Below the pieces are notes generated by a model. The model made no database searches and was not told the DNA's origin. It was given only the letters and a program-made list of their open reading frames with translations. A stretch of DNA of 64,000 nucleotides from Yinghuangia soli. Lineage in GTDB: Bacteria > Actinomycetota > Actinomycetes > Streptomycetales > Streptomycetaceae. The stretch is taken from positions 54,351 through 118,350 of the forward strand of contig NZ_JAKFHA010000007.1 in assembly GCF_021502675.1 (NCBI RefSeq). The letters run 5' to 3'. Positions within the stretch are counted from its first letter, which is position 1; each line of letters begins with the position of its first letter. The position numbers and the translations under genes are program-made. Of this stretch, positions 1 through 64,000 are shown in pieces.

Positions 1-346
1 GGGGCCCCCCCCGGGGGGGGCCCGGTCCGGCTGCCCCGGGGCCGGGCCCCTCCGACGTTTGCCACCCGGAGGCGATGCGCCGTTTGAGCGGTACAGGGGG
101 TTCTGACAGCGGGTCAGCTGCGGAACGGGGTACTACCGGACGGTAGGCTTCCGGTCCGCTCGCCCTGCGACGGGGCCGCTACGCGCGTCAGACGTTATGT
201 GAAATTGACATGACGGGCATCCCCCGATCGGTCCACATGATGGGAAACTGCCACGTGATCTCGGTGCGGGCGAACAAATGTCCGTGTCGACATCTCGTGC
301 CACCAGTCCCAGGTCGGCCGATCCGCTTCACCATGGAGGACCCTCG
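1..346. other. Left-edge intergenic region with GC homopolymer palindrome and possible promoter
   Basis: No convincing gene is seen. Bases 5-20 are eight C followed by eight G, flanked by further G and C runs to about base 50. This could be a terminator of a gene to the left or a sequencing-difficult tract. TTGACA at 205-210 is a plausible -35 box on the + strand for the importer that follows, but no clear -10 box is placed 16-18 bases later. GGAGGA at 335-340 is a strong ribosome binding site six bases before ATG 347 and fixes the start of the next gene. Confidence 0.4.
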
Positions 347-1327
347 ATGACTGCACTCTCGGCGCGTCGCCGTACTCTCGCGGCCGGCGCCGTGCTTGTG
401 GCCGGAGCGCTCCTGCTCACCGGTTGCGGTGACGACGACAAGAAGGACGAGGGCACGACGCCGTCGGCCGGCACCCAGACCTCGGCCGGCCAGCAGTCGC
501 CGAGCACCGCCGCCGCGCCGCTGTACGCGAAGGTCCCGCAGAAGTACAAGGACGCCAAGGTCATCAACGTCGGCTCCGACGTCGCGTACGCGCCGATGGA
601 GTACTACGACAAGGACGGCAAGACGATCATCGGTGTCGACCCGGACATCGCGGCCGCCATCAGCAAGCAGCTGGGCGTCGAGCTGAAGTTCCAGAACCAG
701 GCCTTCGACGACCTGATCATCTCGCTGAACACCAAGCGCATCGACCTGATCATGTCGTCGATGAGCGACAACAAGAAGCGCCAGGAAGGCCTGGACAAGG
801 ACGGCAAGAAGGCCGGCGAAGGTGTCGACTTCGTCGACTACATGACGGCCGGCACCTCGATCCTGGTCCAGAAGGGCAACCCGAAGAACATCAAGACCCT
901 CGACGACCTGTGCGGTCAGACGGTCGCGCTGCAGAAGGCCACCGTCAACGAGGACCTCGCGATCGCCCAGCAGGACAAGTGCAAGGCGGCCGGCAAGCCG
1001 GAGATCAAGATCCTCACGTTCGAGAAGGACACCGAGGCGCTGCTCCAGCTCAAGCAGGGCCGCAGCGTCGCGGACCTCAACGACTTCCCGGTCGCCGCGT
1101 ACAACGCCCAGGTCTCCGGTGACGGCAAGGACTTCGAGGTCGTCGGCGAGCAGATCGACGCCGGCCCGTACGGCATCGCGGTCCGCAAGGACGACCAGGC
1201 GCTGCGCGACGTGATCAAGGAAGCCGTCGACGCCATCATCAAGAATGGCGAGTACGGCAAGATCCTCGAGGCCCGCAACGTCAAGCAGGGCGCCGTCACC
1301 GAGGCCAAGATCAACGGCGGATCCTGA
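347..1327 (+). CDS. Polar amino acid ABC transporter substrate-binding lipoprotein
   Basis: A 326-residue periplasmic binding protein of the glutamine/polar amino acid family (SBP_bac_3). The N-terminus has a basic stretch, a hydrophobic core and the lipobox LLTGC near residue 27, so it should be a lipoprotein anchored outside the membrane. A Gly/Thr/Ser/Ala-rich linker follows, then the binding fold, with family-like segments such as [18 protein letters not shown] and [16 protein letters not shown]. The frame is open upstream to 278, but ATG 347 with GGAGGA six bases before it and the signal peptide right behind it is the better start. It heads a three-gene importer with the permease and ATPase downstream. 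The exact amino acid cannot be told from sequence. Confidence 0.92.
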
Positions 1328-1353
1328 CTCCCCGCGCCCGAAGGCAAGCTCCT

Positions 1354-2319
1354 GTGACTCCTCCCATAGACAAGGGCCCGGCCGGCGGCACGCCGGCCGG
1401 GCCTGCCGGCCACGACGCGATTCCCGTGGCCGCGGGCCCTGTCCCGATCAAGGCGATCCCGGTCCGGCACTACGGCCGCTGGATCAGCGCCGTCATCGTG
1501 CTCGCGGTGGTCGGTCTCATCGGCTTGGCGTTCTCCGACGCCAAGGTGAACTGGGACGTCACCTTCGATTACCTCGACGACGACCTGATCCTCAAGGGCG
1601 CTTGGAACACGGTGAAGATCACCGTGTTGTCGATGCTGCTGGGCCTCGCGCTGGGCACTCTCGCCGCGGTGATGCGGGTGTCCCGGAACCCCGTGATGCA
1701 GACCGTGTCCTGGTTCTACATCTGGTTCTTCCGCGGCACGCCGGTCTACGTCCAGCTCGTCATCTGGTACAACCTGGCGCTGATCTTCCCGAACTTCAAC
1801 GTCGGCTTCTACGAAGAGCCGATGGTGACGTTCATGACGCCGTTCCTCGCGGCGCTGCTCGGCCTCGGCATCAACCAGGGCGCCTACATGGCGGAGATCA
1901 TCCGCGCGGGCATCCAGTCCGTCGACGAGGGCCAGACCGAGGCGTCCCATGCGCTGGGCATGTCGCGCGCCAAGACGATGCAGCGCGTGGTGCTTCCGCA
2001 GGCCATGCGGGTCATCATCCCGCCGACCGGCAACCAGTTCATCGACCTGCTCAAGACGTCGTCGCTGGTGTCGGCCGTGCAGTACTCGGAGCTGTTCTTC
2101 AACCAGGGCGTCCGCTCCCAGGACAGCCTGGCCACCGCCGAACTGCTCTTCACCGCGTCGATCTGGTACCTGGCGCTGACCACCGTGTTCAGCATCGGGC
2201 AGTACTACCTGGAGCGTCACTACGCGAAGGGGTCGCAGCGCAGCCTGCCGGCCACCCCGTTCCAGAGGGTCCGCCAGCTCGTGTTCTCGCTGCGCCGCTC
2301 GGAGGTGCCCCGCTCATGA
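1354..2319 (+). CDS. Polar amino acid ABC transporter permease (HisM/GlnP family)
   Basis: A 321-residue inner-membrane permease starting at GTG 1354. A Pro/Gly-rich cytoplasmic N-terminus of about 45 residues precedes the first membrane helix, and several more hydrophobic helices follow. The segment [13 protein letters not shown] and the cytoplasmic EAA loop ([18 protein letters not shown], then LPQA) are typical of the HisM/GlnP family; the EAA loop docks onto the ATPase. It lies 26 bases after the binding protein, and its TGA (2317-2319) overlaps the ATG of the ATPase gene, so the two are translationally coupled. No second permease is present, so it probably works as a homodimer. Confidence 0.93.
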
Positions 2320-3086
2320 AGTCGTCGCAGCCAATGGTGCTGGCCGAGAGCGTGCACAAGTCGTTCGGCCTCGTAGAGGTTCTGAAGGGCATCGACCTGC
2401 AAGTCCTCCCCCAGGAGGTCTTCTGCCTGGTCGGTCCCTCCGGGTCCGGCAAGTCGACCTTCCTGCGGTGCATCAACCACCTGGAGAAGATCAACGCCGG
2501 GCGTCTGTGGGTGGACGGCCATCTGGTCGGCTACCGGCAGAAGGGCGACAAGCTCTACGAGCTCAAGGACTCCGAAGTCGCGCTGCAGCGCCGGGACATC
2601 GGCATGGTGTTCCAGCGCTTCAACCTGTTCCCGCACATGACGGCCATCGGCAACGTCATGGAAGCGCCGATGCAGGTCCGCAAGGAGTCCAAGGCGGTCG
2701 CGTACGAGCGGGCCAAGCGTCTGCTCGACCGGGTCGGCCTGGCCGACAAGATAAACGCGTACCCGTCGCAGCTCTCCGGCGGCCAGCAGCAGCGCGTGGC
2801 GATCGCCCGCGCGCTGGCCATGGAGCCGAAGCTGATGCTGTTCGACGAGCCCACCTCGGCGCTCGACCCCGAACTCGTCGGCGAGGTGCTGGACGTGATG
2901 CGCGGCCTCGCCGAGGACGGCATGACGATGATCGTCGTGACGCACGAGATGGGCTTCGCCCGCGAGGTCGGCGACGCCCTGGTGTTCATGGACGGCGGCG
3001 TGGTGGTCGAGTCCGGCCACCCGCGCGACGTCCTGACCAACCCGCAGCACGACCGCACCAAGGCATTCCTGTCCAAGGTGCTGTAA
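2316..3086 (+). CDS. Polar amino acid ABC transporter ATP-binding protein
   Basis: A 256-residue ATPase of the GlnQ/HisP family that powers the upstream permease. Visible motifs in order are Walker A GPSGSGKS (residues 40-47), the Q-loop in [13 protein letters not shown], the signature [15 protein letters not shown], Walker [15 protein letters not shown] and the switch histidine in VVTHEMGFA. The ATG at 2316 overlaps the permease stop (ATGA). The frame is open further upstream to 1245 but that part is a shadow of the permease gene. A perfect hairpin at 3105-3144 ends the operon. Confidence 0.95.
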
Positions 3087-3104
3087 GCACGAAAACGCAG
3101 TGAA

Positions 3105-3144
3105 GCGAAGGGCGCCCCGGCCGCACCGCCGGGGCGCCCTTCGC
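3105..3144. terminator. 17-bp perfect hairpin after the amino acid importer
   Basis: Arms 3105-3121 and 3128-3144 are perfectly complementary over 17 bp with a 6-base loop. There is no T-run, which is common for terminators in very GC-rich actinobacteria. It lies between the convergent ATPase gene and the AlkZ-like gene and may serve both. Confidence 0.75.
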
Positions 3145-3166
3145 GGGTTCGGGGACCCCCCGCGGC

Positions 3167-4302
3167 TCAGGCCTGAACCACTTCGGGCTTTTGTACACGA
3201 TGTCGTGCTTGTCGCGGTCGGGGGCGGCGAAGGACATGAGCTTGGCGGCTTCGGCCTCGATGGCGGCGCGGTGGGCCTTGAGGGCGTTCTTGGGTTCGGG
3301 GCCGGAGGAGATGAGGAGCGTCGCGGTGTCCTTGGTGCGTTCGATGCGCCAGGCCGCGCGGCCGGCGCCGTCGACCAGGAGGCCGCCCCACAGCATGTTG
3401 CCCTGGTCGAGGCCCCACTGCTGCCACTCGCGGGTGACCACCCGGGAGCGGTCCTCGTGGGACAGGAAGATGTTGTCGAAGTCGGCCAGGAAGCGGACCG
3501 GAGCCGGGGTGTCGGCGTCCGGGCGCGGGGCTTCGGGGAGGTCGAAGAGTTCGCGGCCGTTCTCGTCGCGGAACACCGCCAGCTGCGGGCGCAGGCGTTC
3601 GAAGACCGGCTTGGTGCGGGTGAGGCCGGACCAGACCTGGAAGTCCTTGACGGACGCCGGGCCGAGGGCGGCGAGGTAGCGCAGGACGACGTCGTCGAGG
3701 GACGGATCGGCGGCCTGCTCGCGGCCGAGCCAGTGTTCGGCGGTGGTGTGCGCGACCGCGCCGCTGCGGCCCCACAGGCCGCGCGGGGTGACCTGGACGA
3801 GCGGGACCCACGCGCGCAGGGCCTGCGCGAGCGCACTGGGCTGCGCGTCCGGCCAGCGGGCCCCGAGGAAGGCGCCGACCTCGGCGAAGGTGCGCGGCTT
3901 CTCATCCACGAACTCCCGGCCGATGCGGATGAGTTCGTCCTTGTCGGCGGATCCGTAGCCCTTGCCGTGCGAGGTCTTGGTCATACGGTCGATGACCGGG
4001 GTGATGAGCGGGCGCCAGGTGAGGCAGTCGTCGGCAGTAAGGGTGTGGATGGTGGAGCGCATCATGGCGATGCGGACGACGTCGCGGTCGGTCATGAGGG
4101 TGACCAGTTCCTGCGGGTCGAAGTCGGCGATGCGGGTCCACAGCGTGTAGTACGACGACATCGGGTGCTGCGCCTGCAGGCCGGCGAGGTGCGCGACCAT
4201 GTCGCGGGCGGGCATGGCGACGCGCTCCAGCAGGTGCTGGCGGGCGAGCGTGGCGCGGTTGAGCTCGCGGAGGCTGAGGACGCGCATGCTTTCGGTCGTC
4301 AT
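3167..4302 (-). CDS. AlkZ-like winged-helix DNA-binding protein (probable DNA glycosylase), apparent frameshift near the 3' end
   Basis: A protein of about 378 residues of the HTH_42/AlkZ family, whose studied members are DNA glycosylases that excise bulky alkylated bases and unhook crosslinks. The N-terminus has the family motif LQAQ (the QxQ catalytic motif), and later segments such as VRIAMMRSTIHTLTADD and FLADFDNIFLSHEDR fit the family. The start is ATG 4302; a TTG lies upstream at 4323. In the open frame the protein runs on to 2986, through the hairpin and into the opposing ATPase gene. One missing base in the TTTT run at 3189-3192 would instead give the ending YKKPEVVQA with a stop at 3167, which looks natural. 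The extent given assumes that. The shift may be a sequencing error or a real mutation. Confidence 0.7.
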
Positions 4303-4370
4303 GCGGACGACTCTACGAGCCAATCAGGAACGCCACGCTCCTATATGGCCGGGGTGCGGGCCGGTGTTTC

Positions 4371-5324
4371 CTATTTGACGGCGCCCGCCATGACGCCCTG
4401 CACGAAGTGCCGCTGGAAGGCGAAGAAGACCAGCAGCGGGACGATGAGGGAGAGGAACGCGCCGGGGGCCAGGACTTCGATGTTGGCGCCGAAGGCCCGG
4501 GACTGCGATTGCAGGGCGACGGTCAGCGGGGCCGAGTCGTTGTCGGCGTAGATGAGGGCGATGAGCATGTCGTTCCAGACCCACAGGAACTGGAAGATGG
4601 CCAACGAGGCGATCGCCGGTCGGCCGAGCGGCAGGATGACCCGGAAGAAGATGGTCAGGTCGGTGCCGCCGTCCATGCGGGCGGCCTCCAGCAGGTCCTT
4701 GGGGATGCCCGCGAAGTAGTTGCGCAGCAGGAAGACCGCGAACGGCAGCCCGAACGCGACGTGGAATAGGACCACGCCCGCGATGGTGCCGAACAGGCCT
4801 ACGTCGCCGTACAACTGGGAGACCGGGATCAGCGCGACCTGCACCGGCACCACAAGGAGGCCGACGACGATCAGGAAGAGCCAGTCGCGGCCCGGGAATT
4901 CGAGCCAGGCGAAGGCGTACGCGGCGAGTGCGCCGATGAGGATCACGAGGACCGTGCTGGGCACGGTGATCCAGATCGTGTTGAAGAACGCCCGCATCAT
5001 GTCGTCGTCGGACAGCAGCCGGTCGTAGTTGTCCCACGTCATCTGGCCGGGTTCGGTGAAGACCTTCCACCATCCGGACGTCCCGGTCTCCTGCGGCGAG
5101 CGCAGCGACGAGACCAGGAGTCCGAAGGTGGGCATCATCCAGAACAGCGCGACCAGGACCAGCCCGACCGCGACCGCCCCGCCGCCGGTGCGTCCGGCGA
5201 TGCGGGAGGCGAGGGACCGGTGGATGCCGCCGTCGCCGCGCTTCCCGGGCCCGGGTCCGGGTTCGGGCGCGGCCTCGGGGGCGGGCAGCGGTGCGGACGC
5301 CGCCGGTGCGGCTCCCCCGGTCAT
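4371..5324 (-). CDS. Carbohydrate ABC transporter permease, MalG type
   Basis: A 317-residue inner-membrane permease, the last gene of a four-gene sugar importer. After a Pro/Ala/Gly-rich N-terminus of about 45 residues come six predicted membrane helices, the first in VGLVLVALFWMMPTFGLLVS. The EAA loop EAARMDGGTDLTIFFRVILP contacts the ATPase, and the C-terminus (FFAFQRHFVQGVMAGAVK) is typical of MalG-type permeases. ATG 5324 has GGGAGA just upstream and overlaps the stop of the MalF-type gene (ATGA), so translation is coupled. It should pair with that permease to form the channel. Confidence 0.93.
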   Translation of the reverse strand: MTGGAAPAASAPLPAPEAAPEPGPGPGKRGDGGIHRSLASRIAGRTGGGAVAVGLVLVALFWMMPTFGLLVSSLRSPQETGTSGWWKVFTEPGQMTWDNYDRLLSDDDMMRAFFNTIWITVPSTVLVILIGALAAYAFAWLEFPGRDWLFLIVVGLLVVPVQVALIPVSQLYGDVGLFGTIAGVVLFHVAFGLPFAVFLLRNYFAGIPKDLLEAARMDGGTDLTIFFRVILPLGRPAIASLAIFQFLWVWNDMLIALIYADNDSAPLTVALQSQSRAFGANIEVLAPGAFLSLIVPLLVFFAFQRHFVQGVMAGAVK

Positions 5325-6688
5325 TTGCTCTCCCTTCGGAAGCGGCGGATGTTGAAGAGCATCGCGGGCAGGACGAGCAGGAACAGGACGATGCCGATGG
5401 CACTGCCGAGGCCCTGGTTGTCGCCGCCGCCGAAGGACGCCAGGTACATCTGCAGGGCGAGCACGTTGGCCTCCTTCTGCGAGGAGCCGAGCGAGATGAT
5501 GTAGACGAGGTCGAAGACCTTCAGGACGTTGATGACCAGGGTCACCAGCACCACGACCAGCACCGGGGAGAGCAGCGGGACGGTGACGCGGCGGAAGACC
5601 TGCCACTCGGTGGCGCCGTCGACCCGGGCCGCTTCCAGGGCGTCGCGCGGGATCGCGGCGAGGCCCGCGGCGATGAGGACCATCGCGAAGCCGGCCCACA
5701 TCCATACGTACGCGCCGATGATGGCGGGCGTGATGAGGTTGGGCCCGAGCCAGTCGTAGCCGCGGAACGCCTGCTCGAAGTTGGCTGCGGCAAGCCGGAG
5801 TTGCACTGGTCCGGCGGCGGCGGCGCGCTCCGGGAGCGTGAAGGAGCCGTCTGCGGCGGTGGTGGCGCTCGCCACCGTGCGGCCGCCGCGTACCGCCTCG
5901 ACCTTGACGCCGGGCAGTCCGCGTTCGCCGGGATCGATCACGCCGGGGCGGCCGGTGTTGCCGCGGCCGAAGTCGACCCAGACGACGCCGGTCACCTGGC
6001 CGGGTGCGGCGGGCGGGGCGGCGGCCGGGCGGGCGCGGCCCGGCACTTTGTCGTCGGCCAGGGCGACCAGGGGGAGCATGACGACGCTTCCGCCGGGGGA
6101 TTCGGCGGCGGTCGCGAAGCCGCCGCCGGCCGGTTCCAGGCCGGAGCCCGGGCGCGGCCGGGCGCCGGGGTAGGGAGCGGCCTCGGCGAAGGCGTCGTGG
6201 ACGCTGACGAGTGCGGCGTTGGCCGCGCCCTTCTCGGGTTCGCGGTCGTAGACCAGCCGGAAGGTGATGCCGGCGGCGAGCATCGAGACCGCCATCGGCA
6301 TGAACACGATCATCTTGAACGCGGTGGCGAAGCGCACGCGCTCGGTCAGCACCGCGAAGACCAGGCCGATCGCGGTGACCAGGGCCGGCACCACGAGGAC
6401 CCAGATCAGGTTGTTCTTGAGTGCCGTGAAGGTGTCGTCGTCGGTGAACAGGTCCTGGTAGTTGGCCAGTCCGCTGAAGTCCGACCAGCCGCGGGCGCCG
6501 AACAGGCTGCGCACGAACGTCCAGCCGATCGGATAGGCGACCAGCACGCCGAGCACGAGCAGAGCGGGCAGCAGGAACAGCCAGCCCAGCAGCCGGCCGG
6601 CCCCGGGCCCGCGGGAATCCCCGCCCGCGGACCCGGGCCGCCCCGTACCGGCGCCGGCGCGGGGTGGTCCGCCGGTCTTCTCCCCCAT
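5321..6688 (-). CDS. Carbohydrate ABC transporter permease, MalF type, with extracellular SdrD/Cna-B-like insert
   Basis: A 455-residue permease, about 130-150 residues longer than usual for this family. Helices are seen near residues 33-53, 93-115 and 124-146, then again from about 318 to the end. The EAA loop EAARVDGATEWQVFRRVTVP lies at about 352-371. Between the third and fourth helices (residues about 150-313) sits a Pro/Ala/Gly-rich stretch and then a domain (about 232-305) resembling SdrD/Cna-B-type beta sandwiches, with GVVWVDFGRGNTGRPGVID, GLPGVKVEAV and TTAADGSFTLPE. By topology this part should lie outside the cell. E. coli MalF also has a large periplasmic loop, but at another position. 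The start ATG 6688 lies 17 bases after the binding-protein stop. Confidence 0.92.
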   Translation of the reverse strand: MGEKTGGPPRAGAGTGRPGSAGGDSRGPGAGRLLGWLFLLPALLVLGVLVAYPIGWTFVRSLFGARGWSDFSGLANYQDLFTDDDTFTALKNNLIWVLVVPALVTAIGLVFAVLTERVRFATAFKMIVFMPMAVSMLAAGITFRLVYDREPEKGAANAALVSVHDAFAEAAPYPGARPRPGSGLEPAGGGFATAAESPGGSVVMLPLVALADDKVPGRARPAAAPPAAPGQVTGVVWVDFGRGNTGRPGVIDPGERGLPGVKVEAVRGGRTVASATTAADGSFTLPERAAAAGPVQLRLAAANFEQAFRGYDWLGPNLITPAIIGAYVWMWAGFAMVLIAAGLAAIPRDALEAARVDGATEWQVFRRVTVPLLSPVLVVVLVTLVINVLKVFDLVYIISLGSSQKEANVLALQMYLASFGGGDNQGLGSAIGIVLFLLVLPAMLFNIRRFRRESK

Positions 6689-6705
6689 CGCGTCCCCGCC
6701 CGCCC

Positions 6706-8042
6706 TCAGGTCCCGGCGTACGCCTTGACGGCGTCCGCTTCCAACTTGGCCTGGGCGCCGGCGACATCGGACGGGTTGCGCAGGAAGTCCTGCAGGTCGC
6801 GCCACATGCCCTCGCCCTTCGTGCCGCCGAACGCCGACGGGGCGGTGTCGGACAGGTCGAAGCGGAACTCGTCGCCGGCCGCGATGAGCTTCTGGGCGAT
6901 GCCGCGGGTGACGTCGTCGCGGTAGGCGGCGGGGTCGAGGTTCTTGTTGGGCGAGAGGTAACCGCCTTGCCCCGCCCACACCTTCGCGGCGTCGGGAGAG
7001 GCGAGGTAGGCGAGCAGGGCCTGCGCGCCGGGGGTGTCCTTCATGGCCACCGCGACGTCGCCGCCGGTGACCACGGGGGCCTTGCCGGGTTCGACGGCCG
7101 GGAACGCGAAGAACTTCGCGTCCGTGCCGATCTTGGCCTTGGTGTCCTTGATGATGTTGGTGCCGACGAAGTCCGCGCCGGGCAGCATGCCGGCCGCCGG
7201 GGTGGAGCCGAAGACCTGGCTCACCGACGCGGGGAACTCGGTCTGCAGCGCACCTCCGGTGCCGCCCGGGAAGCCGCCGGGCAGGCTCCAGGCCTGCGCG
7301 AGGGTCTGCAGCGCCTTGGCCACCGAGGGGTCGGTCCACGGGATTTCGTGCTTGGCGAGCTTGTCGTACATCTCCGGGCCGGACTGGCTGAGGTAGACGT
7401 TCTCGAACCAGTCGGTGAGCACCCAGCCGTCCGCACCGCCGGTCGCGAAGGGCGGCGTGCCGGAGTCGGAGACGAGGTTGGCGGTGGCCAGCAGTTCGGA
7501 CCAGGTCTTGGGCTCGGTGGCGCCGGCCGTGTCGAAGACCTTGGTGTTGTACCAGACCAGGGACTTGTTGGCGGCCTTGTAGTAGACGCCGTAGAGCTTG
7601 TTCTCGTACGACCCGAGCTTGTGCCACTGCGGCGAGAAGTTGGCCTGCACGGCCTGCTGCGCCTCGGGGCCGAGCGGCTTGACCCAGCCCTTCTGGGCGA
7701 ACTGCTGGAGGGCGCCGGGCTGGGCGAGGAACGCCACGTCGGGGGGTGCGTTGCCGGCGACCTTCTGGCCGAGGAAGGTGGCGGCGCTGTCGCCGGTCGG
7801 GATGAACTCGGTCTTGGCGCCGGTGCGTTTCTCGAAATCGGCGAGGACCTTCTTGAAGGCGTCCTGCTCGTCGGCGGTCCAGACGCCGGCGACGCTGACC
7901 GTGGTGCCGTCCAGTCGGGGCAGCGCGGGCGCCGAGGCTCCGGAACTCGGGCCTCCTGGTTCCTTCTTGTCGCCGTCGTCGTCGCCGCAGCCGGCCAGTC
8001 CGACGACGAGCAGTGCCGCCGCCAGGGTTCCCGCGAAACGCC

Positions 8043-8046
<4 letters not shown>
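6706..8046 (-). CDS. Carbohydrate ABC transporter substrate-binding lipoprotein
   Basis: A 446-residue extracellular sugar-binding protein (family 1, maltose-type). The GTG start at 8046 has GGAG about seven bases upstream. The first 20 residues form a lipoprotein signal peptide ending in GLAGC, followed by an acidic Asp/Gly-rich tether. Segments such as FEKRTGAKTEFIPTGDSAAT and PPDVAFLAQPG are typical of the family. The start overlaps the stop of the ATPase gene (GTGA). The sugar ligand cannot be predicted; no glycosidase or LacI regulator lies beside the operon. Confidence 0.93.
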
Positions 8047-9287
<1,241 letters not shown>

Positions 9288-9528
9288 AAGACCCCCAAGG
9301 GGTGCGCCGGTCCCGGCCGGACCGCCCGCAGGCTTCCCGTGCTACGCCTGGTGACGGGGAGGTCACAACCCCTCGGGTGGCGACCGAAGCCTATTCGTGA
9401 CCTAAGGGGTACGCAGAGTGATCAATTTCGGGGTGCGCGTCGCCCTCTGTGTCCGATTCCTGTGGTTGTGCGACTTGAAACCGGCGGGCGACGCGCGTGG
9501 AATCACCCCCTTTTGCCACTCGCTTTTG

Positions 9529-10542
9529 TCACTCGCGGCCCGGTCCGACGTACGTGTGCGTCATGACGTGGTAGCGCTCGCCCGCGACCTGAGCCGAGAT
9601 CGGGTCCAGCAAAGCGAGTTCGTCGTCGGTCAGGACGATGTCGACGGCCGCAGCATTCTCGTCCAGCCGGGTCCGCTTGGTCGTGCCCGGGATCGGGACG
9701 ACCGGCATGTCCCAGACCTCGGCGCGCTGCTGGATCCAGGCGAGCGCGATCTGCGCGGGCGTCGCACCGCGCTTGCCGGCCACCTCACGCAGCGGGACCA
9801 GCAGGGTCGCGTTCGCCTCGGCGTTCTCGCCGTTGAAGCGCGGCTGCAGGCGGCGGGTGTCGTCCTCGGGCAGCTCGGCGAAGCTCGCGTACCGAGCGCT
9901 CAGGAAGCCTCGCCCCAGCGGCGAGTACGGCACCACCGCCGCGCCGACCTCGCGCGCCGCCGGAACGACCGACTCCTCGATGTCCCGTGCGAACAACGAC
10001 CATTCGGCCTGGATCGCGGCGATCGGGTGCACCGCGGCAGCCGCGTGGATCTCCTTGGCGGTCACCTCGGACAGCCCCAGGTGCCGCACCTTGCCGGCCG
10101 CGACCAGCTCGGCCATCGCGCCGACGGTTTCCTCGATCGGCACCTCGGTGTCGCGGCGGTGCATGTAGTAGAGGTCGATCGTCTCCACCCCGAGCCGGGC
10201 CAGGCTCGCGTCGCACGCCCGCCGCACGTACTCGGCGTCGCCGCGGATCCCCCGCGCACCCTCCTCCGGGTTGCGGTCGATGCCGAACTTGGTGGCCAGC
10301 AGCACCTCGTCACGGCGGCCGCCGCGGAAGAACGCGCCGAGCAGCCGCTCGTTCTCGCCCGTCCCGTACATGTCCGAGGTGTCCCAGTGCGTGACCCCGA
10401 TGTCGAGGGCGTGCCCGAGCGTGGCCAGTGACTCGGTCCGGTCCGCGCCCGCCCCCACGTAGAAGTCGCTCATGCCCATGCAGCCGAGCCCTTGGACCGA
10501 ACTGACCGGTCCGCCGGTGCCAAGTGCCGTCGTACGCATCAT
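9529..10542 (-). CDS. Aldo/keto reductase
   Basis: A 337-residue NADPH-dependent oxidoreductase with the TIM-barrel aldo/keto reductase fold, reducing carbonyl compounds in the cytoplasm. The catalytic tetrad is visible: Asp and Tyr in WDTSDMYGTGENE, Lys in LATKFG, His in YYMHRRDTEVP. Segments such as VRHLGLSEVTAKEI and VPIPGTTKRTRLDEN (cofactor binding) fit the YakC/AKR13-like group. ATG 10542 overlaps the stop of the MerR gene (ATGA), so it is co-translated with its likely regulator. It may detoxify reactive aldehydes, with MerR sensing the stress, but this is inferred from the pairing only. Confidence 0.93.
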   Translation of the reverse strand: MMRTTALGTGGPVSSVQGLGCMGMSDFYVGAGADRTESLATLGHALDIGVTHWDTSDMYGTGENERLLGAFFRGGRRDEVLLATKFGIDRNPEEGARGIRGDAEYVRRACDASLARLGVETIDLYYMHRRDTEVPIEETVGAMAELVAAGKVRHLGLSEVTAKEIHAAAAVHPIAAIQAEWSLFARDIEESVVPAAREVGAAVVPYSPLGRGFLSARYASFAELPEDDTRRLQPRFNGENAEANATLLVPLREVAGKRGATPAQIALAWIQQRAEVWDMPVVPIPGTTKRTRLDENAAAVDIVLTDDELALLDPISAQVAGERYHVMTHTYVGPGRE

Positions 10543-11033
10543 CTGCCGTCTCCGCATTCTGCGCGTACGAGAACGTCCTCCGCCCCCGCGGCGCGCGTCG
10601 TCTCGAACACCCCGCACAACTGCTCGTAGTGCTCGACCTTGTAGTCCAGGACCAGCAGGCAGGCGGTCAGATCCGCGATCCGCTCGCGCACCTCGGCGCG
10701 GTGGTCCACCAGGATCTGCCGCCGCTCGTCGATCGTGCCCTCGCCGGCGCGGGCCAGCTCGGCGTACCGGATCATGTCCGCGACCGGCATCCCGGTCAGC
10801 CGCAGCTTGCCCACGAACTCCAGGAACGCCAGATCCCGCTCGCTGTACCGCCGCCGCCCGGCCTGCCCGCCCCCGCTCCGCGGCGCCTCCCGCCCGACCT
10901 GCGGCATCAGCCCGATCCGCTCGTACCAGCGCAGCGTGTGCGCGGTCAGGCCGGTCTTCTCCACGACCTCGCTGATCGTGAAGCGACCGACTTCCTCGTC
11001 CGGGACCGGCTGCGACGCATGAGCCAGCGACAT
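10539..11033 (-). CDS. MerR family transcriptional regulator
   Basis: A 164-residue regulator. The N-terminal MerR helix-turn-helix and wing are clear (FTISEVVEKTGLTAHTLRWY, then ERIGLMP), followed by YSERDLAFLEFVGKLRLTGM and a coiled-coil dimerisation helix. It has no conserved metal-binding cysteine cluster, so an organic or stress ligand is more likely than a metal. ATG 11033 has AGGAGG seven bases upstream and is preferred over the upstream ATG at 11066. A MerR-type operator with a 19-bp promoter spacer lies at 11083-11113, so it probably controls itself and the reductase. Confidence 0.93.
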   Translation of the reverse strand: MSLAHASQPVPDEEVGRFTISEVVEKTGLTAHTLRWYERIGLMPQVGREAPRSGGGQAGRRRYSERDLAFLEFVGKLRLTGMPVADMIRYAELARAGEGTIDERRQILVDHRAEVRERIADLTACLLVLDYKVEHYEQLCGVFETTRAAGAEDVLVRAECGDGR

Positions 11034-11082
11034 GAAGCCTCCTGGGGCGGTGCGCGGCCACCGCATGGGGCCGCGGCTAAGA

Positions 11083-11113
11083 CGCTACGTACTTAGAGCC
11101 CACTCTAAGCAAG
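11083..11113 (-). promoter_or_regulatory. MerR-type promoter/operator with 19-bp spacer
   Basis: On the minus strand, TTGCTT (11113-11108) and TAGCGT (11088-11083) are separated by exactly 19 bases. The perfect dyad CTTAGAG-4-CTCTAAG (11093-11110) lies across the spacer and runs into the -35 box. The long spacer with a central dyad is the hallmark of promoters that MerR proteins activate by untwisting DNA. It lies about 50 bases before the merR start. Confidence 0.8.
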
Positions 11114-11150
11114 CCCCGAAGTAGCCCGTCCCACCCCCGCGCAGTTGGGT

Positions 11151-11612
11151 TCAACGCGGCCGGTCCAGGAATTCGCGGATTCCCTTCAGGGGTGGCCCGA
11201 GGTCGGGGTGGTCCAAGGCGGCGCCTTCGAGGTGGATGAGGATCTTGGCGTCCTCCCGGGACTCCGGAAATTCGCGCAGGAACTCGGCGACGCAGGCGTC
11301 GAGGATGCGGAGCGCCTGGTCCTCGACGTCGGAATCGGCGGGCCCGTAGGACGAAGCCTGCGGCGGCGGTGTGGCCAGGATGAAGCCCGGTGCTCCGTCC
11401 CCTCGTTCGTTCACCAGGACCTGCGCCGCACCGGCCTTCGGGAACCCGCCGTAGCGGTCATGTGCCGGCGGCCAGGACACGATCGCCGCGTCGCAGTCGG
11501 CTCCGGTCTCCGGGGCGGAGCCGACGCGGAACTCGACGTCGGGACGCTCGCCCAGGGCATGGCGGCAGGCGTCGACGGTCGGTGCCTTGGCTGCGGCGAC
11601 GACGTACTTCAC
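11151..11612 (-). CDS. Hypothetical protein, possibly macro-domain-like
   Basis: A 153-residue soluble protein starting at GTG 11612. I do not recognise a firm family. The pattern DAAIVSWPPAHDRYGG, then PGFILATPP, then a long C-terminal helix region (ALRILDACVAEFLREF) loosely recalls macro (ADP-ribose binding) domains, but the match is weak. It has no signal peptide or membrane segment. It stands alone between the divergent merR promoter and a dehydrogenase-like gene on the same strand 48 bases further on. Confidence 0.6.
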   Translation of the reverse strand: MKYVVAAAKAPTVDACRHALGERPDVEFRVGSAPETGADCDAAIVSWPPAHDRYGGFPKAGAAQVLVNERGDGAPGFILATPPPQASSYGPADSDVEDQALRILDACVAEFLREFPESREDAKILIHLEGAALDHPDLGPPLKGIREFLDRPR

Positions 11613-11660
11613 GGCATCCCGATTCGGTCAGGGGCGCAGCGGTGCGACTGGGGCGCGTTG

Positions 11661-12884
11661 CTACGGCTTGGGCGGTTCGGCGGGTTCCAGGCGGCGGAAT
11701 TCGATGCCGGCTGCCTGGAGGCGAGTGGTGAGGGCATCGCCCATGGCGGTGGCGGTGGTGACCTGGCCGGAGGTGGTGGGGAGGTCGTCGTAGGCGAGGC
11801 AGAGGGCGGCTTCGGCGAGCATTTTGGAGGTCTCGGTGTAGCCGGGGTCGCCGCCGCGGACTTCGGTGACGACGCGTTCACCGCCGCCGGTGCCGACGAA
11901 GCGGACGGCGAACCAGGCCTTGGCGCGGCGTTCGGGGCTGGGGCCGTCGCCGGGGGCGAGGCGGGACTGGAGGGCGCGGCGGGCGGGCGGGATGTGGGCG
12001 AGGAGGACGAGGGCGGCGACGCCCGCGGCGCCGGCGACGGCGATGGGGAGGCGGCGTACCGAGGCGTAGTGGGAGTAGGTGAAGTCGGGGCCGTAGCGGT
12101 CCAGGGCGCGGGCCGAGCGGGCGATGACCTGCGGGTCGATGGTGGGGAGCGGCATCAGCCAGTCGCCGGTGTCGGGGTCGCGGCGGGGGCGGCCGTCGAT
12201 GGCGCGGGCGGAGCGGGCGGCGGGGGCGTCGGGCTCGGCCTTGTGCGCGAGTTGCTTTTCGAGGCGGCGGCGGGCCTGGACGGCTTCGCGGGAGGCGCGC
12301 AGGCGGGAGAAGGAGGTCAGGGCGGAGGCGAAGGTGCCGCCGGAGATGGTGCCGCCGGCCCGGACCTGGCCTTCGACGCGGATCGGTACGCCTTCGGGCA
12401 GTTGCGCGACGGTGAAGGCGACGCCGAGGTCGTGCGGGATCGAGTCGAAGCCGCAGGCGTGCACGAGGCGGGCACCGGTGCGGACCGCGGTCTCATGGTG
12501 CGCGACGTACATGCGGTCCACGAACTCCGGTTCGCCGGTGAGGTCGAGGTAGTCGGTGCCGGCCTCGGCGCAGGCGGCGACCAGGGGTTCGCCGTGCGTG
12601 ATGTACGGACCGACGGTGGTGGCGAGGACGCGCGTGCTCTCGGCGAGGGTGCGGAGCGACGCCGGGTCGGAGGAGTCCGCGACGAGGAGGGGCAGGTCGG
12701 CGTAGCCGGGGTTGCGGTCCACGAGGCGGTCGCGGACCGCGGTGAGCTTCGCGAGGTCGCGGCCGGCTAGGGCCCAGCGGCAGCCGTCGGGGGCGTGGTC
12801 CGCGAGGTACTCGGCGGTGAGCCCGCCGGTGAAGCCGGTGGCTCCGAACAGCACAAGGTCGTAGGCGCGTTCGTCGGCGGACAT
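11661..12884 (-). CDS. Saccharopine dehydrogenase / trans-acting enoyl reductase family protein
   Basis: A 407-residue protein of the saccharopine dehydrogenase-like family, which in actinobacteria includes the mycobacterial trans-acting enoyl reductase. The N-terminus is a Rossmann fold with the dinucleotide motif LVLFGATGFTGGLTAEYLA. Other family marks are VLATTVGPYITHGEPLVAAC, YLDLTGEPEFVDRMY and HACGFDSIPHDLG. A hydrophobic segment around AVAGAAGVAALVLLAHIPPA may attach it to the membrane. ATG 12884 has GAGGGAG upstream. No polyketide synthase lies nearby, so a role in lipid modification is only a guess. Confidence 0.9.
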   Translation of the reverse strand: MSADERAYDLVLFGATGFTGGLTAEYLADHAPDGCRWALAGRDLAKLTAVRDRLVDRNPGYADLPLLVADSSDPASLRTLAESTRVLATTVGPYITHGEPLVAACAEAGTDYLDLTGEPEFVDRMYVAHHETAVRTGARLVHACGFDSIPHDLGVAFTVAQLPEGVPIRVEGQVRAGGTISGGTFASALTSFSRLRASREAVQARRRLEKQLAHKAEPDAPAARSARAIDGRPRRDPDTGDWLMPLPTIDPQVIARSARALDRYGPDFTYSHYASVRRLPIAVAGAAGVAALVLLAHIPPARRALQSRLAPGDGPSPERRAKAWFAVRFVGTGGGERVVTEVRGGDPGYTETSKMLAEAALCLAYDDLPTTSGQVTTATAMGDALTTRLQAAGIEFRRLEPAEPPKP

Positions 12885-12967
12885 GGCTCCCTCTCGGCGG
12901 GGCGGAACTTCGCGGACGCGCCCATCGTGCCGTGTGCGCGTCCGCGCGTCGACGCCCCACGCGGGGG

Positions 12968-13450
12968 TCAGGCCCGGCGGGTCGCGGAGAGGGCGGCGAT
13001 GCGGGCGGCGGCCTCGGCGGGCTCCTCGTGTTCCCAGACGCGGACGGAGAGCCAGCCGGCGGCGGCGAGCTTGGCGTCGGTGTCGCGGTCGCGGGCCTGG
13101 TTGCGTTCGATCTTGGTACGCCAGAACTCGGCGTTGTTGCGCGGCCAGGTGGCGTGCTCGGGGCAGCCGTGCCAGAAGCAGCCGTCGACGAAGACGGCGA
13201 TGCGGGCGGGCCCGAGGATGACGTCGGCCTCGCGGCGCACGCCCTTCAGCGGCCGCCGGTGGATGCGGAAGCGCAGCCCCAACCGGTGGAGCTGCCTGCG
13301 CAGTTCGACCTCGACCTTGGTGTCGCGGCTGCGCTGGCGGCTCATCCGGTCGCGGGTGGCTTGGGTGGTCTCCAGACGGGTGCGTTCGGCCGGGGTGGAC
13401 GGCTTGGGCGCAGCAGCCTCGGGGTCCGGGGACGTCTCGTGGGTGGGCAC
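12968..13450 (-). CDS. vsr: Very short patch repair (Vsr) DNA mismatch endonuclease
   Basis: A 160-residue protein of the Vsr family, which nicks DNA at T:G mismatches arising from deamination of 5-methylcytosine. The core is well kept: RDRMSRQRSRDTKVEVELRR, then FRIHRRPLKGVRREADVIL, then AVFVDGCFWHGCPEHATWP with the catalytic Asp and the Zn-binding Cys/His residues, and WLSVRVWEHE. The GTG start at 13450 is the earliest that avoids overlap; an ATG inside the core (MSRQRS) would still keep the conserved part. Vsr usually sits next to a cytosine methyltransferase, but none is in this window. Confidence 0.93.
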   Translation of the reverse strand: MPTHETSPDPEAAAPKPSTPAERTRLETTQATRDRMSRQRSRDTKVEVELRRQLHRLGLRFRIHRRPLKGVRREADVILGPARIAVFVDGCFWHGCPEHATWPRNNAEFWRTKIERNQARDRDTDAKLAAAGWLSVRVWEHEEPAEAAARIAALSATRRA

Positions 13451-13557
13451 GGGACCACGATGCCGGCGCGGGACGACAGCGGGACGACAGCAGGACGGCA
13501 TCGGACGACAGTGTGTCGGCAGCGCCCCGGTCGCGGCGCGGCAGCGAAGGCGGTGCG

Positions 13558-14295
13558 TCAGGCGCCCGCAATGGCGGCGTGCATTTCCCAGACGAGGACT
13601 TCGGCAGGCGCGGTGGCGGTGAGGTGCTGGCCCTGCGCGCCCGTGATGCGGACCGCGTCGCCCTCGGCCAGCGGCCCGGCGCCTTCGAGGTCGACGCTGC
13701 CCTTGGCGACGAAGACGTGCGCGTACGGGGCGGTCGGGAGCGCCGCGGACTCGCCGGGGGCGAGGCGGGCGACGTGCAGCGCGGCGTCCTTCTGGTGGAT
13801 ACGGATCGCCGCGTCGTGGCCGGGGCGGCCGGACGCGACGGTGACCAGGCCGCCGCGGTCGAGCTCGGCGGAGACGTCGAGCTGCTCGTATCCGGGGGTG
13901 ATGCCGGCCTCGTCGGGCAGCACCCACATCTGCACGAAGTGCACGGGTTCGGGGGCGGCCGCGGCTCCGGTGTCGTTCTTCTCCGAGTGCAGGATCCCGG
14001 CGCCGGCCGACATGCGCTGCGCGAGGCCGGGCTGGATGACGCCGTTGTGGCCCTCGGAGTCCTGGTGCACGAGCGAGCCGGACAGCACCCAGGTGACGAT
14101 CTCCATGTCGCGGTGCGGGTGGGTGTCGAAGCCGGTGCCGGGGGCGACGATGTCGTCGTTGCTGACCAGGAGCAGCCCGAAGTGGGTGTTGGCCGGGTCG
14201 TAGTGCCGGCTGAACGAGAAGCTGTGGTGGGAGTCCAGCCAGCCCGCCTCGGTGTGGAAGCGGTCGGTGGCGCGGCGTACGTCGTAGGGGGTCAT
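13558..14295 (-). CDS. Pirin family protein (cupin)
   Basis: A 245-residue bicupin. The metal-binding N-terminal cupin carries FDTHPHRDMEIVTWVLSG, giving two histidines, with further ligands in AGAGILHSEKND. The C-terminal half (YAHVFVAKGSVDLEGAGPL) is the second cupin. Pirins are iron-binding cytoplasmic proteins with quercetinase or regulatory roles; which applies here is unknown. ATG 14295 is followed by a 346-base intergenic stretch shared with the divergent B12 operon. Confidence 0.93.
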   Translation of the reverse strand: MTPYDVRRATDRFHTEAGWLDSHHSFSFSRHYDPANTHFGLLLVSNDDIVAPGTGFDTHPHRDMEIVTWVLSGSLVHQDSEGHNGVIQPGLAQRMSAGAGILHSEKNDTGAAAAPEPVHFVQMWVLPDEAGITPGYEQLDVSAELDRGGLVTVASGRPGHDAAIRIHQKDAALHVARLAPGESAALPTAPYAHVFVAKGSVDLEGAGPLAEGDAVRITGAQGQHLTATAPAEVLVWEMHAAIAGA

Positions 14296-14409
14296 GCCAC
14301 TCTCCGGGTCGTGCGGTGCGGGCGCGGGTACGCGCCGGCGGGGGCGGAACGAAGCGGGCGGGCGCGCGGCGGTCTTGCCCCGGCCGTCCCCGCAACGGTA
14401 GGGCCGATG

Positions 14410-14620
14410 CCCGGTTGGTATCGTCGTGAATCCGGCGGAACCGTTCGCCGAGACGCAGTGTGCAGCGAAGTCCGGTGCGATTCCGGCGCTGTCCCGCAAC
14501 TGAGATGCCCTCCCGCCCCGGCGGCCGGGGGACGAGCCAGGTCGCCTCGCCTGCGTCGACGACGTCAGCCCTCGTAGGAAGGGCGAACCGTCCACGGGTC
14601 CTGCGTCCCCTCCCCCGTGG
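14410..14620 (+). promoter_or_regulatory. Cobalamin riboswitch
   Basis: The conserved AdoCbl riboswitch core is readable: GAAGTCCGGTGCGATTCCGG from 14467, then GCTGTCCCGCAACTGAGA, and the B12-box-like GAGCCAGG around 14534-14541. A hairpin with arms CCACGGG (14592-14598) and CCCGTGG (14614-14620) lies just before the ribosome binding site of btuF (ATG 14642) and is the likely expression platform. Bound cobalamin should shut off the transport operon. Outer boundaries are approximate. Confidence 0.9.
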
Positions 14621-14641
14621 GTAGCACGTGGGAGAACCCTC

Positions 14642-15571
14642 ATGAAGCTCGGCACGATACTGCGGCCTGCCGCCGCGGTGGTCCTGGGCGCGCTCGTCCT
14701 GACCGGCTGCGGCGACGACAAGAAGGACGACAAGGGCAACGCCGCACCGGCCGGCTCGGCGGCCCCCGGCGGCAGCTCCGCGCCCGCCGCGGACGCGCCG
14801 AAGAAGATCGTCTCGCTGACCCCGTCGGCCACCGAGATGCTGTACGCGATCGGCGCCGGCAAGCAGGTCGTGGCCGTCGACGACCAGTCGAACTTCCCGG
14901 CCGAGGCGCCCAAGACCGAGCTGTCCGGCTTCAAGCCGAACGTCGAGGCGATCGCCAAGTACACCCCGGACATGGTCGTCATCTCGGACGACATCGACGG
15001 CGTGAAGGCCAAGCTCGAGACCCTGAAGATCAAGGTCGTCGAGGTGCCCGCCGCGAAGAACTTCACCGAGATGTACGCGCAGTTCGACAAGCTCGGCGCG
15101 GCCACCGGGCACGCCGGCGAGGCCGCCGCGGTCACCGCCAAGATGAAGAAGGACATCGAGGAGATCGTCGCCAAGGCCAAGAAGCCGGCGGCGCCCTTGA
15201 ACTACTTCCACGAGCTGGACAACTCCGGCTACAGCGTCACGTCCAAGACGTTCATCGGCGAGGTCTACGGGCTGTTCGGCCTGAAGAACATCGCGGACGC
15301 GGCGGACAAGAGCGGCTCCGGCTACCCGCAGGTCTCCACCGAGCACATCGTGCAGGCCGACCCGGACCTGATCTTCCTGGCCGACACCAAGTGCTGCCAG
15401 CAGAACCTGGACACCGTGTCGAAGCGCCCGGGCTGGGACAAGATCAAGGCCGTGCAGACCGGCAACGTGGTCGCCCTCGACGACGACATCGCGTCCCGCT
15501 GGGGCCCGCGCGTGGTCGACCTGGTGAAGGCCGTCGCGCAGGCGGTCGACAAGGCCGGCGCCGGCGCGTGA
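14642..15571 (+). CDS. btuF: Cobalamin/corrinoid ABC transporter substrate-binding lipoprotein
   Basis: A 309-residue binding protein of the BtuF/FepB (class III) fold. It has a lipoprotein signal ending in LVLTGC and an acidic/Lys-rich tether, then PKKIVSLTPSATEMLYAIGA, the usual start of BtuF proteins, and later PDMVVISDDIDGVK. The cobalamin riboswitch upstream and the cbiZ gene downstream make a corrinoid ligand much more likely than a siderophore. ATG 14642 follows GGGAGA. The TGA overlaps the GTG of btuC (GTGA). Confidence 0.92.
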   Translation: MKLGTILRPAAAVVLGALVLTGCGDDKKDDKGNAAPAGSAAPGGSSAPAADAPKKIVSLTPSATEMLYAIGAGKQVVAVDDQSNFPAEAPKTELSGFKPNVEAIAKYTPDMVVISDDIDGVKAKLETLKIKVVEVPAAKNFTEMYAQFDKLGAATGHAGEAAAVTAKMKKDIEEIVAKAKKPAAPLNYFHELDNSGYSVTSKTFIGEVYGLFGLKNIADAADKSGSGYPQVSTEHIVQADPDLIFLADTKCCQQNLDTVSKRPGWDKIKAVQTGNVVALDDDIASRWGPRVVDLVKAVAQAVDKAGAGA

Positions 15572-16635
15572 TATCCCGTCCTGCGATCCGGCGCCGGCCG
15601 GCAGCCGAAGGCCGCGCGTACGTCGCGTACGCGGTCGGCACCGTGCTGCTGGTCGGCGCCGTGATCGCAGGCCTGCTGGTCGGCGCGGCCGACCTGCCGG
15701 TCCGCGGCGTGCTCCTCGCGCTCATGGACCTGCTGCCGGGGGTGAGCGTCGACCACGGGCTGACCCCCGTGGAGTACGCGCTGCTCATGGAGATCCGCAT
15801 GCCGCGCGTGGTCGGCGCGGTGCTGGTCGGCGGCCTGCTGGCGGTCGCGGGGGCGGGCTACCAAGGGGTGTTCCGCAACCCGATGGCCGATCCGTACCTG
15901 CTCGGTGCGGCGGCCGGCGCGGGGCTCGGCGCGACCCTGGTGATCGGCTACTGGGACGTCGAATCGGTGGCCGGCATCGGCGTGGTGCCGCTGGCCGCCT
16001 TCGTCGGCGCGATCGCGGGCGTGCTCATGGCGTACGCGCTGGGCGCCACCGCGGGACGCGTGGAGGGCACCGTCACGCTGGTGCTCGCCGGGGTCGCGGT
16101 CTCCGCATTCCTGTCCGCGGTGCAGACGTTCGTCATGCAGGACAAGGTCGACGAACTGCGCCGCATCTACAGCTGGATCCTCGGCAGCCTGACCTCGGTC
16201 GGCTGGACCGAAGTGCAACTGGCGCTCCCGTACGCCGCGGTCAGCGTCTTCGTGCTGCTGCTGCACGGCCGGCTCCTCGACGTCATGACGGTCGGCGACG
16301 AGGAGGCCGCGGTACTCGGCGTCGACGCCGCGAAGGTGCGCTTCCTCGTGCTGCTCGCCGCCTCGCTGGCCACCGCGACCGCGGTGGCGATCAGCGGCCT
16401 GATCGGCTTCCTCGGCATCGTCGTGCCGCATGCGGTACGCCGCCTCGCGGGCGGCAGCTACCGCCGCATCCTGCCGCTGTCGGTGCTGGCCGGCGGCGCG
16501 TTCCTGGTGGTCGCGGACATCATCGCGCGCACCGTCACGGCACCCGGCGAACTGCCGATCGGCGTCGTCACCGCGTTCATCGGCGCCCCGTTCTTCGTGG
16601 TCGTGCTGCGCGCCACGCGGCGGGTGGACCTGTGA
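15568..16635 (+). CDS. btuC: Corrinoid ABC transporter permease
   Basis: A 355-residue FecCD/BtuC-family permease with about ten membrane helices. Family marks include MEIRMPRVVGAVLVGGLLAV, AGAGYQGVFRNPMADPYLLG and AISGLIGFLGIVVPHAVRRL. It starts at GTG 15568, overlapping the btuF stop by four bases, and its own stop overlaps the btuD start (GTGA), so the three transport genes are translationally coupled. The frame is open upstream to 14617, but that is a shadow of btuF. Confidence 0.94.
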   Translation: MISRPAIRRRPAAEGRAYVAYAVGTVLLVGAVIAGLLVGAADLPVRGVLLALMDLLPGVSVDHGLTPVEYALLMEIRMPRVVGAVLVGGLLAVAGAGYQGVFRNPMADPYLLGAAAGAGLGATLVIGYWDVESVAGIGVVPLAAFVGAIAGVLMAYALGATAGRVEGTVTLVLAGVAVSAFLSAVQTFVMQDKVDELRRIYSWILGSLTSVGWTEVQLALPYAAVSVFVLLLHGRLLDVMTVGDEEAAVLGVDAAKVRFLVLLAASLATATAVAISGLIGFLGIVVPHAVRRLAGGSYRRILPLSVLAGGAFLVVADIIARTVTAPGELPIGVVTAFIGAPFFVVVLRATRRVDL

Positions 16636-17444
16636 CCGGCCTGGAGATCGCCGGCCTCGACGTGGCCCGCGACCGCTGCCCGGTCCTGCAGGGCATCGAC
16701 GCGCAGGTCGGACAGGGCGGCTGGCTGGCCGTCATCGGCCCCAACGGGGCCGGCAAGTCGACGCTGCTCAAGGCCGTCGCCGGGCTCCTCCCCTATACCG
16801 GCACGGTAACCGCGGCCGGGGTCCCGCTGCGCGGCCTGGCGGCCCGCAAGCTGGCCCGGACCATCGCGTACACGCCGCAGGACCCGGTGGTCCCGGCGCA
16901 GATGTCGGTGCGCGAGTACGTCCTCCTGGGCCGCACCCCCTATCTGGGCTACCTCGCGGTGCCCGGGCGCAGCGACCGGGCGATCGTCGACGGCGTGCTG
17001 GAGCGCCTCGACCTCGGCTCTTTCGCGGAGCGCGAGGTCGGCCGGCTGTCCGGCGGCGAACGCCAGCGCGCCGTCCTGGCCCGGGCGCTCGCCCAGCAGG
17101 CCCCGGTGCTGCTGCTCGACGAGCCGACCACCGCGCTGGACCTCGGCCACCAGCAGCAGGTGCTCGAACTCGTCGACCGGCTGCGCCGCGACGACGGCCT
17201 CACGGTGGTGACCACGCTGCACGACCTCGGGGTCGCCGCGCAGTACGCGGACCGCTTGCTGCTCCTGGTCGAGGGCCGCGCGGTGGCGTCCGGGACGGCC
17301 GCCGAAGTACTGACCCCGGAGAGCATCGCCCGGCACTACAACGCGCACGTCGAGGTCACGACGGGCACGGACGGGCGGCCGCAGGTGCACTTGGTGCGGC
17401 CGGGTCGCGACACCGCGGTCCCGGTGCGAAAGGCGGATGCGTGA
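16632..17444 (+). CDS. btuD: Corrinoid ABC transporter ATP-binding protein
   Basis: A 270-residue ATPase of the FecE/BtuD type. Motifs: Walker A GPNGAGKSTLLKAVAG, Q-loop YTPQDPVVPAQMSV, signature LSGGERQRAVLARALAQ, Walker B LLLDEPTTALDLGHQQQ and switch TTLHDLGVAAQ. The start is GTG 16632, overlapping the btuC stop. Its end overlaps the start of cbiZ by eight bases if cbiZ begins at 17437. Confidence 0.94.
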   Translation: MTGLEIAGLDVARDRCPVLQGIDAQVGQGGWLAVIGPNGAGKSTLLKAVAGLLPYTGTVTAAGVPLRGLAARKLARTIAYTPQDPVVPAQMSVREYVLLGRTPYLGYLAVPGRSDRAIVDGVLERLDLGSFAEREVGRLSGGERQRAVLARALAQQAPVLLLDEPTTALDLGHQQQVLELVDRLRRDDGLTVVTTLHDLGVAAQYADRLLLLVEGRAVASGTAAEVLTPESIARHYNAHVEVTTGTDGRPQVHLVRPGRDTAVPVRKADA

Positions 17445-18171
17445 CATGACCACGCTGCCTGCGCCGTCCGGCGGTTCCCGGTACGAGGCGCCCGTCACGC
17501 GGCCCTTCCCCTCGCCCGGACTCGTCCGCCACGACGGGTGGCCGACCCTGGTCTGGCGTCTCGGTCCGGGCTGGCGGACGGTCTCCAGCGCGATCCTCGG
17601 CGGCGGCCTCGGCGACCGCGAGTGGCTGGTGAACATGCAGGTGCAGCCCGGGTATTCGCGGATGGACCCGGCCCGGCACCTGACCGAGGCGGCCGCCGCG
17701 CAGGGCCTCGACCCGGCGGCCCCCGGGGTCGGGCTCATGACCGCCGCCCAGGTCGACGCGTACACGTCCGGCGAGGACCAGGGCGTGCGCGCGTGGGCGA
17801 CCACCGGCATCGGCATCCCCGTCTGGGCCGCCGCCCCGGAGCCAGGTGCGGCCGGGATCCCGGCCCCCGGCACGATCAACATCGTGGCCGCGCTACCGGT
17901 CCCGATGAGCGACGCGGCCCTGGTGAACGCGGTCGCCACGGCCACCGAGGCCAAAGTTCAGGCCCTGATCGAGACCGGCTACGCCTGCACCGGCACCCCC
18001 TCGGACGCGATCTGCATCGCCGCCCCCGTCGCAGGTCCGGCCGACGAGCCCGAGCTTTTCGGCGGCCCCCGCTCGGTCTGGGGCGCCCGGCTCGCCCGCG
18101 CGGTCCACGCGGCCGTCGCGCAGGGCGCCCGGGACGACCGCGTACGCCGATCGGCCCGCGAGGGGTCATGA
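17437..18171 (+). CDS. cbiZ: Adenosylcobinamide amidohydrolase
   Basis: A 244-residue CbiZ-family enzyme, which cuts the aminopropanol arm from adenosylcobinamide to give adenosylcobyric acid, letting the cell rebuild its own cobamide from scavenged corrinoids. Marks include SSAILGGGLGDREWLVNMQV, VGLMTAAQVDAY, GTINIVAALPVPMSDAALVN, ATEAKVQAL and CTGTPSDAICIA. Two ATGs are possible, 17437 and 17446; the first is four bases after AAAGGCGG and the second may be better spaced. Placement behind btuFCD and a B12 riboswitch fits salvage. Its stop overlaps the fasR start. Confidence 0.9.
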   Translation: MRDMTTLPAPSGGSRYEAPVTRPFPSPGLVRHDGWPTLVWRLGPGWRTVSSAILGGGLGDREWLVNMQVQPGYSRMDPARHLTEAAAAQGLDPAAPGVGLMTAAQVDAYTSGEDQGVRAWATTGIGIPVWAAAPEPGAAGIPAPGTINIVAALPVPMSDAALVNAVATATEAKVQALIETGYACTGTPSDAICIAAPVAGPADEPELFGGPRSVWGARLARAVHAAVAQGARDDRVRRSAREGS

Positions 18172-19367
18172 TGGTCCCCGTGACCTCCCGATCTTCCGGA
18201 TCCGACGCCGCCAAGCGGGCCGCGACCGTACGCCGGCTCGAGAAGTCCGCGGGCACGCTGGCCGGCGCCGCCGCGGCCCGGATGGACGAGACCCTCAAGT
18301 GGTACCGCAACATGCCGGCCGACAACCGGTCGTGGATCGGCCTCGTCGCGCAGGCCGGCATCGCCGCGTTCACCGAGTGGTTCCGGCACCCCGAGGCCCC
18401 GTACGCGGTCAGCGCCGACGTCTTCGGGACCGCGCCGCGCGAGCTGACCCGGGCCATCACGCTGCCGCAGACCGTCGAACTCGTCCGGGTGACCATCGAG
18501 GTCGTCGAGGCGCAGATCGAGGAACTCGCCGCCCCCGGCTACGCCCAGGTGCTGCGCGAGGCGCTGCTGCTCTACTCCCGCGAGATCGCCTTCGCGACCG
18601 CGCAGGTCTACGCGCACGCCGCCGAGGCGCGCGGCGCGTGGGACGCCCGCCTGGAGGCGCTGGTCGTGCACTCGCTGCTGCGCGGCGAGGCCGACGAGGG
18701 CATCCTGTCCCGGGCCGCGGCGCTGGGCTGGGGCTCGCCGGAATCCGTCATGGTGGTGGTCGGCAACGCCCCGGACGGCGACACCCAGGCCGTGGTGGAC
18801 AGCATCCACCGGGCCGGCCGCAACGCCCGCCTCAACGTGCTGACCGGCGTGCAGGGCGGCCGCCTCGTGGTGATCCTGGGCGGCGCGGAGGACCCGCTGC
18901 GCGCCACGCGCTCGCTGATCGGCCAGTTCGGGCCGGGCCCGGTGGTCGTGGGGCCGAGCGTGCCCGATCTGCTGGCGGCTGTAGGGTCGGCACAGTCGGC
19001 GACCGCCGGCCACCGCGCCTGCGCGGCCTGGCCGGACGCCCCGCGGCCGGTGCTCTCCGACGACCTGCTGCCCGAACGCGCGCTGGCCGGCGACGAGGAA
19101 GCCCGGCGGCAGCTGGTGGAGGAGATCTACATACCGCTGCACGCGGCGGGTTCCGCGTTGCTGGAGACACTGTCGGTGTACCTGGAGCAGGCCTCTTCCC
19201 TGGAAGGCGCGGCACGCATGCTTTTCGTGCACCCGAATACCGTGCGTTACCGGCTGCGACGCGTCATGGACGTCACCGGCCTGGTACCGACGGAGGCCCG
19301 TTCCGCTTTCACGCTGCAGGTGTCGCTGATCCTCGGGCGGCTGGCCGCCGCGGACGGCGTTTTGTAG
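18168..19367 (+). CDS. fasR: PucR-family transcriptional regulator of fatty acid synthesis
   Basis: A 399-residue regulator resembling Streptomyces FasR, the activator of the fabDHPF operon. The N-terminal half has GTLAGAAAARMDETLKWYRN and an all-helical region. The C-terminal PucR-type helix-turn-helix (LETLSVYLEQASSLEGAARM, then LFVHPNTVRYRLRRV) binds DNA. Possible starts are ATG 18168, ATG 18171 and GTG 18180; the first overlaps the cbiZ stop. Its usual target, fabD, begins 79 bases after its stop. A 21-bp dyad covers its last codons. FabD neighbourhood and sequence support the name; the ligand is believed to be acyl-CoA-like but is not shown here. Confidence 0.88.
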   Translation: MMVPVTSRSSGSDAAKRAATVRRLEKSAGTLAGAAAARMDETLKWYRNMPADNRSWIGLVAQAGIAAFTEWFRHPEAPYAVSADVFGTAPRELTRAITLPQTVELVRVTIEVVEAQIEELAAPGYAQVLREALLLYSREIAFATAQVYAHAAEARGAWDARLEALVVHSLLRGEADEGILSRAAALGWGSPESVMVVVGNAPDGDTQAVVDSIHRAGRNARLNVLTGVQGGRLVVILGGAEDPLRATRSLIGQFGPGPVVVGPSVPDLLAAVGSAQSATAGHRACAAWPDAPRPVLSDDLLPERALAGDEEARRQLVEEIYIPLHAAGSALLETLSVYLEQASSLEGAARMLFVHPNTVRYRLRRVMDVTGLVPTEARSAFTLQVSLILGRLAAADGVL

Positions 19368-19380
19368 AAGTCCTACAAAA
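19360..19380. promoter_or_regulatory. 21-bp perfect dyad across the fasR stop, upstream of fabD
   Basis: Arms TTTTGTAG (19360-19367) and CTACAAAA (19373-19380) are perfectly complementary around a 5-base centre. The dyad ends 66 bases before the fabD GTG. It is AT-rich in very GC-rich surroundings, which suits an operator, perhaps for FasR. A weak terminator is the alternative, but the arms are AT-rich and short. Confidence 0.5.
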
Positions 19381-19446
19381 CCCCCTTCTGATCTTCGTCA
19401 GCGCCGACACGGGGTGCACCCCCCTCTCTCGCGGGAGGGTTGATAC

Positions 19447-20628
19447 GTGCTCGTACTCGTCGCGCCCGGACAGGGTGCCCAGACTCCCGGTTTCCTCACG
19501 CCCTGGCTCGACCTGCCCGGGGTGGCCGACCGCCTCACGTGGTGGTCCGCGGTCACCGGGCTCGACCTCATCCACTACGGAACCCAGGCCGACGCCGAGC
19601 AGATCCGGGACACCGCGATCGCCCAGCCGCTGCTGGTCGCGTCCGGCCTGGTGGCCGCCCTCGCGCTGTTCCCGCACCCGTCGGACGCGTACCGCGTGGT
19701 GGGCGCCGCGGCCGGGCACAGCGTCGGCGAGCTGACCGCGGCGGCCGGCACCGGCGTCATCACCGCGGAGTCCGCGATGGTCCTGGTCCGCGAGCGCGGC
19801 AAGGCGATGGCCGCCGCCGCGGCGGTCACCGAGACCGGCATGTCCGCGGTTCTGGGCGGCGACCCCGACGCGGTGGTCGCCAAGATCACCGAGCACGGCC
19901 TGACCCCGGCCAACATGAACGGCGCCGGGCAGATCGTGGCGGCCGGCACCCTCCCGCAGCTGGAGGCGTTCGCCGCCGACCCGCCCGAGAAGGCCCGGGT
20001 GCGGCCGCTGCCGGTGGCCGGCGCGTTCCACACCCACCACATGGCGCCCGCGGTGGCCCGGCTCGCCGAGCTGGTCCCCGGCGTGACCGTGCGCGACCCG
20101 CGCACCCCGTACATCTCCAACACCGACGGCGCGGTGCTGCACGACGGCCGCGAGATCGTCGCGCGCCTGGTCAGCCAGGTCTCCAACCCGGTCCGCTGGG
20201 ACCTGTGCATGGAGACCATGCGCGACCTGGGCGTCACCGCGATGATCGAGGTCACCCCGGCGGGCACGCTGACCGGGCTGGCCAAGCGCGCGCTGCCCGG
20301 CATCGAGACCGTCGCCCTCAAGACCCCCGACGACCTGGACGCCGCCCGCGCCCTGGTCGAAAAGCACGGCACCCCCAGCCAGATCGACGCGTCGCCGACG
20401 TGGCGCCTGGTGGTGGCACCGTTCAAGGGCATCGTGCACCAGGCGGGCATCCGCCCCGGCGACGACCTGGCGCCCGGCGCCGAGGTCGGCGTCGTCCGTT
20501 CGCACCGCGACGAGCAGGCGATCACCGTGCCGCACGGCGGCACCGTGGTCGAGTGGCTGGTCGAGGACGGCGACCCGGTGGCACCCGGCATGCCGCTGCT
20601 CCGCATCCACCCCAGGGGTGCCGTGTGA
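19447..20628 (+). CDS. fabD: Malonyl-CoA:ACP transacylase with C-terminal biotinyl/lipoyl-like domain
   Basis: A 393-residue protein. Residues 1-300 are a typical malonyltransferase that loads malonyl groups from CoA onto ACP: oxyanion GQGAQ, catalytic Ser92 in AAGHSVGE, His195 in AGAFHTHHM. Most FabD proteins end near 310. Here residues about 318-390 add a domain patterned like biotinyl carrier domains (VVAPFKGIVHQ, GDDLAPGAEVGVV, ITVPHGGTVVEWLVEDGDPV, PLLRI). In the turn where carriers have EAMKMENEI this has RSHRDEQAI, so the modifiable Lys is Arg. The GTG start at 19447 has GGAGGG upstream. First gene of the fab cluster. Confidence 0.93.
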   Translation: MLVLVAPGQGAQTPGFLTPWLDLPGVADRLTWWSAVTGLDLIHYGTQADAEQIRDTAIAQPLLVASGLVAALALFPHPSDAYRVVGAAAGHSVGELTAAAGTGVITAESAMVLVRERGKAMAAAAAVTETGMSAVLGGDPDAVVAKITEHGLTPANMNGAGQIVAAGTLPQLEAFAADPPEKARVRPLPVAGAFHTHHMAPAVARLAELVPGVTVRDPRTPYISNTDGAVLHDGREIVARLVSQVSNPVRWDLCMETMRDLGVTAMIEVTPAGTLTGLAKRALPGIETVALKTPDDLDAARALVEKHGTPSQIDASPTWRLVVAPFKGIVHQAGIRPGDDLAPGAEVGVVRSHRDEQAITVPHGGTVVEWLVEDGDPVAPGMPLLRIHPRGAV

Positions 20629-20683
20629 CAAGCGCAGCACAGCCGACTTTTGCGCTGAACCATCTCGACCGGGAGGACCTCGC

Positions 20684-21694
20684 GTGACCGCTTCCATCCG
20701 TCCCGCCGTCGGAGCACCGCACGCCCGCATCTGGGGCGTCGGCGGCTACCGGCCGGTCCGGGTCGTACCGAACTCCGAGCTGATCGAGCGCATCGACTCG
20801 TCCGACGAGTGGATCCAGTCGCGGTCCGGCATCAAGACCCGCCGCTGGGCCAACGACGAAGAGACCGTCGCCGAGATGTCGATCGCGGCGGCCGGCAAGG
20901 CGCTCGCGCACGCCGGCATCTCCGCCGACCAGGTCGGCTGCGTCATCGTCTCGACGGTCACGCACCTCAAGCAGACCCCGGCCATCGCCACCGAGATCGC
21001 CTACCGGCTCGGCGCCGGCGGCGGCCGCGCGGCGGCGTTCGACGTCTCCGCGGCGTGCGCCGGCTTCTGCTACGGCCTCACCCTCGCCAACGACCTGATC
21101 CGCGGCGGCAGCGCCGAGTACGTGCTGGTCATCGGCGTCGAGCGGCTGTCCGACCTGACCAACCCGGACGACCGCGGCACCGCGTTCATCTTCGGCGACG
21201 GTGCGGGCGCGGTCGTGGTCGGCCCGTCCGACGTGCCCGGCATCGGCCCGGTCGTGTGGGGCTCGGACGGCTCCAACTCCGAGGCGATCGAGCAGACCGA
21301 GTCGTGGGAAGAGCTGCGCGACAACGCCGAGGCGACCTTCCCGACGCTGCGCATGGAAGGCCAGAAGGTCTTCCGCTGGGCGGTCTGGGAGATGGCCAAG
21401 GTGTGCAAGGAGGCCCTCGACGCGGCCGGCGTGGCCGTCGGCGAGCTCGACGCCTTCATCCCGCACCAGGCCAACATGCGCATCACCGACGCGATGATCA
21501 AGGCGCTGCAGCTGCCCGCCGAGGTCCCCGTCGCGCGCGACATCGCCGAGTCCGGCAACACCTCCGCGGCCTCCATCCCGCTGGCCATGGAGCGCATGCT
21601 CGAGACCGGCGAGGCGCCCAGCGGCGGCACCGCTCTGGTCATGGGTTTCGGGGCCGGTCTCGTCTACGCGGGACAGGTCATTACGCTTCCCTGA
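20684..21694 (+). CDS. fabH: Beta-ketoacyl-ACP synthase III
   Basis: A 336-residue KAS III that starts each fatty acid by condensing acyl-CoA with malonyl-ACP. The catalytic triad is Cys125 (DVSAACAGFCYG), His261 (IPHQANMR) and Asn292 (ESGNTSAASIP). The start is GTG 20684 with GGGAGGA nine bases before; the open frame to 20618 lies in the spacer after fabD. Actinobacterial FabH enzymes usually prefer branched primers, but that cannot be read here. It is followed by acpP. Confidence 0.96.
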   Translation: MTASIRPAVGAPHARIWGVGGYRPVRVVPNSELIERIDSSDEWIQSRSGIKTRRWANDEETVAEMSIAAAGKALAHAGISADQVGCVIVSTVTHLKQTPAIATEIAYRLGAGGGRAAAFDVSAACAGFCYGLTLANDLIRGGSAEYVLVIGVERLSDLTNPDDRGTAFIFGDGAGAVVVGPSDVPGIGPVVWGSDGSNSEAIEQTESWEELRDNAEATFPTLRMEGQKVFRWAVWEMAKVCKEALDAAGVAVGELDAFIPHQANMRITDAMIKALQLPAEVPVARDIAESGNTSAASIPLAMERMLETGEAPSGGTALVMGFGAGLVYAGQVITLP

Positions 21695-21798
21695 GTCCGC
21701 CGCGCGAGGCTCTTACCGAACTCCCTGCAGCATCGGCCCGGCATCCGTGCCGCGGCCGTGGACACCACACCGGCAACACCGACGATTCAAGGAGCACC

Positions 21799-22047
21799 AT
21801 GGCAAGCCAGGAGGAGATCCTCGCGGGTCTCGCCGAGATCGTGAACGAGATCGCGGGCACGGAGGTCGAAGACGTCCAGCTCGACAAGTCGTTCACCGAG
21901 GACCTGGACATCGACTCGCTGTCGATGGTCGAGGTCGTGGTGGCCGCCGAGGAGAAGTTCGACGTCAAGATCCCGGACGACGACGTCAAGGGTCTGCGCA
22001 CGGTCGGCGACGCGGTCAACTACATCTTGAACGCCTCCGGCAAGTGA
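21799..22047 (+). CDS. acpP: Acyl carrier protein
   Basis: An 82-residue acidic carrier protein. The phosphopantetheine attachment Ser40 lies in LDIDSLSMVEV. Its composition and the C-terminal TVGDAVNYILNASGK match primary-metabolism AcpP. ATG 21799 follows AAGGAG with good spacing. It lies between fabH and fabF, as in Streptomyces fab clusters. A strong hairpin directly follows its stop. Confidence 0.96.
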   Translation: MASQEEILAGLAEIVNEIAGTEVEDVQLDKSFTEDLDIDSLSMVEVVVAAEEKFDVKIPDDDVKGLRTVGDAVNYILNASGK

Positions 22048-22052
22048 CGGAT

Positions 22053-22087
22053 CTCGGGCCCCGGGGGTTGTATACCCGGGGCCCGAG
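22053..22087. terminator. 13-bp hairpin right after acpP
   Basis: Arms 22053-22065 and 22075-22087 are perfectly complementary (CTCGGGCCCCGGG and its reverse), with a 9-base loop. It begins six bases after the acpP stop. It may be an attenuator or mRNA 3' stabiliser that raises acpP levels over fabF, rather than a full terminator, since fabF follows in the same direction. Confidence 0.6.
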
Positions 22088-22094
22088 CCGCGTT

Positions 22095-22220
22095 CCGGAC
22101 GCAGCACGCAGCACCGCACAGGCAATACCCGCAGAACCGGCAGTACGCAGTACCAGCGGACGCAATACCCGCAGACGCAGTACCGGCAAGACCCGCAGTA
22201 CGAGCACAGCACCGCCCGCG
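22095..22220. repeat. Degenerate short repeats in the acpP-fabF gap
   Basis: This 125-base stretch repeats variants of GCAGTACC, GCAATACCCGCAGA and CGCAGTAC several times. It lies in the 242-base gap between acpP and fabF and no credible gene covers it. It looks like slipped-strand expansion of a short motif. Confidence 0.5.
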
Positions 22221-22289
22221 GCCGCCGCACCCCCGGCCGGCCGCCCCTGAACCACCTTCCGTACCGAACTTCGTGGGAGTGATCTTCCA

Positions 22290-23588
22290 GTGAGCCCGAC
22301 CAAGCGCACCGAGACCCCGCGCACCGTGGTCGTCACCGGTCTGGGCGCGACCACGCCGGTCGGCGGCGACGTCCCGTCGACCTGGTCCGCACTGCTGGCC
22401 GGCAAGTCCGGCATCCGCACGCTGACCGAGGAATGGGCCGAGCAGATCCCCGTGCAGTTCGCCGGCCGGGTCGCCGTCGAACCGCTCGAGGTCATGCCGA
22501 AGGTCGAGGCCCGCAAGCTCGACCGGTCCGGCCAGTTCGCCATGATCGCGGCCCGCGAGGCATGGGCCGACGCCGGCTTCGCGGCCAAGAACACCCCTGC
22601 CGAGGACGGCTCCGGCGAGACCGTCGACGAACTGCGCCTCGGCGTGGTCATCGCCTCCGGCATCGGCGGCGTCACCACGCTGCTGGACGCCTGGGACGTC
22701 TTCAAGGAGAAGGGCCCGCGCCGCGTCGGCCCGCTCACCGTCCCGATGCTCATGCCCAACAGCCCGGCCGCCAACGTCGGCATCGAGCTGCGCGCCCGGG
22801 CCGGTGTGCACACCCCGGTCAGCGCCTGCGCCTCCGGTGCCGAAGCCGTCGCGTACGCCCTGGAGATGATCCGCTCGGGCCGCGCCGACGTGGTGCTCTG
22901 CGGCGGCACCGAGGCCGCGATCCACCCGCTGCCGATGGCCGCGTTCGCCAACATGATGGCGATGTCCAAGCGCAACGACGAGCCGCAGCGCGCCTCGCGC
23001 CCCTACGACAAGAGCCGCGACGGCTTCGTCATGGGCGAGGGCGCCGGCTGCCTGGTCCTGGAGAGCGCCGAGTACGCCGCCGCCCGCGGTGCCCGCGTGT
23101 ACGCCGAGGTGGCCGGCGCCGGCATGACCTCGGACGGCCACCACATCGCGCAGCCCGAGCCCGAAGGCCGCGACATCGCCCGCGCGATGGCGCTGGCCAT
23201 CGAGGACGCCGGCGCGAGCGTCGACCAGGTCGTGCACGTCAACGCGCACGGCACCTCGACCCCGGCGGGCGACATCACCGAGCTCAAGGCGATCCGCTCG
23301 GTGCTCGGCGACGAAGCCGCCGACAAGGTCTGCGTGACCTCCACCAAGTCGATGACCGGGCACCTGCTCGGCGGCACCGGCGCGGTCGAGTCGGTCGCGA
23401 CCGTGCTGGCGGTCTACCACCGCATGGCCCCGCCGACCATCAATGTCGACGACCCGGACGACGACGTCTGCCTGGACATCGTCCGCAACGACCCGCGGCC
23501 GCTGCCGGAGGGCGAGATCGTCGCGCTCAACGACTCGTTCGGGTTCGGCGGGCACGATGTGGTCGTCGCCTTCCGCAGCGTGGGCTGA
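22290..23588 (+). CDS. fabF: Beta-ketoacyl-ACP synthase II
   Basis: A 432-residue KAS II that elongates acyl-ACP in fatty acid synthesis. The catalytic residues are Cys180 (PVSACASGAE), His320 (VNAHGTSTPAGD), Lys353 and His358 (STKSMTGHLLGGTGA). It is slightly longer than the usual 410-420 residues because of a short insert around residues 100-112. The start is GTG 22290. It follows fabD-fabH-acpP, with a carboxyltransferase gene 27 bases downstream. Confidence 0.95.
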   Translation: MSPTKRTETPRTVVVTGLGATTPVGGDVPSTWSALLAGKSGIRTLTEEWAEQIPVQFAGRVAVEPLEVMPKVEARKLDRSGQFAMIAAREAWADAGFAAKNTPAEDGSGETVDELRLGVVIASGIGGVTTLLDAWDVFKEKGPRRVGPLTVPMLMPNSPAANVGIELRARAGVHTPVSACASGAEAVAYALEMIRSGRADVVLCGGTEAAIHPLPMAAFANMMAMSKRNDEPQRASRPYDKSRDGFVMGEGAGCLVLESAEYAAARGARVYAEVAGAGMTSDGHHIAQPEPEGRDIARAMALAIEDAGASVDQVVHVNAHGTSTPAGDITELKAIRSVLGDEAADKVCVTSTKSMTGHLLGGTGAVESVATVLAVYHRMAPPTINVDDPDDDVCLDIVRNDPRPLPEGEIVALNDSFGFGGHDVVVAFRSVG

Positions 23589-23615
23589 CGCCCGCCGAGG
23601 ACGGAGCACACCGAC

Positions 23616-25046
23616 ATGACCGTCATCGAGAACCGCCCGGCGGCCGCCGCACCCGGCCGGCCCGCCCGGGACAGCGACCCGCGCAACCCGCGGCTGCGCC
23701 TGCAGCGGCTCGTCGACGAGGGCAGCTACGAGGAGATCTCGCCGTACGACCGCTCCGGCATGCTCGCGTGCGTCGGCACGGTCGGCGGCACCCGCGTGGT
23801 GGCGTACGCCTCCGACCCGACCGTGCAGGGCGGCGCCATGGGCGTCGAGGGCTGCCAGGTCGTGGTCGACGCGTACGAGCGCGCGCTGGCCGAGGACTGC
23901 CCGATCATCGCGCTGTTCCACTCGGGCGGCGCGCGCCTGCAGGAAGGCGTGTCCTCGCTCGATGCGGTGGGCCGCATCTTCCACGCGATGACGCTGGCGT
24001 CCGGCCGGATCCCGCAGATCTCCGTGGTGCTCGGCGCCGCGGCGGGCGGCGCGGCGTACGGGCCGGCGCTGACCGACCTGGTCATCCTGGCCCCGGAAGG
24101 CCGCGTATTCGTCACCGGACCGGACGTGGTCCGCTCGGTGACCGGCGAGGACGTCGACGCGCTGCGGCTCGGCGGCCCCGAGCCGCACGGCCGGCGCAGC
24201 GGCGTCGTGCACGTCGTCGCGGAGTCCGAGCAGGACGCCCTGGACCGGGCCCGGCAGCTCGCGTCGCTGCTCGCCGACCAGGGCGAGATCGACCCGGCGA
24301 AGCTCGACCGCCGCGAACTCGCGGCGCTGCTGCCCGAGTCGCCCAAGCGGGCGTACGACGTGCACCCGGTGGTCGACGGCCTGCTCGACGAGCCGGGCCT
24401 GGAACTGCACCCCAAGTGGGCGCCGAACATCACCACGACGCTCGGCCGGCTCGGCGGCCGGACGGTCGGCGTGGTCGCCAACAACCCGCTGCGGCTGGGC
24501 GGCTGCCTGGACTCGGCGTCGGCCGAGAAAGCGGCGCGCTTCGTGCGGATGTGCGACGCGTTCGGGGTACCGCTGGTCGTGGTCGTGGACGTGCCCGGCT
24601 ACCTGCCCGGCGTGGGCCAGGAGTGGGACGGCGTGGTGCGCCGCGGCGCGAAGCTGCTGCACGCATTCGGCGAATGCGTGGTGCCGCGCGTGACGCTGGT
24701 GACCCGGAAGGCGTACGGCGGCGCGTACATCGCGATGAACGCCGCCTCGCTGGGCGCCACCCGGGTCCTGGCCTGGCCGACCGCCGAGGTCGCGGTCATG
24801 GGCGCGGTCGCGGCGGTGCGCATCCTGCACCGGCGGCGCCTCGCCGAGGTGCCGGACGAGCTCAAGGCGCAGGTCGAGCTGGAGCTCGCGGCCGAGCACG
24901 AGAAGGTCGCGGGCGGCCTGGCCCGGGCCGTCGAGATCGGCGTCGTGCACGAGGTCGTCGATCCGGCGGAGAGCCGGATCGCGCTGGCGAAGGCCATCGC
25001 CGCGGCACCGCAGCAGCGCGGGCGGCACGGCAACATCCCGCTGTAG
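23616..25046 (+). CDS. Acyl-CoA carboxylase carboxyltransferase (beta) subunit
   Basis: A 476-residue protein with both halves of the carboxyltransferase fold (N-terminal about residues 30-250, C-terminal to the end), like PccB/AccD of actinobacterial acyl-CoA carboxylases. Marks include IALFHSGGARLQEGVSSL, GAAAGGAAYGPAL, VVDVPGYLPGVGQEWDGVVR and KAYGGAYIAMNAASLGATR. It would move the carboxyl group from biotin to acetyl- or propionyl-CoA and so make the malonyl-CoA that FabD uses. Neither biotin carrier nor biotin carboxylase is encoded nearby. Substrate (acetyl versus propionyl) is not certain. ATG 23616 is 27 bases after fabF. Confidence 0.92.
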   Translation: MTVIENRPAAAAPGRPARDSDPRNPRLRLQRLVDEGSYEEISPYDRSGMLACVGTVGGTRVVAYASDPTVQGGAMGVEGCQVVVDAYERALAEDCPIIALFHSGGARLQEGVSSLDAVGRIFHAMTLASGRIPQISVVLGAAAGGAAYGPALTDLVILAPEGRVFVTGPDVVRSVTGEDVDALRLGGPEPHGRRSGVVHVVAESEQDALDRARQLASLLADQGEIDPAKLDRRELAALLPESPKRAYDVHPVVDGLLDEPGLELHPKWAPNITTTLGRLGGRTVGVVANNPLRLGGCLDSASAEKAARFVRMCDAFGVPLVVVVDVPGYLPGVGQEWDGVVRRGAKLLHAFGECVVPRVTLVTRKAYGGAYIAMNAASLGATRVLAWPTAEVAVMGAVAAVRILHRRRLAEVPDELKAQVELELAAEHEKVAGGLARAVEIGVVHEVVDPAESRIALAKAIAAAPQQRGRHGNIPL

Positions 25047-25085
25047 GCGCTGCCGCTGCGGACACTGCCGCACGGGAACGGACGA

Positions 25086-25125
25086 CGCCGAGGCCGGCCG
25101 GAGAATTCTCCGGCCGGCCTCGGCG
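25086..25125. terminator. 40-bp perfect palindrome, bidirectional terminator
   Basis: Bases 25086-25125 read the same on both strands (20+20, centre GAATTC), followed on the + strand by TTTT. It lies between the convergent carboxyltransferase and DUF3145 genes and should end both transcripts. Confidence 0.85.
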
Positions 25126-25142
25126 TTTTCGTCGGCGGGTCG

Positions 25143-25637
25143 TCAGACGACCTGGTGGAGCCAGCGGACCGGGGCGCCCTCGCCCGCGTAGCGGAAGGGC
25201 TCCAGTTCGTCGTCCCACGGCTTGCCGAGCAGCTTCTCGATCTCGCCCTGCAGGTCGCACTCGCCGCGGGCGGCGCGGCCCAGGACCGCGCGCAACCGGT
25301 CCTCGGGGATGAGGATGTCGCCATGCGCCCCCGTGACCGCATGGAAGATGCCCAGGTCGGGGGTGTTGCTGTAGCGCTCGCCCTCGGCGCCCGGGGAGGG
25401 CTCCTCGGTCACCTCGAAGCGCAGCAGATGCCACCCGCGCAGCGCCGACGCCAGCTTGGCCGCGGTGCCGGGGCGGCCGTGCCACGACATCTCGGCACGC
25501 AGCATCCCGGGCGCGGCCGGCTGACGGACCCAGTCCAGGCTCAAGCGCACGCCAAGAACGCCCTGTGCGGCCCACTCGACGTGGGGGCACAGCGCGCGCG
25601 GCGCGGAGTGCACGTACAAGACTCCACGTGTCGTCAC
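25143..25637 (-). CDS. DUF3145 family protein
   Basis: A 164-residue protein matching the actinobacterial DUF3145 family, whose function I do not know. Recognisable segments are RGVLYVHSAPRALCPHVEWA at the N-terminus, ALRGWHLLRFEVTEEP in the middle and GKPWDDELEPFRYAGEGAP near the end. It has no membrane segment. It starts at GTG 25637 and converges on the fab cluster, a place it also occupies in Streptomyces, so a link with lipid metabolism or growth is possible but unproven. Confidence 0.92.
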   Translation of the reverse strand: MTTRGVLYVHSAPRALCPHVEWAAQGVLGVRLSLDWVRQPAAPGMLRAEMSWHGRPGTAAKLASALRGWHLLRFEVTEEPSPGAEGERYSNTPDLGIFHAVTGAHGDILIPEDRLRAVLGRAARGECDLQGEIEKLLGKPWDDELEPFRYAGEGAPVRWLHQVV

Positions 25638-26104
25638 TGGGACCTCCAGGCTAAGGACGAGGTTCGCCTTCCCCAGCGGCCTCGGGACCTGCCTTGATCT
25701 CCCTGCTCCGACTCACGTGTCCTACCGTGCGTCCGTTTTCTGCTGTCTCGCTGCTCCTCGGGTGTTTGCGCCTTTCATTGTGCCTCACGCATCACGGAAG
25801 CACCACGCGAAACAATCACTCTCCGTATGCGCAATAAGGAATACACCGGATCCCGGCGTTCCAAACGTCACTCACAGTCTCGACGCTGTGAGTCACTGCA
25901 CTCACCCTGCCCCGCTGAACAGCCCCCCATCCCCACGCAGTCCGGCATTCACTCGAAGGGATGACATACCGTCTACAGCAGACAGATACGGCAACCCCCG
26001 CCGACACCACGTCACTTCGAGAGTAGGGGCCGAAGGGCGCGCATGTGGGGGTATTGCCGGGGCGGGCAGCAAGGCGGCGGCAAGGGCCGCGGCAGGGGGC
26101 GGGG
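25638..26104. other. 467-base divergent intergenic region, less GC-rich
   Basis: No gene is supported. The stretch 25700-25990 is clearly poorer in GC than its surroundings, as expected for promoters of the divergent DUF3145 and SGNH hydrolase genes. An inverted repeat ACTCACAG (25870-25877) / CTGTGAGT (25886-25893) with an 8-base spacer could be an operator. Long open frames that cross it lack family resemblance. Confidence 0.5.
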
Positions 26105-27124
26105 ATGCACGAGGGACGGTGGGGGCTGCGTCGGACGGCGCCGCGGCGGTACAGGCGCGCGGCGGGTCTGCTCGCCGCGCTCGCGCTGGCCGCCACGGCC
26201 GCCTGCGCCACGGGCAGCGGCGGCGACCGGGGCACGCTGCCGGGCGCGGAGGACGGCCTCCAGGCCCGGGTCCAGCCGACCGGCACCGCGTCCGCGGCAC
26301 CGCCGGCACCCTCCTCGGCGGCGCCCGCGAAGGCGCCCTCGTCGGCCGCCCCTTCCTCGTTCGCCCCTTCCTCGTCCGCACCGGCGGCCGGGCCGTTCCC
26401 CAGGCCGCGGTCGATGGCCGCCCTCGGCGACTCCATAACCCGCGGGTTCGACGCCTGCTCGATCCCGCTCAAGGACTGCCCCTCGAAGTCCTGGGCCACC
26501 GGCGACGACGTGGACAGCATCGCCCGCCGCCTCGGACTTCCCTCCTCGGCCGTCTTCAACGACGCCCGCACCGGCGCCCGCATGAACGACCTCGCCGGCC
26601 AGGCCCGGACGGCGGTCGGGCAGCACGTCGAATACGTCACCGTCCTGATGGGCGCGAACGACGCCTGCCGCGACCGCGAGGACCAGATGACCCCGGTCTC
26701 CGAGTTCGAGGCCCAACTCCGGGAAGGCCTGGGCGTGCTGCGGAACGGCCTGCCCGGCGTACGCGTCCTACTGGTGAGCGTGCCGGACGTGATCCGGCTC
26801 TGGGAGGTCGCCCATGGCGAACGCCTGGCGCGGGCCGTGTGGTCGCGGGGGGTCTGCCAGACCGCGCTGTCCGACCCGGAGTCCACCAAGCGCGACGACG
26901 TCGACCGGCGCCAGCGGGTCCGCGACCGCGTCACCGCGTACAACGACGTGCTGCGCCGGGTCTGCGCGGAGTGGCCGGGCCAGTGCCGATACGACGGCGG
27001 GGCGGTCAACCGGCACAAGTTCACCAAGGGCGACCTGAGCGACTGGGACTGGTTCCACCCGAGCGGGCAGGGCCACGGCATCATCGCCAAGTTGGCTTCG
27101 GAGGCGGGTTTCCGCTGGCAGTAG
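26105..27124 (+). CDS. Secreted SGNH/GDSL hydrolase, probable lipoprotein
   Basis: A 339-residue exported esterase/lipase-like enzyme. The signal segment GLLAALALAATAACATG ends in a lipobox-like TAAC (Thr at -3 is less common). A Ser/Ala/Pro-rich linker follows (about residues 55-95), then the SGNH domain: block I ALGDSITRGF with the catalytic Ser, block III VLMGANDAC with Asn, block V DWDWFHPSGQGH with the Asp-His pair. ATG 26105 is chosen; the frame is open to 26045. It faces a tRNA gene on the opposite strand downstream. The substrate is unknown. Confidence 0.88.
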   Translation: MHEGRWGLRRTAPRRYRRAAGLLAALALAATAACATGSGGDRGTLPGAEDGLQARVQPTGTASAAPPAPSSAAPAKAPSSAAPSSFAPSSSAPAAGPFPRPRSMAALGDSITRGFDACSIPLKDCPSKSWATGDDVDSIARRLGLPSSAVFNDARTGARMNDLAGQARTAVGQHVEYVTVLMGANDACRDREDQMTPVSEFEAQLREGLGVLRNGLPGVRVLLVSVPDVIRLWEVAHGERLARAVWSRGVCQTALSDPESTKRDDVDRRQRVRDRVTAYNDVLRRVCAEWPGQCRYDGGAVNRHKFTKGDLSDWDWFHPSGQGHGIIAKLASEAGFRWQ

Positions 27125-27354
27125 GGGAAACGCACGCCACCCCAACGCCACGCACCCGTTCGAGTGAAACGCCGCAGATCATTGCGGACAGGGTTGCTAA
27201 GCTCGCGGGCGAAGCGCGACAGTAGCCGGGCAAACACAATCCGTGATCGCCATCAGCACCTGGTGCGTACGGTTCCCTCCGGAGATCCGAAGGAAACCCC
27301 GCAGCCCGGAGGGGCGTTCACGCGAAGGCGCCTGCGCGCACGCGCAATAACGAG

Positions 27355-27428
27355 TAGGGCGGGTGGGACTCGAACCCACGACCGAGGGATTATGAGTCCC
27401 TTGCTCTAACCGGCTGAGCTACCGCCCC
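27355..27428 (-). tRNA. tRNA with CAT anticodon (Ile2/lysidine type or elongator Met)
   Basis: A 74-base cloverleaf on the minus strand. The anticodon stem AGGGA/TCCCT encloses the loop CTCATAA, giving anticodon CAT. The D arm starts GCTCAG and the T arm is GTGGG-TTCGAGT-CCCAC. The anticodon stem lacks the three G-C pairs of initiator tRNA. Whether it is tRNA-Ile2 (lysidine-modified) or elongator tRNA-Met cannot be settled by eye. The acceptor ends in a G1-U72 wobble pair and CCA is not encoded. Confidence 0.9.
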
Positions 27429-27693
27429 GTGCCGACACCTGACCGGTATCGGCCCCGGCAGCATAGCCGTTCCGCGCGCGCCGCTGCTCGCCGGGTTTCG
27501 GCGGCCGGCATTCCGGCATTCGTGCGCCGGGCCGACGAGGCATGGCCTCGGGCCCTTCCGTTCGCCGTTTCGCCTCCGTGCAGTTTGCTCCGAGTGGCCC
27601 AACGGGCAGTGCCGGCGGCGTGGTTGGCCCGGGCACCCCCACCTGCCGGTTTCCGCTGCGCGGCCGCGGTGCGCTCGGGCACGCTGGGCGGTC

Positions 27694-28313
27694 ATGGGGG
27701 AATCTCGTCGGCGGTCCTGCGTCGCGGCAACTGCTCGGGGACCACGACAAGGCCATCGACGTGGCGTTCGACTTCCGCCCGACACCGGCCCATGCGGCCG
27801 CGGGCGCGGACCGGGCGGGGACGTTGGGCGAGGGCGTCGCGTACTACCGGCGCCTGCGGCCCGGGCGGCTTGTCGTGACGGGCGCACCGGGCGCGGGCAA
27901 GACCGTGCTGGCCCTGCAGCTGATGCTGGGGCTGTTGGAGGAGCGCCGACCGGAGGACCCGGTGCCGGTGCGGCTACCGCTGGCGTCCGGAAACCGCATC
28001 CGCTGCGGACGCAGTTCATATTGATGGCCGCGATCGCCGCGGGCTTCGCAACCATTGCAGGGCTCCTCGAAGGCGCGGCCATGGCCGTCCTGGCACTCAT
28101 CGGGGCCCGCTGTTCGCCGCGGTGGCATTCGGCGGCACGGGTGCGCTGCACCTCGCGCTCCTGCTTTGCACTCGAAAGTGGTCGCGGAACCCTCTCCCCT
28201 GGCGGTTGGAGCGGTTTCTCGACTGGGGGTGCGAGGCGGGGCTGCTGCGGGTGGCCGGGGTGGCTTACCAATTCCGGCATCGGGAGCTTCAGGAGTATCT
28301 GGCTCGCCACTGA
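27694..28313 (+). pseudogene. Degenerate NACHT-domain NTPase gene
   Basis: Pieces of one gene are spread over three frames. In frame 2 (about 27700-27995) are FDFRPTPAHAAAG and the P-loop segment LVVTGAPGAGKTVLALQLML, as in actinobacterial NACHT NTPases. In frame 1 (about 28020-28115) are two hydrophobic segments, MAAIAAGFATIAGLL and AAMAVLALIGA. In frame 3 (to 28313) is the usual C-terminus, VAYQFRHRELQEYLARH. Most of the NTPase body between P-loop and membrane part is missing, so the gene has suffered a large deletion plus frameshifts. It lies between two tRNA genes on the opposite strand. Confidence 0.75.
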
Positions 28314-28381
28314 GCGCAGCGGGGAAGCAAGAAGCCCCATGGCCGTCGACCATGGGGCTTGGTTCTGCTCCTCTGCTTGGG

Positions 28382-28454
28382 CTCCCCCGACTGGACTCGA
28401 ACCAGTAACCTGCCGGTTAACAGCCGGCTGCTCTGCCAATTGAGCTACAGGGGA
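28382..28454 (-). tRNA. tRNA-Asn (GTT)
   Basis: A 73-base cloverleaf on the minus strand. The acceptor TCCCCTG pairs with CGGGGGA, the discriminator is G73, the anticodon loop is CTGTTAA (anticodon GTT) and the T arm is ACTGG-TTCGAGT-CCAGT. CCA is not encoded. The 264 bases beyond it (28455-28718) hold no gene that I can support. Confidence 0.95.
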
Positions 28455-28718
28455 TTGCGCTTCCCGCCTCTGCGGCGTTCGCTGCGTGGAATACATTAGC
28501 GCACTCCGCGGGGTGCCTCGTACACGGGTTTTCCGGCGGTGATCACCGGGCCGGTCGGCGAGGCGTCGCCGGCGCACCGGGCCGCGGCTGGCAGACTCGC
28601 AGGCGACCCGGTCCTTCCTGCCGTGCTCCGGGCTGCCCTCGGGGCGGTTGTACTGCCGTCCGCGCGGGTAGTCGTGGACCTGCAGCGAAACGGGACCGCA
28701 CCACACGGAGGGACTCTC

Positions 28719-29027
28719 ATGGGCACCCGCATCACCTTCGTCGCCGGCCTCGCCGTCGGGTACGTCCTGGGCGCCAAGGCCGGCCGCGACCGGTACGAGC
28801 AGATCCGCAAGGCCACCCGCGGCTTCGTGGAGAGCGCACCCGTGCAGAGCGCCGGGCACGCCGCCGCGGGGTTCAGCCGGGACGCGGGCGGCAAGGCCGT
28901 GCAGAAGATCGGCGAGCACCTGCCGGAGCGCGTCGGACGGCATCTGCCGGACCGGTTCGGCGGCACCGGCGTGCACGCGCACAACGGACACAACGCGGCG
29001 AACCGCCGCTACGACGACGGCCTGTAG
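28719..29027 (+). CDS. Small YtxH-like membrane-associated protein
   Basis: A 102-residue protein. The N-terminal segment ITFVAGLAVGYVLGAKAGRD is a short Gly-rich membrane helix followed by RYEQIRKATRGF, the usual pattern of actinobacterial YtxH-like proteins. The rest is hydrophilic and ends in a His/Asn-rich tail. ATG 28719 follows GGAGGG with good spacing; the frame is open to 28539 without support. Function is unknown, perhaps envelope stress. Confidence 0.82.
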   Translation: MGTRITFVAGLAVGYVLGAKAGRDRYEQIRKATRGFVESAPVQSAGHAAAGFSRDAGGKAVQKIGEHLPERVGRHLPDRFGGTGVHAHNGHNAANRRYDDGL

Positions 29028-29126
29028 GCCGTAAGGCACTGCGCGGTGGGCCCGGCGCCGGCCGCGGATCTGCCACGGGCCGGCGGCAGCCGCAGGTCGG
29101 CCGCGGCCAGGCTCGGCCGGGCTCGG

Positions 29127-30593
29127 TCAGCCGCGCCGGTGGCGGCCGGTGACCGAGGCTGCCGTGCGGGCCGCGAGGTCCGGGTACATGCGGTCCCGCA
29201 CGTCCGCGAACTGCTCGCGGACCGCGGTGCCGACCGCCCGGTCGTCGTCGCCCGGCGGCACGAAGGCCGTCGCGGGGCGGGTCCAGGCCGGGACGTCCGG
29301 CTTGCCGGACAGCGCCCAGGCGGCCTGCCGGGCCACCCCGAGGGCGGCTGCGCGGGCCGCCTCGGCGGGTTCGGGGACGGTCACCGGCACGCCCAGGACC
29401 ATCGGCGCGACCGCGCGGACCGCGGCGGAGCGGGCACCCACGCCGACCAGGAAGACGCGTTCGACCGGGACGCCGCAGGCGCGCAGCACGTCGAGTCCGT
29501 CGGCGAGCCCGCACATCATGCCCTCGACCGCCGCACGCGCGAACGCCTCGGGGGTCATGCTCTCCCGGTGCAGGCCGGTCAGCGTGCCGGCCGCGTGCGG
29601 CAGGTGCGGGACGCTCTCGCCGTCCAGGTACGGCAGCATCACCAGGCCGCACGCGCCGGGCGTCGAGCGCAGGGCGAGTTCGTCGAATCCGGCGGTGTCG
29701 ACGCCCAGCATGGTGGCGGTGCCGCGCAGCACGCGGACCGCGTTGAGGGTCCGGACGACCGGCATGCGGCGGCCGGTGGCGTCGGCGAGGCAGGCCACGG
29801 ACGGGTCCGCGACCATGCTGTCGTGCACCGCGAAGGCGGCCCCCGCGGCGCCGGCCGCGACGACCACGTCGCCGTGTTCGAGGCCGAGTCCGAAGGCGAG
29901 TGCCGCCTCGGCTCCGGCGCCGGCCGAGATCACCAGGCCTTCGGGGGTGCGTCCGGCGGCCTCGCCGGGGGCGACCAGGCGCGGCAGGCGTACCGGGCGG
30001 CGGAAGGCGGCCTCGGCGAGGTCCTCGCGCCAGCCGCCGGTCTCGGGCGACCAGTAGCCGGTCGTCGAGGCGTCCGACCGGTCGGTGGTCAATTCCGCCG
30101 GGCAGCCCAGGAGTTGCCAGGTCAGCCAGTCGTGCGGGAGGGCCGCGGCGACCACGCGGGCGGCCTCCTCGGGCTCGTAGTGGGCCAAGCGGCGCAGGTG
30201 CGCGACCGCGGTGGCGGCGTTGGGGACGAGTCCGGTGGCGCCCAGCCAGGCCTGCGGGCCGCCGAGTTCCTCGACGAGTTCGGCGGCCGGGCCGGACGCG
30301 CTGATGTCGTCGTGCGGGAGCGGCGGCGCGACCACCACGCCCTGCCCGTCGAGCGCTATCAGGCCGTGCCCCTGGGCGGTGACGCCGATCGCCTCGACGT
30401 CGTCCAGGGTGCCGCCGCCCGCGGCCTCGCCGAACGCCCGCAGCCACGAGACGGGGTCGCCGTGCGCACCGTCCGCGAACCGCACGACGGTCTGCCGGAG
30501 CACGTCGCCGCTGTCGCCGTCGCAGACGACGATCCGGGCGGCCCGGTGGGAGCAGTGGACCCCGGCGACGAGACGACCGCGCATGCTGACCAT
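29127..30593 (-). CDS. FGGY family carbohydrate kinase (xylulokinase-like)
   Basis: A 488-residue sugar kinase of the actin-like ATPase fold. The N-terminal domain has AGVHCSHRAARIVVCDGDSG for phosphate binding and AIGVTAQGHGLIALD. The C-terminal domain has VFLVGVGARSAAVRAVAP, the FGGY glycine-rich region, and MLPYLDGESVPHLPHAAG. It would phosphorylate a pentose or related sugar. Starts at 30593 and 30584 are both possible; neither has a clear ribosome binding site. No isomerase or transporter lies beside it, so the sugar is open. Confidence 0.88.
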   Translation of the reverse strand: MVSMRGRLVAGVHCSHRAARIVVCDGDSGDVLRQTVVRFADGAHGDPVSWLRAFGEAAGGGTLDDVEAIGVTAQGHGLIALDGQGVVVAPPLPHDDISASGPAAELVEELGGPQAWLGATGLVPNAATAVAHLRRLAHYEPEEAARVVAAALPHDWLTWQLLGCPAELTTDRSDASTTGYWSPETGGWREDLAEAAFRRPVRLPRLVAPGEAAGRTPEGLVISAGAGAEAALAFGLGLEHGDVVVAAGAAGAAFAVHDSMVADPSVACLADATGRRMPVVRTLNAVRVLRGTATMLGVDTAGFDELALRSTPGACGLVMLPYLDGESVPHLPHAAGTLTGLHRESMTPEAFARAAVEGMMCGLADGLDVLRACGVPVERVFLVGVGARSAAVRAVAPMVLGVPVTVPEPAEAARAAALGVARQAAWALSGKPDVPAWTRPATAFVPPGDDDRAVGTAVREQFADVRDRMYPDLAARTAASVTGRHRRG

Positions 30594-30709
30594 GGCCGCA
30601 GTTTAGGAGGCGGCGGACGCGGATCCGGAGGTACTGCCGAATCGGTCTGCGGTGCCGCGCATTCCGCCTCCGGCGGCCGCGGGGAGGCGCGGGCGCCGGG
30701 CCGGAGGTG

Positions 30710-31849
30710 TCACGTGTCGAGGTAGCCGCGCAGCTGGTCGGCGTACGTGCGGTCGCGCAGTTTGGACAGTGTGCGGGACTCGATCTGCCGGATGCGCTCG
30801 CGGGTGACGCCGAAGCGCCGGCCGATCTCCTCGAGCGTGTGCGGCTGCCCGTCGACGAGTCCGTAGCGCAGCCGCACGACGTTCTTCTCGCGGTCGCCGA
30901 GCGTGGACAGGACGGCTTCCAGGTGTTCGCGGAGCATCAGGTACGCCGCGGACTCAGCAGGCGAGGTGGCGTCGGCGTCCTCGACGATGTCGCCGAGCAG
31001 GACCTCGTCCTCGCCGACCGGGGTGTGCAGGGAGACCGGCTCCTGGGCCAGCCGCAGGACTTCGACGACGCGGCCGGGGTCGAGGTCGAGGACCGCGGCG
31101 AGGTCCTCGGCGGTCGGCTCCTCGCCGCGCTCCTGGAGGAGGCGGCGCTGCACGCGGACCACCCGGTTGATGAGTTCGACGACGTGGACCGGGACGCGGA
31201 TGGTGCGGGCCTGGTCGGCGAGTGCGCGGCTCATCGACTGGCGGATCCACCACGTCGCGTACGTGGAGAACTTGTAGCCGCGCGTGTAGTCGAACTTCTC
31301 GACCGCGCGGATGAGTCCGAGGTTGCCCTCCTGGATCAGGTCGAGCAGGCTCAGGCCGCGGCCGACGTAGCGCTTGGCGACGGAGACGACCAGGCGCAGG
31401 TTGGCCTCGATGAGGCGGCGCTTGGCGGCGCAGCCCTGCTCGACCAGGTGCGCCAACTCGGCGCACAGGGCCGGGTCGTCCAGTAACGGGTCGCCGCGGG
31501 CGGCGGCGTGCGCGAGTCTCTCCTCGGCGAACAGCCCGGCCTCGACGCTGCGCGCGAGGTCGACCTCGTCGGCGGCGGTCAGCAGCGGGACGCGGCCGAT
31601 CTCGCGCAGGTATTGGCGCAGGAGGTCGGCGGAGGGGCTCTGCGCGTCCTCGGGTGCGGTGGCACCGGACGCGTCCGTATCGGGCGCATCGGGCGCATCG
31701 GTGTCGTGCGGCTCGGCGGCGGGGACCGCCGCTTCGACCGGGGCGACGGGGACCGTCGATTCGGCCGGGGCGTCGGAGGCGTCCGTCCTCACGTCCTGCG
31801 GAGGCGGCCGGCCGGGCGCCTCCGCGCGCCTGTTGGTGTGCTGCGGCAC
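30710..31849 (-). CDS. RNA polymerase sigma factor, group 2 (HrdB/HrdD-like)
   Basis: A 379-residue sigma-70 factor. A Pro/Ala/Asp-rich N-terminus of about 70 residues replaces region 1.1. Region 1.2 begins at [18 protein letters not shown]. Region 2 has [20 protein letters not shown] and [20 protein letters not shown], region 4 has [20 protein letters not shown]. The strong region 2.4 and 4.2 match to HrdB means it should read similar promoters. The short N-terminus and ending [11 protein letters not shown] suggest a non-essential HrdA/C/D-type paralogue rather than the principal factor. It starts at GTG 31849. Confidence 0.93.
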
Positions 31850-31984
31850 GCTCCCCAGTCTGCGGCACCCACCACCCGCAAGCCGAGAGTACGGACCCGG
31901 CGAAAATGACGAAATTGTCGCTTCACCACGGCAGATCCGGCGGAATCGACGGAAAAGCTGCGCATTCCGCTCGTTGACGGGCCG

Positions 31985-32746
31985 TCAGATGCCGAACCGG
32001 GCCCCGATTCCCTCCAGCACGCTGTCCAGCCCGGACTCGAAACGCCACACGAAGTCGTCCTTGCGCTGCGCCTCCATGGCGAAGCGCAGCAGCGCGGGGT
32101 AGCGCCCGGTGCCCATCAGCCACATCATCTGCGGGCTGTACGCGTCGCGCAGATCGTCGCCGCTGGTCCATTCGTGCCGCTTCATGAGCTCCAGTTGGCC
32201 GACTTCGTCGGTCATGGCGCCGCGGATGTACGCCGTGACGGTGTGCTGTGCGGCGTAGCTTGTGTCGGCGTCGAGCCCGAGGCCGTCGAACGCGGCCAGC
32301 ATGCGCTCCATGGTGGCCACCACGTTCGGTGTGAGCAACACGACCTGGCGGGTGGTGAGTTCGACGATCCACGGGTGCGCGAGGGAGATGGCCCGTACCT
32401 GGGCTGCGTGCACGCGTACGACGTCGCGCCAGGTCTCGCCCGGGACTTCGGGGTTGCGGTAGGCCCCGTAGATCTTGTCGAGCATCAGCTCGAACAGCTC
32501 GTCCTTGTTCACCACGTAGCGGTACAGGGCCATGGTGGTGACCCCCAGATGGCCGGACAGCTTGCGCATCGAGACGGCGTCCAGCCCCTCGGCGTCCGCG
32601 ACCTCGACGGCGGCGGCGGCGATGGCGTCGTGGCTGAGGGTGGTGCGCTGCGCCTTGGCGGGCCGCTCGATGCGCTCCCAGATCGACTGCCGCTCTGCGG
32701 ACTGCTCGGCGGACTGCTCGGCGGCGGGGCTGGGCTCCTGGGGCAT
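31985..32746 (-). CDS. TetR family transcriptional repressor
   Basis: A 253-residue regulator with an N-terminal helix-turn-helix (LGVTTMALYRYVVNKDEL) and a C-terminal TetR_C-type ligand domain (WRDVVRVHAAQVRAISLAHP). A Glu/Ser/Ala-rich leader of about 35 residues precedes the DNA-binding domain and includes the repeat EQSAEQSAE. It is divergent from the FMN reductase and MFS genes, with a palindromic operator between. It probably represses both sides and releases when the exported drug binds. Confidence 0.93.
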   Translation of the reverse strand: MPQEPSPAAEQSAEQSAERQSIWERIERPAKAQRTTLSHDAIAAAAVEVADAEGLDAVSMRKLSGHLGVTTMALYRYVVNKDELFELMLDKIYGAYRNPEVPGETWRDVVRVHAAQVRAISLAHPWIVELTTRQVVLLTPNVVATMERMLAAFDGLGLDADTSYAAQHTVTAYIRGAMTDEVGQLELMKRHEWTSGDDLRDAYSPQMMWLMGTGRYPALLRFAMEAQRKDDFVWRFESGLDSVLEGIGARFGI

Positions 32747-32770
32747 GGCCGGGGTTCCTTTCGGGCGAGT

Positions 32771-32846
32771 GCGTACACCGTATCAATGGCTGTACACCGT
32801 ACACAGTGATGTGTACGGTGTACGCAAGAGCGATACGGCGTACACA
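32771..32846. promoter_or_regulatory. TetR operator region with four related half-sites
   Basis: GTACACCGTACAC (32792-32804) and GTGTACGGTGTAC (32811-32823) form a perfect 13-bp inverted repeat with a 6-base centre. Outside it, CGTACACCGTAT (32772-32783) and ATACGGCGTACA (32833-32844) form a second, nearly perfect outer pair. The array lies between the divergent TetR gene (start 32746) and the FMN reductase (start 32890), where one repressor could block both promoters. Confidence 0.85.
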
Positions 32847-32889
32847 GCGCGCCGGATCGCGCTCATTCCACGCTGCTCGGGAGGACCCC

Positions 32890-33525
32890 ATGACCGCCGC
32901 CGACACCACCACTGCCACCGCCGGCACCGCTGCCCCGGCCGCCGAGGACCGCCTCCGGCTCGCGGTCATCGTGGCGAGCACCCGCGACGGCCGCTTCGGG
33001 CCGACCGTGGCCACCTGGTTCACCGGCCTCGCCGCGGAGCGCGCCGACCTCGCGGTCGACGTCGTCGACCTGGTCGCGACCCCGCTGCCCGCGGCGATGC
33101 CCGGCTGGGAAGGCGCCGCCCCCGAGGACGCCGAACTGCTCGCCGCGGTGACCCCGCGGCTCGCCGCCGCCGACGCGTTCGTGGTGGTCACGCCGGAGTA
33201 CAACCACAGCTTCCCGGCGCCGCTGAAGAACCTGATCGACCTGCACTACGGCGAGTGGCAGGCCAAGCCGATCGGGTTCGTGGCGTACGGCGGACTGTCC
33301 GGCGGCCTGCGGGCCGTGGAGCACCTGCGGCAGGTCTTCGCCGAGCTGCACGCCGTGACGGTCCGCGACACGGTCAGTTTCCACGGTGCGGCCGGCACGT
33401 TCGACGGGCCGCTGCCCAAGGACCCGGACGGCTGCGGGGCCGCCGCCAAGACGATGCTCGACCAGGTCGTGTGGTGGGCGCGGGCCCTGCGGGAGGCGAA
33501 GGCGGTGCGGCCGTACGGGAGTTGA
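32890..33525 (+). CDS. NAD(P)H-dependent FMN reductase
   Basis: A 211-residue flavodoxin-like oxidoreductase. The FMN phosphate loop is near IVASTRDGRFGPTVATWF, and the strongest mark is FVVVTPEYNHSFPAPLKNLI, followed by GFVAYGGLSGGLRAVEHLR, as in SsuE/azoreductase-like NADPH FMN reductases. ATG 32890 has GGGAGGA upstream; the frame open to 32806 covers the operator. It is first in a probable operon with the MFS pump 156 bases on. It may reduce quinones or nitro/azo drugs, the pump then exporting products; this is inferred. Confidence 0.92.
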   Translation: MTAADTTTATAGTAAPAAEDRLRLAVIVASTRDGRFGPTVATWFTGLAAERADLAVDVVDLVATPLPAAMPGWEGAAPEDAELLAAVTPRLAAADAFVVVTPEYNHSFPAPLKNLIDLHYGEWQAKPIGFVAYGGLSGGLRAVEHLRQVFAELHAVTVRDTVSFHGAAGTFDGPLPKDPDGCGAAAKTMLDQVVWWARALREAKAVRPYGS

Positions 33526-33681
33526 TCCGGCGGTGCGCCGCGCCTCGGCCGGCCGCCCCGTCGTCCGGCCGCTCCGCCGTACGCCTGCCCGCCGTACGTC
33601 TCCCCGAACAACCGCCCAGACGTCTGCCTGTACGCCCCCTCGTACGTCCGCCACCTCGCCGCGAAGAGGACAGGTCCTGCC

Positions 33682-35223
33682 ATGCGCACGAAGACTCCCC
33701 CGCTCCCGCCCGCCGCCGCGTCGGCCGCCCCGCCGGTCCCGCCCGCCTCGCCGCCGGACGCCGCGAAGGGCGCGCCCGCCCCGCCCCGGGAACCGCTCGG
33801 CCGCGAACTGATGGGCGTCGCCCTGGTCGTCGTGCTCGGCATGGCGATGGCCGGGCTCGACATGACGGCCGTGAACGTCTCGCTCAACCGCCTCTCCGGG
33901 GAGTTCGGGACGCCGCTGACCACCGTGCAGTGGGTGGCGACGGCGTACACCCTCGCCCTCGCCGCGGCGATCCCGGTGGCCGCGTGGGCCATTGCGCGCT
34001 TCGGGACGCGCCGGGTCTACATGGTGTCCGTCGGGGTGTTCCTGCTCGGCTCGATGCTGTGCGGGGCGGCCTGGTCGGTCGAGTCGCTGATCGCCTTCCG
34101 CGTCCTGCAGGGCCTGGGCGGCGGCATGATCATGCCGGTCGGCATGACGATCATGACGCGCCGGGCCGGTGCGAAGATGCCGCAGGTCATGGCCATCGCG
34201 GGCATCCCGATGCAGCTCATCCCGATGACCGGGCCCCTGGTCGGCGGATGGCTGGTGGACGCGGCGTCATGGCGCTGGATCTTCTACCTCAACCTGCCGA
34301 TCGCCGTCGTGGCGCTGCTGCTGGCCTCGCGCCTGCTGACGCCGGACGCGTCCGGGCCGGGTCAGCCGCTCGACGTGCGAGGACTGCTGCTCGTCTCCCC
34401 CGGCCTGTCCGCGCTCATCTTCGGCCTGACCACCGGGGCGCACCACGGGAGTTTCGCCGGCGCGGCCGCAGCGCTGCCGACCGCCGCGGGCGTCCTGCTG
34501 CTGGCCGGGTTCGCGCTGCACGCGCGGCGGGCCGAGCACCCGCTCATCGACCTGCGGCTGCTGGCGCAGAAGTCGATGGCCTCGTCGTCCACCGCGATGG
34601 TGCTGTTCATGTCCGGGTTCTTCGGGCTGATGCTGCTCGTGCCGCTGTACTTCCAGTCGGTCCGCGGCGAAAGCGCCACCGCCACCGGGCTGCTGCTCAT
34701 CCCGCAGGGCCTGGGCACCGCGCTGTCGATGCCGCTCGGCGCGCGGCTGATCACCCGGGTCGGGCCGCGGAACCTGCTGCTCGCCGGCCTGGCGCTGGCG
34801 GTGACCGGACTGACCGCGTTCGCCGTGCTGGTGGGGTTCGCGCCGCCGTACGCGGCCCTGTGCGCGGCGCTCTTCGCCGCCGGGGCGGGCATGGGCATGG
34901 TGATGATGCCGACGATGGCCTCCGCGATGCAGCCGCTGTCCCCCGAGCAGGTGCCGGCCGCGAGCACGCTGCTCAACATCGTGCAGCAGACGGGTGCTTC
35001 GGCCGGTACGGCGCTCATGTCGCTGGTCCTCGCCGAGTCCCTGGCCGGGCGCGGCGAAGGCGGCGCCCCGGGGGCGTACCAGACGGCGTTCGCGGTCGGC
35101 ATCGTGCTGCTCGCCCTGGCGCTGCTGCCCGCGGCGCGGGTGGCGCGGCGGATGCTGCTGCCGGACGACGCGGCCGGGGCCGCGGTACCGGCGGCTTCGG
35201 GGGCGGCGGCCGGGCACGCGTGA
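33682..35223 (+). CDS. MFS multidrug efflux transporter (DHA2, EmrB/QacA type)
   Basis: A 513-residue transporter with about 14 membrane helices. After a Pro/Ala-rich N-terminus of about 45 residues come GMAMAGLDMTAVNVSLNRLS (DHA2 motif D1 region), the antiporter motif AGIPMQLIPMTGPLVGGWLV and SWRWIFYLNLPIAVVA. It lies downstream of the FMN reductase and the TetR operator, so it should be a drug-inducible proton-driven exporter. The 156-base gap before it has repeated CGTACGcc/CGTACGtc motifs but no gene. Confidence 0.93.
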   Translation: MRTKTPPLPPAAASAAPPVPPASPPDAAKGAPAPPREPLGRELMGVALVVVLGMAMAGLDMTAVNVSLNRLSGEFGTPLTTVQWVATAYTLALAAAIPVAAWAIARFGTRRVYMVSVGVFLLGSMLCGAAWSVESLIAFRVLQGLGGGMIMPVGMTIMTRRAGAKMPQVMAIAGIPMQLIPMTGPLVGGWLVDAASWRWIFYLNLPIAVVALLLASRLLTPDASGPGQPLDVRGLLLVSPGLSALIFGLTTGAHHGSFAGAAAALPTAAGVLLLAGFALHARRAEHPLIDLRLLAQKSMASSSTAMVLFMSGFFGLMLLVPLYFQSVRGESATATGLLLIPQGLGTALSMPLGARLITRVGPRNLLLAGLALAVTGLTAFAVLVGFAPPYAALCAALFAAGAGMGMVMMPTMASAMQPLSPEQVPAASTLLNIVQQTGASAGTALMSLVLAESLAGRGEGGAPGAYQTAFAVGIVLLALALLPAARVARRMLLPDDAAGAAVPAASGAAAGHA

Positions 35224-35286
35224 CGCGTGTGGCGGGCCCGCGTACCCGCGCGGGGAATCAGCGGGAATCGGGGGTGCGGTCGTGCG

Positions 35287-37227
35287 TCAGAGCGCGGCCG
35301 CACCCCCGTCGATGAGCGAGCGCCGGTACTTCTCCAGGTCCAGCAGCTCCTGGAAGGTGGCGGCGTACTCCTCGGCCTGTGCGGCCGGGTCGAGCCGCTG
35401 CAGCCGCGACTTCACGTCCAGGATGCGGCGGTCCGCGGAGAACGTGCGCAGCCGGACCAGGCACTCCCCCGCATACGCCTCGTCCGGGGCGCCGGCCGTG
35501 CGCACCGACTCCACGGCGAGCTCGGTCACCAGGGCGCGGACCGCGTCGTCGGCCGCGCTCTCGCGTACCGCGGGGATCCACCCGGTCTGCACCGCAGGGC
35601 AGTTCATGCCGCCGGCGGAGTCGATCGCGGTACGCACGGAGGCGTAGGGCGGGAGCGTGAACTCGTCGACGCCGTAACTGTCGAAGACCCGGGCCACCAG
35701 GGCCGGGTACTGCAGCGCCAGCTTGAGCACCTCGCGCTGCACCATGTGCCGCGGGTCGCGGGTGTCGGGCCGGCCGCCGCGCTGCCCCGGCCCCGCCTGG
35801 CCGGCGCCGCCCTGGCCGCCGGGGCCTTGCTGCGGACCGCCCTGCGCCGGGCCGCCGTCGCGGCCGCGCTGATCGCCGCGCGCCGCGCGCTCGCGCTTCC
35901 AGCGGGCGAGCTGGCCGACCCGGCCCACGACGAAGCGCTCGTCGAGGAAGCCGAGCCACGAGTCGAGGCGTACTGCGTAGGTGTGGCGCAGGGCCTGGTC
36001 CTTGATGTCCGCCACGATCGGGGCGGCGGCGTCCAGGGCGGCCACGCGGCCCTCGGCGGTGCCCAGGTCGTAGCCCATGATCCGGCTGCGGATCGCGAAC
36101 TCGAAGAGCGGCACGCGCGCGTCGACCAGGTCGCGTACCGCTTGGTCGCCGCGGGCCTGGCGCAGGTCGCACGGGTCCATGCCGTTCGGCTCGACCGCGA
36201 CGAAGGTGCGGGTGACGAATTTCTGGTCCTCCTCGAAGGCGCGCAGGGCGGCCTTCTGGCCCGCGGCGTCGCCGTCGAAGGTGTAGATGACCTCGCCGCG
36301 GAATTCGCCGCTGTCCATGAGGAGCCGGCGCAGGATCTTGATGTGGTCCTCGCCGAACGACGTGCCGCAGGTGGCGATGGCCCCGGTCACCCCGGCGAGG
36401 TGGCAGGCCATCACGTCGGTGTAGCCCTCGACCACGACGGCCCGGCCGGACTTGGCGATGTCCTTCTTCGCGAGGTCCAGGCCGTACAGCACCTGGGACT
36501 TCTTGTAGATCGGCGTCTCGGGGGTGTTCAGGTACTTCGGGCCGTTGTCGTCGTCGCGCAGGCGGCGCGCGCCGAAGCCGATGACGTCGCCGCTGATGTC
36601 CCGGATCGGCCACATGAGCCGGCCCCGGAAGCGGTCCATCGGCCCCTTGCGGCCTTCACTGGCCAGACCGCTGGTGAGCAGTTCCTCAGGGGTGTAGCCG
36701 CGGCCGCGCAGGAAGCGCACGAGGTGCTCCCAGCCGGCCGGTGCGTACCCGATCCCGAAGTGCTCGGCGTCGGCCTGCGTGAAGCCGCGGTCGGCGAGGA
36801 ACTGCCGCGCGACCATGGCCTCCGCGGACCCGAGCTGCTCGACGAAGTACTGCGCGGCGACCTTGTGCGCCTCCACGAGCCGGGTGCGCTGGCCCTGCTG
36901 GCGGCCGGGCGTGTAGCCGCCCTCTTCGTAGCGCAGCTCGATGTTGTACTGCGCGGCGAGCCGCTCGACGGTCTCGGAGAAGGTGAGGTGGTCGACCTTC
37001 ATCACGAACTCGAGGACGTCACCGCCCTCTTGACACCCGAAGCAATGGTATAGACCTTTGGCGGGCGAGACATTGAAGGAAGGTGACTTTTCATCATGAA
37101 AGGGACATAGGCCCTTGAGATTGCCTCCGCCGGCGTTCCGCAATTGCAGATGCTCGCCGACCACGTCCTCGATGCGAGCCGCCTCGCGGACCCGCTTGAC
37201 GTCTTCGTCCCGAATACGGCCCGCCAT
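35287..37227 (-). CDS. dnaG: DNA primase
   Basis: A 646-residue primase that lays RNA primers at the replication fork. The N-terminal zinc ribbon is CPFHDEKSPSF then YHCFGCQEGGD (C41, H44, C62, C65). The catalytic core has the Toprim motifs VVVEGYTDVMA and YTFDGDAAGQ. A Gly/Gln/Pro-rich linker (about residues 445-495) joins it to the C-terminal helicase-binding domain. ATG 37227 begins MAGRIRDEDVKRVREA, as in other actinobacterial DnaG; the frame is open further up without support. It is divergent from an unknown CPxC protein. Confidence 0.97.
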   Translation of the reverse strand: MAGRIRDEDVKRVREAARIEDVVGEHLQLRNAGGGNLKGLCPFHDEKSPSFNVSPAKGLYHCFGCQEGGDVLEFVMKVDHLTFSETVERLAAQYNIELRYEEGGYTPGRQQGQRTRLVEAHKVAAQYFVEQLGSAEAMVARQFLADRGFTQADAEHFGIGYAPAGWEHLVRFLRGRGYTPEELLTSGLASEGRKGPMDRFRGRLMWPIRDISGDVIGFGARRLRDDDNGPKYLNTPETPIYKKSQVLYGLDLAKKDIAKSGRAVVVEGYTDVMACHLAGVTGAIATCGTSFGEDHIKILRRLLMDSGEFRGEVIYTFDGDAAGQKAALRAFEEDQKFVTRTFVAVEPNGMDPCDLRQARGDQAVRDLVDARVPLFEFAIRSRIMGYDLGTAEGRVAALDAAAPIVADIKDQALRHTYAVRLDSWLGFLDERFVVGRVGQLARWKRERAARGDQRGRDGGPAQGGPQQGPGGQGGAGQAGPGQRGGRPDTRDPRHMVQREVLKLALQYPALVARVFDSYGVDEFTLPPYASVRTAIDSAGGMNCPAVQTGWIPAVRESAADDAVRALVTELAVESVRTAGAPDEAYAGECLVRLRTFSADRRILDVKSRLQRLDPAAQAEEYAATFQELLDLEKYRRSLIDGGAAAL

Positions 37228-37342
37228 GCCCTGAAGTTTACGTGCCGTGCCCGACACCCTGGCAGCGCGCCCCGCCCGTCCGCTGGTAACGTCGCAATCT
37301 TCGGCCGCGACGCGCTCCGGCCGGAGTCCTGAGGGAGCCATC

Positions 37343-38224
37343 GTGCCCCACGACGAGACTCTTGCCGCGGCCCGTGATGCCGCCCCGCTGCCCCTGCTTC
37401 TGCCTCTGCCCGTGCTGTCGCCGGACGTCTCCGCGGCGGTGGACGCCGTCGAGCGGACGTTCGCGGGGTACGTCCCCGGCGACCGCGGCCACGAATGCCC
37501 GCTGTGCTTCGCCGGGTCCGAGCTCGACTTGATCGGCGCCCGGGATGCGCCGCTGCCGGACCACCTCGTGTATCGCGCGGCGTCGAAGGCGGACCGCTGG
37601 GACGACGTGCCCGGGATCGTCCGCCGCGTGCTTCCGCCGCTCGTCCGCGGCATCGCCACCGGCGCGGTCGACGACTACTGGCTGACCTTGCGCGGGCTCG
37701 GCCGGGTCGGGTGGCAGGACTGGCCGGAGGACCAGGTGCGGGTGCTGCGCGACTTCTTCCGTGTGTGGTTCGAGGACGCGCTGCGGCGGCCCGGCACGGA
37801 GTGCGACGCCGACAACGTCCTGGCCGGCTGCACGATCGCGACCGGGTCGGCGACCGAGTGGCTGCGCATATGGGCGCGTACCCGGACCGCCGCGGCGGAC
37901 CGGCAACTCGCCCTTGCCGCGCGGTCGTGGTGCGAGGACCTCGTGGACCGGTGCCCGGGGAGCCTGGGCACACTGGGCATGTACGGCCACGAGGACGAGC
38001 TTGCGGCGTGGCTCGCAGGGTCGGCCGCGGATCGGCTGGGCGCGGCCGGGGCGCACCCGGAACTGGTCCGGCGCCTGCGGCTCCTGAGCGTGCCCTGTGT
38101 CCCGCGCGATGCTGCTGCGTGGCAGCAAGGTGTGGTGCCGCCGTGCGAGGGGCGGCACGACGACGCGCGGTGGGCGGACGCGGAGGAACTGCCGTGGCGG
38201 CTCGACCTGCTGCTTCCGGTGTAG
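37343..38224 (+). CDS. Unknown CPxC protein, first of a paralogous pair
   Basis: A 293-residue soluble protein that I do not recognise. It starts at GTG 37343 with GAGGGAG upstream. Near residue 50 is the dithiol motif HECPLCF, followed by mostly helical sequence. The stretch WQDWPEDQVRVLRDFFRVWF, then EDALRRP, is its most striking part, with SATEWLRIWARTRTAAADRQ after it. All of these recur in order in the next gene, so the two arose by tandem duplication. It is divergent from dnaG with 115 bases between starts. Confidence 0.8.
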   Translation: MPHDETLAAARDAAPLPLLLPLPVLSPDVSAAVDAVERTFAGYVPGDRGHECPLCFAGSELDLIGARDAPLPDHLVYRAASKADRWDDVPGIVRRVLPPLVRGIATGAVDDYWLTLRGLGRVGWQDWPEDQVRVLRDFFRVWFEDALRRPGTECDADNVLAGCTIATGSATEWLRIWARTRTAAADRQLALAARSWCEDLVDRCPGSLGTLGMYGHEDELAAWLAGSAADRLGAAGAHPELVRRLRLLSVPCVPRDAAAWQQGVVPPCEGRHDDARWADAEELPWRLDLLLPV

Positions 38225-38236
38225 GGGGCGTGCGAC

Positions 38237-39037
38237 ATGGGACGACGGGGGCGGGCGGATCGGGGGCAGGTCGGCCGGGGGCGGGTCGGCCGGGGATCGC
38301 AGGTTCCGGCGGGGTTGGCCGCGGCGGTCGCGGCGGTGGAGGCGCGCTTCCGGGGGATGGACTTTGCCGCTCGTGAGGCCGGCTGCCCGGTGTGCTTTTC
38401 GGACGAGGAATGCACCGTGCTCGCCGATCCGCGGGCGGACGTGCCGGACTGGCTGGTGGCGCGGGCCGTGGCGAAGCGCGATCACTGGTCGGAGCACACC
38501 GGGCTGATGCGGCGGCTCCTGCCGGACGTCGTCGGGCTGCTGGCACGTGGTGGGGAGGTCGACGCGCAGGCCGCGATGCGGGCCTTGGCGGCGGCGCGCT
38601 GGCAGGAGTGGCCGCCGAGCATGGCGCAGCCGGTCGCGGCGTTCCTCGACGCCTGGTTCCTGGACGCGTTGCGGCGACCGGCGGGCGAAGGGCGGGTGGG
38701 CGAGGTGTTCACCGCGTGTTCGGCGGCCGTCGGGTCGGCGTCGCCGTGGCTGCGGATGTGGGAGGCCGAGCGGACACCGGCGGCCGATGCCCATCTGAGC
38801 GACTGCTGCCGCTCGTGGGCCTGGTCGCTGCTCGACGGGGACCCGGCCCTTTTCGTCTTTCCGCCGTGGGATTCCGCGGCGGTGGAGGCCGAACTGGCCG
38901 ACTGGATCGTGTCGTACGCCACGGACCGGCTCGCGGAGTCGGACGTCGCCGATGCGGAGACCGTACGGCTGCTGCGGCTGCTGCCGCTGCCGGAGGAGGA
39001 GCGCGAGGCGCGGCGCTGGGTGGTGGACGAGGGGTGA
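38237..39037 (+). CDS. Unknown CPxC protein, second of a paralogous pair
   Basis: A 266-residue paralogue of the preceding protein, 12 bases downstream. It shares the dithiol motif (AGCPVCFSDEE), the WQEWPPSMAQPVAAFLDAWF segment with DALRRP, and SASPWLRMWEAERTPAADAH. The shared order over about 150 residues shows common ancestry, while the C-termini differ. The ATG at 38237 has no strong ribosome binding site; an Arg/Gly-rich leader of about 20 residues means a later start is possible. No known function. Confidence 0.8.
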   Translation: MGRRGRADRGQVGRGRVGRGSQVPAGLAAAVAAVEARFRGMDFAAREAGCPVCFSDEECTVLADPRADVPDWLVARAVAKRDHWSEHTGLMRRLLPDVVGLLARGGEVDAQAAMRALAAARWQEWPPSMAQPVAAFLDAWFLDALRRPAGEGRVGEVFTACSAAVGSASPWLRMWEAERTPAADAHLSDCCRSWAWSLLDGDPALFVFPPWDSAAVEAELADWIVSYATDRLAESDVADAETVRLLRLLPLPEEEREARRWVVDEG

Positions 39038-39092
39038 TCAGGCCGGAGGGGCAGGAGCGCGTGCGGCGTGCTCCCGCCCGTTCGCCGGGTCG

Positions 39093-39554
39093 TCAGGCCT
39101 GCGGGACCTGGTACGTGAAGACGTAGTGCGGGACGTGGGTCGGCGGGGTCGTGAACTCCTCGCCGACCGCCTCGAAGCCGAGGTGCTCGTAGAAGCCGCG
39201 GGCCGAGGTGCGGCCGTTGCACCAGGCCAGCTTGCCGCCGCGGGCGGCGACCTCGGCGAGGCCGGCCTTGAGAACCGCGGCGCCGTAGCCCTGGCCGCGC
39301 ACGTCGGGGGCGCTCGCCATGCCGCGGAAGCGGTACGCGGGGACGCCCGGGGCGCCCTCGAACTCCTCGGGGAAGAAGGTGACGCAGCCCGCGACCCGGT
39401 CGTCCGCGTCGTACGCGGCGATGTGGAACGTGTCGGCCGGCGCGTCCTCCGGATAGACGGCGGTCTCCTTGGGCAGTCCTTCGCGCAGGACCGACCAGCG
39501 CAGCTCGAAGATCTCCTCGACCGGGACGCGCTCGATGCGCACTTCCGCCTCCAT
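39093..39554 (-). CDS. GNAT family N-acetyltransferase
   Basis: A 153-residue acetyltransferase. The acetyl-CoA binding motif A is RGMASAPDVRGQGYGAAVLK and the C-terminal motif B is ARGFYEHLGFEAVGEEF. The N-terminal VEEIFELRWSVLREGLPKE is typical of the ElaA-like/DUF subgroup acting on small molecules. The substrate is unknown. It converges on the CPxC pair and is on the same strand as dgt, 131 bases downstream of it. Confidence 0.9.
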   Translation of the reverse strand: MEAEVRIERVPVEEIFELRWSVLREGLPKETAVYPEDAPADTFHIAAYDADDRVAGCVTFFPEEFEGAPGVPAYRFRGMASAPDVRGQGYGAAVLKAGLAEVAARGGKLAWCNGRTSARGFYEHLGFEAVGEEFTTPPTHVPHYVFTYQVPQA

Positions 39555-39685
39555 GCAGTCCGTACCGTCCGCGCCGTCGGTACCGACCGCGCCGTGTGGG
39601 GGCCGCCGGAATAGCGGCTTCCGGTGATCAGCTTCGCAGGGGCGTCAAGCCGCCGCGGAAACCAGGCCGGAAAGCGCGGCGAAGT

Positions 39686-40975
39686 TCAGGCGTCGAGCGC
39701 GCGGTGCAGCTGGATCGCGGCCTCGTCGGTGAGGGAGGCGACCTGGTCCACGACCACCCGCAGGCGGGCGGCGTCGTCGGCGGCCGCCTCGAAGTCCGGG
39801 CGCAGCGCCGGGTCGAGCGCGGCCGGGGCGCCGGCTGCGAGCATCGCCACGAGGTCGGTGACGATGGCGCGCTGCCGGGTGCGGAGGTCTTCGAGGTCGG
39901 CGCGGCCCATGACGTAGTGCGCGGTGAGCGCCTTGAGGACCGCGCATTCGAGGCGGGCCTCGCGCGGGACGAGGAGGTCGGCGGCGTACCGGACGCCCGG
40001 GACCGGGCCGAAGAAGCCGCGGGTCTCGGTCTCCGCGGCCCGGCACAGGCGGCCGATGAGCTCGCTGGTGGTGTTCTTGAGGCGGGCCTGGGCGCGGCGC
40101 GAGGCGTCGAAGCCCTTGGGCCAGAACTCGGTGGCGAGCAGCCGGTCGAGGGCCTCGGCGAGCTCGTCCTCGGGGGCCAGCGCGTAACGGCGCGCGGCGA
40201 GGGCCAGCACCTCGGCGCGCTCGCCCGGGTCGCCGAGGCGGTCCAGGTCGAGACGGCCGGAGTACACCGCGTCCTCGAAGTCGTGGACGGAGTACGCGAC
40301 GTCGTCGGACCAGTCCATGACCTGGGCCTCCAGGCTGCGGCGGCCCTCGGGGGCGTCGCGGCGGACCCAGGCGAAGACCGCGAGGTCGTCCGCGTACACG
40401 CCGTAGGTCCGCACGCCCTCGCGGCGCGGCCACGGGTACTTGAGCACCGCGTCCAGGCCGGCCCGGGTCAGGTTCAGGCCGACGCTGCGGCCGTGCGCGC
40501 CGCCGGGGCCGGTGCCCGCTTCGGCGAAGGTCTTCGGCTCCAGGCGGGTCAGCAGGCGCAGGCTCTGCGCGTTGCCCTCGAAGCCGCCGCAGGCCTGCGC
40601 GGCGAGGTCGAGGGCCTGTTCGCCGGTGTGGCCGAACGGCGGATGGCCGAGGTCGTGCGCGAGGCACGCGGCCTCGACGAGGTCCGGGTCACAGCCGAGG
40701 GCCTTGCCGAGTTCGCGGCCGATCTGGCCGCATTCGAGGGAGTGGGTCAGGCGCGTACGCGGCACCTGGCGGCCGTCGGGCGGGCTCTCGCCGGGCACCA
40801 CGACCTGCGTCTTGCCGGCCAGCCTGCGCAGGGTGGCCGAGTGCAGCACTCGGGCGCGGTCGCGCTCGAACGCCGTGCGGCCGACGCGCTTGCCGGGCTC
40901 GGGGACCCAGCGCTCGCGGTCGTCCTCGCCGTACGCGGTCTGCGGCTGGGCGGGCATCCTTATCCGGTCGGCCAT
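39686..40975 (-). CDS. dgt: Deoxyguanosinetriphosphate triphosphohydrolase-like protein
   Basis: A 429-residue HD-superfamily enzyme that removes triphosphate from dNTPs, helping balance the nucleotide pool. The metal-binding residues lie in [36 protein letters not shown] and [16 protein letters not shown]. The N-terminus [20 protein letters not shown] is also typical. ATG 40975 starts just after an ElyC-like gene (35 bases), probably in one transcript. In many actinobacteria dgt sits near dnaG as here. Confidence 0.94.
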
Positions 40976-41010
40976 GGGTCAACAGTAGGGACGCGCGGCG
41001 ACATCCGCGG

Positions 41011-41790
41011 TCAGACCACGCCGTGGCCGAAACCCGAGCTCCGGCGCAGGAGCCACCAGTGCAGCCAGGCGGCGGTCTCGCGGGCCACGTACTTGCCCTG
41101 CGTGGAACGGCTCCGCACCGCGGGGCCCTGGCGGGCCGGCGAGACCGAGGCGTTCAGGCCTTCGGCACGGGCCATCGAACGGGACCGCAGGGCGTGCCAC
41201 GGGTCGGTGACGATCACCACGCTGCGCCACTGGTGGCGGCGCATCAGGTCGCGCACCGCGCGGACGCTCTGCAACGTGTCGCGCCCCTCGGGGACCGCCA
41301 GCACGCTGGTTTCGGCCACTTCGTGGGCGATCAGCCAGCGCCGCCCCGAATCGGCCTCGGTGAAGCGGTCGCCGGGCTGGTTGCCGCCGACCGTGATGAT
41401 GCGCGGCGCCACGCCCTCCCGGTAGAGCGCGACGGCGTGTTCGAGACGGGCCCGGAGCACCGGCGACGGGCGGCCGTCGTACTGGCTGGCACCGAGGACG
41501 AGGATCGCATCGACGGTCGGACGGGCGTCCTGACGGGCCACCCACCACACACGCGCGGCGGTACCAGCGATCACCGCGAGGACGGCGCACAGCAGCAGGG
41601 CAACGAACCGGCGTACGCGCCGCAGGAACACACGCCCGCGCGAGCGACGTACGCCGGGAGCGGGTGCGCCGTCGGAGCGGTCCGCCGCACCGCCACCAAT
41701 CTGGTCGCGACCGGCCGCCGCGGCCGGCTCGGACGCACTCGCGTCGCCGGCCGGGCGCGGGGTGGGGAACCGAAGATCCGTGCGCTGCAT
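41011..41790 (-). CDS. ElyC/SanA/YdcF-family membrane protein
   Basis: A 259-residue protein of the DUF218 family, related to SanA, which affects envelope permeability. The first 55 residues are polar; one membrane helix (FVALLLCAVLAVIAGTAARV) follows, then the extracytoplasmic DUF218 domain: ILVLGASQYDGRPSPVLRAR, ALYREGVAPRIITVGGNQPG and VIVTDPWHALRSRSMARAEG. ATG 41790 is chosen; the frame runs to 41934 through low-complexity DNA. It lies upstream of dgt on the same strand. Confidence 0.9.
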   Translation of the reverse strand: MQRTDLRFPTPRPAGDASASEPAAAAGRDQIGGGAADRSDGAPAPGVRRSRGRVFLRRVRRFVALLLCAVLAVIAGTAARVWWVARQDARPTVDAILVLGASQYDGRPSPVLRARLEHAVALYREGVAPRIITVGGNQPGDRFTEADSGRRWLIAHEVAETSVLAVPEGRDTLQSVRAVRDLMRRHQWRSVVIVTDPWHALRSRSMARAEGLNASVSPARQGPAVRSRSTQGKYVARETAAWLHWWLLRRSSGFGHGVV

Positions 41791-42500
41791 CGCCGCACAC
41801 CCTAACCGGAGAGTGACCGAAAAGAAACCCTGTGTAGTCAGGCGAATACGAGGAGGGCCCCGGACGGCGCACTGCCTGCCTTCCCGCGGCCGACCGCACG
41901 GCGGTCGCCCATGCCGCGCCTCAATCGCACGCACTGCGCACCGGTCGCCCCAGACCCCGGAGCCCGGCTGCGGCTGCGGCCGCGGCTGCGACTGCGGCTG
42001 CGGGTGGCTCCTCCAGCCGTGACATGCCCTGCCGTCGCGCGAACCGGTCGACCCCGGCCCGGCGATCGGCGGCCCGAGCGCTCCGGCCGCCGCCGATCAG
42101 CGCAACGGCCGGAGCCGCTGGACTCGCAGCGGATTCCTCGCCTGCGACCCGCCGAACTGCCGCCGACCGCCCATGGCGGCCAAACCCGAACCCCTGGCGT
42201 CGGCGGCTCGCTGCCGGCACCCCACCGCAGTCGCGCCGTGCCGCGATCGACTGCGCTGCGGACTGGTGGGCCCTGGCCTCGGGAATCGGCCGCGGCTGGG
42301 GGCCACTCCACCGGCCGTGACGTGGCCCCGGCCATTGCGCAGGCCCGTCTGCCCAAGCCTTGGGCGTCGGCGGCGCGTTGCGGGCGCCGCCAAGTCAGGG
42401 GTGCGCGTGGGGCGGGCGAGGTGGAGTCGGACCGGGGAGTGCGGTAAGCGTTGCCGCGTGAGCGCGTGAGCGCGTGAGCGCGTGAGCGCGTCTTGGCGCT
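41791..42500. other. 710-base low-complexity gap downstream of whiG
   Basis: No believable gene is seen; open frames here encode Arg/Pro/Ala-rich runs. Structure includes a hexamer tract CGGCTG (seven units with some variants, 41965-42006), a hairpin GATCGGCGG/CCGCCGATC (42065-42073 with 42091-42099) and an octamer tandem at 42458-42489. It may be decayed sequence or a long 3' region of whiG. Confidence 0.6.
42458..42489. repeat. Four perfect tandem copies of GTGAGCGC
   Basis: Four back-to-back copies of the 8-base unit run from 42458 to 42489, and end 11 bases before the whiG stop codon. The copy number could vary between strains. Confidence 0.9.
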
Positions 42501-43343
42501 TCAGCGCATGTCGGCCAGCTTTCCTCGAAGCTGCAGGACCGCTTTCGTGTGGATCTGGCAGGTGCGGCTCTCGGTCACGCCGAGGACGTGGCCGATCTCG
42601 GCCAGCGTGAGGCCCTCGAAGTAATACAAGGTGACCACCGTCTTTTCCCGCTCTGGGAGCGCGTTGACGGCGCGGGCGAGCAAGTGCCGCATCTCGCGCG
42701 CCTCGGCGACCTCGACGGGGTTGTCGGCGGTGGTGTCCTCCAGCGTGTCGACCAGGCTCAGGCGGTCCCCGGTCTCCGAGCCGGCGTGCAGGAGTTCGTC
42801 CAGCGCCATGACGTTGACCAGCGACAACTGGCTGAAGATCGCATGCAGATCGTCCAGCGGGATGCCCATCTCGCCGGCCACCTCCGCATCCGTCGGCGTA
42901 CGGGTGAGGCGGCCTTCGAGCGTGGCGTACGCCTGCTCGACACTGCGCGCCTTCTGCCGCACCGACCGCGGGATCCAGTCCAGCGCCCGGAGTTCGTCGA
43001 TGATCGCGCCGCGGATCCGGCTGATCGCGTACGTCTCGAACTTGATCGCGCGGTCGAGGTCGAACTTCTCGATCGCATCGATCAGCCCGAAGATGCCGTA
43101 CGAGACGAAGTCCGCCTGGTCGACGTTCGCGGGCAGGCCCACGCCGACGCGGCCCGCGACGTACTTCACCAGCGGCGAGTAGTGCAGGATCAGCCGCTCT
43201 CGCAGCCGCGAGTCCCCGGACAGCTTGAACTCGCGCCAGAGGGCGTCCAGCGCGCGGTTCGGGTCACCACCCCGCGCCCCACCCGGGACGGGCCCGGGCA
43301 CGGTCGCGGTGGTGCCGTCACGCCCTGGGATGTGCTTGGGCAT
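42501..43343 (-). CDS. whiG: Sporulation sigma factor WhiG (FliA family)
   Basis: A 280-residue sigma-28 type factor. Region 2 has [20 protein letters not shown] and [20 protein letters not shown], region 3 has [20 protein letters not shown], region 4 has [20 protein letters not shown] then [11 protein letters not shown]. This close match to Streptomyces WhiG, which starts the conversion of aerial hyphae into spores, implies a sporulating filamentous host (no flagellar genes are near). ATG 43343 lies 26 bases inside the end of xerC, so the two genes overlap in different frames. Confidence 0.95.
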
Positions 43344-44541
43344 ACGTGGCCTTGAGTCGTTCCACCGAGACGTGCGTGTAGATCTGCGTCGTCGCGAGCG
43401 TAGCGTGACCGAGCAACTCCTGAACGCTACGAAGGTCCGCGCCTCCTTCGATCAGGTGGGTCGCAGCGGTGTGCCGCAACCCGTGCGGACCGAGGTCAGG
43501 CGCGCCCGGGACCTGCGCGAGGCGGTCGTGCACGAGCGTGCGCACCGCGCGCTGGTCGAGCCTGCGGCCGCGGACGCCCAGCCACAGCGCCGCGCCGCTG
43601 CGCTCGCCCTGCAGGGCCGGGCGGCCCCGGTCCAGCCAGGCGGAGACCGCACGCACGGCCGGCACGCCGACCGGCACCATGCGCTCTTTGCCGCCCTTGC
43701 CGAGCACTCGTATGACGCGGCGTTCCAGGTCGAGGTCGTCGATGTCCAGCCCGACCGACTCGCCCACCCGGACACCGGTCGCGTACAGCACTTCGAGAAT
43801 CGCCCGATCCCGCAGCCCGACGGGCGTGTCGGCTTCGTCGCCGGCGGATGCAGCGGCAGCCGCTCCGTCACCCCCGTCGGGTACGGCAATTCCGGCCGTT
43901 CCGGCTGCGCCTGCGGGCCTGCCTGCCTTGTCGGCTGCGGGTACGGCGGCTCCTGTAGGCGTACGGGTCTTGGCGGTTCCGTGCGGCTGCGGGCCCGGTG
44001 CGGCATCCTCGGCCGACGCCGACGCCGAGGTCGAGGCCGACCCTGCCTCGGCGCCCGGTTCGGCGGTCCGCCGCGCGCTGCGTCCCGGGCGGGTCTCCAG
44101 CAACTCGCGCGCCTGGTCTTGGCGCAGCTCCGGTGGCAGGGTGCGGTGGGCCTTGGGCGTGGCCGGCAGGGCGCCCGCGTCGTCGTCCACGATCCCGTTC
44201 GCGGCCGGCCATCCGGTGAACGCCCGTGCCGCGGCGGCCCGCCGGGCAATGCTGGTGCGGGCGCTCCCGGTACTGGTCAGCCGGGCCGGCCAACTCCGCA
44301 GCACGACAAGGTCGATCCCCCGCGGCGAGGTGACGCCCATGCGCCGTGCATGCTCCAGCAGCGCCGCGACGTCACCCGCGTAGGCCCGCACCGAATGCGC
44401 GGACAGGCCGCGCTCGGCCCGCAGGTGCCGGATGAAGCGCTCGGCGGCATCGGCCAGTTCGGCGGGCGTGGGAGGGCTTGAAGGGGCCGCGGGGCCCGGA
44501 GCAGGCCCGGATGCGGCGCCGGTACGTTCTGCTGGAGCCAT
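43318..44541 (-). CDS. xerC: Tyrosine recombinase XerC with long interdomain insert
   Basis: A 407-residue tyrosine recombinase that resolves chromosome dimers. The N-terminal SAM-like domain has [20 protein letters not shown]. The catalytic domain has Arg in [14 protein letters not shown], Lys in [17 protein letters not shown] (HxxR), GHATL and the nucleophile Tyr in TQIYTHVS. XerC is normally about 300 residues; between the domains here lies an Ala/Gly/Ser-rich insert of about 80 residues. ATG 44541 is chosen; the open frame extends to 44655. Its 3' end overlaps whiG by 26 bases. Housekeeping position after dprA argues against a phage integrase. Confidence 0.92.
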
Positions 44542-44683
44542 GCCCCCACGGTGATCAGTCGGGTCGCCGGGGTCAAGTACCGCCACGACGAGTGGGCGCG
44601 GCCCTGCCACGGACGTGCCCCGCCGCACTGCCTGCGCACGGCCCGCAGCGGGCAATTGCCGCCTGCCGCGGACCGGGCGGTCT

Positions 44684-45814
44684 TCACAGGTCCCTCCGGC
44701 GCTGCCAATGGTCCTCGGGAGCAGTGGACGGGGCGTGGCGGACGAGGCCCAGGCGCAGCAGCTCTTCGAGGTGCCCGAGCGCGGCAGTGCGGCCGAGGCC
44801 CGCGTCGCGGGCGATGGCCTCGGTGCCGGCCGTGCCGCCCGGCGGGACGGCTTCGAGTACCCGGGCGGCCTCCGCGCCGAGGGTGTCCCAGACCGTGGCC
44901 GGACCGGATTGGCGCGGTGCGAGGTCCTCGCCGATGAGCCCGACGTTCTCGATCACCTCGGCGGCACCGGTGACCAGCATGGTGTCCTCCTCGCGCAGCA
45001 ACTGGTGCACGCCTGCGGACTGCGGAGCGGTGACCGGCCCGGGAATCCCTATCACCATGCGTCCCAGCGCACGGGCCCGCCGGGCGGTGATCAGCGCCCC
45101 GCTGCGCAATGCCGCCTCCACGACGACCGTGCCGCGCGACAACGCGGCGATCACGCGGTTGCGCTCCACGAACCGCACGCGGCTCGGCGTGCCGCCCGGC
45201 GGCAACTCGCTGACCAGCGTGCCGGTCTCGCCGATCCGCGCCAGCAGCCGCTCATGGCCGCGCGGGTACGCGACGTCGACCCCGCAGGCCAGCACCGCGA
45301 CGGTCGGCCCGCCTCCGGCGAGGCTGCCGCGGTGGGCGGCGCCATCGATGCCGTAGGCGCCGCCCGACACGACCGTCCAGCCCTGCTCGGCAAGGCCGAT
45401 GGCCAACTCGTGCGTCACGTAGGTGCCGTAGTCGCTGCCCGCCCGCGCCCCGACCACCGCGACCGAACGCAGCGCGGCATGCCGCAGCGGCACCGGACCG
45501 CGCACCCACAGCCCGACGGGACGGGCATCGCCCAGATCGTCCAGTTGCGTGGGCCAATGCCGGTCGCCCGGCACGATGAACCGGCCGCCGAGCCGCGCCA
45601 CGGTCGCGAGGTCGTCCGCCGCGGACGGCCCGCCGAGCCGGACCCGGTACCCCGCCGGATCCCGCTTGCGGAACTCGGTGGGCAACGGCCCGTCGTCCTG
45701 CAGCACGCGCAGCACCTCCTGCGGACCGTGCACCCGAAGTGCCGCCCCCAGCGCGGTATCCCCCGGCTCCGCCAGCCGCGCCAATGCGGCCCGAGCCACA
45801 TGCTCTTCGTCCAC
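44684..45814 (-). CDS. dprA: DNA-processing protein DprA
   Basis: A 376-residue DprA/Smf protein, which loads RecA on single-stranded DNA taken up or exposed in the cell. The Rossmann-like core has SVAVVGARAGSDYGTYVTHE, VSGGAYGIDGAAHRGSL, LACGVDVAYPRGHERL and FVERNRVIAALSRGTVVVEA. A C-terminal winged helix (AIARDAGLGRTAALGHLEEL) follows. The start is GTG 45814 with GGGAGG upstream; the frame open to 45931 lies in repetitive DNA. It follows yifB after a 277-base gap with repeated GCAGACTCCGCC motifs. Confidence 0.94.
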   Translation of the reverse strand: MDEEHVARAALARLAEPGDTALGAALRVHGPQEVLRVLQDDGPLPTEFRKRDPAGYRVRLGGPSAADDLATVARLGGRFIVPGDRHWPTQLDDLGDARPVGLWVRGPVPLRHAALRSVAVVGARAGSDYGTYVTHELAIGLAEQGWTVVSGGAYGIDGAAHRGSLAGGGPTVAVLACGVDVAYPRGHERLLARIGETGTLVSELPPGGTPSRVRFVERNRVIAALSRGTVVVEAALRSGALITARRARALGRMVIGIPGPVTAPQSAGVHQLLREEDTMLVTGAAEVIENVGLIGEDLAPRQSGPATVWDTLGAEAARVLEAVPPGGTAGTEAIARDAGLGRTAALGHLEELLRLGLVRHAPSTAPEDHWQRRRDL

Positions 45815-46091
45815 GACGCCTCCCTTCCGATGATGGGACCGAGTTCGATTCGCACGCCGATTCCGATGCACACGCAGACTCCGCCTCAGGCCTGGAAGCG
45901 GATTCGGACGCAGACTCCGCCCCGCACCCAAGCTCCGGCCCGGACCACGGCCCGGACCGGCCTCGGGCTGCAGTGGGTGCGCAGCATCGACGAACTGCGC
46001 ACCCGGTGCCCAGCCGCGGGCAGCGGGTCACCGGGGCGGACGTCGTCGAGGACGTTGCGCCCGGCGACGGCCTGGGGCAGGCAGCCACGTG

Positions 46092-47834
46092 TCACATCAC
46101 GTCGCCGCTGTCGTCGTCGCCGTCCCGGGCATAGGCCATCTCCCTTCGCTCCCGGTCCAGATCGAGGGTGGCCAGGTGGGCCAGGACCTCCTGGGATGCG
46201 TCCACCGGCTTGTCCGGGACCGGTGGTCGCCGCCCTTGGCGGGTGCCGAGGGTGGTGCCTGCTCCGCGCACGACTCCGGTGCGGAGCTCCAGCGCGGTGC
46301 CGACGTCGTCGGAGGTCGGCCGGTCGTGGCCGCGGAGGTCGGCGACGGTCCAGGCGACGCGCAGCACGCGGTCCAGGCCGCGCGCGGTGAGGCGGCCGCG
46401 TTCCAGGTCGCGGGCGGCCATCGCCAGGGCGTCCGGGTCGGTGGCCCAGCAGCTGCGCAGCTCGCGGCCGGGGACCTCGGCGTTCACCGACCACGGGGTG
46501 TCCGCGAAGCGGTGCGCGGCGCGGGCGCGGGCCTCGCGGACCCGGGCGGCGACCACCGCCGTGGTCTCGCCGGTGCCGGACGGTTCGAGCAGTTCGGCGC
46601 GGGAGACCGGGTCCACGGTCACCCGGACGTCGATCCGGTCCAGCAGCGGCCCGGACAGCCGTGCGAGGTACTTGGCCCGCATGACCGCCGAGCACGTGCA
46701 GTCCAGCCCCTTGCCCGCGAACCGGCCGCACGGGCAGGGATTGGCCGCGAGCACGAGCAGGAAGCGGGCCGGGAAGCGCAGGGTCCCGGCGGACCTCGCG
46801 ACGGTGACCATGCCGCCTTCCAGGGGCTGGCGCAGGGCGTCCAGAGCTCTTGTACTGAATTCGGGCGATTCATCCAAAAAGAGGACTCCGTGGTGGGCGA
46901 GCGAGACTGCTCCGGGGCGCGGGAGTCCGTTGCCGCCGCCGACCAGGCTCGGCATGGTCGCGGAGTGGTGCGGCGCGCAGAACGGCGGCTCGGTGACCAG
47001 CGGGCGGTCCGGCGGCAGGGTGCCGGCGACCGAGTGGACCGCGCTGACTTCGAGCGCCGCGGTGGGCTGCAGGGGCGGCAGCAGCCCGGGCAGGCGCTCG
47101 GCGAGCATCGTCTTGCCTGCGCCCGGCGGGCCGAGCAGGTAGAGGTGGTGGCCGCCGGCCGCGCAGATCTCCAGCGCGCGGCGGGCCCGGGCCTGGCCGG
47201 CCACGTCGGCGAGGTCCGGGGGCGGTTCGCCGGGCACCCCGGGGCCGCTCACCACCATCGGGCCGAGCAGGTCGGGATCGGGTCCCTGACCGCCGGTCTC
47301 GACCGGCTCCTCCGGAACCGGGAGCCCGCGCAGCACCGCGAAGAGGTGGCGCAGCGACCGGACGCCGAGCACCGCGACGTCGGGCACCAGGCGGGCCTCG
47401 ACGGCCACCGACTCGGGCACCACGACCTTGCGGCAGCCGGCCGAGGCGGCCGCCATCACGGACGGCAGGATGCCGCGGACCGGCCGCACCCGGCCGTCCA
47501 GGCCGACCTCGCCGAGCATGATGCAGTCGGCCAGCCGGTCCGGGTCGAGCTTGCCGTTGGCGGCCACGATCGCGCAGGCCACCGCGAGGTCGAAGCCGCT
47601 GCCGGTCTTGGGCACGGTGGCCGGGGAGAGTCCGACGGTGATGCGCCGCGGCGGCCATTCCTCGTCCGAGTTGACCAGCGCGGCGCGCACCCGGTCGCGG
47701 GACTCGCTGACGCTCTTGTCGGGCAGCCCGACCAGGTTGAACACCGCGAGGCCGGGCTCGATGTCGGCCTGCACCTCGACCACCACGCCGTCCACCCCGA
47801 GGAGGGTCACCGAGCGGGTCCGGGCGAACGCCAT
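46092..47834 (-). CDS. YifB/ComM family Mg-chelatase-like AAA ATPase
   Basis: A 580-residue AAA+ ATPase. The N-terminal Lon-protease-like domain begins MAFARTRSVTLLGVDGVVVE. The central ATPase has Walker A GPPGAGKTMLAERLPGLL and Walker B GVLFLDESPEFS, plus a zinc-type cluster CPCGRFAGKGLDCTCSA. The C-terminus has RVAWTVADLRGHDRPTSDDV. ComM in Vibrio is a branch-migration helicase used in transformation; a DNA recombination role beside dprA is plausible. ATG 47834 follows the yraN stop directly. Confidence 0.93.
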   Translation of the reverse strand: MAFARTRSVTLLGVDGVVVEVQADIEPGLAVFNLVGLPDKSVSESRDRVRAALVNSDEEWPPRRITVGLSPATVPKTGSGFDLAVACAIVAANGKLDPDRLADCIMLGEVGLDGRVRPVRGILPSVMAAASAGCRKVVVPESVAVEARLVPDVAVLGVRSLRHLFAVLRGLPVPEEPVETGGQGPDPDLLGPMVVSGPGVPGEPPPDLADVAGQARARRALEICAAGGHHLYLLGPPGAGKTMLAERLPGLLPPLQPTAALEVSAVHSVAGTLPPDRPLVTEPPFCAPHHSATMPSLVGGGNGLPRPGAVSLAHHGVLFLDESPEFSTRALDALRQPLEGGMVTVARSAGTLRFPARFLLVLAANPCPCGRFAGKGLDCTCSAVMRAKYLARLSGPLLDRIDVRVTVDPVSRAELLEPSGTGETTAVVAARVREARARAAHRFADTPWSVNAEVPGRELRSCWATDPDALAMAARDLERGRLTARGLDRVLRVAWTVADLRGHDRPTSDDVGTALELRTGVVRGAGTTLGTRQGRRPPVPDKPVDASQEVLAHLATLDLDRERREMAYARDGDDDSGDVM

Positions 47835-47835
47835 G

Positions 47836-48411
47836 TCAGCACGCCCCCTTCACGTGCTCCACGCGCGCGGCACCGCGCGCCGAGGGGAGCACCGCGACCA
47901 GGTCGACCCGGACGTCGCAGCCGGGCCGCACCAGATGGGGATGGGCCGCGATCCACTGCTCGGCGAGCGCGCGCAGACGCTCGGCCTTATGGCGGCCGAT
48001 CGCCTCGCACGGATGCTCGAAGCCGGGGCTCAGCCGGGTCTTGACCTCGCACACGACGAGGACGCCCGGACCGGACGGCGGGCCGAAGCAGTCGGCCTGG
48101 TCGGCACCGGGCGGCGGCAGGCCGCGCTCCAGCGCCACGAGATCGAGCTCACCCGCGGCGCAGCGCCAGTTGCGGTCCAGCACGACGAGCCCGGCCTCGA
48201 CCAGATGCCGCTCCGCGACCCGCTCGCCGTACCCGCCCACCGCACCGTTCCGCCCACCGCGCGGGGGACGGCCGCCTGCCGGATCCGCACCCCCGACCGC
48301 CCGGCCACGGCGAACACCGCCGGCGCCCTGGGACGGGCTGTCTCCCGCGGCCATGCCCGCGCACGCCTGTGCGCTCGTGCCGCGGATTTCCTCTTCGCCC
48401 TTGCCGGTCAT
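47836..48411 (-). CDS. yraN: YraN family endonuclease-like protein (UPF0102)
   Basis: A 191-residue protein. The conserved YraN core is GGYGERVAERHLVEAGLVVL, NWRCAAGELDLVALE and LVVCEVKTRLSPGFEHP, which gives the E-x-D-x-ExK pattern of restriction-like nucleases. The first 55 residues are Gly/Arg-rich and not conserved, so a start closer to GGYGE is possible. It lies immediately before yifB in the same transcript, the usual order. Cellular role is not known. Confidence 0.9.
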   Translation of the reverse strand: MTGKGEEEIRGTSAQACAGMAAGDSPSQGAGGVRRGRAVGGADPAGGRPPRGGRNGAVGGYGERVAERHLVEAGLVVLDRNWRCAAGELDLVALERGLPPPGADQADCFGPPSGPGVLVVCEVKTRLSPGFEHPCEAIGRHKAERLRALAEQWIAAHPHLVRPGCDVRVDLVAVLPSARGAARVEHVKGAC

Positions 48412-48418
48412 ACGACCA

Positions 48419-48455
48419 CCTCCGCCCCCGACCCTGACGGGTTCGGGGGCGGAGG
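48419..48455 (-). terminator. 13-bp hairpin between DUF2469 and yraN
   Basis: Arms 48419-48431 and 48443-48455 (CCTCCGCCCCCGA and its reverse) are perfectly complementary around an 11-base loop. It lies after the DUF2469 stop on the minus strand and directly before yraN. Confidence 0.7.
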
Positions 48456-48576
48456 CGCAGGTTCACGATCACCAGCCTGTGGACAACCGCGTCTGTGGAC
48501 GGCGGGTGTCCGGCCCGCCCGGAATCGGGTATGGCCGGGCGGTGGACCAGGCGTCAGGCCGGTGGACCGGCAGGTT

Positions 48577-48903
48577 CTATCCTCCGAAGCCTTCGTTGCC
48601 CGAGGGCATCTCCAGATCGCTCTTCGTCAGCTCCTCGACGTTGACGTCCTTGAAGGTCAAAACTCGAACATTCTTCACGAATCGGGCGGGACGATACATG
48701 TCCCAGACCCATGCGTCCGCCATGGCGAGCTCGAAGAACACCTCGCCGTCGGCCGAGCGCACATGCAGCTCGTACTGGTTCGTGAGATAGAAGCGCCGCT
48801 CCGTCTCGATGACGTACTTGAAGAGGCCGACGACATCGCGGTACTCGCGGTAGAGCTGAAGCTCCATCTCGGTCTCGTACTTTTCGAGATCCTCCGCACT
48901 CAT
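48577..48903 (-). CDS. DUF2469 family protein
   Basis: A 108-residue acidic protein of the actinobacterial DUF2469 family, of unknown function. It starts MSAEDLEKYETEMELQLYRE and has YVIETERRFYLTNQYELHVR and WVWDMYRPARFVKNVRVLTF. It has no membrane segment. ATG 48903 is clear; upstream extension to 49092 is unsupported. It is found between the signal peptidases and yraN in many actinobacteria, as here, suggesting a conserved role in this housekeeping block. Confidence 0.93.
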   Translation of the reverse strand: MSAEDLEKYETEMELQLYREYRDVVGLFKYVIETERRFYLTNQYELHVRSADGEVFFELAMADAWVWDMYRPARFVKNVRVLTFKDVNVEELTKSDLEMPSGNEGFGG

Positions 48904-48979
48904 GCGCGCCCCTCGCTCCTGCGCTTCGCTGTCGTTCCCATTGTGTACCGCGGTCCGGTCCACACTCCCGCGGTACGGG

Positions 48980-49567
48980 TCAGTTCCACCACTCGAACGG
49001 CTCGTCCACCAGCTCACCCGCCAAAAACCCGGGCAGCAACTCGGGCAGCCGCCCCGGATAGAAGTGCTGCGGGCTGGAGACGATCTCCTCAAGGGTCCAC
49101 CACCGGGCGCCGACGTACTCGTCGACCTCCTCCTCGGTCCACCCGTGGGCGTCGATCTCGGGGGCCTCCGCGGCCACCCGGGCCACCACCACGAACTCGT
49201 GCTGGACCCTCCGGTACTCCCCGCGGGTCCATGTGGAGCTGCGCCGCCATGTGGGTGCCCCGATGTCCTCCGGGGCCAGTTGCAGGCCGGTCTCCTCGGC
49301 GATCTCGCGCACCGCCGCGTCCACGTACGTCTCCCCGGGGTCCAGGCCGCCGCCGGGCAGGTCCCACCACTCGGAGGGGCGGCTGGCCGGCACGTTGTTG
49401 TTGAACAGCAGGATCCGGTCCGAGGCGTCCAGCAGGACCACCCGCACGGCCTTGCGGACCAGGTCGACGCGCAGGTCGGCGGGGTAATCGGGGACCGGAT
49501 GCGGCAGCGCGTCGGGCCAGGGGCTGACGGATCCCGCGGGCGGCGGGGCGGCGGCGTTCGAAGTCAT
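48980..49567 (-). CDS. NUDIX hydrolase
   Basis: A 195-residue hydrolase of nucleoside diphosphate-linked compounds. The Nudix box is GGGLDPGETYVDAAVREIAE followed by ETGL, matching GX5EX7REUXEEXGU. Flanking segments are AVRVVLLDASDRILLFNNNV and HEFVVVARVAAEAPEI. ATG 49567 is used. It follows the signal peptidase genes after a hairpin, as in Streptomyces. The substrate is unknown. Confidence 0.93.
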   Translation of the reverse strand: MTSNAAAPPPAGSVSPWPDALPHPVPDYPADLRVDLVRKAVRVVLLDASDRILLFNNNVPASRPSEWWDLPGGGLDPGETYVDAAVREIAEETGLQLAPEDIGAPTWRRSSTWTRGEYRRVQHEFVVVARVAAEAPEIDAHGWTEEEVDEYVGARWWTLEEIVSSPQHFYPGRLPELLPGFLAGELVDEPFEWWN

Positions 49568-49595
49568 CTGCCGATTGTGCCCCTGCCGGGCATAC

Positions 49596-49635
49596 GAAGG
49601 CCGGAACTCGCACTGGCGTACGAATTCCGGCCTCG
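49596..49635 (-). terminator. Hairpin after the signal peptidase cluster
   Basis: AAGGCCGGAA (49597-49606) pairs with TTCCGGCCT (49625-49633) around an 18-base loop. TTCCGGCCTCG occurs again about 24 bases on, giving an alternative pairing. It lies between lepB1 and the NUDIX gene on the minus strand. Confidence 0.6.
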
Positions 49636-49710
49636 TGTCGCGTCTCGTTCCGGCCTCGCGCCGCGCCGCTCCGGCGCGCGTGCGGGGTGTCCGGGGTGTC
49701 CGGGCCCGGC

Positions 49711-50856
49711 TCAGGCCGGCGGCGCCCCGGTGCCCGCGTCGCCGCGCTTCGGCTCGGTCCAGCGCCGCCGCCACAGCAGCAGCGGCACCGCGCCCGCCGC
49801 GCCGAACGCCAGCGGCGCGGCCGAGGACGACAGGCCCTTCTGGTCGAAGGTGTCCGGCACACCCAGCCAGTGCATGCGGCCGAGCGGCCAGATGACCGTG
49901 AACGCGCGCCCGATGACCTGGTCCTTGTCGACCGTGCCCGCCGCCGGGTCACCCGGTGCCACGTGGGCGCGCGAGTCCGCGGAGTTGGCGCGGTTGTCGC
50001 CCATCACCCACAGGCGCCCCTTGGGCACCGTGACCTTGAACGGCTTGTCCGACGGGGCGACCCCGGGCTTGAGGTACGTCTCGTTCAGCGGCACCCCGTT
50101 GACCAGGATGCGGCCCTCGGCGTCGCAGCACTCGACGGTGTCGCCGCCGACCCCGATGACCCGCTTGATCAGGTCCTTCTCGTTCGTCGACGGCATCAGG
50201 CCGACGAACGACAGGCCCTTCTGCAGGGCCCGCACCAGACCGTTGTCGGACTGCTGCGGCTCGCCCTCCAGCCAGCCGCCCGGGTCCTTGAACACGACGA
50301 CCTCGCCGCGCTCCGGCTCCGCGCCGAACCACGGGGTGAGCTTGTCGACCAGCACCCGGTCGCCCACCTTGATGGTGTCCTCCATCGACTCCGACGGAAT
50401 CGAGAAGGCCTGCACCAGGAACGTCTTGATGATCAGCGCGAGCACCAGCGCGATGCCCAGCAGCAGCGGGAGTTCCTTCCAGAAGGACCCCTTCTTCGCC
50501 GGCTTGCGCTGCTTCTTCTTGCGCCGGCCCGAGGTGTCCTCGGCATCCGACTCGGCCTCGGCGCCGGCCTCCGCGCCGCTGCCGGCACCGGCTGCGGCGG
50601 CGCCTTCACGGGGACGTTCCTGCGCGGGAACTCCGGTCCCCGCAGCGGGCGGACCCGGCGGGAGAGGCGGGACGGGCGGCACCGGGGGCGCCCCCGGACC
50701 GTCCGGCGAAGCCGCGTCGCCCGGGCCGACCGGCGGGAACGGCGAGTCCGCACCGCCCGGTTCCCCGGACTCCGGCTGCCGGTGCGGCTCCTCGGGCCGG
50801 CGGCCCGACTCGTCGTCTCCACCTGCGGACCGTGCTCCGACCACGACTTCCCCCAC
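49711..50856 (-). CDS. lepB: Type I signal peptidase (third of three)
   Basis: A 381-residue membrane protease that cuts signal peptides from exported proteins. A Pro/Gly/Ala-rich cytoplasmic N-terminus of about 120 residues precedes the membrane helix LPLLLGIALVLALIIKTFLV. The catalytic Ser is in FSIPSESMEDTI and the Lys in DLIKRVIGVGGDTV; box E is WVMGDNRANSADSRAH. A second helix near the C-terminus (APLAFGAAGAVPLLLW) resembles the two-helix Streptomyces SipX/SipY type. Last of three lepB paralogues transcribed together. Confidence 0.95.
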   Translation of the reverse strand: MGEVVVGARSAGGDDESGRRPEEPHRQPESGEPGGADSPFPPVGPGDAASPDGPGAPPVPPVPPLPPGPPAAGTGVPAQERPREGAAAAGAGSGAEAGAEAESDAEDTSGRRKKKQRKPAKKGSFWKELPLLLGIALVLALIIKTFLVQAFSIPSESMEDTIKVGDRVLVDKLTPWFGAEPERGEVVVFKDPGGWLEGEPQQSDNGLVRALQKGLSFVGLMPSTNEKDLIKRVIGVGGDTVECCDAEGRILVNGVPLNETYLKPGVAPSDKPFKVTVPKGRLWVMGDNRANSADSRAHVAPGDPAAGTVDKDQVIGRAFTVIWPLGRMHWLGVPDTFDQKGLSSSAAPLAFGAAGAVPLLLWRRRWTEPKRGDAGTGAPPA

Positions 50857-50949
50857 GGCGCCTCCTCGTACCTGTGACCATGACGGCGGCGCCCGGCACT
50901 TTGGCGCGCTGCCGTCCGTCCATCGTCATGCTTCGAATGTCGGCACGCA

Positions 50950-52053
50950 TCACGTGCCCGGTGGGATCGCCTGGCAGCCCTGGTCCCGCGGGCGCGAGCG
51001 TACACGCCGACGGACCAGGATCACCGGAACGGCGCCCGCCACCCCCATAACGACCGGAACGGGCGAGAGAACCGCAGCCGCGTTGCCAGGATTGGCAAAT
51101 TTTCCGGCACCCTCGAACGTCGACGGCACCGGCAGCCCCTTCCACCGGCTGACCGGCCAGGCCACCGTGAACGCCCGCCCCACCACGTCGTCTTCGGAGA
51201 TCGTGCCCTGGTGGGGACTGTCCTGATGGGCGCGCGAGTCGGAGGAATCGCCGCGGTGGTCGCCCATCACCCACAGGCGGCCCTTGGGCACCTTGACCGA
51301 GAACGGCACGTTGGACGGCGCGTCGCCGGGATAGATGTACGGCTCGTCCAGCGGCACCCCGTTGACCGTGATCCGCCCGGTGTCGTCGCAGCACACGACG
51401 GTGTCGCCGCCCACCCCGATGACCCGCTTGATCAGGTCCTGCTCGTCGTCCGACGGCAGCAGTCCGACGTACACCAGACCCTGCTTGAGCTGCTTGATCA
51501 CCGGCGGTGGATCGGATTTCGGCTTGCGCCCGAGCCAGCCGCCCGGGTCGCGGAACACCACGACCTCGCCGCGTTCCGGCTCGGCGCCGAACCACGGCGT
51601 GAGCTTGTCGACCAGCACCCGGTCGCCGATGCCGATCGTCTGCTGCATCGAACCCGAAGGGATGAAGAACGCCTGTACGAAGAAGGTCTTGATGAGCAGC
51701 GCGAGGACCACCGCGGTCACCACGAGGATCGGGATCTCGCGTATCAGCGAGAACGGTTTGTCCTTGCGCCGCCAGCGCCGCCGCGGCGTCCGCCCGCGCG
51801 CGGCGGCCCGACCGCCCGCCACCGGTACGCCCGTTGCCTCACCCGTGCCCGCGGGAGGTTCGGCCGCCGCGCCGCCGAGCGGTACGACGGCGCGCAGTTG
51901 CGCGGTGGCCTCCGGGTCCGGGAGCGCGGGCGGGCCTTCCGGCGCAGGCGGTCGCGCGCCCTCTGCGGCAGGCGGTCGCGGACTCTCCGCCGCGGACGGC
52001 CGCGCGCTCTCCCCCGAACTCCGTGATCCGCGGGGCTTGCCCCGCTTACCCAC
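50950..52053 (-). CDS. lepB: Type I signal peptidase (second of three)
   Basis: A 367-residue paralogue. Its cytoplasmic tail of about 100 residues contains one ATAQL motif (residues 49-53) also found three times in the neighbouring peptidase. The membrane helix is IPILVVTAVVLALLIKTFFV. Catalytic Ser is in FFIPSGSMQQTI, Lys in DLIKRVIGVGGDTV, box E is WVMGDHRGDSSDSRAH. A C-terminal helix (VVMGVAGAVPVILV) is present. ATG 52053 overlaps the end of the upstream lepB gene by eight bases. Confidence 0.95.
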   Translation of the reverse strand: MGKRGKPRGSRSSGESARPSAAESPRPPAAEGARPPAPEGPPALPDPEATAQLRAVVPLGGAAAEPPAGTGEATGVPVAGGRAAARGRTPRRRWRRKDKPFSLIREIPILVVTAVVLALLIKTFFVQAFFIPSGSMQQTIGIGDRVLVDKLTPWFGAEPERGEVVVFRDPGGWLGRKPKSDPPPVIKQLKQGLVYVGLLPSDDEQDLIKRVIGVGGDTVVCCDDTGRITVNGVPLDEPYIYPGDAPSNVPFSVKVPKGRLWVMGDHRGDSSDSRAHQDSPHQGTISEDDVVGRAFTVAWPVSRWKGLPVPSTFEGAGKFANPGNAAAVLSPVPVVMGVAGAVPVILVRRRVRSRPRDQGCQAIPPGT

Positions 52054-53767
52054 GGCCCGGGACCGCCGGCGGCTCCTGTCGGCCGATGCCGGGCTGCGAG
52101 AACGTCGACGGGCGGTCGATGCCGCCGATCCGGCCCACCGGCCAGATGATCCAGTCCACGCGCCCCACGACCCGGTCCTCCGGCACGAACCCGCCGCCGG
52201 GCTTGCCCATGTACTCGCGCGAGTCGGCGGAGTTCCCGCGGTGGTCGCCCATCACCCACAACTCGCCCTCGGGCACCCGGATGTCGAACGGCACCTTCGA
52301 CGGCACGTCGCCGGGATAGAGGTAGCCGGACTCCTCCAGCGCGACACCGTTGACCGTGATGCGGCCGTGCGCATCGCAGCACACCACATGGTCGCCGCCG
52401 ATCCCGATGACGCGCTTCACGAAGTCGGTCTCGCCGGAGTTCCCGAACCCGAACATCGACCCGACGCCTTCGACCGCGCGCCCTATCGGGTTCGACGAAC
52501 CGCTGTCGCGCTTGCCGTCGAACGTGAACACGCCGGTCCCGTCGAACACCACGACGTCGCCGCGCTCGGGCTTGTCGCCGAATGTGTACGCAAGCTTGTT
52601 GACCAGGACGCGGTCGCCGATCTGCAGCGTGTTCTCCATAGAACCGCTGGGGATGACGAACGGCTGCGCAACGTACGAATGCAGCACCACGACGACCAGC
52701 AGCCCGAAGGCCAGCATCAACGGGAGTTCCACCCATGCGGGCAACCGGCGCCGGCGCGCGTACTCGTCCTCGCCGTCCTCGTCTTCGTCCGCGTCGCTGT
52801 CGACCTCGGCTTCGGTGACGGCGGTGGTGGCCGCGGCGGGCTGCGGCTTGGCCTCGGGCTTGGGCTTGGTCAGGACGACCGTCGCGGCGGTGGCGGCACC
52901 GCCCGCCGACGAGACCGGCGTCGCCGCGGGCAACGCAGGTGCCTCGGTCTCCGCCACGGGGGCCGGGGCCGGTACGGACGCGGCAGCCGGCGCCTTCAGT
53001 TGGGCGGTCACATCGCCGGACGAACTCCGCGGGCGGCCCGGGACGGCCAGTTGCGCCGTGGCGTCGCCGGCCGCGCCTTCGGTGCCTTCTGCACTGCCAC
53101 GCTCGTCGGCGTCACCCGAAGCGTCGCCCTCGGCAGCCGGGCGGGCCGCGGCGGGGACGCGGAGCTGGGCAGTAGCCTCGGCAGCGGCCGGTACGGCCTC
53201 GGCTTCGCTGTCGGCTTCAGTTTCGGGTTCGGCCTCGGCCTCGGCCTCGGCGCCGTCGTCAGCGTCGTCTTTGGCGTCGTCTTTGGCGTCGGCCTCGCCA
53301 TCGCCGTCGGTTTCCTCGGCCGAGGACTCCGACGTCTCCGAAGACTCCTCGGCGTCCGCGGCTTCCGAGTCGCCGTCGTCGTCCGGGCGCTCCGGCTGCT
53401 CGGACTCCGCGGACTCCTCCGCGGACTCCTCGGCGGTCTCCGAGCCCTCCGCGTCCTCCACGTCCTCCGAAGGCACCGCGTCCCCCGCGTCCTCCGGCGC
53501 CTCGGAGACCTCGGCGGCATCCGGACCCGCCTGCTCCCCGACCGGCTCTCCGACCGGTTGTCCGACCGGCTCTCCCACCGGTTTCTCACCCGCCGAATCG
53601 TCCTCCGCCGGGTCCGCCGAGCGTTCCTGGGCATGGGTCGGCCGCGGCTCCGTGCCCTCGCTTCGCGAGGAGCCGGTGGAGGTCTCCACCGTGGAGCCGC
53701 GGCCGTTGTCCGGTTCGGCGGGTCGCGGGGTCTCCCCCGTCTCGACCGTGCGCGCTGCGTCGTCCAT
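52046..53767 (-). CDS. lepB: Type I signal peptidase with long acidic N-terminal tail (first of three)
   Basis: A 573-residue paralogue, almost twice normal size. Residues 1-340 form a Glu/Asp/Ser/Ala-rich cytoplasmic tail with a PVGE-type repeat (about 63-79) and three TAQL motifs (199-202, 237-240, 254-257). The membrane helix is near 346-365, catalytic Ser376 is in VIPSGSMENTL, Lys in DFVKRVIGIGGDHV, box E is WVMGDHRGNSADSREY. Unlike its two neighbours it lacks a C-terminal helix. ATG 53767 is chosen; GTG 53794 is an alternative and would add a rare TTA leucine codon. Both lack a strong ribosome binding site. Confidence 0.92.
   Translation of the reverse strand: MDDAARTVETGETPRPAEPDNGRGSTVETSTGSSRSEGTEPRPTHAQERSADPAEDDSAGEKPVGEPVGQPVGEPVGEQAGPDAAEVSEAPEDAGDAVPSEDVEDAEGSETAEESAEESAESEQPERPDDDGDSEAADAEESSETSESSAEETDGDGEADAKDDAKDDADDGAEAEAEAEPETEADSEAEAVPAAAEATAQLRVPAAARPAAEGDASGDADERGSAEGTEGAAGDATAQLAVPGRPRSSSGDVTAQLKAPAAASVPAPAPVAETEAPALPAATPVSSAGGAATAATVVLTKPKPEAKPQPAAATTAVTEAEVDSDADEDEDGEDEYARRRRLPAWVELPLMLAFGLLVVVVLHSYVAQPFVIPSGSMENTLQIGDRVLVNKLAYTFGDKPERGDVVVFDGTGVFTFDGKRDSGSSNPIGRAVEGVGSMFGFGNSGETDFVKRVIGIGGDHVVCCDAHGRITVNGVALEESGYLYPGDVPSKVPFDIRVPEGELWVMGDHRGNSADSREYMGKPGGGFVPEDRVVGRVDWIIWPVGRIGGIDRPSTFSQPGIGRQEPPAVPGRG
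53538..53581. repeat. 12-bp tandem repeat inside lepB
   Basis: About three and a half copies of a 12-base unit resembling CGACCGGCTCTC encode the repeated PVGE/PVGQ peptide in the acidic tail of the first signal peptidase. Being in frame, copy changes would only alter tail length. Confidence 0.75.
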
Positions 53768-53818
53768 TGCGGACGAGCCTAACGGGCCGGTCACCCCGAC
53801 CTGATCGGAGGCGCTGCG

Positions 53819-54184
53819 TCAGACCGTGCGGCCCGAAGCGTCGCGCTTCTCCTTGATCTTCGCGGCCTTGCCGCGCAGGTCGCGCAGGTAGTACAGCTTC
53901 GCGCGGCGGACGTCGCCGCGGGTCACGACCTCGATCTTCTCGATGACCGGGGTGTGCACCGGGAAGGTGCGCTCCACGCCGACGTTGTAGCTGACCTTGC
54001 GGACCGTGAAGGTCTCGCGGACGCCCGCACCCTGGCGGCGCAGCACGAAGCCCTGGAAGACCTGGACGCGGGACTTGTTGCCTTCGATGACGCGCACGTG
54101 CACCTTGAGGGTGTCACCGGCGCGGAAGGCCGGAACGTCGTCGCGCAGGGAGGCTGCGTCGAGGCCGTCGATGATGTTGGCCAT
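53819..54184 (-). CDS. rplS: 50S ribosomal protein L19
   Basis: A 121-residue ribosomal protein at the interface of the large and small subunits. It starts [20 protein letters not shown] and has [40 protein letters not shown] and [20 protein letters not shown], all standard for L19. ATG 54184 is favoured over the upstream frame to 54223. It follows trmD, as in most bacteria, with a 164-base gap. Confidence 0.97.
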
Positions 54185-54270
54185 GATGGCGTCGCTTTCT
54201 CGCAGGTGCCACAGGTCACCCACGGCATGTCGTGGTGTCTACAGAAAGAGGGCCGCCGACCTCTGCAGTG

Positions 54271-54294
54271 GTGCTCCCCCTGTGGCAGGGGCAC
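54271..54294. other. Hairpin in the trmD-rplS gap
   Basis: CCCCTG and CAGGGG around TGG, flanked by outer GTG/CAC pairing, form a small hairpin in the 164-base gap upstream of rplS. It could be an attenuator or part of an rplS leader. I see no clear promoter. Confidence 0.4.
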
Positions 54295-54348
54295 CTCCGG
54301 CGCCTGCGCCGAGCGCGGTTCCGGACCAGGTCGTACGACAACAGCTGT

Positions 54349-55158
54349 TCAGTCTGCCACAGGGGTGGCGTCCGGCGAAAACCGGCCGTCCCGCTCGCTC
54401 CAGCCGAGTGCGGCAAGGGTCGCCCTGTCCTTCTTGTCCGCTTCCCCTGCGGTCAGGCGTTCCAGCAGGTCAGGGCGGTTTTCCGCGGTCCGCGCGAGGG
54501 CCTGGTCGCGGCGCCAGCGGGCGATCGCGCCGTGGTTGCCGGAGAGCAGGACGGGCGGCACCTCGCGGCCGCGCCATTCGGCGGGCTTGGTGTAGACCGG
54601 GCCCTCCAGCAGGTTCGCCATCGCGCCCGGCGCGAACGAGTCGTCGCGCACCGATTCGGCGTTGCCGAGGACGCCGGGCAGCAGCCGGGCCACCGCCTCG
54701 ACCATCACCAGCACCGCGACCTCGCCGCCGGCCAGCACGTAGTCGCCGATGGAGACCTCGTCGACGCGCATGCGCGTCGCGGCGTCCTCGATGACCCGCC
54801 GGTCGATGCCCTCATAGCGGGCCGGTGCGAACACCAGCCAGGGCTCGGCGGCCAGTTCGACGGCCAGTTCCTGGGTGAACGGCCGGCCGGACGGGGTCGG
54901 GACGATCAGCCGCGGCACGGACTCCCCGTCCAGGGGCGCCACTTCCTCCAGCGCCGCGGCCCACGGCTCGGGCTTCATGACCATGCCGGGGCCGCCGCCG
55001 TACGGCGTGTCGTCGACCGTGCGGTGCACGTCGTGCGCCTGGTCGCGCAGTTGGTGCAGGCGCACGTCCAGCAGGCCCTTGGCGCGGGCCTTGCCGACCA
55101 GCGAGACGTCGAGCGGGGCGAGGTACTCGGGGAAGATCGAGACGACGTCGATCCTCAT
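54349..55158 (-). CDS. trmD: tRNA (guanine37-N1)-methyltransferase
   Basis: A 269-residue SPOUT methyltransferase that makes m1G37 in tRNAs and prevents frameshifting. It starts [20 protein letters not shown] and has [40 protein letters not shown] and the knot region [23 protein letters not shown] 55158 overlaps the rimM stop (ATGA), so it is coupled to rimM. The frame is open upstream only as a rimM shadow. Confidence 0.97.
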
Positions 55159-55742
55159 TCCGTACCGCCCTCGGATTCCCCGCCGGCCTCGGCTCCGGCC
55201 TCGGCGTCCCGCGTGGACGCCACCTCCGCCTCCTCCGGGTCGATCAGCCCGGGCGGCGGCGTGATGACCATGCGCTGCTCCTCCAGGTCGATCTCCGGGA
55301 CGATCTCCTCGACGAACGGCACCATGACCTCGCGGCCGTCCTCGGCACGCACGATCAGCAGGTCCTGGGACGGCAGGTGCGCGATCTCGCGGACCTCGCC
55401 GACCAGCGTGCCGTCGGCCAGCACGACGTCCAGCCCGACCAGCTGGTGGTCGTAGAACTCCTCGGGGTCCTCGGGCAGTTCGTCCGGGTCGACCTCGGCG
55501 ATGAGCAGCACGTTGCGCAGCGCCTCGGCGCCGTTGCGGTCCGCCACGCCCTCGAAGGACAGCAGCAGCCGGCCGCTGTGCACCTTGCCGGCCGCGATGG
55601 TGAGCGGTCCGGCGGACGGGGGGTCGGTCATGAGCACCGCGCCGGGCGCCAGGCGCACCTCCGGCTCGTCGGTGCGTACCTCGACGCTGACCTGGCCGCG
55701 GATCCCGTGGGCCCGGCCGATCCGGGCGACGACCAGCTGCAC
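55155..55742 (-). CDS. rimM: Ribosome maturation factor RimM
   Basis: A 195-residue 16S rRNA processing factor. The N-terminal RimM domain ([20 protein letters not shown]) is followed by the PRC-barrel ([20 protein letters not shown], then [20 protein letters not shown]). A C-terminal acidic tail of about 25 residues ends the protein. It starts at GTG 55742, and a T-rich terminator lies just upstream, so it begins a new transcript with trmD and rplS. Confidence 0.96.
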
Positions 55743-55781
55743 TGTTCACTCCTCGACGGCGGCCGCGGCGCGGCCGGAAAG

Positions 55782-55830
55782 ACAAAAAAGAGTGGCCTCC
55801 CGCATCGGCCGAGCCGATGGGGGAGGCCAC
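55782..55830 (-). terminator. Classical rho-independent terminator after khpA
   Basis: On the minus strand, a long stem (GTGGCCTCCC at 55830-55821 region pairing with GGGAGGCCAC near 55801-55792, with an inner CATCGGC/GCCGATG stem) is followed by TCTTTTTT (55791-55784). The T-run is rare for this genome. It separates rpsP-khpA from rimM-trmD. Confidence 0.9.
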
Positions 55831-55860
55831 CTTTGCGCTGCATGGTGCGCGCCAGGTCGT

Positions 55861-56100
55861 TCAGCGCACCTGGTCGACGTCGACGAGGTCGACGCGGACG
55901 CCGCGGCCGCCCAGGGCGGTCACGACGGTACGCAGGGCCCGGGCGGTGCGGCCGCCGCGCCCGATGACCTTGCCCAGGTCGTCAGGGTGCACGCGGACCT
56001 CGAGAATCCGCCCGCGACGCAGGTTCCGAGCCCGGACCTTCACGTCGTCGGGGTTCTCGACGATGCCCTTGACCAGATGCTCGAGGGCCTCCTCGAGCAT
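55861..56100 (-). CDS. khpA: KH-domain RNA-binding protein
   Basis: A 79-residue single KH-domain protein. It has the VIGRGGRTARALRT loop (GxxG motif IGRGGR) and VEHPDD-like VRVHPDDLGKVIGR. KhpA proteins bind many RNAs and in other bacteria work with KhpB/EloR. It begins three bases after the rpsP stop, as in most Gram-positive genomes, and ends at a strong terminator. Confidence 0.95.
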   Translation of the reverse strand: MLEEALEHLVKGIVENPDDVKVRARNLRRGRILEVRVHPDDLGKVIGRGGRTARALRTVVTALGGRGVRVDLVDVDQVR

Positions 56101-56102
56101 GG

Positions 56103-56567
56103 TCAGCCCTCGCTCGGCGCAGACTCGGCGGCCTCGGCGGCGGGAGCTTCAGCCTCGGCCGCGGGGGCCTCCGCCTTCTTCTCCTTCTTCGCCTTCGGCG
56201 TGGTGGCGCCGTCCTTCGGCTCGTCCGCGGCTTCCTTGGCGGCGGCCTCGAAGAGCGACTTCTTGTCGGCCTTCGGCGCCTTGACCTGGAGGGCGTTCTC
56301 CGGAGCCGGGAGGCCCTTGTGCTTCTGCCAGTCGCCGGTGAGCTTCAGCAGAACGGCGACGGCGTCGGTCGGCTGCGCGCCGACACCCAGCCAGTACTGC
56401 GCACGCTCGGAGTCGACCTCGATGCGCGAGGGGTTCTCCATCGGGTGGTAGATACCGATCTCTTCGATCGCGCGGCCGTCACGCTTGGTGCGGGCGTCGG
56501 CGATGACGATGCGGTAGTGCGGGCTGCGGATCTTGCCCAGGCGCTTCAGCTTGATCTTGACTGCCAC
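56103..56567 (-). CDS. rpsP: 30S ribosomal protein S16
   Basis: A 154-residue ribosomal protein. The first 85 residues are standard S16 ([40 protein letters not shown]). The rest is an Ala/Glu/Lys-rich tail, common in actinobacterial S16. The GTG start at 56567 has AGGAGA upstream; the frame runs on to 56627 without support. It is the first gene after proS, separated by a hairpin. Confidence 0.97.
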
Positions 56568-56711
56568 GAGAGTGGTGTCTCCTGCATCTTGACGTGGGTG
56601 AGCGACCGCGTCGACACGTGGGGACATGCGACCGGCCGGTCAGTGGACACGAAGTCATGCGGAGAGAGGGTCCGACGATGCTCCGGGTACTCAGCGGGCC
56701 ATTCTGCCAGA

Positions 56712-56754
56712 CGTACGCCCCGGATCCCAATCCACCGGGGATCCGGGGCGTACG
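56712..56754 (-). terminator. 17-bp perfect hairpin after proS
   Basis: Arms 56712-56728 and 56738-56754 are perfectly complementary with a 9-base loop. It lies about 40 bases after the proS stop on the minus strand, in the gap before rpsP. Confidence 0.75.
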
Positions 56755-56795
56755 GACTGCGGCAAAGACCGCGCTCCGACGGCGGGAGGCGCCAG

Positions 56796-58208
56796 TCAGT
56801 AGGCGCGGGCCACGATCGCGATGTTGCCGGGCTGGTCGTCGGCGTCCGGCACCTCGCCGTCGGCGGTGACCAGGCAGCGCACCGAGACGCCCTGCTCGGC
56901 CAGCTTGGCCTCGCCCTCGGGGCCGAGGTCGGCCCACGAGATGCGGCCCCAGCCGGTGGCCGCGGCCTCGACGGCCTCGCCGATCGAGGTGACGTCGACG
57001 GTACGGGCCGCACGGCGCTCGGCGGACTGCGCGAGCAGCAGCGCCTGGTCCTCTTCGAGGATCGCAGCGACCGTCTCGACGACGCCGTCCAGCTGGACCG
57101 GGCTCTTGCCGCCGGCGATCCGGCGGGCCAGCATCGCGGTGCCGGCCTCCAGGTCGCGCGGGCCGATCTCGAGGCGGATCGGCACGCCCTTGAGCTCCCA
57201 GTCGACCGCGCGGCGGCCGAAGGGGGTGTCGGTCTTGTCGTCCACGACCACCCGGACGCCGGCCGCCTTGAGGCGGTCGCCGAGCGCGCGCACGGCCTCG
57301 ACCACCGCGTCGTCGCCCTTGATGGCCATGACCACGGCCTGCACCGGCGCGAGGCGCGGCGGGATGCGCAGGCCGTTGTCGTCGCCGTGGCTCATGATCA
57401 GGCCGCCGACCATGCGGGTGCTGACGCCCCACGAGGTCTGCCACACGTACTCGCGCTCGCCGCTGTCGGCCAGGAACTGGGTGTTGAATGCCTTGGCGAA
57501 GTTCTGGCCGAGCTCGTGCGAGGTGCCCATCTGCAGCGCCTTGCCGTCGCCCATCATGCCCTCGAGGGTGAGGGTGTTGATGGCGCCGGCGAAGCGCTCG
57601 CGCGCGGTCTTGCGGCCCAGCACGACGTCGATGCCGAGCACGTCGCGCATGAACTCGCCGTACACGTGGCGGTGGATGCGGGCCGCGTAGTCGCGGGCGT
57701 CCTCGTACGAGATGTGCGCGGTGTGGCCTTCCTGCCACAGGAACTCGGTGGTGCGCAGGAAGACGCGGGGCCGGAGCTCCCAGCGGACCACGTTGGCCCA
57801 CTGGTTGATGAGCAGCGGCAGGTCGCGGTACGACTGCACCCACTTCGAGAAGTACTCGTTGATGATCGTCTCGGAGGTGGGGCGGACCACGACCGGCTCT
57901 TCGAGCTTCTTGCCGCCGCCGTGCGTGACGACCGCGAGCTCGGGGCTGAAGCCCTCGACGTGCTCGGCCTCGCGGGTCAGGTAGTTCTCCGGGATGAACA
58001 TCGGGAAGTACGCGTTCTGCGCCCCGGCGTCCTTGATCCGCGCGTCGACCTCGGACTGCATCCGCTCCCACAGCGAGTAGCCGTACGGTCGGATGACCAT
58101 GGTGCCGCGCACCGGTCCGTTGTCCGCCAGTTCGGCCTTGCCGATGAGGTCCTGGTACCAGCGCGGGAAGTCGTCCGCCTGGGGGGTGAGGATGGGAGCC
58201 TTTGCCAT
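56796..58208 (-). CDS. proS: Prolyl-tRNA synthetase, archaeal/eukaryotic-like short type
   Basis: A 470-residue class II synthetase charging tRNA-Pro. Motif 2-type segment is VVVRPTSETIINEYFSKWVQ, then VRWELRPRVFLRTTEFLWQE, then GGLIMSHGDDNGLRIPPRLA (motif 3). It has no large editing insert after motif 2, and it ends in Tyr (IVARAY). Both features mark the archaeal/eukaryotic-like type rather than the 560-590-residue bacterial type. ATG 58208 is clear. Whether a second, bacterial-type ProS exists elsewhere cannot be told. Confidence 0.95.
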   Translation of the reverse strand: MAKAPILTPQADDFPRWYQDLIGKAELADNGPVRGTMVIRPYGYSLWERMQSEVDARIKDAGAQNAYFPMFIPENYLTREAEHVEGFSPELAVVTHGGGKKLEEPVVVRPTSETIINEYFSKWVQSYRDLPLLINQWANVVRWELRPRVFLRTTEFLWQEGHTAHISYEDARDYAARIHRHVYGEFMRDVLGIDVVLGRKTARERFAGAINTLTLEGMMGDGKALQMGTSHELGQNFAKAFNTQFLADSGEREYVWQTSWGVSTRMVGGLIMSHGDDNGLRIPPRLAPVQAVVMAIKGDDAVVEAVRALGDRLKAAGVRVVVDDKTDTPFGRRAVDWELKGVPIRLEIGPRDLEAGTAMLARRIAGGKSPVQLDGVVETVAAILEEDQALLLAQSAERRAARTVDVTSIGEAVEAAATGWGRISWADLGPEGEAKLAEQGVSVRCLVTADGEVPDADDQPGNIAIVARAY

Positions 58209-58225
58209 GAGGCCACATCGTACGG

Positions 58226-58283
58226 GCTCCGCGCCCGCCCTCGAACCGGGTTACCGGTCGGACGGGGCAGGCGGGCGCGGAGC
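58226..58283 (-). terminator. 14-bp hairpin between the sulfatase-like gene and proS
   Basis: Arms GCTCCGCGCCCGCC (58226-58239) and GGCGGGCGCGGAGC (58270-58283) are perfectly complementary, with a 30-base loop. It lies right after the sulfatase-like gene on the minus strand. Confidence 0.6.
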
Positions 58284-58294
58284 ATGCACGCCGG

Positions 58295-60049
58295 TCAGCG
58301 CAGCGTGATCTCGGTGGGCACCTCGGGCTTGATCGGTTCGAAGAGGCCCAGCAGCGACGCGGCCTCCTCGGCCGTGCCGCGCACGACCGAGGCGTTGCCT
58401 GCCGCGAGGGCGGCGGCCAGGTCGGTGGTGCCCAGGTGCAGGGCCTCCATCGAAGCCCGCGTCAGTTCGACGACCGGCTCCGCGGTGTCCGGCAGGGACG
58501 CGGCGAAGCGGGCCACGCCGCGCCGGATGTGCAGCGACACCTCTTCGGTGCCGTAGTGCTCACCGCCGGTGATGCGGAAGCCGAGGACGCGGTCGGTGTC
58601 CAGGGCGTCCTCGGCGCGCAGCCGGGTGGTGAAGAGCTCGACGAGCCAGGCGGCGCGGATGCGGGCCACGAGGTCGCGCGGCGCGAAGATCTGCGCGAAG
58701 TTGATGAAGGGCAGGATCGGCTGGATCCTCCCCTCCAGCTCATCGGCCGAACTCAGGTACCAGTTGCGCCAGTTGATGTTCATGTGCGCATAGCCCCGGC
58801 GCCGGAAGCAGGCGGCCTTGAGCTGCCGCGCCTCGGTGTCCTCGCGGTCGATGCGGGTGAGGTGGGTGGCGAGTTCCGCGGCCCACTGGAACTCGTCGGC
58901 CTCGTACGCGGTGCGCGCTGCCGCGAGGACGCGCTCGCGGCCGCCCATGAGCTCGACCGTGCGCCGGGCGCGCTCGGGGCGCGGCAGCGGGTCGAGGTCG
59001 ACGGGGTCGCCGCCGAACCAGCCGAGGTAGCCGAAGAAGATCTGCCGCACGGTGTGCTTGACGGTGCCGTAGTACTCGCGGGCGTACGGCTTGGCGTCCG
59101 CGAGGTGCGCGGGCAGCCGGAGCTCGTCGGCGAGTTCGTCCGGGGTCAGGCCCTGGTTCATCAGGCGCACGGTCTGGTCGTGGATGTACTGGATGCAGTC
59201 GCGCTCCAAGCTCAGCACGTCCTCGACGGCGGCCGCGCCGGTGACCGGCTGCCCGTGGCTGGGCACCAGGTGCTCGGCGCGGCAGGCGCGCAGTGCGTCG
59301 ATGCTGCGCACCCACTGCATGGGGTCGCGGTAGCGGCAGCCACGCAGGGTGTGGATGTTGGGCAGCGTCGGGCCCTGGATGGTGTCGCCGCAGAGCACCA
59401 CCCCGAGTTCGGGGACGTGCACGCTGATCGCGTCGTCGGTCTCGCCGGGGTTGTGGAAGAGGCGCAGCCGCAGGCCCGCGACGGCGACCTCGAGTTCGTC
59501 GTCCACGAGGTGGGTGGGCATGACGAACGACGGCTGCCCGACGCCCGCGTGCGGTCCGACCGCGTCGTTCATGCCGGCCGTGTCGGCGGGGCCGAGCAGA
59601 TTGCCGAGCGAGTAGACCGAGCGCAGGCCCATGATGTGCAGCGCGGGGCCGGACTGGTCGGTGAGGCTGTCCAGGAACGTGCGGTGCGCGTACACCGCGA
59701 TCTCGCCGGACGCCGCGGCCTCCGGGGACACCCAGTGCCGCAGGCCGTTGACGTGGTCCGGGTGGTGGTGGGTGACGACGACCGCGCGGACCGGGGCGTC
59801 CGGGTCCTTGAGGTGCCGGCGCAGTTCGGGCTCGATGGCGGCGGCGAGGTCGGTCCCGCTGCCGGTGTCGACGACCACGATGCCGTCCGGGCCCTCGACG
59901 AAGACGGCGTTGGCGGACGACCAGCCCACCGCGACGTGCACGCGGTCCGCGACGGTGTGCACGCGCTTCTCGAAGTGCCCGGTGTGCGCGGCGAGCTCCG
60001 GGTGGATGCACGGCTCCACGAGGTACGGCGTCGGCTGGCTGTCTGTCAC
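58295..60049 (-). CDS. Metallo-beta-lactamase-fold hydrolase, alkylsulfatase-like
   Basis: A 584-residue protein resembling SdsA1/BDS1-type linear alkylsulfatases. The zinc site is VVVTHHHPDHVNGLRHW, with later histidines in FHNPGETDDAIS and CGDTIQG and HLVPSHGQPV. After the lactamase fold comes the dimerisation region (LPAHLADAKPYAREYYGTVK, IFFGYLGWFGGDPVDLDPLP) and a C-terminal SCP2-like domain. SdsA1 is secreted, but no signal peptide is seen here, so it is probably cytoplasmic. GTG 60049 has GGGAGCAGG upstream. Confidence 0.9.
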   Translation of the reverse strand: MTDSQPTPYLVEPCIHPELAAHTGHFEKRVHTVADRVHVAVGWSSANAVFVEGPDGIVVVDTGSGTDLAAAIEPELRRHLKDPDAPVRAVVVTHHHPDHVNGLRHWVSPEAAASGEIAVYAHRTFLDSLTDQSGPALHIMGLRSVYSLGNLLGPADTAGMNDAVGPHAGVGQPSFVMPTHLVDDELEVAVAGLRLRLFHNPGETDDAISVHVPELGVVLCGDTIQGPTLPNIHTLRGCRYRDPMQWVRSIDALRACRAEHLVPSHGQPVTGAAAVEDVLSLERDCIQYIHDQTVRLMNQGLTPDELADELRLPAHLADAKPYAREYYGTVKHTVRQIFFGYLGWFGGDPVDLDPLPRPERARRTVELMGGRERVLAAARTAYEADEFQWAAELATHLTRIDREDTEARQLKAACFRRRGYAHMNINWRNWYLSSADELEGRIQPILPFINFAQIFAPRDLVARIRAAWLVELFTTRLRAEDALDTDRVLGFRITGGEHYGTEEVSLHIRRGVARFAASLPDTAEPVVELTRASMEALHLGTTDLAAALAAGNASVVRGTAEEAASLLGLFEPIKPEVPTEITLR

Positions 60050-60140
60050 GACCTGCTCCCCTTCCGGTTGGACCGCGGGAAGCTTGTCACGGGCAAGCAA
60101 GGCGGCGGAAGAGGGGCGGCAGGCCGGTCCCGGAGCGGAC

Positions 60141-60689
60141 TCAGCCCAGTCCGGGCCACTCCTCCGCGGTCATCGCGAACCGCTCGTGGTCGCGCCACGC
60201 GCCGTTGACGTGGATCATCCGCGGCGAGAAGCCCTCGTGCCGGAAGCCGAGCCGCTTGGCCAGCGCGATGGACCGCTGGTTGGCCGGCTGCACGTTGACC
60301 TCCAGCCGGTGCAGGTCCAGGCCGCCGCGGTCGGCGGGCGCGAACGCCCGGTCCACCACCAGCGCGAGGCCCTCGGTCATGCGGCCGGTCCCGGCGTACG
60401 GCAGGTAGGCGTCGTAGCCGACCGTGGCGTTGCGGAAGCCGCCGCGCACGATGTTGGCCACCGTGATCTTGCCGGCCAGGCCGCCGTCCGCGAGGTCGAC
60501 GACCATGAACGTGCGCATCCCGGCGCCCTGCGCGGCCAGGATCTCGGCGAAGCCGTCCGGCCGCGCCGGGTTCCAGGCGGCGATGTGCTCCAGCGAGCGC
60601 AGCACCGCCTCGCGGTACGCCTGCGCGTCGTCCTCGCGGGCCGCGCGGATCCCGACCCGGTAGCCGGGCCGGGTGTACGCCGCGCTCAC
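60141..60689 (-). CDS. RimJ/RimL-type GNAT N-acetyltransferase
   Basis: A 182-residue acetyltransferase. Marks are YREAVLRSLEHIAAWNPARP, GYDAYLPYAGTGRMTEGLAL and the acetyl-CoA/product region HRLEVNVQPANQRSIALAKR then LGFRHEGF. This is the RimJ/RimL branch, which may acetylate protein N-termini or small molecules. It starts at GTG 60689, between ffh and the sulfatase-like gene on the same strand. Confidence 0.9.
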   Translation of the reverse strand: MSAAYTRPGYRVGIRAAREDDAQAYREAVLRSLEHIAAWNPARPDGFAEILAAQGAGMRTFMVVDLADGGLAGKITVANIVRGGFRNATVGYDAYLPYAGTGRMTEGLALVVDRAFAPADRGGLDLHRLEVNVQPANQRSIALAKRLGFRHEGFSPRMIHVNGAWRDHERFAMTAEEWPGLG

Positions 60690-60694
60690 CGCGC

Positions 60695-60716
60695 CGGCGC
60701 GGCGGATGCCGCGCCG
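60695..60716 (-). terminator. Short hairpin after ffh
   Basis: CGGCGCGGC (60695-60703) pairs with GCCGCGCCG (60708-60716) over 9 bp with a 4-base loop. It lies between the ffh stop and the acetyltransferase gene. Confidence 0.45.
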
Positions 60717-60786
60717 CCGCGGGACGCGCGGGACCCGCGGGAAACAGAGAACGGGGTGTGCTGGGCCATGAGCGCCGTGCCGAGGG

Positions 60787-62322
60787 CTACTTGAGGTAGT
60801 CCTCGAATCCCTTCGGCAGTTCGAACTTGCCCGCGTCGGCGCCGGCCGGGAGCTCGAAGCCGCCCGCGGCGCGCTCCTCGCGCCGCTGGGCCGCGGCGAT
60901 CTCCTCCTGCTTGCGCTTCATCGGGTTGCCCGACTGGCGCTTGCCCTTGGCCTGCTTGGGCGCCTTGCCCTTCTTCTTGGCCCCGCCGCCCATGCCCGGC
61001 ATGCCGGGGAAGCCGCCGCCGCGGGCCATCGACGTCATCATCTTGCGGGCCTCGAAGAACCGCTCGATGAGGTTGTTGACCTCGGTGACCGTGCACCCGG
61101 AGCCCTTGGCGATACGGGCCCGGCGCGAGCCGTTGATGATCTTCGGGTCGTCGCGCTCGCCGGGGGTCATCGACTTGATGATGGCCGCGACCCGGTCCAG
61201 GTCGCGGTCGTCGATGCTGTCGATCTGCTCCTTCATCTGCCCCATGCCGGGCAGCATGCCGAGAAGCTTGGAGATCGACCCCATCTTCTTGACCTGCTCC
61301 ATCTGCTGGAGGAAGTCCTCCAGAGTGAAGTCCTTGCCGCCCTTCTGGATCTTCTCGGCGGCCTTGAGCGCGACGTCCGCGTCGTACTTCTGCTCGGCCA
61401 TCTCGATGAGGCTGAGCATGTCGCCCATGCCGAGGATGCGGGACGCCATGCGGTCCGGGTGGAACGCGTCGAAGTCGTCCAGCTTCTCGCCGTTGGAGGC
61501 GAACATGACCTGCCGGCCGGTGACCTGCGCGACCGAGAGCGCGGCACCGCCGCGGGCGTCGCCGTCGAGCTTGGAGAGCACCACGCCGTCGAAGCCGACG
61601 CCGTCGAGGAAGGCCTGCGCGGTGGTCACCGCGTCCTGGCCGATCATCGCGTCGACCACGAAGAGGATCTCGTCCGGGTTGACGGCGTCGCGGATGTCCG
61701 CGGCCTGCTGCATCATCTCGGCGTCGATGCCGAGGCGGCCGGCGGTGTCGACGACGACCACGTCGTACTGCTTGGTGCGGGCGTACTCGATCGAGTCGCG
61801 GGCCACCCTGACCGGGTCGCCCACGCCGTTGCCCGGCTCGGGCGCGTAGACCGCGACGCCGGCGCGCTCGGCGACCACGCTGAGCTGGTTGACCGCATTG
61901 GGGCGCTGCAGGTCGCAGGCCACCAGCAGGGGCGAGTGCTTCTGCGACTTGAGCCACTGGCCGAGCTTGCCCGCGAGGGTCGTCTTGCCCGCGCCCTGGA
62001 GGCCGGCCAGCATGATCACGGTCGGGGCGGTCTTGGCGAACCGCAGGCGCCGCGTCTCGCCGCCGAGAATCCGGACGAGCTCCTCGTTGACGATCTTGAC
62101 GATCTGCTGCGCCGGGTTCAGCGCCTGCGACACCTCCGCGCCGCGCGCCCGCTCCTTGACGTGCGCGACGAACTCGCGGACGACCGGCAGCGCGACGTCC
62201 GCCTCGAGCAGCGCCACCCGGATCTCCCGGGCGGTGGCGTCGATGTCGGCCTCGGAGAGCCGGCCCTTGCCGCGGAGGTTCTTGAAGGTCGCTGCGAGGC
62301 GGTCGGAAAGAGTGTCGAACAC
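60787..62322 (-). CDS. ffh: Signal recognition particle protein
   Basis: A 511-residue SRP54 GTPase that binds signal sequences on the ribosome and hands them to FtsY. After the N domain come G1 GLQGAGKTTLAGKLGQWL, G3 VVDTAGRLGID, G4 LSKLDGDARGG and the RNA/signal-binding M domain (GSGCTVTEVNNLIERFFEAR, then KMMTSMARG). The M domain has a Gly/Met/Lys-rich finger and the tail ends FELPKGFEDYLK, typical of Streptomyces Ffh. ATG 62322 is clear. It follows glnD. Confidence 0.97.
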   Translation of the reverse strand: MFDTLSDRLAATFKNLRGKGRLSEADIDATAREIRVALLEADVALPVVREFVAHVKERARGAEVSQALNPAQQIVKIVNEELVRILGGETRRLRFAKTAPTVIMLAGLQGAGKTTLAGKLGQWLKSQKHSPLLVACDLQRPNAVNQLSVVAERAGVAVYAPEPGNGVGDPVRVARDSIEYARTKQYDVVVVDTAGRLGIDAEMMQQAADIRDAVNPDEILFVVDAMIGQDAVTTAQAFLDGVGFDGVVLSKLDGDARGGAALSVAQVTGRQVMFASNGEKLDDFDAFHPDRMASRILGMGDMLSLIEMAEQKYDADVALKAAEKIQKGGKDFTLEDFLQQMEQVKKMGSISKLLGMLPGMGQMKEQIDSIDDRDLDRVAAIIKSMTPGERDDPKIINGSRRARIAKGSGCTVTEVNNLIERFFEARKMMTSMARGGGFPGMPGMGGGAKKKGKAPKQAKGKRQSGNPMKRKQEEIAAAQRREERAAGGFELPAGADAGKFELPKGFEDYLK

Positions 62323-62406
62323 GTCGGCAGAGGTCCTTCGTATGCGGGATGGTCTACGGTCCCCGCCAGCCTACCCGGGCCGCGCGCGACCCGGCGGCGG
62401 TGCCGG

Positions 62407-62428
62407 GCCCCGCGGGCGGCCGCGGGGC
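62407..62428 (-). terminator. Hairpin after glnD
   Basis: GCCCCGCG (62407-62414) pairs with CGCGGGGC (62421-62428) around a 6-base loop, 14 bases after the glnD stop on the minus strand. Confidence 0.5.
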
Positions 62429-62441
62429 GCCGGCCGGTCGG

Positions 62442-64000
62442 TCAGGACAGCGCCTTCTCCAGCGTCCTGGCCACTTGGCGGGCGGTGTCGGCGGCCAGCG
62501 GCTCGCCGTTGCCGTCCACCACGTAGAACGCGTCGACGGCCTCGGCGCCGTGCGTGCTGACGCGCGCCTGCCGCACGCTGACCTGCGCCTCCGCCAGCGC
62601 CTTGCCGATCCGGTGGAGCAGGCCCGGGCCGTCGTGGGCGCGCACTTCGAGGACCGTGGCGGTCTCCGAGACGCCCGGGACGACCTCCACGCGCGGCGGC
62701 GCGGGCGTCATCCCGCGCCGGGGCGCGTACGCGGCCTCGCGCCGCGCCAATTTGCCCGCGACGTCGAGCCCGCCGTCGAGCGCCCGGCGCACGTCCTCGC
62801 GTACCGCGGCCGGGTCGGGCAGCGCGCCGAACTCGGTCTCCACGGTCCACACGGTGATGCCGGTGCCGTCCACCACGTCGGCGACCGCGGAGCGCACGGT
62901 GAGCCGGTGCAGGGCCAGGACCCCGGCGGCCAGCGCCAGCAGGCCGACCCGGTCCGGGGCGGCCACGGTGACCTCGGCGCCGTACGACAGCGGCTCCAGG
63001 GTGACCGCGAAGCCGCCCTCGGCCTTGCCGGCCAGCCGCAGCCGGGCGGTGTCGATGGGCTGTGCGGCGGCTGCGGGCCGCCCGGCGAGCACGGCCCGGG
63101 CCCGGGCCACCAGGTCGCGGCACAGCGCGTCGCGGAACGCGCTCCACGCGGCCGGCCCGGTCGCGGCGGCGTCCGCCTCGGTGAGCGCGTGCAGGAGTTC
63201 GAGCGTCTCCAGGCCGCCGACCGCCTCGGCGAAGCCGGAGACCGTGAGCGGGTCGTCCAGGTCGCGGCGGGTGGCGGTGTCGACGAGCAGCAGGTGGTGC
63301 CGGACCAGTGTGGCGATGACGTCGACGTCGTCCTTTGCGAAGCCCATCCGGGTGGCGGCCTCGCGGGCGATGACCTCGCCGCTGAGGCTGTGGTCGCCCG
63401 GCCAGCCCTTGCCCACGTCGTGCAGCAGCGCGGCGACCAGCAGCAGGTCGGGGCGGGCCACCCGGCGGGTGTGCGCGGCGGCCTGCACTGCGGTCTCGAC
63501 CAGGTGCCGGTCCACGGTGAAGCGGTGCACCGCGTTGCGCTGCGGGCGGCAGCGCACGCGTTCCCAGTCCGGCAGCAGCCGGGTGACCAGGCGGCGCGAT
63601 TCGAGCGCCTCCCAGACCGGCAGGGCGCTGCGCCCGGCGCCGAGCAGCGCGACGAAGGACTCGCGGGCCGCGGGCGGCCAGGGGTCGGGCAGCGGCGGGC
63701 ATTCGACCGCGAGCCGGTCCACCGCGTGCCGGGACAGCGGGAGTCCGGCCTGCGCGGCGGCGGCCGCGGCGCGGAGCAGCAGCCCGGGGTCGCGGGCCGG
63801 CTGGGCACCGTGCGCGAGGACCGCCTCGCCGCCGTGCTCGACCACGCCCTCGGCGAGCGGGCGACGCTCGGGTCCGGCGGTCCGGCCGCGCAGCACGCGC
63901 CGGACCGGTCCGGTGCGGGCCGCGAGCACCCGGTTGACCTCGCGCCAGGTGACGTCGGAGGCGTACGCGAGGGCCCGGGCGGACTCCGAGACGCGGCGCA
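62442..64000 (-). CDS. glnD: Protein-PII uridylyltransferase (partial, N-terminus outside window)
   Basis: The C-terminal 519 residues of GlnD, which senses glutamine and modifies PII. The frame stays open to the window edge; the first residues visible are a continuation (VSESARALAYASDVTWREVN), so the nucleotidyltransferase domain lies to the right. Seen here are the GlnD-linking region, the HD phosphohydrolase motif LLLVAALLHDVGKGWPGDHS, and two C-terminal ACT domains (TVAAPDRVGLLALAAGVLAL and TATVLEVRAHDGPGLLHRIG). In Streptomyces it lies beside ffh, as here. Confidence 0.95.
   Translation of the reverse strand, partial: RRVSESARALAYASDVTWREVNRVLAARTGPVRRVLRGRTAGPERRPLAEGVVEHGGEAVLAHGAQPARDPGLLLRAAAAAAQAGLPLSRHAVDRLAVECPPLPDPWPPAARESFVALLGAGRSALPVWEALESRRLVTRLLPDWERVRCRPQRNAVHRFTVDRHLVETAVQAAAHTRRVARPDLLLVAALLHDVGKGWPGDHSLSGEVIAREAATRMGFAKDDVDVIATLVRHHLLLVDTATRRDLDDPLTVSGFAEAVGGLETLELLHALTEADAAATGPAAWSAFRDALCRDLVARARAVLAGRPAAAAQPIDTARLRLAGKAEGGFAVTLEPLSYGAEVTVAAPDRVGLLALAAGVLALHRLTVRSAVADVVDGTGITVWTVETEFGALPDPAAVREDVRRALDGGLDVAGKLARREAAYAPRRGMTPAPPRVEVVPGVSETATVLEVRAHDGPGLLHRIGKALAEAQVSVRQARVSTHGAEAVDAFYVVDGNGEPLAADTARQVARTLEKALS

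Follow-up and report, generated by a model that had tools for sequence, protein, structure and literature searches.

The FabD encoded in the window, a 64,000-nucleotide stretch of Yinghuangia soli DNA, ends in a biotinyl-like domain without the modifiable lysine, and in about half of the sampled tree this tail and AccD, the carboxyltransferase subunit encoded at the end of the same cluster, are kept or lost jointly. A FabD with a non-carrier biotinyl-like tail, evolutionarily linked to one carboxyltransferase, is a new variant, though its sequences must already sit in public protein records; a search of titles and abstract openings in the open-licence literature returned no paper on a biotinyl-like tail on FabD. 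The significance of the finding is that a widespread FabD has a carrier-shaped domain unable to carry, and that its presence tracks a particular carboxyltransferase. To our knowledge, it is not settled whether the carboxylase that makes malonyl-CoA is physically linked to the type II fatty-acid synthase in bacteria.

The fatty-acid cluster runs along the forward strand in the order PucR-type regulator, fabD, fabH, acpP, fabF and accD. The regulator (18165..19367, +; PucR-type HTH, HTH_30 and GGDEF_2 matches, start codon provisional) is FasR-like, a name that we assume for it, and its gene precedes fabD in most relatives with sufficient flank. fabD (19447-20628, +) is an intact reading frame of 393 codons with a GTG start at 19447. 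It is followed by the genes for FabH (20684..21694, +; ACP_syn_III and ACP_syn_III_C), an acyl carrier protein of 82 residues (21799..22047, +; assigned from the reading frame and a DSL motif seen by eye), FabF (22290..23588, +; ketoacyl-synt and Ketoacyl-synt_C) and, fourth downstream of fabD, the acyl-CoA carboxylase carboxyltransferase subunit AccD, of the AccD6 type (23616..25046, +; Carboxyl_trans, E 3.5e-118).

Residues 1-312 of FabD (19447..20382, +) constitute the catalytic core of a malonyl-CoA:ACP transacylase (Acyl_transf_1, E 3.9e-17). The core has the acyl-transferase fold with a GHSxGE serine and a histidine, which we take to be the active-site residues, and both GHSVGE and the FHT histidine are invariant in A1 and A2. 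The nearest solved structure is S. coelicolor FabD (1nm2; VIA-align Z 49.0, 66% identity, residues 1-308), which has the same core fold and catalytic motifs but stops at profile position 309; of the 58 PDB sequences retrieved with the FabD profile at E 1e-10, none covers the tail. The protein scores below the NCBIfam cut-offs for the fabD equivalog (TIGR00128, 167.8 bits against 260.9) and for mdcH (TIGR03131, 180.4 against 297.9). FabD is nevertheless the best name because of the identity to the S. coelicolor enzyme and the fab cluster context, and under that name a transacylase activity with malonyl-CoA and ACP is predicted.

Window positions 20380-20628 encode residues 312-393 and the stop codon. 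Because VIA-align with the whole FabD model in practice tested residues 1-309, the tail was folded and searched alone. It begins with a putatively flexible linker, residues about 313-316 (20383..20394, +), marked by low pLDDT (below 50 at residues 314-317 of the whole-protein prediction) and variable columns in the tail alignment, and continues as a lysine-less biotinyl-like domain, residues about 317-390 (20395..20616, +), recognised by sequence matches and predicted fold. The best NCBIfam match of the isolated tail was the C-terminus of pyruvate carboxylase subunit B (E 6.9e-7) and its best PDB sequence match was the biotinyl end of human propionyl-CoA carboxylase alpha (E 1.3e-5). The Pfam Biotin_lipoyl cut-off (PF00364, 22.1 bits) was missed by the tail alone (20.9), the whole protein (16.4) and in the genome scan (18.9). 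AlphaFold2 returned an all-strand model of the tail with a mean pLDDT of 90.9, for which the top Foldseek matches were biotin carboxyl carrier proteins (BCCPs; E 2.6e-6 and TMq 0.76 for Pyrococcus BCCP), and VIA-align superposed 73 of its residues on E. coli BCCP 1bdo (Z 12.4, rmsd 2.4). The modelled tail has the barrel-sandwich biotinyl fold, with a similarity well beyond chance. The original prediction had read a biotinyl pattern at residues about 318-390, a range that these matches bear out, and structure prediction gave the carrier-domain fold it had suggested. The pTM of 0.78 for whole FabD, beside a pLDDT of 92.9 and the low-confidence linker, is consistent with two domains whose mutual orientation is not fixed.

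The tail shares its fold and two quasi-repeated halves with the BCCP domains of E. coli AccB (1bdo), Pyrococcus BCCP (2d5d) and the C-terminus of propionyl-CoA carboxylase alpha, and in most FabD tails a hairpin sits in the equivalent place. In the window protein this is RSHRDEQ, residues 351-357 (20497..20517, +), at the site of the biotin-carrying hairpin, with Arg354 at the lysine position. Unlike the BCCP domains, the tails are joined to FabD instead of a carboxylase subunit, 15 of them have no hairpin tip, and none of the 96 distinct tails, including those from other classes of the phylum, has a modifiable lysine at the tip: at that position there are 64 Arg, 15 gaps, 7 Gly, 3 Gln, 3 Ala, 2 Ser, 1 His and 1 Tyr. 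For this reason we do not file the tail as a PF00364 carrier domain. The lysine is thus absent, as the original prediction had stated, but it was not replaced in the window gene as such, since no tail in the set has one.

Purifying selection acts on the tail, though somewhat less strongly than on the core: dN/dS is 0.17 for the tail and 0.09 for the core against G002, and 0.29 and 0.20 against G020. Together with its conserved residues and the lack of a lysine anywhere, this points to an old domain with a job rather than a decaying carrier. Conservation across the 78 distinct class tails is highest at Pro317, Trp319, Arg320, Gly328, Gly365, Glu369, Trp370, Leu371, Asp376, Val378, Pro380, Gly381, Pro383, Arg386 and Pro389. 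The best-conserved stretch by column, residues 363-389 (HGGTVVEWLVEDGDPVAPGMPLLRIHP; 20533..20613, +), holds 15 of the 22 near-invariant positions. Within the hairpin, 64 of the 78 class tails have Arg354, and 70 have Asp or Glu at position 355. A conservation peak that falls outside the hairpin, in the second half of the domain, does not favour a tail that would plainly imitate biotin delivery.

The extension proved common in other actinobacterial FabD proteins, and most relatives outside the large tailless genera have it. Among 61 genomes, matches extending to at least residue 389 occurred in the family of the window, in its order and in several additional families, with Jiangella, Nocardioides, Kribbella, Actinospica, Actinocrinis and Phytoactinopolyspora as named genera. 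Streptomyces, apart from Streptomyces sp. SCUT-3, had no tail among the records listed, nor did Kitasatospora and Actinomadura. Across 396 genomes of the phylum, a scan identified at least 18 full-length tailed FabD proteins in five families of other classes. These 18 tails, searched for an ancestral lysine, had no intact biotin motif, and the hairpin tip was absent from 15 of them. The tip-less tails of other classes (L146-L158, L160, L161) have a differing conserved pattern, with VRSPFAG, ERV and QPIAWLR. In plasmid records, the tail was aligned in none of the 10 matches listed of 423, eight of the 423 covering at least 80% of the query.

The link between the tail and AccD is already visible in the window's own family. 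Twelve of its 130 genomes have a tailed FabD, and 11 of these (the exception is G011) encode a close AccD at 77% identity or more; no close AccD was found in the 118 tailless genomes, one of which, G006, carries a 58% identical homologue at another site. Of the named loci, those without the tail never have accD next to the fab genes, several of their contigs ending early. Both states occur inside single genera, the tail and AccD appearing together in G000 and G002 versus G001 (g1), in G020 and G451 versus G005 and G030 (g4), and in G023 versus G009 (g8). The FabH, ACP and FabF of tailless G001 are 91-93% identical to those of the window; the genes between the tail and accD follow a vertical history, so that a swap-in of a distant cluster is unlikely.

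We then scored loci across the class. The class sample comprised 148 genomes, 133 with FabD and 110 scorable; eight tailless own-family genomes and 15 unscorable ones (contig ends, partial genes) were left out. Relatives numbered 38, or 35 without three unscorable ones, and include L316-L318, hand-picked from the family list. The 145 scorable loci divide into 61 with both features, 42 with neither, 38 with AccD only and 4 with the tail only, and in the main test on them the tail and AccD changed the same way in 9.1 of 14 independent contrasts and opposite ways in 0.9 (median p 0.02). For the class sample alone (46 both, 38 AccD only, 23 neither, 3 tail only) the corresponding counts were 4.8 and 0.9 (median p 0.22). 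An earlier test on a FabD-only tree of 137 loci gave 4.2 same and 0.5 opposite of 7 (median p 0.22). A 158-locus set, biased by 20 extra loci taken from contrast families with the tallies already known, gave 9.9 same and 0.5 opposite of 16 (median p 0.004), and we keep the 145-locus test as the main one.

The signal is concentrated in one part of the FabD-FabF tree, whose two halves were defined post hoc with the tree already seen and are divided by a branch with support 31. The 87-locus half contains 49 loci with both features, 35 with neither, 3 with the tail only and none with AccD only; 9.5 of its 10 supported contrasts are same and 0.0 opposite (median p 0.002), and its 11 tail changes and 12 AccD changes are nearly all concordant. 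The 58-locus half contains all 38 AccD-only loci, with 12 both, 7 neither and 1 tail only, and contrasts within it give no tail-AccD association.

Loss of both features is clearest in G001, of the same genus as the window, where FabD is 93% identical to the window protein and ends at residue 312, an intact fabH lies a few tens of bases past the shortened fabD, the cluster AccD is missing and the best AccD homologue anywhere in the genome is 46% identical. A search of tailless G001, G005 and G009 for a tail surviving as a detached gene gave no sign of one, the matches reaching at most 27.1 bits and 36% identity, in the range of unrelated biotinyl domains. Tails without AccD occur at five independent loci of the joined sets (L081, L200, L280, L291 and L319). 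Three of the five deviate strongly at near-invariant positions, with z of 3.2 to 5.3 relative to core divergence, and two look intact; the deviation has a Mann-Whitney p of 0.027, uncorrected for descent. An order in which AccD is lost first and the tail decays afterwards would fit these sequences. Two loci appear to be in transition. At about 4791-5141 of G044 (L198), a 3' fragment of accD (residues 360-476, 73.5% identity) adjoins an intact tailed fabD and looks like a gene on its way out. At L276 (G617), a FabD of 359 residues, its decaying tail missing the middle including the hairpin, adjoins an intact accD, and the opposite order of loss is therefore possible in the half of the tree where AccD occurs without the tail.

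The cluster AccD has a carboxyltransferase domain, its nearest solved structures are AccD6 chains 4l6w (E 1.9e-191) and 4fb8 (E 2.4e-191), and it lies in the fab cluster; we class it on these grounds as a putative AccD6-type beta subunit, with a predicted acetyl-CoA carboxylase activity together with a biotinylated alpha subunit. We compared 99 AccD proteins, 61 encoded beside a tailed FabD and 38 beside a tailless one, at all 476 positions. The best separator of the 476 was Arg184, present in 60 of the 61 and in 1 of the 38. The top six separators are positions 184, 190, 192, 193 and 194 together with Asp338, and the residues of the loop RLGGPEPHGRR (residues 184-194; 24165..24197, +) differ between tailed and tailless lineages. 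With all positions scanned and few contrasts (four supported independent ones, 2.9 same and 0 opposite, p 0.25), the Arg184 signal is to be taken as a lead, not a test.

The nearest solved relative of the cluster AccD, mycobacterial AccD6 of the FAS-II locus, has no Arg184, unlike the window protein. In the PDB, FabD chains from M. tuberculosis align to profile positions 1-300 only, so AccD6 works in that organism beside a tailless FabD. An AccD6-type carboxylase is reported to supply malonyl-CoA for fatty-acid synthesis in mycobacteria (PMC4064979). AlphaFold2 models exist for the E. coli AccABCD complex (PMC10863985); the passages on FabD there concern only the loading of malonyl-CoA onto AcpP and an AcpP-FabD structure.

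We postulate that the FabD tail, attached through a flexible tether, is an ancient copy of a BCCP domain that was never biotinylated, and that in Actinomycetia it works with the AccD6-type carboxyltransferase encoded in the fab cluster. By docking on AccD as a pseudo-BCCP, the tail would keep FabD, the user of malonyl-CoA, beside its maker. Some form of functional cooperation between the tail and AccD is probable. The more specific proposal of a tethered pseudo-BCCP that touches the AccD6-type carboxyltransferase directly is, in our judgement, evenly balanced between right and wrong; loop 184-194 would be the candidate contact site, and the tail may serve to hand over malonyl-CoA or to co-localise its production and use. 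Bolder still, and tentative to the point of being rather unlikely, is a FabD that forms an integral part of the acetyl-CoA carboxylase, its tail filling a dedicated AccD site near loop 184-194, with malonyl-CoA made and loaded on ACP in one assembly and the tail kept only while AccD is kept, decaying once AccD is lost. Counting against docking are the 38 AccD genes without a tail in the 58-locus half, the class-sample contrasts, which alone give a median p of 0.22, the two intact-looking tails among the five loci that lack AccD, and the tails of other classes, which occur without an AccD of this type. The best carboxyltransferases of the 18 tailed genomes in those classes are 43-47% identical to the window AccD, and all 18 have a different loop without Arg184. 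Binding the AccD carboxylase need not have been the original role of the tail, since these genomes have no AccD of this type; either the tail had another original partner or role, or the AccD link arose within Actinomycetia. The original prediction, which had the domain bind the carboxylase whose carboxyltransferase is encoded at the cluster end, survives in part, as an evolutionary link, given the joint retention or loss across many lineages, the degenerate state of three of five AccD-less tails and the differing AccD loop.

The tail could instead act within FabD, on stability, dimerisation, orientation to ACP or ligand sensing, its link to AccD being indirect in that a changed malonyl-CoA supply would relax the need for it. 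The tails without AccD of this type in the 18 other-class genomes and at five loci of the class agree with such a role, and the highly conserved second half of the domain might be a surface for contacts within FabD. The low-confidence linker and the pTM of whole FabD, however, do not suggest fixed packing on the core, and a role of this kind leaves unexplained both the lack of any AccD without a tail in the 87-locus half and the AccD loop that tracks the state of the tail; we consider it unlikely. Less room is left for an accessory subunit that, like epsilon, would help the AccD6-type carboxylase to assemble or stay active, hand-over not being the point. The joint tail-AccD losses fit it equally, and the epsilon gene of the window genome adjoins another carboxyltransferase paralogue (contig C5), not the cluster AccD. 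AccD persists without the tail in the 58-locus half, however, and 60 of 61 relatives encode ACC_epsilon whether they are tailed or tailless, with no pattern of replacement, so that a tail replacing the epsilon subunit was rejected and the accessory role itself appears quite improbable. A linkage or shared-history artefact, recombination or a few early losses having taken both cluster ends with no functional link, might draw on the roughly 3 kb between tail and accD and on the class-sample contrasts, which alone are not significant, but it is made very improbable by the vertically inherited fabH, acpP and fabF retained in between, the states split inside three genera and the nearly complete concordance of the 11 tail and 12 AccD changes in the 87-locus half.

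For the docking of a pseudo-BCCP tail on AccD, which we prefer, same-genus sister species that have or lack both features offer natural pairs for testing. Should docking prove real, the tail would be a ready-made adaptor between the supply of malonyl-CoA and fatty-acid or polyketide synthesis, and would present a defined surface to mutate.

The surroundings of the cluster gave several minor observations. A DUF3145 gene at 25143-25637 (-) is convergent with the fab cluster and stays nearby in most relatives with a long enough flank. By eye, the upstream reading frames at 14642-17444 resemble an ABC importer for a metal or cofactor, with binding protein, permease and ATPase, and the window carries genes for tRNA-Met (27354-27428, -), tRNA-Asn (28380-28454, -) and tRNA-Ser (60754-60840, +). 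Two metagenome bins titled Bifidobacterium breve (L075 and L113) have a fab cluster of this type, and their titles are probably wrong.
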